Shown here one piece after another: positions 1 to 34,575 of a stretch of 34,575 nucleotides of DNA (the stretch's first letter is position 1; each line of letters begins with the position of its first letter). The position numbers were made by a program, and so were the translations under genes. Under the pieces are notes generated by a model. The model was not told the DNA's origin. It saw nothing but the letters and a program-made list of their open reading frames with translations, and made no database searches. Source of the stretch: Armatimonadota bacterium (GTDB lineage Bacteria; Armatimonadota; Fervidibacteria; Fervidibacterales; Thermosaccharophagaceae); contig JANXAS010000034.1 of NCBI GenBank assembly GCA_025062195.1, positions 1 through 34,575 of the forward strand. Direction: 5' to 3'.

Positions 1-487
1 TTATGCACTCGTGCACATCCTCTCGTCGTTCCTGCGCTAATGCTATTTCTTCAGGTTTAAGTTCTCCACTTGGGATTATCTCCTCAAATGATTCAACCTC
101 TTCCTCAGCGCTTTCTACCTCAAGGTCGCTGAAAGTAACCTGGCGTCTCTCTTTGCGCCATTTGTCAATAAGTAGGTTCTTGGCGATCCTGAAAAGCCAT
201 GTCTTGAACGAAGCGCCCCTCCCTATGTCATATCTTTTTCCTTTTCTTTTTCCTTTTCTTTTTCCTTTTCTTTTTCCTTTTCTTTTTCCTTTCACCGGCC
301 CGCTTTTTGTCTCCATCACTTTCATAAAAGTATCTTGAGTTATGTCCTCAGCTTCCTCTTTCCCCAATCCTGCATTGCAAAAGAATTGCTCCAACCGCGC
401 GCGGTAACGACAATGCAATTCTTCAAGCACCTCATTGTTACATTCATAGTAATCTCTTATCAACTCTTCGTCACTTCGCACCTTCAT
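1..487 (-). CDS. ECF-type RNA polymerase sigma factor, C-terminus beyond left edge
   Basis: Reading leftwards from an ATG at 487, 162 residues are visible with no stop before the edge. The start fits ECF factors (SDEELIRDYY) and follows an AAAGGGGGTG ribosome binding site. Residues about 20-60 match region 2.1/2.2, with EEAEDITQDTFMKVM. Residues about 92-112 match region 2.3/2.4, with FKTWLFRIAKNLLIDKWRK. Between them lies an unusual insert, five perfect copies of KGKR at residues 66-85. An acidic linker (about 120-160) follows; region 4 would lie off the edge. The role is promoter recognition as an alternative sigma subunit. No anti-sigma gene is visible on this side. The same frame stays open upstream to 721, but that part looks like the remnant of another sigma factor, so 487 is the preferred start. 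The family call is secure; the regulon is unknown. Confidence 0.88.
   Translation of the reverse strand, partial: MKVRSDEELIRDYYECNNEVLEELHCRYRARLEQFFCNAGLGKEEAEDITQDTFMKVMETKSGPVKGKRKGKRKGKRKGKRKGKRYDIGRGASFKTWLFRIAKNLLIDKWRKERRQVTFSDLEVESAEEEVESFEEIIPSGELKPEEIALAQERREDVHECI
233..292 (-). repeat. Five perfect tandem copies of a 12-bp purine repeat inside the sigma factor gene
   Basis: On the coding (minus) strand the unit AAAGGAAAAAGA occurs five times without mismatch, encoding (KGKR)5. The coding strand is purely purine across these 60 bases. Because the unit is 12 bp, gain or loss of copies keeps the reading frame and only changes the length of a very basic linker. Confidence 0.97.
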
Positions 488-1083
488 CAACACCCCCTTT
501 GGGATTATACACTCTATGCCGCTAACGAGTCGCGCTTTTTCTGCACTGCTAAGGGCAGGATAGACCTTCAGGTCTTGCATTTCGCCGATTGCCTTCTCCA
601 CTCCGGCGAGTTGCCCAACACGATGCGCCAGAAATCCGTAGCGAAGTGTCACGATGCTAACCTGCTCAACCTGCTTGCCCGCCATAACGAACTCGACCTC
701 CGAGATAGATTCGGATAACATCTAATCATCTAAGTAGTTAAGAAGCGCTGTTTTCAGAAGCGCCCAAAGCGTAGTCCAATGGCTAAGGTCAAATCTGCTG
801 ACGAGCTTAATAAAAATAAAACTTGTTGTAAGCCTCTTGCATCAAATCGTCAAACTCAAGTCCTGCCATAGCCACGACCCGAAAGCGCTGCACATGAAAT
901 ACTTTACTTTAGCATGTGATGCACCTTCGTCTACAGTTACGCCCACAATGTGTGCACGAGTTCATCAGAGCGCTTCTCGTCCAGCTGAGCTTGCATATTA
1001 TCGCCAAGTGAGTGTGCTTTCGGCGCTGCTGCCTGTTCCCTTTTAAATTCAATCGCCAGTTGCTCATCTGTCACCTCTGTCAC
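488..1083 (-). pseudogene. Decayed sigma-70 family factor gene
   Basis: Pieces of a second sigma factor can be read on the minus strand in different frames. From a GTG at 1083 or 1074, behind AAAAGGTG, comes TDEQLAIEFKREQ, like an ECF N-terminus, ending at a stop. A second frame gives VQRFRVVAMAGLEFDDLMQE followed by AYNKF, a region 2 signature. After a one-base slip the next frame continues LVSRFDLSHWTTLWALLKTA, LLNYLDD and a TAG at 722-724. Directly after that stop, from an ATG at 721, the same frame reads VEQVSIVTLRYGFLAHRVGQ and LAGVEKAIGEM, which resembles the region 4 helix-turn-helix. This frame runs straight into the intact ECF gene at 487. The total length of about 590 bp matches one ECF gene. 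The order of pieces is seen in the sequence; the pseudogene call is inference. Confidence 0.6.
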
Positions 1084-1334
1084 CACCTTTTGCGAGCAGT
1101 GTCAGGGCAAACCCGTTTCTTTTCAAAACCACACTGATTAGACCCATCAAAGTCACAAACAGCTCTACATCCTTATGGCGAAGATGCAACTAAATGGCAA
1201 TCCCTATTAATTTATACGCTCTACGCCCCCACGATTTTCACCACTCACATTGCTTATGCAATGCGTCTTCATCTTGCATTATTGAGTGCGGTGGCGAAGG
1301 GGGAAACATGCTGCAGTTGCAAGGGGGTAACATC
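1084..1334. other. Intergenic stretch downstream of mreB, nothing recognised
   Basis: About 250 bp between the mreB stop and the sigma factor remnant. No convincing reading frame, tRNA or hairpin with a T-tract was found. If the mreB transcript ends here, it does so without an obvious intrinsic terminator. Confidence 0.5.
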
Positions 1335-2339
1335 CTACTCCGTCTTAAGCACATTGAGCATATCAAGTGCTAATCCTGTGCCTATCCCAACGCAGCTAAG
1401 CGGGTCATCGGCAATGTGCACTGGCACACCCGTCTCAAGTTGAATCAGCTTATCAATGCCGCGCAACAGTGCCCCACCACCAGTTAGCGTTATCCCACGG
1501 GTGATTATGTCGGCGGCTAATTCTGGTGGCGTCCTTTCAAGAACGCTTTTAACTCTCTCAACAATCTGATTGACTGGTTCTGAAAGCGCCTCTCTTATTT
1601 CCTCGGAGGTAACTTTTATAACCCTCGGTAAGCCAGCGACCATGTCACGCCCCTTGATTTCCATCGTCATCTCTGTGGGCAGCTTGTATGCAGAGCCTAT
1701 CCTGATTTTAATCTGTTCGGCAGTTTGCTCGCCTATCATGAGGTTATACTCGCGCCGTATGTAGCGGATTATAGCCTCATCCATCTTTATCCCGCCGACT
1801 CTAACACAATCACTCACCACAATTCCACCAAGTGATATGACAGCTATGTCGGTTGTCCCACCACCAATATCAACTACCATGCACCCACCAGGTTCGCTTA
1901 TTGGCAGTCCGGCGCCTATAGCCGCAGCCATCGGCTCCTCAATCGTGAATGCCCTTTTTGCACCAGCCTCTTTTGCTGCCTCCAGAACGGCTCTTCTCTC
2001 AACGCTGTTAACATTTGAGGGCACAGAGATGACCACATCTGGCTTAATAAGTTGCCATCTGCCACACGCTTTTTGAATGAAGTATTTGAGCATGGTGAGC
2101 GTGACGGTGTATTCAGCTATTACGCCGTCCCTAAGCGGTTGACGAGCGATTATATTCCCCGGTGTGCGCCCTATCATCTTCCTTGCCTCTTCGCCAACAG
2201 CAAGAAGCTGCCCCGTCTTCCTTTCTATAGCGACCACAGTTGGCTCTCGTATTACAATCCCGCGACCTTTCACATAAACGAGCACATTCGCTGTGCCCAA
2301 GTCAATCCCAATGCTTCTGGCGCCAAACATAGATTTCAC
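1335..2339 (-). CDS. mreB: Rod shape-determining actin-like protein MreB/Mbl
   Basis: This 334-residue protein of the actin/HSP70 fold forms membrane-bound filaments that guide the cell-wall elongation machinery. Visible ATPase motifs are phosphate 1 (IGIDLGTANVLVY, about residues 11-23), phosphate 2 (VVDIGGGTTDIAVISLGG) and the adenosine-binding LTGGGALLRG near residue 286. IEEPMAAAIGAGLP is also typical of MreB. Length is normal. The GTG start at 2339 overlaps the murA stop by four bases (GTGA), implying translational coupling; an ATG three codons later is the alternative. The gene is the last of the ATP synthase-murA array. An atp-murA-mbl type neighbourhood is also known in Bacillus, so this may be the Mbl-type paralogue. 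No mreC or mreD is adjacent. Confidence 0.96.
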   Translation of the reverse strand: MKSMFGARSIGIDLGTANVLVYVKGRGIVIREPTVVAIERKTGQLLAVGEEARKMIGRTPGNIIARQPLRDGVIAEYTVTLTMLKYFIQKACGRWQLIKPDVVISVPSNVNSVERRAVLEAAKEAGAKRAFTIEEPMAAAIGAGLPISEPGGCMVVDIGGGTTDIAVISLGGIVVSDCVRVGGIKMDEAIIRYIRREYNLMIGEQTAEQIKIRIGSAYKLPTEMTMEIKGRDMVAGLPRVIKVTSEEIREALSEPVNQIVERVKSVLERTPPELAADIITRGITLTGGGALLRGIDKLIQLETGVPVHIADDPLSCVGIGTGLALDMLNVLKTE

Positions 2340-3667
2340 TGCCTCACTTGCGATGATACCTCAACCTCACAAAGCATTTTCACTTTCGCGCCGAGCGAAT
2401 CGAGCTTTTCCACAAAGCGCTCATATCCTCTCTCTATAGCTTCGGCGTTCTGTATAACGGTTTCGCCATAGGCAGCTAACCCGGCAACTGTTAATGCTGC
2501 GCCAGCACGCAAATCGCACGCATAAACTTCGGCGCCGTATAACGCCTCAACACCTTCTACTATTGCCACCGATGGGAGACGCAATTCGCCATTGTGTGAA
2601 ACATCCGGTTCACTCACCTCAATTTGCGCGCCCATGCGTCTCAGCTCGCTGCAATATCTCAACCTGCCCTCATGTATTGTTTCTGTAACTACGCTTTTCC
2701 CCTCAGCGATTGAGAGGAGTGAGACAAATGGCGGTTGTAAGTCCGTTGGGAAGCCGGGGTATGGCTCTGTCGTCAAAGAGACACCACAAGGACGCCTATC
2801 GCACTCAACCTGTAACCAGTCACCTTTAACTTCCACTTTAACGCCAGCTTGAGAGAGCTTCTCTATAACCGGTGCTAACCATTCGCTATTTATCGGACCA
2901 ACTTCCACTCGTCCACCGGTTATAGCTCCGGCGAGCAGGAATGTGCCCGCCTCAATTCGGTCATTTATAACATGGAACTCACATCCGCGAAGCTGATTCA
3001 CCCCCTCTATCACAATCGTTGAGGTGCCCTCTCCCTTAATCATTGCACCCATCGCTTTTAGGAAGCGAGCACAGTTAACCACTTCCGGTTCCCTCGCAGC
3101 GTTGCGAATAACGGTCACTCCATCAGCCAAAGATGCAGCGAGCATTATGTTGACGGTTGTGCCAACACTGCGCCATCTGGGATCAAGCTCTATCTCTGCG
3201 CCATGCAATCTCCCATCTTTGCAAAACGCATATACCCAATCGCCTGTGGAATCTACCTCCATTATTGCGCCCATGCGCGTCAGCGCATCAATGTGGAAGT
3301 TGACTCGCCTGTTCAAATTGCACCCTCCTGGACGAGCCATGCGAAAACCTCCTGTCCTCGAAAGCAACCCACCAAGCATATAGATAGATGCCCTTATGTT
3401 GCGGACCAAGTCTTCTGGGAGTTCGGTAACGGATAAGTCGGAGGCATTAACCACAACTGTGCCGCCGTCAAATTGACACTTTGCACCCGCACTCCTCATC
3501 AATTCAAGCATCACTCGTATGTCGGCTATATCTGGCACATTGTGTATGACGCACTCGCCGCTGCAAAGCAGTGCAGCCGGTAAAATAGCCAATGCAGCAT
3601 TCTTGCTGCCACTCAATTTCACCTCACCCTTCAGCACCCAGCCACCTTCCACGCATATGCGCTTCAT
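2336..3667 (-). CDS. murA: UDP-N-acetylglucosamine 1-carboxyvinyltransferase
   Basis: This cytoplasmic enzyme transfers enolpyruvate from PEP to UDP-GlcNAc, the first committed step of peptidoglycan synthesis. The 443 residues cover the whole two-domain EPSP-synthase-like fold. The substrate-binding LSGSKNAAL (Lys22) and the active-site loop RMARPGGCNL with Cys116 are present; this cysteine is the fosfomycin target in the family. PGFPTDLQPP, the usual MurA signature near residue 305, is also intact. The ATG at 3667 follows a GAGGTG ribosome binding site eight bases away. It lies 229 bp after atpC and overlaps mreB by four bases, so murA and mreB are probably co-transcribed. Nothing about it looks unusual. 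Confidence 0.97.
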   Translation of the reverse strand: MKRICVEGGWVLKGEVKLSGSKNAALAILPAALLCSGECVIHNVPDIADIRVMLELMRSAGAKCQFDGGTVVVNASDLSVTELPEDLVRNIRASIYMLGGLLSRTGGFRMARPGGCNLNRRVNFHIDALTRMGAIMEVDSTGDWVYAFCKDGRLHGAEIELDPRWRSVGTTVNIMLAASLADGVTVIRNAAREPEVVNCARFLKAMGAMIKGEGTSTIVIEGVNQLRGCEFHVINDRIEAGTFLLAGAITGGRVEVGPINSEWLAPVIEKLSQAGVKVEVKGDWLQVECDRRPCGVSLTTEPYPGFPTDLQPPFVSLLSIAEGKSVVTETIHEGRLRYCSELRRMGAQIEVSEPDVSHNGELRLPSVAIVEGVEALYGAEVYACDLRAGAALTVAGLAAYGETVIQNAEAIERGYERFVEKLDSLGAKVKMLCEVEVSSQVRQ

Positions 3668-3896
3668 CGTCGTTGCACCTCGTCAACTGTTGAAGTGATT
3701 GCATTGGTTAATGCTGCGTTTGCAATTGCGACATTGCCAATCTTTCAAGCATATCACTTGCCTCAAATCCGTGCTAACGCGAGAATGCTGTGGGATGATA
3801 ATGCAGTTTGATAAGCAAGGAGGCACCACCACAGCAGCCTTCTAAAGTCTTTCAAGTTGTCTCAAGGGATTAACTAAGGGATTGACTTTCGTGCCT
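3668..3896 (-). other. Spacer between atpC and murA, no gene
   Basis: A 229-bp non-coding stretch. On the minus strand AATCCCTT occurs twice within about 20 bases (near 3860-3885), but no convincing -35/-10 pair or terminator was found. murA and mreB could be read through from the atp genes or from a promoter not recognised here. Confidence 0.45.
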
Positions 3897-4322
3897 CTAT
3901 GGCTCGCCTAATGCCCCAGCTGCTTTCAGACGCGCAACAGCTCTCTCTTTAGCCCTGCGAGCCCTCTCACGGTCTATTGAGCGGTTGGTTATATCAAGCA
4001 GCCTTGCCGTTGCCCTCTCATATGCCTTCCTTGCGCGCTCAACATCAATCTCTTCGTCTTTCTCGGCTGTGTCGCAGATGACTGTAACTCGGTTTCTGCT
4101 TGCTTCAAGGAAACCACCGCTTACAGCTACGCGGACAATATCGCCATTTGATAAGCGCAGCGTTAAAACACCGATGCCGAGCTGCACTATGATCGGAGCA
4201 TGATTTGACATGATACCGAGGTAGCCTTCAACTCCAGGGGCGATTAGTGAAATTACTTCGCCCGAGCGATAGACAACACGCTGCGGCGAAACAACCTCAA
4301 CATAAAAACTCCTTTCACGCAT
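3897..4322 (-). CDS. atpC: F-type ATP synthase epsilon subunit
   Basis: The epsilon subunit is part of the F1 central stalk, linking gamma to the c-ring and, in many bacteria, inhibiting ATP hydrolysis. The 141 residues show the N-terminal beta-sandwich (YVEVVSPQRVVYRSGEV, then GYLGIMSNHAP) and the C-terminal helical hairpin rich in Arg, Lys and Glu (about residues 90-135). The ATG at 4322 lies three bases after the atpD stop, the normal gene order. The helical domain is complete, so the inhibitory function could be retained; this is inferred from family knowledge. Confidence 0.95.
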   Translation of the reverse strand: MRERSFYVEVVSPQRVVYRSGEVISLIAPGVEGYLGIMSNHAPIIVQLGIGVLTLRLSNGDIVRVAVSGGFLEASRNRVTVICDTAEKDEEIDVERARKAYERATARLLDITNRSIDRERARRAKERAVARLKAAGALGEP

Positions 4323-4325
4323 CGT

Positions 4326-5747
<1,422 letters not shown>

Positions 5748-5847
5748 TCACCCCTTAAAACCATCATTAAGTTGACCTTCAGGGCGACTGGGCAAGCCGC
5801 CTTAAAGTTTTCAAAGTTTTCATTTGCAGGATGCTATGCCGCATTGC

Positions 5848-6720
5848 TCAACGCTGATAGCGTCTGAGAGCTTCTGCTGCCGTCGTTATTTCAATCAACT
5901 CCTTGGTTATACTCCACTGCCTCACCTTGTTGAGTTCAAGCGTTAACCTATCAAGCATTTCTGTTGCGTTATCAGAAGCTGCAGTCATAGCTTGCACTCT
6001 TGCAAGCTGTTCACATGCGAGCGCTTCAAGCAGCGTTTGATAGACCTGAACCTCAAAATACCTTGGAAGAAGTGCATCAAGCAACTTATCCACTGGCGGC
6101 TCAAAGATATACTCAACAGCGCCCTGGTCAACCTTACCACCAGCTTCAATTGGCAGAAGCTTCCTTCGCATCACCTTAAAGGTAGCTGTGCTGATTAAGC
6201 CGGTGTAAACGAAATGCAGCTCTCGCACTTCGCCGCTCAAATACCAATCCAACAAATCTCTGCTAATCCGTTTCGCATCCTCATAGGGTTGCTTGACGGA
6301 TATTTGCGGTGTGGCTGCCCTCAGATTGCCATCTCGCTTTGCGAAGTATGTGGCACCTTTATGCCCAACGCAGTGCAAGCTTACGACCATTCCGGCACGC
6401 CTAAATTCGTCGCTGAGTTCCAGCGCCTCTTTTATGACATTGGCATTATAAGCTCCACACAACCCCTTATCGCCTGTGACAACCACAAGCCCAATTGTGC
6501 TGCTCTCGTTAGCTTTTAAAAGCGGGTGCTCCGCTTGAGATATGTAAGGTATAATTGCCTCAACGATTTTGCACAAGCCGCTTGCATACGGGGCACCTAA
6601 CAAAACCCTATTCTGCACTCGTTTCAGCCTTGCCGCAGCGACCATCTTCATAGCTTGCGTTATTTGTCTTATGTTTCTGACTGCCCTTATCTTTCGCCTC
6701 AGCACCCTCAGACTTTGCAT
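5848..6720 (-). CDS. atpG: F-type ATP synthase gamma subunit
   Basis: Gamma is the rotor shaft that passes through the alpha3beta3 head and couples proton or sodium flow to catalysis. The 290 residues show the conserved N-terminal helix (VRNIRQITQAMKMVAAARL), the Rossmann-like middle part (VVVTGDKGLCGAYNANV) and the C-terminal helix with ARVQAMTAASDNATEML and LTLELNKVRQWSITKE. The ATG at 6720 is preceded by GGGGTGACATTGA, a stretch also present in front of atpA. The spacing from atpA is 50 bp. Confidence 0.96.
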   Translation of the reverse strand: MQSLRVLRRKIRAVRNIRQITQAMKMVAAARLKRVQNRVLLGAPYASGLCKIVEAIIPYISQAEHPLLKANESSTIGLVVVTGDKGLCGAYNANVIKEALELSDEFRRAGMVVSLHCVGHKGATYFAKRDGNLRAATPQISVKQPYEDAKRISRDLLDWYLSGEVRELHFVYTGLISTATFKVMRRKLLPIEAGGKVDQGAVEYIFEPPVDKLLDALLPRYFEVQVYQTLLEALACEQLARVQAMTAASDNATEMLDRLTLELNKVRQWSITKELIEITTAAEALRRYQR

Positions 6721-6770
6721 TTCTCAATGTCACCCCAGAAGCTTGCGAAGGAGCCGTTTGGAGTCGCAGC

Positions 6771-8360
6771 TCACACGGCTATTTTCAAATCGCCCTCATT
6801 TATACCTTCAGTTGCCTCGCTGAGCTTTGCCAAAAACGCTTCTTTAAACTCACGCAACGCCTTGTGTATCTTCTGCTCTGTGGCTTCACTGAAATCCTTT
6901 TTCGTCTCAATCTCGTGAACGATCTCCGGATACCGATGGTCAACAAAATCAAGGAAGCCCATCTCAAAATCCTTAACCGACTCAATCGGCAAGTCATCAA
7001 GGTAACCATTCACTCCCGCAAATATGGCGAGCACCTGATGGCTCAGCGACATAGGTTGATACTGATCCTGCTTGAGCAACTCAACGAGCCTTTCACCCCT
7101 TATCAATTCCTTCCTTGTAGCTTCATCAAGTTCAGCTGCGAACTGCGCGAATGCCTGCAGCTCAAAGTAGCGTGCCATGTCAAGCTTGAGTTGCTTTGCC
7201 ACCTTGTTCATAGCCGGTGTGCGCGCAGCGCCGCCAACCCTTGAGACAGATAAACCAACATTTATCGCCGGGCGAACGCCAGCGTAGAACAAATCCGGCT
7301 CAAGGTAAATTTGACCGTCGGTGATTGAGATGACATTTGTCGGAATGTATGCGGCATAATCACCAAGCTGGGTTTCAACTATCGGCAGCGCTGTTAATGA
7401 ACCACCGCCAAGTTCATCATTTAACTTTGCAGCGCGCTCAAGCAAGCGAGAGTGAAGATTGAATATATCGCCCGGATACGCCTCTCGTCCTGGTGGACGG
7501 CGCAGCAGGAGCGAAACTTGCCTATACGCTTGAGCATGCTTTGTCAGGTCGTCGTAGACAATCAAAGCGTGCATACCATTGTCTCTGAAGTATTCACCCA
7601 TTGCGCATCCAGCATAAGCTGCGATGTATTGCATTGGTGCTGGCTCACTTGCAGGCGCACTTACGACTATCGTGTATTCCATCGCCCCATATTTCTTCAA
7701 AGTCTCAACAACTTGCTTAACGGTGCTCTGCTTTTGCCCGATGGCAACATAGATACAATACACAGGCGGCTTTGCATTCTTCTGGTTGATGATGGTATCA
7801 ATTGCGATGGCAGTCTTTCCCGTTTGCCTGTCACCAATTATAAGCTCACGCTGCCCTCTACCAATGGGGATCATTGAGTCAATGGCTTTAATGCCCGTCA
7901 TCAGCGGCTCACATACTGGCTTTCGTTTGACCACACCCGGAGCTTTTATCTCAAGCCTCCTCGTCTGCTTGTATGGTATTGGACCAAGGTCATCAACTGG
8001 CTGTCCAAGCGCGTTAACGACGCGCCCAAGCAACTCCATCCCAACTGGCACCTCAAGTATTCGTCCGGTGCAGCGCACCTCATCGCCCTCGCTCACAAGC
8101 CTATCGGGACCAAAAAGGACGATCCCAACACTCTCCATCTCCAAGCTGAACGCTAACCCGAAGAAATCGCGCTCAAGTTTTTTGCTCGCTTCCGGAAAGA
8201 ACAAAAGCTCATTAGCCATAGCCCCCTCAAGTCCGTAAGCCCTCGCTATTCCATCGCCGACCTCAATGACATAGCCAACATCAACAAGCTCCGCTTTCCT
8301 ACCATAACGTTCAAGCTCTTGTAGAAGAACGCTTGTTAGCTCCCCATAACGAACTGCCAT
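6771..8360 (-). CDS. atpA: F-type ATP synthase alpha subunit
   Basis: Alpha is the non-catalytic nucleotide-binding subunit of the F1 head and alternates with beta. The 529 residues contain the P-loop [28 protein letters not shown], the signature [20 protein letters not shown] and the C-terminal helical domain. The length is slightly above the usual 500-515 because of a longer C-terminal tail. The ATG at 8360 has a strong GGGGGGTGA ribosome binding site. The gene is separated from atpH by 263 non-coding bases containing a 16-bp tandem duplication, odd for the middle of an atp operon. Confidence 0.97.
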
Positions 8361-8397
8361 TCAATGTCACCCCCCTATAAATCCCTTCGCTCTCTAC

Positions 8398-8429
8398 TGC
8401 AAAGTTTGTTGGTTGCAAAGTTTGTTGGT
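8398..8429. repeat. 16-bp perfect tandem duplication upstream of atpA
   Basis: TGCAAAGTTTGTTGGT occurs twice back to back about 40-70 bases upstream of the atpA start codon. It lies in the untranslated gap between atpH and atpA. It may be a recent slippage duplication or a binding or structural element; no further evidence is visible. Confidence 0.9.
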
Positions 8430-8623
8430 GCTCGGTTAGCCATGTCACCGGCTTTAGCCAATGGTTGATGATGAACAAACTGAGTGACAAATTCATTCGG
8501 CGATAATTTTCCACGCCGTCTAAAGATGGCGCTCAAGATTCGTCAGCCACTATGAGCTAAAGCCTATAGCATGGTGATGAAAAAGCGCTCACCAACACCA
8601 TTTGAAGTAAAGAACGACTCCCT
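8430..8623 (-). other. Rest of the atpH-atpA spacer, no gene
   Basis: Together with the duplication this makes a 263-bp gap. On the minus strand ATGCTATAGG near 8563-8571 resembles an extended -10 (TGnTATA), but no -35 at proper spacing was seen, so an internal promoter is only a possibility. Confidence 0.3.
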
Positions 8624-9217
8624 TTAACCTGAGACTCGTTTTTCACTGTCAGCACCTATCTGGAACACATACAGCTGTTTGAGATACGATGCAATATCAT
8701 CAAAGGCACCCCTTATGCTTAAGTCAAGGAGCTTATCGCCAGCCTTTATCACGATCCCGCCGATAAGGCTTTCGTCCAAGCGTGCATGAATGAAAATTTG
8801 CTTGCCCCACATTTGGCTCGCCCATCTTTTTATCCACTCAAGTTCCTCCTCAGTTAACTCAACTGCACTCCTAACCTCAACATGAAGCACATTACGCCAC
8901 TCATCAGCGAGTTCTTTGAACACAGAAATGATGTGCCCGAGCTCCTTGATTCTCCCCCTTCTAACGAGCAACTCCATGAAGTGCACAACGAGTTCATTAA
9001 CTCTGCCCTCAATATGATGATCCAACAACTCGACTTTCCTGTGGGCTGGTATCATGGGATGGGTGAGCAGCTTGAGCAAGTCCTTCTCACTTTGCAGAAG
9101 CGCCCATACGGAATTGATATCGCTCTCCACCTGCTCCACTATGTTATTCTCCTTAGCGATTTCAAACAGCGCCTTTGCATATCGCTTAGCTATTCCTCCC
9201 ACCGTTGCCTGAAGCAT
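8624..9217 (-). CDS. atpH: F-type ATP synthase delta subunit
   Basis: Delta ties the top of the F1 head to the peripheral stalk. From the ATG at 9217 the protein begins MLQATVGGIAKRYAKALFEI, the usual start of this family, and ends after a region including LDESLIGGIVIKAGDKLLDL and SIRGAF, the conserved C-terminal signature. Length is 197 residues. A TTG at 9241 would add eight residues, but GAGGAGG lies 13 bases before the ATG and the family alignment favours 9217. The gene overlaps the end of atpF by 32 bases, implying coupled translation. Confidence 0.93.
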   Translation of the reverse strand: MLQATVGGIAKRYAKALFEIAKENNIVEQVESDINSVWALLQSEKDLLKLLTHPMIPAHRKVELLDHHIEGRVNELVVHFMELLVRRGRIKELGHIISVFKELADEWRNVLHVEVRSAVELTEEELEWIKRWASQMWGKQIFIHARLDESLIGGIVIKAGDKLLDLSIRGAFDDIASYLKQLYVFQIGADSEKRVSG

Positions 9218-9737
9218 TTTCCAGCGGCAACTCCTCCTCAAGGATTTGGGCTATAAGTTGGCGGTGAGCTTTCATGTCCAAAATTTTGCCGAGCGCTTTG
9301 CCTGCTATAGCAACGGACATGTCAGTGATGAAATCGCGCAGCTCAATCAGCATCTTTTCGCGCTCGTATTCAAGCTCACGGCGCACCCGCTCAAGCATCC
9401 TTTGGGCATCGGCTCGCGCTTGCGAAAGCAACTCATCTCTCGCTGCATACGCCTCGCGCATTGCCTCTTGAATTTTCTTCCTTGCCTCATCCTCAATCCG
9501 CACCAGATATTGCTCATATTCTTTGCGAAGCTTCTCAGCCTCCCGGCGTTCCCTCTCAGCGTCTTCAATTGCTTTCCGTATGCGTTCACGGCGCTCCTCA
9601 AGCAAGCTTTGTAATGGCTTGAACAGGAACTTAGCCATCAAAAACAGCAGTATCAGGAAGCTGCCAACTTGAGTTAGTATATAGCCCCAGTTGAGATGCA
9701 TCTCGCTGAGCACATTCAGCGGATTGAACTGCTCCAT
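9186..9737 (-). CDS. atpF: F-type ATP synthase b subunit
   Basis: Subunit b forms the peripheral stalk. There is one N-terminal membrane helix (about residues 22-40, ILTQVGSFLILLFLMAKFLF), followed by a long highly charged coiled coil (about 45-150) rich in Glu, Arg and Ala. The ATG at 9737 follows GAGGTG eight bases upstream; a GTG at 9752 is possible but less likely. From the ATG the protein has 183 residues, slightly longer than the E. coli subunit. Only one b gene is present, so the stalk is presumably a homodimer. Confidence 0.94.
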   Translation of the reverse strand: MEQFNPLNVLSEMHLNWGYILTQVGSFLILLFLMAKFLFKPLQSLLEERRERIRKAIEDAERERREAEKLRKEYEQYLVRIEDEARKKIQEAMREAYAARDELLSQARADAQRMLERVRRELEYEREKMLIELRDFITDMSVAIAGKALGKILDMKAHRQLIAQILEEELPLENASGNGGRNS

Positions 9738-9818
9738 ATCTGCGCACCTCACAAGCGCATGCGCTTACAAATGGCTCTCTCAAAGATACGCCGTCAGCGC
9801 AGGCATCGCATCCAGAGG

Positions 9819-10073
9819 CTAAGGCAACCTGATCTTCGCCTGAAGGATGAAAAAGGCGACAAGCGCATAGATGACGAGAGACTCAATTAACACGAGTGTG
9901 AGTAGCAGGAAACGCCACACATAAGCTGCAGCCTCAGGTTGCCTTGCAACAGCCTCTGCAGCTGCTGCAGCGGCGCGAGCTTGTGCACTTGCAGCGAACA
10001 TTATAGCCAGCGGCAAGCCTATAGCCACCGCAGCACCAAATATAGCCACATACAGTGCCTCATTGCCGCCCAC
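9819..10073 (-). CDS. atpE: F-type ATP synthase c subunit with a Na+-type ligand set
   Basis: Subunit c forms the rotating membrane ring. The 84 residues make two membrane helices around the polar loop ARQPEA (44-48). The ion-carrying carboxylate is Glu64 in LIESLVIYALV. Aligned on the loop, Gln31, Glu64, Ser65 and Tyr69 match the four Na+-coordinating side chains known from the Ilyobacter tartaricus ring (Gln32, Glu65, Ser66, Tyr70); its Thr67 is Leu66 here. The glycine positions of helix 1 are replaced by Ala, Phe and Ile. The GTG start at 10073 has an excellent GGAGGTGAG ribosome binding site. Ion specificity is inferred from residues only. Confidence 0.95.
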   Translation of the reverse strand: MGGNEALYVAIFGAAVAIGLPLAIMFAASAQARAAAAAAEAVARQPEAAAYVWRFLLLTLVLIESLVIYALVAFFILQAKIRLP

Positions 10074-10097
10074 TGCTTCTCACCTCCATCAAGAGCT

Positions 10098-10913
10098 CTA
10101 ATCCTCCTCATGCTGCAGGAACATGCCGATATAAGTGGCTGTCAAAAGCGAGAATACAAATGCCTGCACTGTCCCGATGAGCAAATGAAGCAACGCAATG
10201 GGGAGCTGAAACGGGAACAAAACTTGGAACGGCGCCGGCAGCCCAACCAGACTCCTGAAAAATCCGTAGGCAGCCAACCCAAGGAGAGCAAACTGGTAGA
10301 GCACAACATCTTCTCCAAATATGTTTCCGAACAAACGCATTGACAGTGATACCACCTTCGCAAACTCACTCACAATGTGAATACAAATTGTCACTGGCAC
10401 CATCCACACTGTAAGGATGCTTCCAAGCAAAGGCTTATCAATGTAGTGCATCAGATAGCCTTTAATGCCCAACTCCTTGATTGCGATAAAATGGACGCTC
10501 AAAATGGCAGCAATTGCCAGCCCGATAGTCACATAAGGGTGCGATGTCGGCGACATGAACCCGGGAAGCAATCCGATTAAGTTGAGTGAAAGGATGTAGA
10601 TGAATAGTGTGCCGATGAGCGGCACATATGCCTTTCCCCTCTCACCAATGGCGGAAACTGCTAAGCCCTCAATGGTTTCAACAAACCACTCAACTATAGT
10701 TTGGTTGGCTGATGTGCTAACCGGCTTCAGGTTGCGTCTTGTCCACCATGCCCAAGTGACGAGTGCGACAATGACAAGCCAGCACAGAAAAAGCCAGTCT
10801 GGTATAGGGAAACGCGTGTGTTGGGTGAGCAACCAAATGAAATGAAACCAAGTTTCCTCAGGTGGTGCGATGGAAGGCTGGTGCGTGCCATGCGCAAGTT
10901 CAGTCCCGCTCAT
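10098..10913 (-). CDS. atpB: F-type ATP synthase a subunit
   Basis: Subunit a provides the ion half-channels next to the c-ring. The 271 residues contain about five or six membrane helices and the signature SMRLFGNIFGEDVV, with the essential arginine at 193. The C-terminal part, including LPIALLHLLIGTVQAFVFSL, is also conserved and holds the usual Gln. The ATG at 10913 overlaps the stop of atpI by four bases (ATGA), and atpE begins 24 bases after its stop. Length is normal. The protein is in the plasma membrane. Confidence 0.95.
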   Translation of the reverse strand: MSGTELAHGTHQPSIAPPEETWFHFIWLLTQHTRFPIPDWLFLCWLVIVALVTWAWWTRRNLKPVSTSANQTIVEWFVETIEGLAVSAIGERGKAYVPLIGTLFIYILSLNLIGLLPGFMSPTSHPYVTIGLAIAAILSVHFIAIKELGIKGYLMHYIDKPLLGSILTVWMVPVTICIHIVSEFAKVVSLSMRLFGNIFGEDVVLYQFALLGLAAYGFFRSLVGLPAPFQVLFPFQLPIALLHLLIGTVQAFVFSLLTATYIGMFLQHEED

Positions 10914-11362
10914 ACCTTATCTGCATCACTCCTTTGTTCTGCCGAACTTATACAACCCATGTCAGCATGAGCTGATGCATTTTGATTGCCTTTAATACAT
11001 TGCCCGACGAACTTAAGCACAAGCACCGCTGGAGTTAAAGAGAGTCCGATAAGTAAACCTGCCGGGTTCATAGCATCATACCTCAAGAGCACATAGAGCG
11101 CCAAAATGAGAAGAGCATATTTCGCAACCATAAGGGATACAACTAACCAACTGCGCCGCTTTAAACCGCTCCCGAAAATTGACTCAGTGACTAACATTCC
11201 TGTTGTATAAACGAAGAGCATACCTATCAGCAACCCAACTCCATAATTCACTAAAAGCCGCCAGTCCTGAAACTCGCATAGCAAAAGGAAAAGCAGCAAG
11301 CCAAAGATAAGTGTCGTCCGACAGACCCTTACCACAAATCCGTTCCTTAAGTCCGTCACCAT
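10910..11362 (-). CDS. atpI: ATP synthase subunit I (AtpI) family protein
   Basis: A 150-residue membrane protein with four hydrophobic segments (about residues 14-30, 33-52, 70-93 and 98-120) arranged as in the ATP synthase I family, whose members assist c-ring assembly or stability in some bacteria. The N-terminus is basic and the C-terminal tail (about 125-150) is polar. The gene directly precedes atpB with a four-base overlap, the expected place for atpI. The ATG at 11362 follows AAAGGGTG. The sequence is divergent, so the call rests on topology plus position. Confidence 0.8.
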   Translation of the reverse strand: MVTDLRNGFVVRVCRTTLIFGLLLFLLLCEFQDWRLLVNYGVGLLIGMLFVYTTGMLVTESIFGSGLKRRSWLVVSLMVAKYALLILALYVLLRYDAMNPAGLLIGLSLTPAVLVLKFVGQCIKGNQNASAHADMGCISSAEQRSDADKV

Positions 11363-11680
11363 AGGCTCACCCTTTAGCCAGCATTACAGCTGCCAACTTA
11401 ACCACACCCTCAGGCTTAAGTTAGGTTTAAAGGCATGTTGCGCAAGCACCCCAAGTTATGCAAAGGCAAGGCACACAGTAACCCATCCAACTTTAAAGCC
11501 GCCTCTTACACACTCCTACTACCTCAGTTTGCCCACGCTCAAGATGGCATTTGTCACAAACGACATGAACTTCAAGCCCGCAAAATCGCAGATAGCATGC
11601 CACCGCGTCACAAACTGAGTCCAAGGTGAAGAGCATGCTCATCAATTAAAAGCATTGCACGAACTCGTCTCAGTTTTTGC
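11363..11680 (-). other. 318-bp spacer between atpZ and atpI with hairpin and promoter-like repeat
   Basis: No gene was found. An inverted repeat lies at 11395-11403 (AACTTAACC) and 11413-11422 (GGCTTAAGTT), about 35-60 bases upstream of the atpI start; it could fold in the transcript. At 11585-11606 the minus strand carries GCGGTGGCATGCTAT, a copy of the atp promoter element found at 12086-12100. The spacer may therefore contain a second promoter. Confidence 0.4.
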
Positions 11681-11926
11681 TCAGCCATCTTTGCCAAGCT
11701 TCGATAGAGTCCGAATCACTTCATATGCGCCGGCTGCAAACCCGATAAGTATTCCAGCTGCAACGCCTATGCCATCAAGGTTAAATTTTTTATCAAACCA
11801 GCTGCCAACCAACCACCCGAAAACAACCGCCCCAACGAAAATACTCCCGGCGCTGCTGACTAAGATCGCATCCCTCTGCTTCTTTTTTCTCTCGCTTCGC
11901 TTCTCGCTGTCGTTAGGCAATCCCAT
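11681..11926 (-). CDS. atpZ: AtpZ/AtpI-like small membrane protein
   Basis: From the ATG at 11926 this is an 81-residue protein with a charged N-terminus (KRSERKKKQRD). It has two membrane helices (about residues 22-42 and 52-72) separated by GSWFDKKFNLDGIG. This matches the AtpZ/F0F1-ATPase subunit family found at the head of many atp operons; family members have been proposed to act with AtpI in ion or Mg2+/Ca2+ handling. A longer reading from 12001 adds 25 residues without helical or charged character and is less likely. It is the first gene after the promoter at 12083-12091. Confidence 0.8.
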   Translation of the reverse strand: MGLPNDSEKRSERKKKQRDAILVSSAGSIFVGAVVFGWLVGSWFDKKFNLDGIGVAAGILIGFAAGAYEVIRTLSKLGKDG

Positions 11927-12578
11927 TATCGCTTGCCACCGCCATAAGATACGAACATTTGTCACACCACAAGTGCCATTAAAACACCGGGGATTAAGCA
12001 ATCAGGTTTGTCTGGTGATGCTTTTTCCAACAAACGCAGCAGAGCGGCGAGAAACATAACTCGAAGGTTGTGCCGAAAAATCATTATAGCATGCCACCGC
12101 CTTCGTGATATGCAAAGCGAGAGCTCACATTTTGCTTTGGCGTTCATGCTATGGCTTGCTGCAAATGAATGCTGGTTTTTGTGCTGATGCTCACCTAATA
12201 AGCTATGATTCAGAGTTGCTCACGCAACGAAAAATATGAGTTTGGATTATGGCACGGCATAATCGGGTGCGCCCACGAGAGATCGGAAAGGCTATTGTCC
12301 ACACCTACCCTCAATCACTTGTAATGTTCACCTGGTCTCTTCGTCATGCGGCAACAACACCCTCTAATGTATTCGGCAAGTTGCGGCATACTTTAAAAGT
12401 GAAGGGGAAATATGGGGCAGCGTAAGGATGCGAGATTGACTTGTTGACGAGCCGCGTGCGCGCTTTGTCTGCCTCGCTGCCACCGCCAAAAGGTTAAGAA
12501 TCTTTAAGCCCCACGCACCCGCGCGCACGCGGCATGACCGTTTCAAACCGACATCGGCATGAGATGAAGCGGAGCGCC
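11927..12578. other. Divergent spacer between atpZ and queA with four GCGGTGGCA elements nearby
   Basis: About 650 bp without a convincing gene. It carries the atp promoter on the minus strand. The 9-mer GCGGTGGCA (minus strand) occurs at 11934-11942, 12092-12100 and 12478-12486, with a fourth copy at 11598-11606. A 31-codon minus-strand frame (12054 to 11962, MFLAALLRLLEKASPDKPD) lies in the atp leader but has no ribosome binding site. No queA promoter was recognised with confidence. Confidence 0.5.
12083..12091 (-). promoter_or_regulatory. Extended -10 promoter for the atp operon
   Basis: The minus strand reads TGCTATAAT, a perfect TATAAT with a TGn extension, about 160 bases upstream of atpZ. 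No good -35 is seen at 16-18 bases, which is tolerated by extended -10 promoters. It overlaps one copy of the GCGGTGGCA repeat. Transcription would start near 12076. Confidence 0.55.
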
Positions 12579-13604
12579 ATGAGGACAGAACTGTTTGATT
12601 TTGAGCTACCCAACGAACTTATAGCGCAAGAGCCGATTGAGCCGAGGGATAGAGCAAGGCTGATGGTGGTGCACAGGAGCAGTGGAAAAATTGAGCACCG
12701 AAGGTTTTATGAACTCGTTGAGGTGCTCAACGAGGGGGACGTGCTTGTAGTCAATGACACGAAGGTGATAAAGGCGCGCCTATACGGGCAAAGGTTACCA
12801 ACCGGGGGAAAGGTTGAAGTGCTGCTCCTGCGTGAAATCGGTGATGGAGTTTGGGAGGTGCTTGTGCGCCCATCAAGGAAAGCAAGACCTAACACGGAAT
12901 TGAAGTTCGGCGAGGAGTTCATAGCAAGGGTTGTTGAAGTGAAGTCAACTGGGACAAGGGTTATACAGTTCAACTTGGGCGGGGATGAGTTTTGGAAGGC
13001 ACTCAACAATTATGGTAGGGTGCCAACGCCGCCTTACATCAAGGGCGAAGTTAACGAGAGAGATTATCAAACGGTTTACGCCTCCAAGCCGGGTGCAGTT
13101 GCAGCACCCACTGCTGGATTGCACTTCACCGAAAGCCTCATCAACGCTTTGATAGAAGCCGGCATAAAGATGGTGGCAGTGACGCTACATGTTGGTTGGG
13201 CAACCTTTAAGCCAATTACCTCTGAGGAAGTTGAGCAGCACGAAATGGAAGAGGAGTATTGCGAGGTCACGGAAGACGCTGCCAGAACCGTAAACGAAGC
13301 CAAAGACAGTAAGTGCAAAGTCATAGCCGTTGGGACAACCTCGGTAAGAACACTTGAGACGGTCGGAGATGATACCGGTCACATAAAGCCTTGGGTTGGC
13401 TGGACAAACCTTTACATCACACCGGGATATAGATTCAAGGTTGTGGATGCGCTGATAACGAATTTTCATACGCCACGCTCAACCAACCTCGTCTTGGTTG
13501 CATCCTTTGCAGGGCTTGAACTTACAAGATATGCATATCAAATTGCTATAAGGGAGCGTTACCGGTTCTATTCCTTTGGGGATGCGATGCTTATACTGCC
13601 ATAA
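12579..13604 (+). CDS. queA: S-adenosylmethionine:tRNA ribosyltransferase-isomerase
   Basis: QueA transfers and isomerises the ribosyl part of SAM onto preQ1 at the tRNA wobble base, giving epoxyqueuosine. From the ATG at 12579 (GGAG just upstream) it has 341 residues and starts MRTELFDFELPNELIAQEPI, the usual family start. Further motifs include VVNDTKVIKARL, APTAGLHFTE, VTLHVGWATFKPI and NFHTPRSTNLVLVASFAG. The end, YRFYSFGDAMLIL, is complete. Upstream in-frame starts at 12534 and 12564 lack a ribosome binding site. It is convergent with the DUF2723 gene, with six bases between stops. No other queuosine genes are in the window. Confidence 0.96.
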   Translation: MRTELFDFELPNELIAQEPIEPRDRARLMVVHRSSGKIEHRRFYELVEVLNEGDVLVVNDTKVIKARLYGQRLPTGGKVEVLLLREIGDGVWEVLVRPSRKARPNTELKFGEEFIARVVEVKSTGTRVIQFNLGGDEFWKALNNYGRVPTPPYIKGEVNERDYQTVYASKPGAVAAPTAGLHFTESLINALIEAGIKMVAVTLHVGWATFKPITSEEVEQHEMEEEYCEVTEDAARTVNEAKDSKCKVIAVGTTSVRTLETVGDDTGHIKPWVGWTNLYITPGYRFKVVDALITNFHTPRSTNLVLVASFAGLELTRYAYQIAIRERYRFYSFGDAMLILP

Positions 13605-13610
13605 GGTGCT

Positions 13611-15623
13611 TCATCTGAACAGTATTTGGCACTCACCCACAACCCTGAATCTGTTCCAAAGGTAGCGCTTAAGTTCAGCGCCATCTTTCAAATTAAACCC
13701 CAAAAGCTCATTTTTGTGCACGACTGCGGCGAGCAACTCGTAATTCCCCGGTAAGATGTCAAATTCAACTGGCAAGCAATAGTCAACAGCAACTACGCTG
13801 CCTGTGTCGGCTTCAAACCCCTTCGGCATTATTGGGTGAGCCTCGGCATGCCAAAACGGACGCTCATTGCCGCCTACATCCTTCACCCTCGGGTAAGAGA
13901 TGTCGGTATTCTTCATTCGCACAAGCCAAACTACACGAGCGCCCTTAAGCAATTCCTTGTCAAGCACATGCCATCTGCAAGTTAACGCTATCATCATCTC
14001 CGGATGGGTGCGGTTACGATGCATTTTCAAATCAATCAAGCGCACATAGTTTGTGCTGAGCAAGCTACCAAAGCCAACTTCAGGTGGCATCCATCCAACC
14101 ACCTTTGCTGGCGGCTCATATGATAGCCTTGCCACCCATCCATAAGGATGCAAAAACCATTTCCTTGAACTCGGCGAGACGAAGGTGATGTGCACAAGCC
14201 CGTCCTTAATGAACCCCTTCACCCTGCTCCAAGCCATCAAATCAGCCCAGCGCTCATCGTTTGGGTAGCTGAGCACTTTGACATCCATGCGCTTACCTTC
14301 AACCTTTTGCACAACCCAAATGGCAAAGAGAAGGTCGTCGCTCATGACAAGCAACTTTGCGTTCCTTGGAAGGCTTTTGAGTATATCCTCGCTCATCTCC
14401 TTTGCGAGCCTGTTGCCGCGCATTGACGCTATAGGATAAGCTACAAATATCTGCGATAACCCCGCGCCAATGAAAAGCGCCGCATAGATTGAGAGCAAGA
14501 TTTCCCCGTAGCGCAACCGCATATTGGTGACGATGTCATAAATGCATCCTGCGCCCAATCCGCCAACGCACGCCCAAATAGCCCAAGAGGGCAAGTAGAA
14601 GTAGACGATATCAGGGACATCATAACGCAGGTAAAATAGCAGCTGCACAAGCAACCCACCGGCAAACGAAATGAATGACGGGAGTGAAAGAAATAGCAAA
14701 GCCACCCATCCAGATAGTGCAAACGCGAAGATGAACCAAAGCTGCGCAAAGCCAACTCTTGCCCACATGGACAGCCTCTCTGGGAGACGGCGAATTGGTA
14801 TTGCCATCATCTTAGTGCGATACATTTGACCTGTGATGTAGAACTTGAAGCCGCTCATTGATTTGCCCGGATGAGGAAAGCCCTGCTCATCCTGCCAGTA
14901 GTGGTGTATCTTTGCTCTGTTTGCCCGCAACGGTATGTATGCGTAAAGAGCCAACGGTAAGGTGAAGAAGAGGCAAGCTAAAAGTAGGTCAATGATGCGC
15001 AGCCTCATTTTCACAGCCAGCATGAGTATTGAGACCGTTAATGCTGGGGCAAGCATAAGCGTTGAAAAGTGATGGCAAGCGCCGCACCCCAAAGCCAACC
15101 CCAAGCCATAAAGGTAGCGCCTATCACCGGTCCTATGGAGCTTGATAAGCAGCAGCAGTGGAAGCAGGGTGAAAAAGACGGAGCCAGTGTAAACTTCAGC
15201 GATGACAGCCTGTGACCAAAACACATACGAGAAGCCAATTGAGAGAGCCGTGACAAGTGCCATGAGAAGAGATTGTGTGAGTGAAACGACAATGCCATAC
15301 GCCACCGCACATGCAGCTGCGCCGAACAGTGCCGAAAGCAAGTTCACCCTAAAAGAGATGTCGCCAATTGGCAACACAACTGTGAGCAGCTTTGCGAGAA
15401 GGAGATGAAGCGGGTAGCCGCTTGGATGAACGAGCGCCATCAATGCGCTGCCAGTTATAAAGTCACCGCAGTCTCCGCCAAATGAAACAGTGGGAGCAAG
15501 CGTCCAAAGGTAGACAATTAGCGGGATCAGCCAAGAGCAAGTGAAGGCGAGTGTGTTTAGGCGTTGCTTTTGAATGCTGCGCATATGTGAAAAAGTGTTT
15601 GCGATAATCACCATAGCAATCAT
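13611..15623 (-). CDS. DUF2723 multi-pass membrane protein, glycosyltransferase-like
   Basis: A 670-residue protein with about ten or more membrane helices in its first two thirds and a soluble C-terminal region (about 430-670). The N-terminal pattern FGGDCGDFI (Asp51, Asp54), then ALVHPSGYPLHLLLAKLL, FRVNLLSALFGA and FWSQAVIAEVYT, is typical of the DUF2723/GT-C-like family. Its members resemble oligosaccharyl or O-mannosyl transferases that act on the outer face of the membrane; the donor and acceptor here are unknown. The ATG at 15623 has no clear ribosome binding site; ATGs at 15614 and 15584 are alternatives. It lies 130 bp after scpB on the same strand and may be the last gene of that cluster. 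Confidence 0.85.
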   Translation of the reverse strand: MIAMVIIANTFSHMRSIQKQRLNTLAFTCSWLIPLIVYLWTLAPTVSFGGDCGDFITGSALMALVHPSGYPLHLLLAKLLTVVLPIGDISFRVNLLSALFGAAACAVAYGIVVSLTQSLLMALVTALSIGFSYVFWSQAVIAEVYTGSVFFTLLPLLLLIKLHRTGDRRYLYGLGLALGCGACHHFSTLMLAPALTVSILMLAVKMRLRIIDLLLACLFFTLPLALYAYIPLRANRAKIHHYWQDEQGFPHPGKSMSGFKFYITGQMYRTKMMAIPIRRLPERLSMWARVGFAQLWFIFAFALSGWVALLFLSLPSFISFAGGLLVQLLFYLRYDVPDIVYFYLPSWAIWACVGGLGAGCIYDIVTNMRLRYGEILLSIYAALFIGAGLSQIFVAYPIASMRGNRLAKEMSEDILKSLPRNAKLLVMSDDLLFAIWVVQKVEGKRMDVKVLSYPNDERWADLMAWSRVKGFIKDGLVHITFVSPSSRKWFLHPYGWVARLSYEPPAKVVGWMPPEVGFGSLLSTNYVRLIDLKMHRNRTHPEMMIALTCRWHVLDKELLKGARVVWLVRMKNTDISYPRVKDVGGNERPFWHAEAHPIMPKGFEADTGSVVAVDYCLPVEFDILPGNYELLAAVVHKNELLGFNLKDGAELKRYLWNRFRVVGECQILFR

Positions 15624-15753
15624 CCAGCTTAATGCGACTGGCTCAATTCAATCCAAACTGTTAAATCTCAGTTTGCCTCTTTGCGGTATGAACATCGTGA
15701 AAGATGAGAAGGCATAAGCGGACAACAGTGCAGCCAAATTTTTGGGATGCGCT

Positions 15754-16395
15754 TCATGCGCCCATATCACCATTGTCTTTGTCCTCTTCAATCCCCATCT
15801 TTAAAGCTCTCTCATGCCATTGCTCAATCGGCGGCAACTGCGAGAGATCTTTAAGCCCGAATGTTTCAAGAAAGCGTTCTGTAGTAGCATAGAGGTATGG
15901 TCGCCCGGGAGATTCCTTCCTGCCGACCACTTTGATCAAACCCAACTCAAGCAATCTCGCTATGCAGCCGGATGAATCAACGCCCCTTATGTGTTCAATC
16001 TCCGGATGCGTGATTGGTTGCCTGTATGCGATTATGGCGAGCGTCTCAAGCGATGCCCTTGATAGCCTTATACGGCGTGGTTGGCGAAGCCTTGAGACAT
16101 AAAATGCATATTCGGGGCGAGTGACCATTTGATAACCACCGGCGACTTCCACTATGGCTAAGCCGCTGCGCTCATCATATTCGCTAATGAGCTCTCCAAT
16201 CAAGCCTTTGATTAGCTCGCCGTTGGCTTCAAGCACTTCCTTAAGCTCATTCAGGCTTAGCGGCTTATCTGAGACGAATAGCAGGCACTCAATTGCTCGC
16301 TTCAATTGCCCCTCTCCAATTGCCTCCACATCATTCCAAAGTGGCAGCTTATCTTTTGACCGTTCCATTTCGCTTTTTCCCGACACAACATTCAC
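15754..16395 (-). CDS. scpB: Segregation and condensation protein B
   Basis: ScpB is the winged-helix (kite) subunit of the SMC-ScpAB condensin that organises and separates chromosomes. The 213 residues include LKRAIECLLFVSDKPLSLNE, then SRASLETLAIIAYRQPITHP and EIEHIRGVDSSG, and GRPYLYATTERFLETFGL, all hallmarks of the family. The GTG at 16395 is the longest start; an ATG at 16368 (MERSKDKLPLW) is equally possible, and no ribosome binding site decides. It follows scpA by 78 bases. The C-terminal tail is acidic and probably disordered. Confidence 0.95.
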   Translation of the reverse strand: MNVVSGKSEMERSKDKLPLWNDVEAIGEGQLKRAIECLLFVSDKPLSLNELKEVLEANGELIKGLIGELISEYDERSGLAIVEVAGGYQMVTRPEYAFYVSRLRQPRRIRLSRASLETLAIIAYRQPITHPEIEHIRGVDSSGCIARLLELGLIKVVGRKESPGRPYLYATTERFLETFGLKDLSQLPPIEQWHERALKMGIEEDKDNGDMGA

Positions 16396-16473
16396 CCCGC
16401 AAGCTGCGCAGGCTTAAGAAAGGCGTGGTGGATAAAGCCAAGAAGCAATTTGGATGAATGCATTGCCCGATCA

Positions 16474-17319
16474 CTACGCAGCAGCAAGATGGACGATAAT
16501 CGGCGCAAATGGTCTATCCTGCTCGGCGATGATGAGTTTACGCTTTATGAGTTCAAGCAGCGCTATAAATGTCACAATGACTTCAAGCCTTGTCCGACAG
16601 TCCTCGCAAAGCTCCCAAAACATACATCCATACGGCTTTGAGCGCAGCTTTGAGAGTATCGCCTTAATGCGCATTGCAACTGTAACCTTTCGCCGCCTGA
16701 TGCGCAACTTTGAACTATCCGGGAGCCTGCTCAACGCCTCACGCAGTGCCCAAAACAAATCAAACACAGATATGCTCCCGAGCTCAACAATCTCCGGCTG
16801 ACCAACCTGAGCACCATCTTCATTTACACGAGTGAACATAAGCGCTCGCCTTTCACATTGCTCTTGCAGATACTCGGCTGCTTCGCGATAGCCTATATAA
16901 TCGTTGAGCCTCTTAGTGAGCATAGCTTTGACTTCATCGCTTGAAAGCTTTTGGGAGCCATCGTCATCTTGGACATCATCAACCTCCGGTTGCGGGAGGA
17001 GCAACGCCGACTTAAGATAGAGCAATGTGGCAGCTGTGAGGATGAAATCCGATGTAACGGCTATATTGACCTCCTTCATTAGCTGCAACTGCTCAAGGAA
17101 TTGGCGCGTTATCTCAGCCAGAGGTATTTCGCATATATCAGCTTCGCTTCTCCTAACAAGGTAAAGCAACAGCTCAAGAGGACCTTCAAAAATGCTTATG
17201 CGCACATAATGTCCGTCAAAGCGATACAGCTCGCACGGCGCTGCAAATGTCAGCTTTCGCTCCTCGTTACCTTTAACAACTCCTGCAAAACATCCAACCT
17301 GAGCAGCGCCTTCATCCAT
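16474..17319 (-). CDS. scpA: Segregation and condensation protein A
   Basis: ScpA is the kleisin that bridges the SMC heads and binds ScpB. Motifs seen are ISIFEGPLELLLYLVRRSEA followed by DICEIPLAEITRQF near the N-terminus, FILTAATLLYLKSALLLPQP, and the C-terminal winged helix with FIALLELIKRKLI. AGAGGTG precedes a GTG/ATG/ATG cluster at 17328, 17322 and 17319; spacing favours 17319 or 17322. Length is about 281 residues, with a slightly longer N-terminal lead than common homologues. It lies between trpS and scpB, a frequent gene order. Confidence 0.94.
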   Translation of the reverse strand: MDEGAAQVGCFAGVVKGNEERKLTFAAPCELYRFDGHYVRISIFEGPLELLLYLVRRSEADICEIPLAEITRQFLEQLQLMKEVNIAVTSDFILTAATLLYLKSALLLPQPEVDDVQDDDGSQKLSSDEVKAMLTKRLNDYIGYREAAEYLQEQCERRALMFTRVNEDGAQVGQPEIVELGSISVFDLFWALREALSRLPDSSKLRIRRRKVTVAMRIKAILSKLRSKPYGCMFWELCEDCRTRLEVIVTFIALLELIKRKLIIAEQDRPFAPIIVHLAAA

Positions 17320-17390
17320 CATTGCCACCTCTTATGGTGCGTCGTTAATTGAGTTTATTGCTGTGACATGTGCATTCCAAATCCTTCAGC

Positions 17391-18389
17391 TTACCTCCAA
17401 AGCCTCATTGCCCGCCGGACCTCTTCTAAGGTGCATTTAGCCACTTCCCTTGCGCGCTCGCTGCCATATCGCAGCAAATCATCAAGCTCAGAGATATGCG
17501 CCTCCCAATAAGAGCGCCTCTCACGATATACATCAAGCTCTTCGTTTATCCTCTTAGCCAACCTCTCTTTGCACGAGACACATCCAAGTTTGCCCGAACG
17601 ACACTCAGTCTCAATCTCCTCAGTCTCGCGAGGATTATAAATCCTGTGGAGTGAGAACACCGGGCATTTATCAGGGTGACCCGGATCACCCATGCGTATC
17701 TTTTCCGGGTCGGTGAACATGCGCCTTATCTTTCGCTCAACCTCTTCTGGGGGCTCTGACATGAGTATGTGGTTATTGTAAGTCTTGCTCATTTTCCGCC
17801 CATCAATACCTGGCACAAGCGCAAACTCGGTGATCCTCGCCTGAGGCTCTGGGAAGACATCGCCGTAAAGGTGGTTGAAGCGCCTCGCTATCTCTCTCGT
17901 CAGCTCAAGGTGGGGGAGTTGGTCTTTCCCAACTGGGACTGTGTCGGCTTTGTAGACAAGTATATCGGCAGCCTGAAGCACAGGGTAACCAAGCAAGCCA
18001 TATGTTGCTGCCGAAGGTCCGAGTTCCTCAATCCAGTCCTTATAAGTTGGGTTGCGTTCAAGCCATGGCACTGGCACGAACATGGAGAAGAGTAAGTGCA
18101 ACTCCGCATGTTCGGGAACGAGCGATTGAACGAAAAGGACACTGCGCTTTGGGTCAATCCCGGCACTCAACCAATCAATTGCAAGTTCCCTGATGAACTG
18201 GTGCAACTCACTTGTATCCTGCCATGCCGTTGTCAAAGCGTGCCAGTCCGCAATCTCAAAGAAGCACTCATATTCATCTTGAAGCTCAACCCATTGCTTT
18301 AATGCGCCCTCAAGGTTGCCAAGGTGAAGCTTACCAGTTGGACGCATACCACTAAGTATGCGCCCCCTTTTGATTTTGCCCTGCGGCAT
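17391..18389 (-). CDS. trpS: Tryptophanyl-tRNA synthetase, iron-sulfur type
   Basis: This class I synthetase charges tRNA-Trp. The 332 residues include the HIGH equivalent HLGN (22-25) in SGMRPTGKLHLGNLEGAL and the KMSKT loop (199-203). GLLGYPVLQAADILVYKAD and VPVGKDQLPHLELTREIA are also present. In the C-terminal domain Cys242, Cys263, Cys270 and Cys273 form C-x20-C-x6-C-x2-C, closely like the [4Fe-4S] motif described for Thermotoga maritima TrpRS. The ATG at 18389 follows GGAGTG six bases upstream. It sits between the M50 protease and scpA, all on the minus strand. Confidence 0.96.
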   Translation of the reverse strand: MPQGKIKRGRILSGMRPTGKLHLGNLEGALKQWVELQDEYECFFEIADWHALTTAWQDTSELHQFIRELAIDWLSAGIDPKRSVLFVQSLVPEHAELHLLFSMFVPVPWLERNPTYKDWIEELGPSAATYGLLGYPVLQAADILVYKADTVPVGKDQLPHLELTREIARRFNHLYGDVFPEPQARITEFALVPGIDGRKMSKTYNNHILMSEPPEEVERKIRRMFTDPEKIRMGDPGHPDKCPVFSLHRIYNPRETEEIETECRSGKLGCVSCKERLAKRINEELDVYRERRSYWEAHISELDDLLRYGSERAREVAKCTLEEVRRAMRLWR

Positions 18390-18439
18390 GGCTCACACTC
18401 CTTTAGCCGAAGCTTCTCAGCACTGCTTTGTATAGAAGG

Positions 18440-19123
18440 TCAAACTGGCAAAGGATGAAGCAACAGAGCAATGAGAGCACTAAATGGCGTAAATATGATT
18501 TTGAATGCACCGAGCCAAATCAGAAGAAGCAGGATTAACAATCCGAACGGCTCAAGGCGCGCAAGTTGATAGCCAAGATGTGACGGCAAAAGCGCAACAG
18601 CAATTCTGCCGCCATCAAGCGGCGGTATTGGAATAAGATTGAAAGCTGTAAGGGCAAAGTTGATGATGAGCCCATAAAGGGCAATTGCAATTAGCACACG
18701 AGTTGTTACACTGAGCACCATCCCAATAACTGGAGCGTCCATAATTGGTTTGAGTGTGGCGAAAAACAACGATAGGATAACGAGCGCCAAATACCAAATG
18801 AAGGCGAGTGCAAAATTTGTCATCGGACCGGCAGCTGCAACTATAGCCATGTCCCTCAATGGTCTTCTGAAGCGCCAGTAACTAACCGGAACCGGCTTAG
18901 CCCAGCCAAACCCAACACCAGCAAACATGCTGATCACGAACATGAGAGCACCAAGAGGGTCAAAATGCGCTCTCGGGTCAAGCGTCAAGCGCCCCTCAAT
19001 GACAGCAGTTGGGTCGCCAAGCTTCCACGCAGCCCATGCATGGGCGCATTCGTGCAACACAATGCCAGTAATGAATGCTGGAGCAGCGAGGATTATGTTC
19101 TGCAAAGTTTCAATGATGTTCAA
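18440..19123 (-). CDS. M50 family site-2-type membrane metalloprotease
   Basis: A 227-residue intramembrane zinc protease of the compact FpvB/YwhC-like branch. The zinc motif HECAH (His24, Glu25, His28) sits in the first membrane helix and the third ligand in the conserved NLIPIPPLDGGR. GWAKPVPVS and AAAGPMTNF are also typical. About five or six membrane helices are seen and no PDZ domain. The TTG start at 19123 has GGGGTGAG five bases upstream. The substrate is unknown. Placement in front of trpS, scpA and scpB is a common bacterial arrangement. Confidence 0.92.
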   Translation of the reverse strand: MNIIETLQNIILAAPAFITGIVLHECAHAWAAWKLGDPTAVIEGRLTLDPRAHFDPLGALMFVISMFAGVGFGWAKPVPVSYWRFRRPLRDMAIVAAAGPMTNFALAFIWYLALVILSLFFATLKPIMDAPVIGMVLSVTTRVLIAIALYGLIINFALTAFNLIPIPPLDGGRIAVALLPSHLGYQLARLEPFGLLILLLLIWLGAFKIIFTPFSALIALLLHPLPV

Positions 19124-19773
19124 CGGAACTCACCCCACCGGCATCCATTACAATGCAAGGCAAGATATTTATCGCAAATCAGTTTAACATGTTGGCATAA
19201 GGATAGCTATGCGGACAAACAGCAGCTGGCAAGCTCACACTGTTCAAAAGTCAATGTGGCATGAGCATCGTGCACACGAATGCTTTTTGAAATATGCCCC
19301 CATTAACATTTGTATCTTTAAACGGCGAAAGCTTTTGCTCTATAGCGCTGCCCCCTTGTGGGCGGCGGAAATTTGAAAGCCGTTAGGGACAGACCACGAT
19401 GCCACATCAGATGCTACCTTAGTTTTTGAAAATGGTATTGCTTGGCAGCGAACGAATTTTAATTGGTGCTCAAGGGTTTACAATGGGGCACAAAGTGGTG
19501 TGCCGCCAAAAACAAGTTGGGCGCAGATTTTAACACTGCTTCGCTATTGCTTTGTGATGGACATTGAAGCGGGCATCATTGTGATGTTCGCGCTGCCGTT
19601 TACTTGACCATAAGTTCGCAAGGTAAGTGATATTGAGAGAGTGTCACCGTTTTTGGCTGATGGTTTTGCCAACGCTTTTGGAGCAGCAAACCCTGCAGCT
19701 TCCCAGAGGATAAATTTTGTTGAGGATGAACGCCACAAGGTGGCTGGTAATTTTTACAAGGGCGTGAGACGAC
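19124..19773. other. 650-bp spacer, possibly with remnant of a secreted protein gene
   Basis: This stretch separates divergent genes. No intact gene is convincing. On the minus strand at 19544-19738 a 64-codon frame reads KNGDTLSISLTLRTYGQVNG followed by SANITM, which has the alternating pattern of a CARDB/Ig-like beta-sandwich domain and may be a leftover of a surface protein. A short hairpin (GCCC-CCTTGT-GGGC) lies near 19350-19365. Promoters for the flanking genes were not recognised with confidence. Confidence 0.3.
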
Positions 19774-21345
19774 ATGTTCAACCGGCGCTTGTCCTTTTTG
19801 CTGCTCGTTTTAGCTTGTGCGTTGCTTGTGCGCTTGATCGGTATTTCCGAAAGAGACCTTTACTGTGATGAAGCTGTCGTCATGCTTTACAGCAAGATGA
19901 GTTGGGAGAGACTGCTTCAAATACTGCCGCATGAAAACTACGGACCGCTTTGGTTCGTCACCCAAAAGCTATGGAACTATGTTGATGGCTATGTTTGGGC
20001 GAGGTTGCTTTCAGTAGCTCTTGGTGTGGCGCTCGTCGCAACAAGCTTTGATATGGGGATGAGAATCGGCGGGCTTCAACTGGCATTTATTGCCGGACTC
20101 ATCACAGCCACAAATTGCTACCTTGTCTCATTCAGTCAGAAGGTGTGGAGTTATATGCCCTGCACAACATTTGTGATGTTTGCCTTGCTTGCTGCGGTGC
20201 GCCTCTTGCAGAGCCGTGCCATAAGTAAACCCTATATGAGCGGCTCGGAATTGAACAGTAGCGCTCGCGATTTCAATGAGGCGAGTTGGCTCATCCTGAC
20301 ATATTGCATTGCGGCGTTGCTCGCCCTCTATACACATTACATTGCACTGCCAGTCCTTATTGTCATTGCGATTGTCTGTGCAGTCCACCTGCGCCATGCT
20401 AAGGGATTGCTTGCACGGTGGTGTATTGCCCACCTGATCATCGCTTCCATGATGCTGCCATGGGCAAAGTTTACTTTGCAGCGTGTGTCTTCGGTTGCGC
20501 ACGGCTTTCATATGTCAAAAGCGAGCCTCCTCGGCATCCTTGATATGCTTCACGACTTCACCACATTTGCGCCATCCGTGCATCACGCAGCCATTCACGC
20601 ACGCATAGTAGTTATCTTGGCAGCAATCCTATTTTCGTATTTGCTCGTGCGAGGCTTTTGGACAAGCGTTATGGAAAAGAAACTGGAACCGTTATCGGTG
20701 ATATTTCTTCTCGGCGTCACGCTGTGGATTATGATAGCTCTTTTCCTCCCAGTCTGGCACCCAAGGACACTTCTGCCACTTGCGCCACTATATTGCCTCA
20801 TCATCTCAAAAGCGCTCGCAAGCCACAGGCGCAAGATAACCATTGTCCTCTCGTCATCGGTCTTAGCTCTCAACTTGGCATCGCTTTGGTTCTACTTCGC
20901 CGATGAGGCGTATGCAGAGGCGCAGTGGAAAGAGGCAGCCGGTTACCTTATGAAGCACCGCAAAAGTGAGCCAGTGGTGCACTCTTCTGTCCTCTCCTTT
21001 GCGCCCATTACCTATCACATGGGTTCAACTTCGGGTCACATGGTTCTCGGATTGACCGAAGAGACCGCGACGGCAGCAACAAACTTCGTCCTCTTGATTG
21101 AACCGAAAGCGCGCTTGGAAGACTTTGAAGAACTTCGCAAGGCGGCGGACGAATTCTGGCTCGTTGAGACAACAGATTGGAGGCCTTGGATCAAATGGCG
21201 CAGTGATAGAGCGGTTGTTGAGTTACGCTCTCGCGCTGCTGTTGAACTTGCGCTGTATTTGCGCGGTGTTAGTGTTTATCGGTGCAAACTTAACGGGAGA
21301 AAGACGGGCAGCAAGACCGACGCAAGCCGAGGTGATTGGATGTGA
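19774..21345 (+). CDS. GT39/ArnT-type membrane glycosyltransferase
   Basis: A 523-residue protein with an N-terminal signal-anchor helix, about ten membrane segments and a soluble C-terminal part (about 390-523). The external loop after helix 1 has ISERDLYCDEAVVMLYSKMS (Asp32, Glu33), the acidic motif of GT-C enzymes such as protein mannosyltransferases and ArnT, which use polyprenyl-phosphate sugars outside the membrane. NYGPLWFVTQKLW and a middle PVWHPRTLLPLAPLYCL segment also fit. The ATG at 19774 is behind GGGCGTGAG. The end overlaps the pfkA start by four bases. Acceptor and sugar cannot be told from sequence. Confidence 0.82.
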   Translation: MFNRRLSFLLLVLACALLVRLIGISERDLYCDEAVVMLYSKMSWERLLQILPHENYGPLWFVTQKLWNYVDGYVWARLLSVALGVALVATSFDMGMRIGGLQLAFIAGLITATNCYLVSFSQKVWSYMPCTTFVMFALLAAVRLLQSRAISKPYMSGSELNSSARDFNEASWLILTYCIAALLALYTHYIALPVLIVIAIVCAVHLRHAKGLLARWCIAHLIIASMMLPWAKFTLQRVSSVAHGFHMSKASLLGILDMLHDFTTFAPSVHHAAIHARIVVILAAILFSYLLVRGFWTSVMEKKLEPLSVIFLLGVTLWIMIALFLPVWHPRTLLPLAPLYCLIISKALASHRRKITIVLSSSVLALNLASLWFYFADEAYAEAQWKEAAGYLMKHRKSEPVVHSSVLSFAPITYHMGSTSGHMVLGLTEETATAATNFVLLIEPKARLEDFEELRKAADEFWLVETTDWRPWIKWRSDRAVVELRSRAAVELALYLRGVSVYRCKLNGRKTGSKTDASRGDWM

Positions 21346-22352
21346 GGAAGTGGCTCTATATCTGCGCCGATGGCAAAGCGAACATAAAGCGAATAGGTGT
21401 CTTCACGAGTGGTGGTGATGCTCCCGGAATGAATGCTTGTATAAGGGCGGTCGTGCGCACAGCTCTATTTCACGGCGTTGAAGCAATCGGAATAATGCGT
21501 GGATACCAAGGGATGATTGAGGGCGATTTTGTCCCAATGGATAGAGGGACAGTTTCAAACATCATTCAAACCGGCGGAACAATACTCAAGACATCTCGGT
21601 GCAAGGAATTCTATTACAAGTCGGGCAGGCAAAAGGCGATTCAAAAGTTGCGTGAGGCTGGCATTGATGGCTTGATTGCGGTTGGCGGTGATGGCACTTT
21701 CAAAGGCGCACATAAGCTTTGCATTGAATCGGGCATACCCGTCATAGGTGTTCCAGCAACGATAGACAACGATCTTTATGGCACCGATTACACGATCGGA
21801 TTTGACACGGCAATCAACACAGCCCTTGATGCCATTGACCGAATAAGGGACACTGCTATAGCTCACGGGCGCATATTCTGGGTTGAAGTTATGGGAAGGG
21901 TGTCAGGGTTCATAGCGGTGGATGTAGGTGTTGCCGGCGGTGCTGAGGCGATACTGATACCCGAGGTGAAGACGGATGTGGATGAACTCTCAAGGCAGCT
22001 TCTTAAATGGCACAGCATGGGTAAGACAAGCTGCATCATGGTAGTGGCTGAGGGTGATGAAGCAGGTGGCGCATTCCAACTGGCTCAGTTCATCAAAGAC
22101 AGAACAAAACTTGATTCAAGGGTGACTGTCCTTGGGCATATACAGCGCGGCGGTAAGCCAACCGCAAGGGATAGAGTCTTAGCGAGCAAACTTGGTGCTG
22201 CTGCCGTTGAAGCCCTTCTTGCGGGCGAGTCTGACAAGATGGTCGGCGAGATTAACGGTCAAATCGTTCTGACACCGCTTAAAGAGACATACTCAAAGAA
22301 AAAGCGGTTGGACAGATCGCTCATAGCGCTTGCCCAAATTCTTGCCACATAA
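21342..22352 (+). CDS. pfkA: 6-phosphofructokinase, ATP-type signature
   Basis: This enzyme phosphorylates fructose 6-phosphate to fructose 1,6-bisphosphate in glycolysis. Motifs include GVFTSGGDAPGMNACIRAVV, GGDGTFKGA, PATIDNDLYGTDYTIGFDTA and LGHIQRGGKPTARDR. At the E. coli positions 104 and 124 the residues are Gly and Ala, not the Asp/Lys pair of PPi-dependent enzymes, so ATP is the likely donor. The GTG at 21342 overlaps the preceding stop (GTGA) and has GAGGTG seven bases upstream, so it is preferred over a TTG at 21336. It gives 336 residues with a lead of about 15 before the usual start. Coupling to a glycosyltransferase gene is unusual. Confidence 0.94.
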   Translation: MRKWLYICADGKANIKRIGVFTSGGDAPGMNACIRAVVRTALFHGVEAIGIMRGYQGMIEGDFVPMDRGTVSNIIQTGGTILKTSRCKEFYYKSGRQKAIQKLREAGIDGLIAVGGDGTFKGAHKLCIESGIPVIGVPATIDNDLYGTDYTIGFDTAINTALDAIDRIRDTAIAHGRIFWVEVMGRVSGFIAVDVGVAGGAEAILIPEVKTDVDELSRQLLKWHSMGKTSCIMVVAEGDEAGGAFQLAQFIKDRTKLDSRVTVLGHIQRGGKPTARDRVLASKLGAAAVEALLAGESDKMVGEINGQIVLTPLKETYSKKKRLDRSLIALAQILAT

Positions 22353-22477
22353 GAATCACAAGGTTTTGCCAACAAGCGCAAACTTGAGGGGCAAGCAAAG
22401 CCCATCCTAATTTTCGGGCGCATTACATTTGCCACTACCCAAAATTTGCTCAATGCTGTATTGTCGCTCATTGTGGT

Positions 22478-22506
22478 TTGACGCTTAGATGGCAGTGTGG
22501 TAAATT
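22478..22506 (+). promoter_or_regulatory. Sigma-70-type promoter for the TPR protein gene
   Basis: TTGACG at 22478-22483 and TAAATT at 22501-22506 are 17 bases apart, close to the TTGACA/TATAAT consensus. Transcription would start near 22513, about 45 bases before the ATG at 22558. The rest of the gap after pfkA shows no clear terminator. Confidence 0.6.
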
Positions 22507-22557
22507 TTTAATTGGAACTGTGGTCTCAAAAGTAAGGTCACCAGAGGTGAGTGTAAC

Positions 22558-25242
22558 ATGATGCATAAAAGATGCGTTATTTTAATTGCTGCAGTCACAT
22601 TTGTGGCTTTTGCTGTCTCAGATGCCTTTTCGGCTGGCGGGAGAGCACAGTTTGGTTTAGCAGTCCGTCTACCGAGCAGGCTGACGGCTTTCAATATGTA
22701 TGACGATGTTGCAAGAGCTGTGTATTCGTGCTGCCGTCCGGATCAGAAGGAACAAATTGAGCTTGCGCTTAGAGCAATTGATGACTTCCTCAACCTTTAC
22801 CCTGATAGCGATTTTGTTCCTTATATGTTCATGTATCGTGCAAGGCTTTACGGGCTCTTACGAGATGCCCGCAAGGTTATTGAAGCGCTTCACGCATTGG
22901 TTGAACGTTTCCCTCATAGCGATCTTGCAGACGATGCCCTATGGATGCTCGCGCAACGCTACGAACGAGATTTCGTCGCCGACAAGGTGACGAGGGCTCG
23001 CTTGCTTGAAAGGCTGGCAAATGAGTATCCAAACAGCATTTATGCTGACAATGCATTGTGCGCGCTTGTGCGCCTTTACTCCGGTGAACGAATGGAAGAA
23101 AGGGCATTGCAAGCCCTTGAGAGGTTACTCAATGAGCACCCATACAGCCCATGTTGCGATGATGCGGTTTGGGATGTGGCAAACAAATATCGTGAGTATG
23201 GAAACTATGAGGCAGCGATCAAAATGTATGAACGCCTCATCAAGAACTACCCGTTCAGCCCACATGTAGATGACGCATCCCTTGCAATCGGAAGATGCTA
23301 CAGGAGTATGAACTTGGATGGTGTTGCGTTGCGCTCCTATGAAACATTCATCAACAGTTTTCCGGGGAGCCCATTCGTTAGAGAAGCAGTGCGCGAGATA
23401 AATGAAATCATGAAGCGCTCACAACGCACACTCGCCATGACATTCCCAGCCGATATAGCGGACGATCTGTTCAACGAGGCAAAGCACTTCCAAGCTATGG
23501 GTCAATACAATGCAGCCGTTCAAGCCTATAGGCGTTTCCTTGCAACTATGTATGGGCATGACAAGTGGTCGGAAGCCCTATTTAACATCGGAAAATGCTA
23601 TCAAGCTATGGAAGTGCTCATTGATAAGTTTGCAAGGGCTGCCGGTCCTGAAGAGATCTATCGCTTGCTCCCCGATTGGCGAGCTGCAGTCGGTAATCCA
23701 ATGGCAAGCACCCCAAATATTGAAAATTGGCAGAGGGCAAATAGCGCAGTTGCTGCTTTCCAAATGGTTGCAAGGTTAACTGGCAGCCCATTGCAAGTCA
23801 GCGCTCTTTATGAGATCGCACAATGCTACTGGCAACTTGGCGACGAAGAGAAAGAAGCGCTCGCGCTCCAGCAGTTGTTGACTGCCTTTCCAGGATGCGG
23901 CTATGATGCCGAGGCTTGGTATAAGGTGCTTCGCTATTACCAAAATCCAGAAAACTATCCCGAATGCCTTAAGGCGTATGAAAGCCTTTCAAGAGCCTTT
24001 CCGACAATATTCCCGCCGAAGCTCGGACAGAACAAGGAAACATTTCTTAAGGTGATGCGCCATTACTATAGGGTTGCAGAAAGAGCATGGCTTGAGGGTG
24101 AGCGCCATCATATCGGATATGCAATTGGCGCTGACGATTTGACGGATGACAGCTTGTTTGTTGGCGGAGCAATCTCACTTGAGATTGGCGATACAAAGGG
24201 TGCAAGGGAAAGGCTCAAGAGGTTGGTTGACCTGTGCCCGACTGGAGAGCTGTATGTTCCAGCGGCATTTCTTCTGGCGAGGGCTTACGAGCTTTCCGGC
24301 GACCGAAAGAACGCAATTCGCACCTATCAACAAATACTGCAGCGCTATCCGGAGTGTGGCTTAAGCGATGACATAGAAGAAGCGTTAACAAGGCTTGGCG
24401 GCGATGGCGCTCAACCGCTGATTGAACGCATCGGTAAGTGGATGGAAGTCGTGAAGAGAAAGCTTCGTGGCGAACTGGGTTGGCAACTTGCAGACCTGTG
24501 GGAAGGCAAAAGGGTGGTTGTATTGATGCCATTTGAAGTGAGCGCATGGGTTCGCCAATACAATTTGCCAAACACTTGGGAAGCTGCCTCTGTATGCCTT
24601 GCCGAATGGACAGGCTGTGACATTGCCACAAACGAGCCAATACTAATCGTGCTTGCAGATGGCATTGGTGGACACCCTCGCAATGTTATCCCGATGAGCA
24701 AATCGCAAGTTGGTGACCCACCGGCGTGGCACCTGGGCTTCAGGGAGCTTACAAGGGCTTTCATATCCTCGGATGAGCTTGGATGGAATGCACTTGGCGA
24801 GACAAAGCCAATTTGGATGGAAGCTTTTTCAAGGCTTGGTGCCGGAGCACTTCAATATGCTCTCGTAAGTGAAACAAGAGACACAATCGGAAGCCCGAGC
24901 GCTATCAAGTTGCCACATGAAGAAGTCGTAAGGATGAGAGAGCGAGCTATAAATTCACTGGTGCAATATGTTCGCCAGGGAGCAGATTTGACGAGACTCA
25001 ATCCTGATGTGGCTCTCGGTATGCTTATATACCTACTTGAGGCAAACGGTTATGGCCAGGAGCTCATTGACTGGTCTCCGTATCAACGCTTCTTCAATTT
25101 CATGCGCACCAAGCGCAATGATGCTGCGACTGCTGGCAGTTGGGTTGAGGTGTTTTCGGAAGCGCTCAAACACACATTCCGAAATGACCTCTCAGGATTG
25201 CTTAGCACTTGGGGATTCCCTGCGAGGAGCACACGAATGTAG
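22558..25242 (+). CDS. Secreted TPR-repeat protein with a peptidase-like C-terminal domain
   Basis: An 894-residue protein with a Sec signal peptide (1-26, cut after AFSA). Residues about 60-320 and 430-625 hold BamD/tol-pal-type TPR repeats with the recurring YPxSxxxDDA pattern (FPHSDLADDALWMLAQRY, YPNSIYADNALCAL, YPFSPHVDDASLAIG). From about 665 the fold changes. HLGFRELTRAFI (725-736) followed by PIWMEAFSRL (Glu755) resembles the HExxH...E pattern of gluzincin peptidases, but Arg729 and Arg733 stand where zinc histidines would be. It is probably an extracytoplasmic scaffold or assembly factor. The ATG at 22558 follows GAGGTGAG. The TPR call is firm; the peptidase relation is inference. Confidence 0.85.
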   Translation: MMHKRCVILIAAVTFVAFAVSDAFSAGGRAQFGLAVRLPSRLTAFNMYDDVARAVYSCCRPDQKEQIELALRAIDDFLNLYPDSDFVPYMFMYRARLYGLLRDARKVIEALHALVERFPHSDLADDALWMLAQRYERDFVADKVTRARLLERLANEYPNSIYADNALCALVRLYSGERMEERALQALERLLNEHPYSPCCDDAVWDVANKYREYGNYEAAIKMYERLIKNYPFSPHVDDASLAIGRCYRSMNLDGVALRSYETFINSFPGSPFVREAVREINEIMKRSQRTLAMTFPADIADDLFNEAKHFQAMGQYNAAVQAYRRFLATMYGHDKWSEALFNIGKCYQAMEVLIDKFARAAGPEEIYRLLPDWRAAVGNPMASTPNIENWQRANSAVAAFQMVARLTGSPLQVSALYEIAQCYWQLGDEEKEALALQQLLTAFPGCGYDAEAWYKVLRYYQNPENYPECLKAYESLSRAFPTIFPPKLGQNKETFLKVMRHYYRVAERAWLEGERHHIGYAIGADDLTDDSLFVGGAISLEIGDTKGARERLKRLVDLCPTGELYVPAAFLLARAYELSGDRKNAIRTYQQILQRYPECGLSDDIEEALTRLGGDGAQPLIERIGKWMEVVKRKLRGELGWQLADLWEGKRVVVLMPFEVSAWVRQYNLPNTWEAASVCLAEWTGCDIATNEPILIVLADGIGGHPRNVIPMSKSQVGDPPAWHLGFRELTRAFISSDELGWNALGETKPIWMEAFSRLGAGALQYALVSETRDTIGSPSAIKLPHEEVVRMRERAINSLVQYVRQGADLTRLNPDVALGMLIYLLEANGYGQELIDWSPYQRFFNFMRTKRNDAATAGSWVEVFSEALKHTFRNDLSGLLSTWGFPARSTRM

Positions 25243-25333
25243 CTGCTGGTGCGAATGGCAGTGAAGTTTGCTTTCCCAAAAACCTCGGTGTGAACAAGCA
25301 ATAATAAAGGCGAATGGGACGCGCCAAAAAGAG

Positions 25334-25355
25334 GGGGCGGATTATCGTCCGCCCC
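25334..25355 (-). terminator. Hairpin with T-tract reading on the minus strand
   Basis: GGGGCGGA at 25334-25341 pairs perfectly with TCCGCCCC at 25348-25355 around a six-base loop. On the minus strand it is followed by CCTCTTTTT, an intrinsic terminator. On the plus strand, the direction of the flanking genes, only GCTTTGC follows, so it would end the TPR transcript less efficiently. Confidence 0.55.
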
Positions 25356-25428
25356 GCTTTGCATCGTCTACAATCTTCACGCCACACAAGCTCAAAAACT
25401 ATGCTCTTATTTACTAAGGGGTGCAAAC

Positions 25429-26580
25429 ATGGGTGACGACTTGAGTGCTGCTCAGATGACGCAACAGGTGATTGAGAGCAGGAGAAAGTTCCTCAAGCGA
25501 ACTTTGATTTGTTGTATTGGCAGCCTATGCGCTTTTGGTCACCGCTCGGATGCATCGGGCGTCGTAAGTTTAATCAGGGCTCGCTTCTACAGACTCCTAA
25601 GCGACGGCAGAGTAGTGTGCGAACTTTGCCCGCGAATGTGCATTGTGTCTGAAGGTGAGCGCGGCTTCTGCGGGGCGAGAGAAAACAGAAACGGTGTATA
25701 TTACACTCTCGTTTATGGGCGAGTTTGCGCCAAGCTTGTTGATCCCATTGAGAAGCTGCCGCTGTATCATGTTCTTCCAGGGATAAAAACATTCGGGATC
25801 GCAACTGCATGCTGCAACTTGACCTGCAAGTATTGCCAGAGTTGGCAAATATCGCAAGCCCGCCCCGAGGACACACAGAGTGTTTACATGCGACCAAGCG
25901 ATGTGGTGGAAGAGGCAAAAGCGCTTGGCTGTAGAGCCATCGCATATACATACACCGAACCTGTAAACTTCATTGAGTATGCGATTGACTGCGCTAAGGA
26001 AGCAAGGAGAGCCGGCTTGCTCAACATATGCCATACGGCTGCTTATATCAACCCAGAGCCAATGCGAGAGCTTTGCCAATACATGGACGCAATAAACATT
26101 GACCTGAAGGCGTTCAGCGAATCATTCTATCGGGATGTATGCGGTGGGCAGCTTAAGCCAGTGCTTGAAGCAATCAAGATTGTTGTGAACGAAACGAACG
26201 CATGGCTTGAGCTTACATATCTTGTTGTGCCGAGCCTAAATGATAACGAGCGTTCTGTAAAGGAGATGTGCGATTGGCTGAAACAAAATGTCGGCACTGA
26301 TGTGCCGTTGCATTTCACACGCTTCTTTCCGATATATAAGCTGCGTAATCTCCCCGCAACGCCGGCAAAGACAATTGATGCCTTAAGGCGCGTGGCATTT
26401 CAAAGCGGACTCAGATATGTCTATGTGGGGAATGTTCCGGGACACGGTGGTGAATCAACTTATTGTCCGAGGTGTGGCTCTCTCCTCATACAGCGTGTGA
26501 ACTATGTCATACGCTCAAACAGGATGCGAAAGGGGCGTTGTCCTGATTGTGGCATGCCGATACCGGGCATTTGGAGTTAA
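25429..26580 (+). CDS. amrS: AmrS-type radical SAM protein with twin-arginine signal
   Basis: A 383-residue radical SAM protein. The cluster motif is C-x3-C-x2-C (Cys129, Cys133, Cys136, in CNLTCKYCQSWQIS). It is preceded by the family-specific CELCPRMC...GFCGA block (Cys64, 67, 71, 81) and followed by GNVPGHGGESTYCPRCGSLL and a closing CPDCGMPIPGIW zinc-ribbon-like tail. This is the radical SAM member of the AmmeMemoRadiSam group, whose reaction is not established. Ahead of it, residues 17-23 read SRRKFLK, then a hydrophobic stretch to about 36, a consensus Tat signal. The ATG at 25429 follows AAGGGGTG. The next gene starts 19 bases after its stop and also has a Tat signal. No AMMECR1 or Memo gene is nearby. 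Confidence 0.9.
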   Translation: MGDDLSAAQMTQQVIESRRKFLKRTLICCIGSLCAFGHRSDASGVVSLIRARFYRLLSDGRVVCELCPRMCIVSEGERGFCGARENRNGVYYTLVYGRVCAKLVDPIEKLPLYHVLPGIKTFGIATACCNLTCKYCQSWQISQARPEDTQSVYMRPSDVVEEAKALGCRAIAYTYTEPVNFIEYAIDCAKEARRAGLLNICHTAAYINPEPMRELCQYMDAINIDLKAFSESFYRDVCGGQLKPVLEAIKIVVNETNAWLELTYLVVPSLNDNERSVKEMCDWLKQNVGTDVPLHFTRFFPIYKLRNLPATPAKTIDALRRVAFQSGLRYVYVGNVPGHGGESTYCPRCGSLLIQRVNYVIRSNRMRKGRCPDCGMPIPGIWS

Positions 26581-26599
26581 GCACGAGGTGAATAGCTAA

Positions 26600-27604
26600 A
26601 TGGAGCGCAGGCAGTTCCTAAAAGCAACATTCGGTGGCTTGATAGCGCTCGGAGCGAGGGCGTCCGGACAAGTTGCATCCCGTCAGGTTCGTTCAAGGGT
26701 GGTCATCGCTCGCCACAAGTTATTCTATTCGCTGCCGGATGAGAAGCCATATTGGACACTTGACGCCAACCAGCTGTATTGGGCGTTGTTCCAAATGGTC
26801 AATGTCGCACTTGCAAGGCTATTTGGAACCGGCGACGCTCCAACTGCATGGCGCAGGTTAATTAAGCCAAATGAGATAGTTGGTATAAAGGTCAACTGCA
26901 TTGCCGGGGCAACACTTTCAACGAGCCCGATGCTTGTTAATGCGATCATTGCAAGCCTATGTTCCTCAGGCATCAGGCAGGAGCAAATAATTGTTTGGGA
27001 CAGGATGAGTGAGGAGTTGAAAAGAGCCGGCTATGTTATTAGGACAAGCCCTCCGGGAGTTCTCTGCTATGGGACTGATGTAGTCGGATACCGAAAGCAA
27101 CTTTCCTCGTTCGGCGAAGTTACTACATTTGTCAGCAACATCATCGCGCAGCAATGTGATGCCATCATAAACGCTCCGGTTTTGAAGACGCATCAAATAG
27201 CTGGAATCACTGCCGCATTGAAAAACCACTTCGGCTCAATCAACAACCCAAACAGGTATCATCCAAACCGATGTGACCCTTATGTTGCCGATGCTAATTG
27301 CCTTCCAGAAATAAGGCATACGCATCGTTTGGTCATCTGTGATGCATTACGCCCACTATGCCACGGTGGTCCCGAAGATAACCCGAAGTTCAGATGGAAC
27401 TATGGCGGGATAATAGTGGGAGTTGACCCTGTGGCAGTAGATGCTTGCGGTCTACAAATAATACGTGAAAGACGGAAAGCCATCAGACTTGGCGAAATAT
27501 ACCCGGAGCCAACATACATACTTACAGCCGCTGACTATAAGCATTCCCTCGGCACCTTTGACGAGCGCCAAATTGATGTTGTTGAGGTTGACTTGAGCGA
27601 ATGA
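26600..27604 (+). CDS. DUF362 domain protein with twin-arginine signal
   Basis: A 334-residue protein beginning MERRQFLKATFGGLIALGA, a textbook Tat signal (Arg3-Arg4, FLK). The body matches DUF362: IVGIKVNCIAG, then DAIINAPVLKTHQIAGITAA and LKNHFGSINNP, and late GIIVGVDPVAVDACGLQI. DUF362 proteins are often linked to iron-sulfur or ferredoxin-like proteins; their biochemical role is poorly known. No ferredoxin domain is fused here. The ATG at 26600 has GAGGTG nine bases upstream and lies 19 bases after the radical SAM gene, so the two form an operon and probably act in the same compartment. Confidence 0.88.
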   Translation: MERRQFLKATFGGLIALGARASGQVASRQVRSRVVIARHKLFYSLPDEKPYWTLDANQLYWALFQMVNVALARLFGTGDAPTAWRRLIKPNEIVGIKVNCIAGATLSTSPMLVNAIIASLCSSGIRQEQIIVWDRMSEELKRAGYVIRTSPPGVLCYGTDVVGYRKQLSSFGEVTTFVSNIIAQQCDAIINAPVLKTHQIAGITAALKNHFGSINNPNRYHPNRCDPYVADANCLPEIRHTHRLVICDALRPLCHGGPEDNPKFRWNYGGIIVGVDPVAVDACGLQIIRERRKAIRLGEIYPEPTYILTAADYKHSLGTFDERQIDVVEVDLSE

Positions 27605-27708
27605 ATTAAAAATGCATCTTACAACCACATTTGCTGGAACATTGAATTAGAGGGTTAGGGGAATTATATCCCTTTCGCCACGCGAAGCAATGTGCACTCT
27701 GCATTTAA
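27605..27708. terminator. Convergent spacer with weak hairpin
   Basis: The 104 bases between the DUF362 stop and the iolB stop include AGGGGAATTATATCCCTTTC near 27658-27677, a short GGG/CCC stem that could act as a modest bidirectional terminator. Nothing else is seen. Confidence 0.25.
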
Positions 27709-28572
27709 TCATGTCGTCTGCATAGTAGCTATTACAGCTTCCATGGCAAGCACCCATGTGTGTGCTTCCTCAAACCTGACTTGCATTTTCCTTTCATCCC
27801 CAGCGAGTGCCCAAAGGTAATAGAGTTGATATCCGGGTGCCACAACGACAGGGTGATACCCCTCAGATATGGCGAGCGTATCGCCATCGCGGATTACATA
27901 CGACTCGCAACATTCATCGCTGTAAAGCAGCTGCACCCCGAAACCGTGAGATGGTGATATGCGGTAATGGTAGACTTCCTCAAGCTTCACTTCATATGGT
28001 GGATTGTGCTTATCGTGCTTATGAGGCGGATAGCTTGACCAATTCCCCGGCGGGTTGCGCGTCTCACCGAGAAGCAATCTTCTTGCTGGGAAAGAGCTAT
28101 CAATGATGTCATCAATTTCCCGGCGCCAATTCAGGAAGCCAACTGTGCGCCTTTTAACTTCCTTCGGCGTAATGAGCACTGGCTGGTCAGTGCCATCTTC
28201 GTCTGAAACAACTGCCCTAACTATTGCGGCTTCCAGCTCACCCCTTGCTACGATGCTATAGCGCATTCTTGGCGGGACATAGAGCGCCGTTGCCTTCCCG
28301 CTGAACACATCCCTCCTAAATTGAAGTCCCTCCCATGAATCATCCCCGGCGCAAAGTGAGCATGCACCTGATAGCAAAACGACGGCGACCTCAGCTGGTA
28401 AAACTTTATCAGCATTGGTTGGCTTCACAATTGCCTCATCGTCAAAGCGCTCTCCATCGCTCAAACGCAACAAATCAAACTCAAGCCGTTTCAAGTTGCT
28501 TGCCTCAGGCGAGACAACTTTCAACAACCCTTTTCCCGACTGACCCCTGATAAATGTGCCAAGCGAACTCAT
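27709..28572 (-). CDS. iolB: 5-deoxy-glucuronate isomerase family protein
   Basis: IolB converts 5-deoxy-glucuronate to 2-deoxy-5-keto-gluconate in inositol breakdown. The protein is a double cupin of 287 residues from the ATG at 28572. Its diagnostic C-terminal half reads GETRNPPGNWSSYPPHKHD, EEVYHYRISPSHGFGVQLLY and ISEGYHPVVVAPGYQLYYLW, with the metal-binding His and Glu residues in place. A TTG at 28593 would add seven residues. GGAGGTG sits 14 bases before the ATG. No other iol gene (iolC, D, E, G) or inositol transporter is in the window, so it stands alone here, and the true substrate may differ. Confidence 0.92.
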   Translation of the reverse strand: MSSLGTFIRGQSGKGLLKVVSPEASNLKRLEFDLLRLSDGERFDDEAIVKPTNADKVLPAEVAVVLLSGACSLCAGDDSWEGLQFRRDVFSGKATALYVPPRMRYSIVARGELEAAIVRAVVSDEDGTDQPVLITPKEVKRRTVGFLNWRREIDDIIDSSFPARRLLLGETRNPPGNWSSYPPHKHDKHNPPYEVKLEEVYHYRISPSHGFGVQLLYSDECCESYVIRDGDTLAISEGYHPVVVAPGYQLYYLWALAGDERKMQVRFEEAHTWVLAMEAVIATMQTT

Positions 28573-28938
28573 TCCCTGATTCTTCACCTCCAAAGGGCGT
28601 CAGTGCATCTTTAGGGTGTTCTCCCGAACCTCCAAAATTAACGGTCTCTTAGGGAGCGCATCTTTCAAGGGAACGAAAAACTTGGCAGGCGTCAGGAAAC
28701 GCACACTCAAGAAAGCCCAAAGAGTCATCACCACCCAAGGGCTAAGCCAATAGAGCAGGATGGTTCGGCAAGGCAGCAACAGCAAAATTGTGCAATGAGA
28801 GCATTATCTGAAATTCTTCCCCGTAAATCGTTGCGCGATATACTGTAATCCTCACGATACTAAGCACAGCTGAAAGGACATTTAGCCGGAAGTCTTCATC
28901 GGCTGATGCCTATGGTGCATTTGCCAAACTGTAAACTG
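28573..28938. other. Spacer between the PhnD-like gene and iolB
   Basis: About 365 bp. The only thing seen is the small membrane reading frame at 28600-28785 described separately. The remaining 150 bp upstream of it show no gene or clear signal. Confidence 0.4.
28600..28785 (-). CDS. Small membrane ORF, possible truncated ABC permease
   Basis: A 61-codon frame from a TTG at 28785: one or two hydrophobic stretches (CRTILLYWLSPWVVMTLWAF), then SVRFLTPAKFFVPLKDALPK, and a charged end. The pattern of a first helix followed by LTPxxFFxPxxDAL recalls the N-terminus of SsuC/TauC-type ABC permeases. It lies downstream of a PhnD-like binding protein on the same strand, where a permease would be expected. 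No ribosome binding site is clear. It may be a remnant of a deleted permease, an orphan small membrane protein, or chance. Confidence 0.3.
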   Translation of the reverse strand: MLLLPCRTILLYWLSPWVVMTLWAFLSVRFLTPAKFFVPLKDALPKRPLILEVRENTLKMH

Positions 28939-29865
28939 TCAATAAGGCAAATTGAGTTCGGTTAAAAGCTGTCTGACCACATCATATTCTTTATCGCTAA
29001 CTTCCTCAGTGATGCCAGCCCATCCGGCTAAGCTCAATATCCTTTTGTTCTCGGGCGATGGTTCGTTAAGCTTAAGTAACGCCTCTTTAAGTTCCATCAC
29101 AATTTTCTTTCGCCTCCGCAAAACATCGGGAAGGCATACGAAACATGGGTTTGGATACGGATAAGTCTTACTCGCCTCTCTCACTTTGCTTAGGTCAATT
29201 ATGCCGGAGAGTAGCTCAAGCGTGCCTTCCCTTATAAAACCAAATTTAGCCCTCCCGAGCGCAACCGCTGCAACAACTCTGTCCTCGCGCCTTTCAACAA
29301 CAAACCTTGCTGAGCGCCAATCAACACCTGCATCTTTACAAGTCTTGATGTGGGCAACGAATCCAAAGAGCAGCTGCCTTGAGGGAACGGCAACTACACT
29401 CCCTTCCAACTCATGCAACCCCGGTTTTGCCTCATCAGCATGAGCGATGATCACCCCACGAGTGCTTTCCCTTACTTCCCCTCCAGCCCTGGTGCCACTT
29501 GGTGATTGCAAAAGCACCTTAAGGAGTGGTTCCGCTCCACAAGTTTTCCTCAGGATGACATAGTGCAACGGATCAACAAGAGCGATGTCTGGCTTCCTGG
29601 CCTCAATAGTGGCTATCATGCTCTCACTGCTTATTGCCGAGATCCATTCAACACGCCTTTTGGTTGCATTACCAAGATAGCTCATCAATTCGTTGTAACG
29701 CTCCGCCATAATGTGCAACGGATATTCCGGCTCAAGCGCCACCTTCACCGATGGGAGCGCCACTATACGATGCTCGCCACAGCCGCAAAATACTGCAAAT
29801 GCAATTAACGGTAGCAGAAGCGCTACGCCAATTTGCGCCTTTACCATCCAAGGCATATGCAACAT
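28939..29865 (-). CDS. PhnD-like periplasmic substrate-binding lipoprotein
   Basis: A 308-residue solute-binding protein of the phosphate/phosphite/phosphonate (PhnD) family. It starts with a membrane signal (about residues 8-27) ending FAVFCGCGEHR, a likely lipobox with Cys at 28 or close by. The mature part has VALEPEYPLHIMAERYNELM, then KPDIALVDPLHYVI, LEGSVVAVPSRQLLFGFVAH and VAAVALGRAKFGFI, the usual ligand-binding layout of the family. No ATPase or intact permease gene is beside it. It follows the HyfI-type gene by 65 bp on the same strand. Such domains also serve as sensors. The ATG at 29865 or one at 29847 could be the start. Confidence 0.82.
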   Translation of the reverse strand: MLHMPWMVKAQIGVALLLPLIAFAVFCGCGEHRIVALPSVKVALEPEYPLHIMAERYNELMSYLGNATKRRVEWISAISSESMIATIEARKPDIALVDPLHYVILRKTCGAEPLLKVLLQSPSGTRAGGEVRESTRGVIIAHADEAKPGLHELEGSVVAVPSRQLLFGFVAHIKTCKDAGVDWRSARFVVERREDRVVAAVALGRAKFGFIREGTLELLSGIIDLSKVREASKTYPYPNPCFVCLPDVLRRRKKIVMELKEALLKLNEPSPENKRILSLAGWAGITEEVSDKEYDVVRQLLTELNLPY

Positions 29866-29930
29866 CGCCTATCACCTTCACTAACTCAAAATTTGATTGA
29901 CTTATCAGGTTGAGATGGGCTCTACCATTC

Positions 29931-30488
29931 TTAACTGCTTTTTCTTGGTGGGAGTAACTCCTGCTTGAGGCGCTTTGGTGCTACTTTTTTATCAACCAAG
30001 CCGAGTGCTAACGCCACTCCATATAAAATTGCCTCTGGGCGTGGTGGGCAGCCGGGAACATAAAACACTGGGATGTCAATGCCTCTGTCACTCAGGAATT
30101 TAGCCAAACCACCATGCGTGGCATATGAATCAAACCAAATGTTTCCTCCAGTTGGACATGAGCCAACGGCTATAATCAACTTTGGCGATGGCACCGCTTC
30201 AATTAGCCGTTCAAGCGCCGGACCAGATTGCCTTGTGATCGGACCGGTAATGATGATCACATCTGCATGCCTTGGCGATCCAACAAGCCTTATCCCAAAG
30301 CGCTCCGCATCATAATACGGAGTGAGCACATTGATAACCTCAATATCACATCCATTGCAAGCACCTGTGTTTGCATGGAAGACCCAAAGCGCCCTTTTGA
30401 ACGCCTTCTCACATAGCCCTCTAAACCACCCAACCATAACCTTCACCTCATCGTAAGCGTTTGCGCTATCGCCTAACACACGATTCAT
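29931..30488 (-). CDS. hyfI: Group 4 [NiFe]-hydrogenase small subunit / NuoB-like iron-sulfur protein
   Basis: This is the electron-transfer subunit that carries the proximal [4Fe-4S] cluster and normally docks on the catalytic large subunit. From the ATG at 30488, which shares its A with the preceding TGA (TGATG), it has 185 residues. The four cluster cysteines are Cys44 and Cys47 (NTGACNGCDIEV), Cys111 (GSCPTGG) and Cys147 (VPGCPPRPEAI). The C-x2-C spacing is that of the HyfI/EchC/MbhJ group, not the adjacent CC of NuoB. A start at 30521 is possible. The large subunit gene that would normally be near is absent. Confidence 0.9.
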   Translation of the reverse strand: MNRVLGDSANAYDEVKVMVGWFRGLCEKAFKRALWVFHANTGACNGCDIEVINVLTPYYDAERFGIRLVGSPRHADVIIITGPITRQSGPALERLIEAVPSPKLIIAVGSCPTGGNIWFDSYATHGGLAKFLSDRGIDIPVFYVPGCPPRPEAILYGVALALGLVDKKVAPKRLKQELLPPRKSS

Positions 30489-32008
30489 CAGAAACCGCCA
30501 GTAAGAACCTTTAAGATGCACTCTGTTGCTCTATCCAAGATGGGGTGAATCAACCCCGGATAAAAGCCGATAACCACCGTTAATAGGGCAAGCAATAGCA
30601 TCGGGAGAACCATGCTCATGGGCACACTTCTCTCTCCACCATTTGCATGTGCCACTGCTGGTTGTATAGCTTCCACTGGCTTGCCCCAGAATATGCGCAA
30701 AGCAGCCCGCACAAAACAAGCTACCGTTAGCAACCCCGTAAACACTGCTATCACTGCAGCCCATGTCAGGCGCAGGTCCGCCGCTGCAGCAAATAGTGTG
30801 AACTTGCTCATGAACAAGCTGAATGGTGGCAAGCCACCAATAGCGAGTGCGCCAATGAAGAAGCAAATGGCTACAACTGGCATACGGTGCACAAGCCCAC
30901 CAAGTTCACTTAGCCTCCTCGTGCCAGTAACATGCGCAACTGCACCAGCAGCAAGGAAAAGGAGAGCCTTAACAATGGTGTGATTTACCAAATGGAAAAG
31001 ACCACCATAAATTCCAAGGTAAGTTCCAAAGCCAAGCCCTTCAACGACATACCCAATCTGGCTAACAGAGGAATAAGCAAGCATGCGCTTTATATCATCT
31101 TGAACGAGCGCCATCAATATCCCAATAACCATACTTAGGGAAGCCATGATGGCAACGAAGATAATCACAGCCGGATATTGAGGGGCAAACACTGTCACAA
31201 TTCTTGCAATTGCATACGCTCCAACTTTTATCACGATGCCCGATAGCAAAGCGCTAACTGGAGCAGGTGCCTCGGCATGCGCATCCGGAAGCCACGCATG
31301 AAATGGAACAAGCCCAGCCTTCGCACCGAAGCCGGCAACGAGCAAAGCATTTGCAAGTAGCACAACACTATACGGTATCTTTCGCCCAACCCTGCTAAGC
31401 TCAGTTATGAGAAGCACATCACGACCTTTCATCTCAGGTAATCCCGCAACACCGGCATAAATAAGCACAAGACCAAAAAGCGAGAATATGATTCCAACTG
31501 TAACAAGCATGAGATATTTGTATCCAGCCTCAAGCGAACGCCTGTCCCAGTAAAATGTCACAAGGAAGACTGTGGCAAGCGTTGTGGCTTCAAGCGTGAC
31601 ATATAGCCAGACAATGCTATTCGTCACACATGTCCAGTTCATCATGCCGAGAAAGAGAAGAAGCAAGCCATAGTATGTGCTCAACCTTTGTGGTGCATCT
31701 GCGCGATGAGCAACGTGAATTGGGATATACCGGATGGAGTAAATAGCCACAACCATGCCCATGCAGCTTCCAAGCAGTTCCATCAAGGCACTTAAACCGT
31801 CAGCATAAATAGTGTTGTTTAGCGCTACAAGCACATTGCCTTTCATAACTTCAACTGTGATTGCCACCGATATTGCGAATGTCCCGGTAAGCCCAAGGAC
31901 GGCAATAACAGAGTGGAAAAAGCCGCTTGCGCGCCTAAGGCTAAGGCTTATTACGCCACAGACTGTTGGAATGACGAAGACCAAAATTGGTAACCATGAT
32001 TCCACCAT
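30488..32008 (-). CDS. hyfF: HyfF/MrpD-type antiporter-like membrane subunit
   Basis: A 506-residue protein with about 14 membrane helices, of the family shared by Mrp antiporters, NuoL/M/N and hydrogenase-4 subunits B, D and F. Functional residues are visible: the glutamate in LYVTLEATTLATVFL, the lysine and histidine in GFGAKAGLVPFHAWLPDAHA, and Lys in VNHTIVKALLFLAAGA. It would move H+ or Na+ during turnover of the complex. The ATG at 32008 has GAGGTG six bases upstream, better than a GTG at 32017. Its stop overlaps the HyfI-type start. Confidence 0.93.
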   Translation of the reverse strand: MVESWLPILVFVIPTVCGVISLSLRRASGFFHSVIAVLGLTGTFAISVAITVEVMKGNVLVALNNTIYADGLSALMELLGSCMGMVVAIYSIRYIPIHVAHRADAPQRLSTYYGLLLLFLGMMNWTCVTNSIVWLYVTLEATTLATVFLVTFYWDRRSLEAGYKYLMLVTVGIIFSLFGLVLIYAGVAGLPEMKGRDVLLITELSRVGRKIPYSVVLLANALLVAGFGAKAGLVPFHAWLPDAHAEAPAPVSALLSGIVIKVGAYAIARIVTVFAPQYPAVIIFVAIMASLSMVIGILMALVQDDIKRMLAYSSVSQIGYVVEGLGFGTYLGIYGGLFHLVNHTIVKALLFLAAGAVAHVTGTRRLSELGGLVHRMPVVAICFFIGALAIGGLPPFSLFMSKFTLFAAAADLRLTWAAVIAVFTGLLTVACFVRAALRIFWGKPVEAIQPAVAHANGGERSVPMSMVLPMLLLALLTVVIGFYPGLIHPILDRATECILKVLTGGF

Positions 32009-32052
32009 CTCAGGCACCTCTCTACATAGTTGCTATTGCTTTGTTGGAGCAT

Positions 32053-32736
32053 TTAGCGCTTGAGTTCGGAAAGTGCCAGTGTGTCAGTCACTCCGAGCGT
32101 CTTATAGATACCCTCAGTGAGCTTAACGATCATATAAGCTGCGACGACAACATTTGTCCATATCCCAAGCTTTGTTGTTGTGGGTAAAGCTGGCGCAAGC
32201 GTTATAAGCGCCAAATGTGCTCCATTTTCAAGCAAGTGCAAACCTATGACAACCTTAATCACATCCCTGCGCGTTATCAGCACATAGACGCCGAGAGAAA
32301 AAATGCAGAATGCAACAGTAAGGCTTGAGCGTGCTGGCTCAACCATCGCAGCTTGTGTTGGAGCAACAAAGTAGATGTATGTGCGAAGTATCCAATAAAA
32401 AACGACGATAAGCACTGTCCCAAAAAGGAGTGAGGCTCTAAGTCCGATTAATGGACGAAGCTCCACTGTCAGGGATGTAATGTGAAGCATGTAAAACAAA
32501 AGCGCCGGAATAATGACGACCTTGGTGGCAATAGTTATGAACGCCCAAATTAAAAGCGTGTAATTGTTCCAGACGAAAGCGAATGAAGCTATGATGCATG
32601 CCAGAAGAAATGATTGAACAACCAATGCCCATATAGCTGCGCGCAAGTTGCGCAACTCGGCTGCAACGAGAGATGCAATAAGGTGTGTAATCATGAGCAA
32701 CGCCAAAATATCAGTCTGTTGGATAGCTATAGGCAT
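32053..32736 (-). CDS. hyfE: HyfE-type membrane subunit with NuoK-like end
   Basis: A 227-residue membrane protein with about seven hydrophobic helices. The C-terminal half reads DVIKVVIGLHLLENGAHLAL followed by ITLAPALP, the NuoK/MrpC-like part of HyfE with its conserved membrane glutamate. The N-terminal half is typical for hydrogenase-4 component E. The ATG at 32736 follows GAGGTG seven bases upstream. It sits between the ferredoxin-like and antiporter-like subunits, as expected for a group 4 module. Confidence 0.9.
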   Translation of the reverse strand: MPIAIQQTDILALLMITHLIASLVAAELRNLRAAIWALVVQSFLLACIIASFAFVWNNYTLLIWAFITIATKVVIIPALLFYMLHITSLTVELRPLIGLRASLLFGTVLIVVFYWILRTYIYFVAPTQAAMVEPARSSLTVAFCIFSLGVYVLITRRDVIKVVIGLHLLENGAHLALITLAPALPTTTKLGIWTNVVVAAYMIVKLTEGIYKTLGVTDTLALSELKR

Positions 32737-32765
32737 ACTAATTCACCTCACTTGCATATCCTGGT

Positions 32766-33296
32766 CTATTTAACTGACAAAGTTGCCACTGCACCGTAGC
32801 GCTTCTCCATCGGTGGCTTATAACCAGTCTCCATCATCTTATCCAAAACCGTCTTCGGCTTAAAGCATCTACCACAGCGAGAACATGTAGCCATAAACAC
32901 TTCCCAAGTGTCGGTAAGGTCGCCCGGATTGTCGGTGGAGAGCTCAAACTCCATGGTGAGAGTCACAGCGTTTTCCTGACATACCTCTTGGCAACGAGCG
33001 CAGTATGTGCACCTTTCCCTAAATATCGTCATCCGTCTCCACAGCTGCGATGTATCCTCGGGAATGATGCACCTTGATGGACACACATTTGCGCACCCAC
33101 TGCACCCGATACACTTTGACACATCAATCTCAACCTTGCCCCTAAATCCCTCGGGCACTTTGGCACCGGGTCCAAGAGGGTATGGTAGCGTCACAACAAG
33201 TGCTCTTGGAGCACCACCGCGAATTGCCACCATCAACTCTCTTAACTTGCTCCCTATCATTTGGCTGTGCCCCCTCAACAGCAACGAAATCTTCAT
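32766..33296 (-). CDS. hyfH: HyfH/NuoI-type polyferredoxin subunit
   Basis: A 176-residue protein that carries electrons to the small subunit. Two [4Fe-4S] motifs are clear: Cys62, 65, 68, 72 (CIGCSGCANVCP) and Cys96, 99, 102, 106 (CTYCARCQEVC). A third cysteine group, Cys138, 141, 144 (CSRCGRC), lies in the tail, as in the CxxCG tail of HycF/HyfH. The ATG at 33296 overlaps the HyfC-type stop by four bases (ATGA). A second ATG at 33260 has AGGGGG nine bases upstream and gives a more usual N-terminus, so the start is uncertain. It is probably on the cytoplasmic side of the complex. Confidence 0.9.
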   Translation of the reverse strand: MKISLLLRGHSQMIGSKLRELMVAIRGGAPRALVVTLPYPLGPGAKVPEGFRGKVEIDVSKCIGCSGCANVCPSRCIIPEDTSQLWRRMTIFRERCTYCARCQEVCQENAVTLTMEFELSTDNPGDLTDTWEVFMATCSRCGRCFKPKTVLDKMMETGYKPPMEKRYGAVATLSVK

Positions 33297-34204
33297 GGTG
33301 CAACATATGCAACGGCAATGGCTATTGCCGATGTGAGAAAGACACCAAGATAAAAATTAAGCGCTTGATCAACGCGGAGTCGTGGCGAAAGCACTTCAAC
33401 CACCGTTACAACAACGAAGAGCACAAATATCTTGATGAGCGTGATGAGCAAATCAAAAAAGAAGATGCCACTCATCCCCCAAGGTATAAACACGCATGCA
33501 AACAATGACGCACCGACGAATTGACGCATCCACATAGCCCACTTGAGCAAGGCGAGCCTTGGTCCGGAAACTTCAACGAATGGTCCGCCCATTATTTCCT
33601 GCTCGGCTTCCGGTATGTCAAAAGGCAGACGACCAAACTGGGCAAGCATAGCTAAGAAAAGTGCAGCCGAAGCCAAAATCATTGGCAGAGAAAAAACTCG
33701 AGAACGATACCAAAGTATTATCTCAGACAACCTCAAAGAGCGAGCACACACAGCACCGCAAAGCAGGGAACTAATGAATACAAGCTCAACCAAAGCCATA
33801 AGCATCAGCTCTCTGGTCGCACCAGCATACGAGTATGGTGAGCCTGTATCAAGCGCTGTAATGACAAGTGCTGTGGCAGCTAATCCTATCGTATAAATGA
33901 GAACTATAATGTCCCCCCACATATCAAGTGGTGCTTGACCTGCGATCGGCAAAAACAGCGAGGCAACCAAGATTGAGCCAAAACACACTATGGGCATGTA
34001 GACTTGAAGTGGACTGCCAACTTGTATGTCCTCTTTGGAAAACAATTTGAGCAAATCATAAAATGGCTGCCAGACGCCAACAAGTGGACCTCTCCTTGAG
34101 TGGGCAATGTTTGCCCGTATATACTTGCGAACGAATCCCTCAAATAACGGCGCAAAGAATAGAACTACCACTACATTTAGCACCGCAAGACAAAACACAA
34201 TCAT
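33293..34204 (-). CDS. hyfC: HyfC/EchB/NuoH-type membrane subunit
   Basis: A 303-residue protein with about eight membrane helices that anchors the soluble arm to the membrane arm and forms the entry of the ion path. Family signatures are HSRRGPLVGVWQPFYDLLKL near the N-terminus and GRLPFDIPEAEQEIMGGPFV EVSGPR (the acidic NuoH loop) in the second half. The ATG at 34204 has AGGGTGAG upstream. A small inverted repeat (34216-34220 / 34227-34231) lies in its leader. It is the first visible gene of the module; the usual antiporter-like HyfB gene before it is not found. Confidence 0.92.
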   Translation of the reverse strand: MIVFCLAVLNVVVVLFFAPLFEGFVRKYIRANIAHSRRGPLVGVWQPFYDLLKLFSKEDIQVGSPLQVYMPIVCFGSILVASLFLPIAGQAPLDMWGDIIVLIYTIGLAATALVITALDTGSPYSYAGATRELMLMALVELVFISSLLCGAVCARSLRLSEIILWYRSRVFSLPMILASAALFLAMLAQFGRLPFDIPEAEQEIMGGPFVEVSGPRLALLKWAMWMRQFVGASLFACVFIPWGMSGIFFFDLLITLIKIFVLFVVVTVVEVLSPRLRVDQALNFYLGVFLTSAIAIAVAYVAP

Positions 34205-34274
34205 CCTCTCTCACCCTCTCTTAAATGAGAGCTTTGAGCTTACTTTCGTCATTGCCTTACTAACACCCATTAAC

Positions 34275-34575
34275 TTATCCAGGTCGCGGCAACCTCTCCT
34301 CAAGCACATTCAGTATCCTTGCGAGTAAATCAATTGTCCCACTTTGCAAGCTCAACATTTGATCCATCCTGCCACCCAAGTCCCTACCAAGTGTGTCTAT
34401 CTTGTCACCTAAGTCCCTATCAAGTGCATCTATCTTGTCACCCAAGTCCCTACCAAGTGCATCTATCTTGTCACCCAAGTTCCTACCAAGTGTGTCTATC
34501 TTGTCACCTAAGTCCCTACCAAGTGCGTCTATCTTGCCACCCAAGTCCCTACCAAGTGTGTCTATCTTGTCACCT
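34275..34575 (-). CDS. Coiled-coil protein of 11-residue repeats, N-terminus beyond right edge
   Basis: The frame is open to the right edge; 99 codons are visible before the stop at 34275. It consists of six full copies and one degenerate copy of an 11-residue unit like GDKIDALGRDL. A C-terminal segment follows: MDQMLSLQSGTIDLLARILN, then VLEERLPRPG. Hydrophobic residues at two fixed places per 11 residues suggest a hendecad (right-handed) coiled coil, probably an oligomerising stalk. No domain shows its function. A TTG at 34544 could be read as a start, but the repeats continue beyond it, so the true start lies outside. Confidence 0.75.
   Translation of the reverse strand, partial: GDKIDTLGRDLGGKIDALGRDLGDKIDTLGRNLGDKIDALGRDLGDKIDALDRDLGDKIDTLGRDLGGRMDQMLSLQSGTIDLLARILNVLEERLPRPG
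34377..34575 (-). repeat. 33-bp tandem repeat encoding the coiled coil
   Basis: Six near-identical 33-bp units are visible and continue off the edge. They differ mostly by exchanges giving Ala/Thr, Gly/Asp and Asp/Asn. The unit equals exactly 11 codons, so copy number can change without a frameshift. High nucleotide identity implies recent expansion or homogenisation. Confidence 0.95.

What the first reader, a model, noticed from the sequence alone, without database searches (positions are those of the whole stretch)
25429..27604. Two-gene operon of Tat-targeted AmrS-type radical SAM and DUF362 proteins
Both proteins carry strict twin-arginine signals (SRRKFLK and ERRQFLK) ahead of hydrophobic segments, with 19 bases between the genes. 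Radical SAM enzymes need SAM and low-potential electrons from the cytoplasm, so an exported one would be remarkable. Tat export of a pre-folded iron-sulfur protein is reasonable, and DUF362 could be its partner or electron donor. The usual AMMECR1 and Memo partners are absent, so this may be a distinct extracytoplasmic or membrane-tethered system.
Basis: partly seen in the sequence, partly recalled or inferred. Interest (0 to 1): 0.66.

Follow-up and report, generated by a model that had tools for sequence, protein, structure and literature searches.

The report
Exported radical-SAM, DUF362 and TPR operon
Three neighbouring bacterial genes encode proteins with export signals, among them a radical-SAM enzyme of a type normally thought to work only inside cells, and the same arrangement recurs across a phylum, so it points to an unstudied radical chemistry outside the cytoplasm.

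Summary
AmrS (25429-26580) and DUF362 (26600-27604) lie 19 bases apart, each with an N-terminal RR signal, and neither signals nor pairing are peculiar to this genome. The operon is larger than reported: a Sec-signalled TPR protein (22558-25242) is its first gene. In Armatimonadota (phylum inferred) 27 of 27 copies of that protein with readable downstream DNA are followed at once by a Tat-AmrS (RR 27/27), and 14 of those by a Tat-DUF362 (RR 14/14). The window belongs to a deep, multi-phylum clade of signal-bearing AmrS that keeps the Fe-S and SAM-site residues. Many relatives, including a second locus in this genome, sit beside a signal-bearing Memo-AMMECR1 fusion, so the partners are absent only locally. 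DUF362 is not a plausible electron donor: no cysteine is conserved and its predicted fold matches LarA, with equivalents of H174, K184 and H200. I read this as an Armatimonadota branch of an extracytoplasmic AmmeMemoRadiSam-type system. That the substrate is the near-invariant YxCC segment of the TPR protein is inference. Export itself, SAM supply and chemistry are untested. New variant of a known kind.

The parts
22558..25242 (+). first gene of the operon: secreted TPR-superhelix protein with a C-terminal domain (about residues 640-890) of unknown family
   Evidence: Sec-type signal in sequence; TPR Pfam hits; AF2 pLDDT 85.8; homologues in 29 of 291 phylum genomes; followed by Tat-AmrS in 27/27 readable copies; C-terminal domain without Pfam hit
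22672..22743 (+). near-invariant segment LPxRLTxxNxxDDxAxAxYxCCxPxQ of the TPR protein (residues 39-62), just after the signal; candidate target or docking site (inferred)
   Evidence: one of the two most conserved blocks of the 24-sequence alignment; CC kept in 22 of 23 N-termini
25429..26580 (+). AmrS-type radical SAM protein
   Evidence: TIGR04337 398.8 bits, cut-off 220; PF04055
25477..25557 (+). Tat signal of AmrS (ESRRKFLKRTLICCIGSLCAFGHRSDA)
   Evidence: RR invariant in A1 and in 27/27 TPR-operon AmrS; TIGR01409 16.2 bits, cut-off 16.7
25618..25671 (+). N-terminal four-cysteine motif (C64, C67, C71, C81)
   Evidence: C64, C71 and C81 in 68/68 and C67 in 67/68 signal-bearing-class AmrS
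25813..25836 (+). radical SAM CxxxCxxC motif (C129, C133, C136)
   Evidence: kept in 68/68 signal-bearing-class AmrS
26464..26550 (+). C-terminal zinc-ribbon-like CxxC...CxxC (C346, C349, C371, C374)
   Evidence: nearly invariant
26581..26599 (+). 19-base gap between AmrS and DUF362
   Evidence: sequence
26600..27604 (+). DUF362 protein with LarA-like predicted fold
   Evidence: PF04015 77.6 bits; AF2 pLDDT 92.6; of 15 PDB matches with E<1e-3, 14 are LarA-type or malate racemase entries and one (4nar, named putative uronate isomerase) is itself a sequence relative of LarA
26600..26680 (+). Tat signal of DUF362 (MERRQFLKATFGGLIALGARASGQVAS)
   Evidence: RR in 14/14 orthologous operons; TIGR01409 12.6 bits, PF10518 15.7 bits, both below cut-off
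27185..27262 (+). K196xH198...K208...H221 motif, equivalents of LarA H174, K184 and H200
   Evidence: H198, G202, K208, H221 invariant in 18 sequences; hhalign places H198/K208 on the LarA H174/K184 columns; LarA numbering read from 5huq

Best explanation
This is a three-gene operon of exported proteins: a Sec-secreted TPR scaffold, a Tat-exported AmrS radical SAM protein and a Tat-exported DUF362 protein with the fold and key residues of LarA-type nickel-pincer enzymes. It is the Armatimonadota branch of a multi-phylum extracytoplasmic version of the AmmeMemoRadiSam system. The Fe-S and any pincer-type cofactor would be inserted in the cytoplasm and the folded proteins sent out through Tat (inferred). 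Outside, AmrS and DUF362 would act together on a substrate held by the TPR protein, possibly its near-invariant YxCC segment (inferred, about 25%). The signal-bearing Memo-AMMECR1 fusion encoded elsewhere in the genome may act in trans (inferred). Shown here: gene identity, conserved signals, conserved gene order, retained active-site residues and fold similarity. Not shown: actual export, activity, substrate, electron and SAM supply.
For: Families. Conserved RR. TPR-AmrS order in 27/27 readable copies, DUF362 next in 14. TPR-operon AmrS fall in one clade (28 rows, 26 of them from TPR operons, SH-aLRT 95). Signal-bearing AmrS fall in one clade of 75 rows (68 with signal, 5 unsure, 2 without; SH-aLRT 90), label changes 4 against 37 in shuffles. 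SAM and cluster residues retained. The Memo-AMMECR1 fusion linked to relatives (29/29 both Pfam domains) keeps metal ligands and LRGCIG and carries a signal or lipobox. LarA fold and motif. TatC and LarC present in the genome.
Against: No export or activity data. SAM is not known to be present outside the cytoplasm. The window's own signals score just below the Tat models' cut-offs. 13 of the 27 TPR-AmrS copies show no adjacent DUF362 (in two of them the contig ends at AmrS), so DUF362 is not obligatory. In the multi-phylum sample DUF362 linkage alone is of borderline significance (12/58 against 0/16, p=0.058). The TPR-clade AmrS differ at several otherwise near-invariant sites (window L110, C128, S138). 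No nickel-pincer evidence exists for any DUF362, and the LarA H108 equivalent is missing.
Confidence: 0.58

Rival explanations
1. The RR segment is a signal anchor that tethers AmrS to the membrane while the catalytic domain stays in the cytoplasm, where SAM and low-potential electrons are available.
For: Solves SAM and electron supply. Some clade members have a plain hydrophobic N-terminus instead of RR.
Against: Strict RR in 27/27 operon copies; Tat-model hits in orthologues; partners carry Sec signals or lipoboxes, which place them outside; gene neighbours in other phyla include DsbD/FMN-bind/Fer4 membrane proteins of the kind used in extracytosolic electron transfer.
Confidence: 0.2
2. AmrS is exported but retired as a radical enzyme and serves as an Fe-S scaffold or electron carrier for DUF362 or the TPR protein.
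For: No known extracytoplasmic SAM; window AmrS departs from the family at K110, G128 and N138.
Against: CxxxCxxC in 68/68, the TYxEP-type motif and the other core residues retained across the clade.
Confidence: 0.15
3. Exported AmrS and DUF362 act on a small molecule or lipid in the envelope, and the TPR protein is only a binding scaffold, not the substrate.
For: The signal-bearing AmrS of other phyla have no such TPR partner among their recurrent neighbours; LarA-fold enzymes act on small 2-hydroxy acids (PMC11770544).
Against: The CC segment is among the best conserved parts of the TPR protein.
Confidence: 0.35
4. The neighbourhood is coincidental and the genes are unrelated.
For: Flanking genes (phosphofructokinase upstream, KduI/IolB-like downstream) show no common theme.
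Against: TPR-AmrS order in 27/27 readable copies over several families and a largely vertical AmrS subtree.
Confidence: 0.03

Closest known systems
AmmeMemoRadiSam system (TIGR04337 AmrS + Memo PF01875 + AMMECR1 PF01871)
   Same: AmrS is over the family cut-off with all cysteine motifs; the same genome has a linked AmrS-DUF362-Memo/AMMECR1 locus; signal-bearing Memo keeps the H, H, C metal ligands known from human MEMO1 (PMC11081632).
   Different: Signal-bearing AmrS; here paired with a TPR protein and DUF362 and not with Memo/AMMECR1; in the signal-bearing loci Memo and AMMECR1 are mostly fused and carry a signal.
LarA / DUF2088 nickel-pincer racemases (Pfam clan CL0471)
   Same: DUF362 model matches LarA structures (E 1e-6 to 3e-4); H-x3-G-x5-K pattern and a following His align with H174, G178, K184, H200.
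   Different: Does not match Lar_N in Pfam; no His at the H108 site; Tat signal; cofactor unknown. DUF362 has been used as an outgroup of LarA (PMC11770544).
Extracytosolic flavin/Fe-S electron transfer (FMN_bind, NapH/Fer4_5, DsbD_2 proteins)
   Same: Such proteins neighbour signal-bearing AmrS in some other phyla.
   Different: None seen in this window; the two flavinylation surveys read do not mention radical SAM, DUF362, Memo or AMMECR1.
Pyruvate formate-lyase activating enzyme
   Same: Nearest solved radical SAM relative by sequence (3c8f, E 2e-4).
   Different: Solved chain is 245 aa and aligns only with residues 117-285 of AmrS, so it lacks the N-terminal four-cysteine part; cytosolic (general knowledge).

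Membership tests
AmrS (TIGR04337) | score above curated cut-off | tested here: met
   398.8 bits, cut-off 220
AmrS (TIGR04337) | CxxxCxxC radical SAM motif | tested here: met
   C129, C133, C136
AmrS (TIGR04337) | SAM cleavage | not testable with these tools
   needs purified enzyme
AmmeMemoRadiSam system | Memo and AMMECR1 encoded at the locus | tested here: not met
   own-genome hits lie on C89, C106, C148 (Memo) and C106, C115 (AMMECR1), not on the window contig C98
AmmeMemoRadiSam system | all three families present in the genome | tested here: met
Tat substrates | RR motif before a hydrophobic stretch, conserved in orthologues | tested here: met
   27/27 AmrS and 14/14 DUF362 in orthologous operons
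Tat substrates | score above the Tat model cut-off | tested here: inconclusive
   window 16.2 and 12.6 against 16.7; 3 of 4 orthologue N-termini above, the fourth 16.4
Tat substrates | actual export | not testable with these tools
   needs reporter fusion or fractionation
DUF362 (PF04015) | score above gathering cut-off | tested here: met
   77.6 bits, cut-off 24
LarA superfamily (nickel-pincer) | LarA fold | tested here: met
   Foldseek prob 1.00, E 1.2e-6; TM by query only 0.37-0.48, so distant
LarA superfamily (nickel-pincer) | Lys184 tether, His200 nickel ligand, His174 | tested here: met
   invariant K208, H221, H198; H198/K208 aligned by hhalign E 2e-4, probability only 46%; H221 placed by position only
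LarA superfamily (nickel-pincer) | second catalytic His108 | tested here: not met
   no invariant His at that site in A2; VWDR stands there
LarA superfamily (nickel-pincer) | nickel-pincer cofactor bound | not testable with these tools
   LarC is present in the genome, binding unknown

The most novel reading that the evidence does not exclude
A radical SAM enzyme that works outside the cytoplasm together with a LarA-fold DUF362 enzyme and modifies the conserved YxCC segment of a secreted TPR protein, as one branch of a widespread extracytoplasmic Memo-AMMECR1-radical SAM chemistry.
Probability: 0.2. Interest if true: 0.9.

Novelty: new variant of a known kind. Interest (0 to 1): 0.66.

Why it matters
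The function of Memo, AMMECR1 and AmrS, families found from archaea to (for Memo and AMMECR1) humans, is unknown. If a large branch of the system acts outside the cytoplasm, its shared chemistry is unlikely to be limited to cytosolic targets such as RNA, and export gives handles to purify it and find its substrate. A radical SAM enzyme working outside the cytoplasm would itself overturn an assumption about where SAM and low-potential electrons are available. The DUF362-LarA link gives a testable cofactor hypothesis for a large family of unknown function.

Tried and rejected
DUF362 as an electron donor: rejected, no conserved cysteine and LarA fold. Memo/AMMECR1 missing from the organism: rejected. 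Signals peculiar to this genome: rejected. Sequence search of PDB with DUF362, alone or as profile, gave nothing; only the fold search did. The LarA-like protein first chosen (C115) gave no PDB match, so relatives' LarA were used instead. The TPR C-terminal domain matched no Pfam family, and the fold search of the whole TPR protein showed generic TPR superhelices. Paper searches for AmmeMemoRadiSam, DUF362 with radical SAM, or nickel-pincer with radical SAM found no description of this arrangement. A 2019 paper on Memo-AMMECR1 systems (Burroughs et al., cited in PMC7159879) could not be read: the DOI I tried is not held, so prior notice of Tat-AmrS cannot be excluded.

Full report
Observation. 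The two genes are as described: 25429-26580 and 26600-27604 on the + strand with 19 bases between. The first is AmrS (TIGR04337, 398.8 bits, cut-off 220), the second DUF362 (PF04015). Both start with RR and a hydrophobic stretch. The Tat model TIGR01409 is the best hit for both N-termini, below its cut-off. Of four orthologue N-termini tested three pass it and one just misses, and a cytosolic AmrS control does not match. A genome-encoded TatC exists.

Third gene. The 894-aa gene at 22558-25242 upstream encodes a Sec-signalled TPR protein. It has homologues in 29 of 291 genomes of the phylum. In all 27 copies with readable downstream DNA, including the window's, a Tat-AmrS follows directly, with RR in 27/27; in 14 of them a Tat-DUF362 follows, with RR in 14/14. 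The AmrS of these operons fall in one clade of 28 rows, 26 of them from TPR operons, in which the families of the phylum largely cluster. The TPR protein's best conserved blocks are LPTRLTxYNxHDDAAxASYTCCKPxQ, right after the signal (CC in 22 of 23), and QYxLVTETRDAIGSA. The model is a TPR superhelix plus a C-terminal domain with no Pfam match. The phylum is probably Armatimonadota: contig G049:C219, labelled same phylum, agrees with a named Armatimonadota record in length and match position.

Wider family. A scan of named genomes returned the 80 best relatives. On a tree of 116 AmrS, sequences with a Tat or other hydrophobic N-terminus fall in one clade of 75 rows (68 with signal, 5 unsure, 2 without; SH-aLRT 90). 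It spans more than 25 phylum-level labels, nearly all from metagenome-assembled genomes. Localisation was assigned by my own pattern, refined by eye. The radical SAM cysteines are kept in 68/68, the N-terminal four-cysteine motif nearly so. The window's AmrS departs at a few near-invariant positions (L110, C128, S138), some of which also vary within the TPR clade.

Partners elsewhere. Memo and AMMECR1 are absent from this window but not from the genome. Contig C106 carries AmrS(Tat)-DUF362(Tat, lipobox)-Memo/AMMECR1 fusion(lipobox). Across phyla, 29 of 29 such fusions match both Pfam families and keep the MEMO1-type ligands (two His, and a Cys in at least 90%; compare PMC11081632) and the LRGCIG motif. 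Among the 80 loci, a one-gene Memo-AMMECR1 fusion neighbours 25/58 signal-bearing against 1/16 cytosolic AmrS (p=0.007), and an integral-membrane spermidine-synthase-like protein 30/58 against 0/16 (p=8e-5). DUF362 neighbours 12/58 against 0/16 (p=0.058), and DsbD/FMN-bind/Fer4 membrane proteins 13/58 against 0/16 (p=0.058). In the phylum I counted 12 further adjacent AmrS-DUF362 pairs outside TPR operons; three of the loci fetched (L253, L254, L257) show Memo-AMMECR1, DUF362 and AmrS in a row.

DUF362. The AF2 model (pLDDT 92.6) matches LarA-type structures: 15 PDB hits with E<1e-3, 14 of them LarA or malate racemase entries and one (4nar) a sequence relative. TM-scores are low, so the kinship is distant. 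No cysteine is invariant. H198, G202, K208 and H221 are. hhalign puts H198 and K208 on LarA H174 and K184 (E 2e-4, probability 46%); H221 is assigned to H200 by position. The motif recurs in most DUF362 examined (19 of 23 by a strict pattern). DUF362 and DUF2088 share Pfam clan CL0471 (PMC11770544). LarC is present in the genome. Whether DUF362 binds a pincer cofactor is unknown.

Mechanism. Most likely the proteins are loaded with cofactors in the cytoplasm, exported by Tat, and act on a substrate held by the secreted TPR protein, possibly its CC segment. Shown: sequences, signals, gene order, residue conservation, fold similarity. Inferred: export, activity, substrate, supply of SAM and electrons. 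A membrane anchor with a cytosolic enzyme, and an exported but retired Fe-S protein, remain possible.

Limits. The Fisher tests on it ignore relatedness. The starts of several ORFs are uncertain. The literature library holds open-licence papers only.

Noticed in passing
G000 contig C106, L052 5919-9993: Second AmrS(Tat)-DUF362(Tat) pair in the same genome, followed by a Memo-AMMECR1 fusion with a lipobox.
   Followed up: yes
L081 13946-16102 and about 35 other loci; own genome C148:17485-19824: Integral-membrane protein with a spermidine-synthase-like domain near signal-bearing AmrS in about half of the loci; could bear on SAM handling, role unknown.
   Followed up: partly
L107 1744-3435, L113 428-2029 and others: DsbD_2 / FMN_bind / Fer4_5 membrane proteins beside signal-bearing AmrS, a possible electron route outward.
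   Followed up: partly
G000 contigs C98, C106, C101, C115, C22, C87: Six AmrS paralogues over the family cut-off in one genome.
   Followed up: partly
G000 contig C22, L056 7092-8141: AmrS paralogue inside the signal-bearing clade but without a signal and with one N-terminal cysteine replaced (CTLEPRQC); long branch.
   Followed up: no
window 29931-34204, - strand: NuoB-like, antiporter-like (NuoM/HyfF type), Fer4 and NuoH/HyfC-like genes, probably part of a membrane hydrogenase or complex-I-like cluster; only the first two were scanned against families, the rest is by eye.
   Followed up: no
window 2-721, - strand: ORF running off the window end with a KGKRKGKRKGKRKGKRKGKR repeat inside a sigma-factor-like protein (by eye).
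   Followed up: no
L225 1-870: The closest relative of the window's AmrS (67% identity) has no DUF362 in the 870 bases left downstream on its contig.
   Followed up: partly
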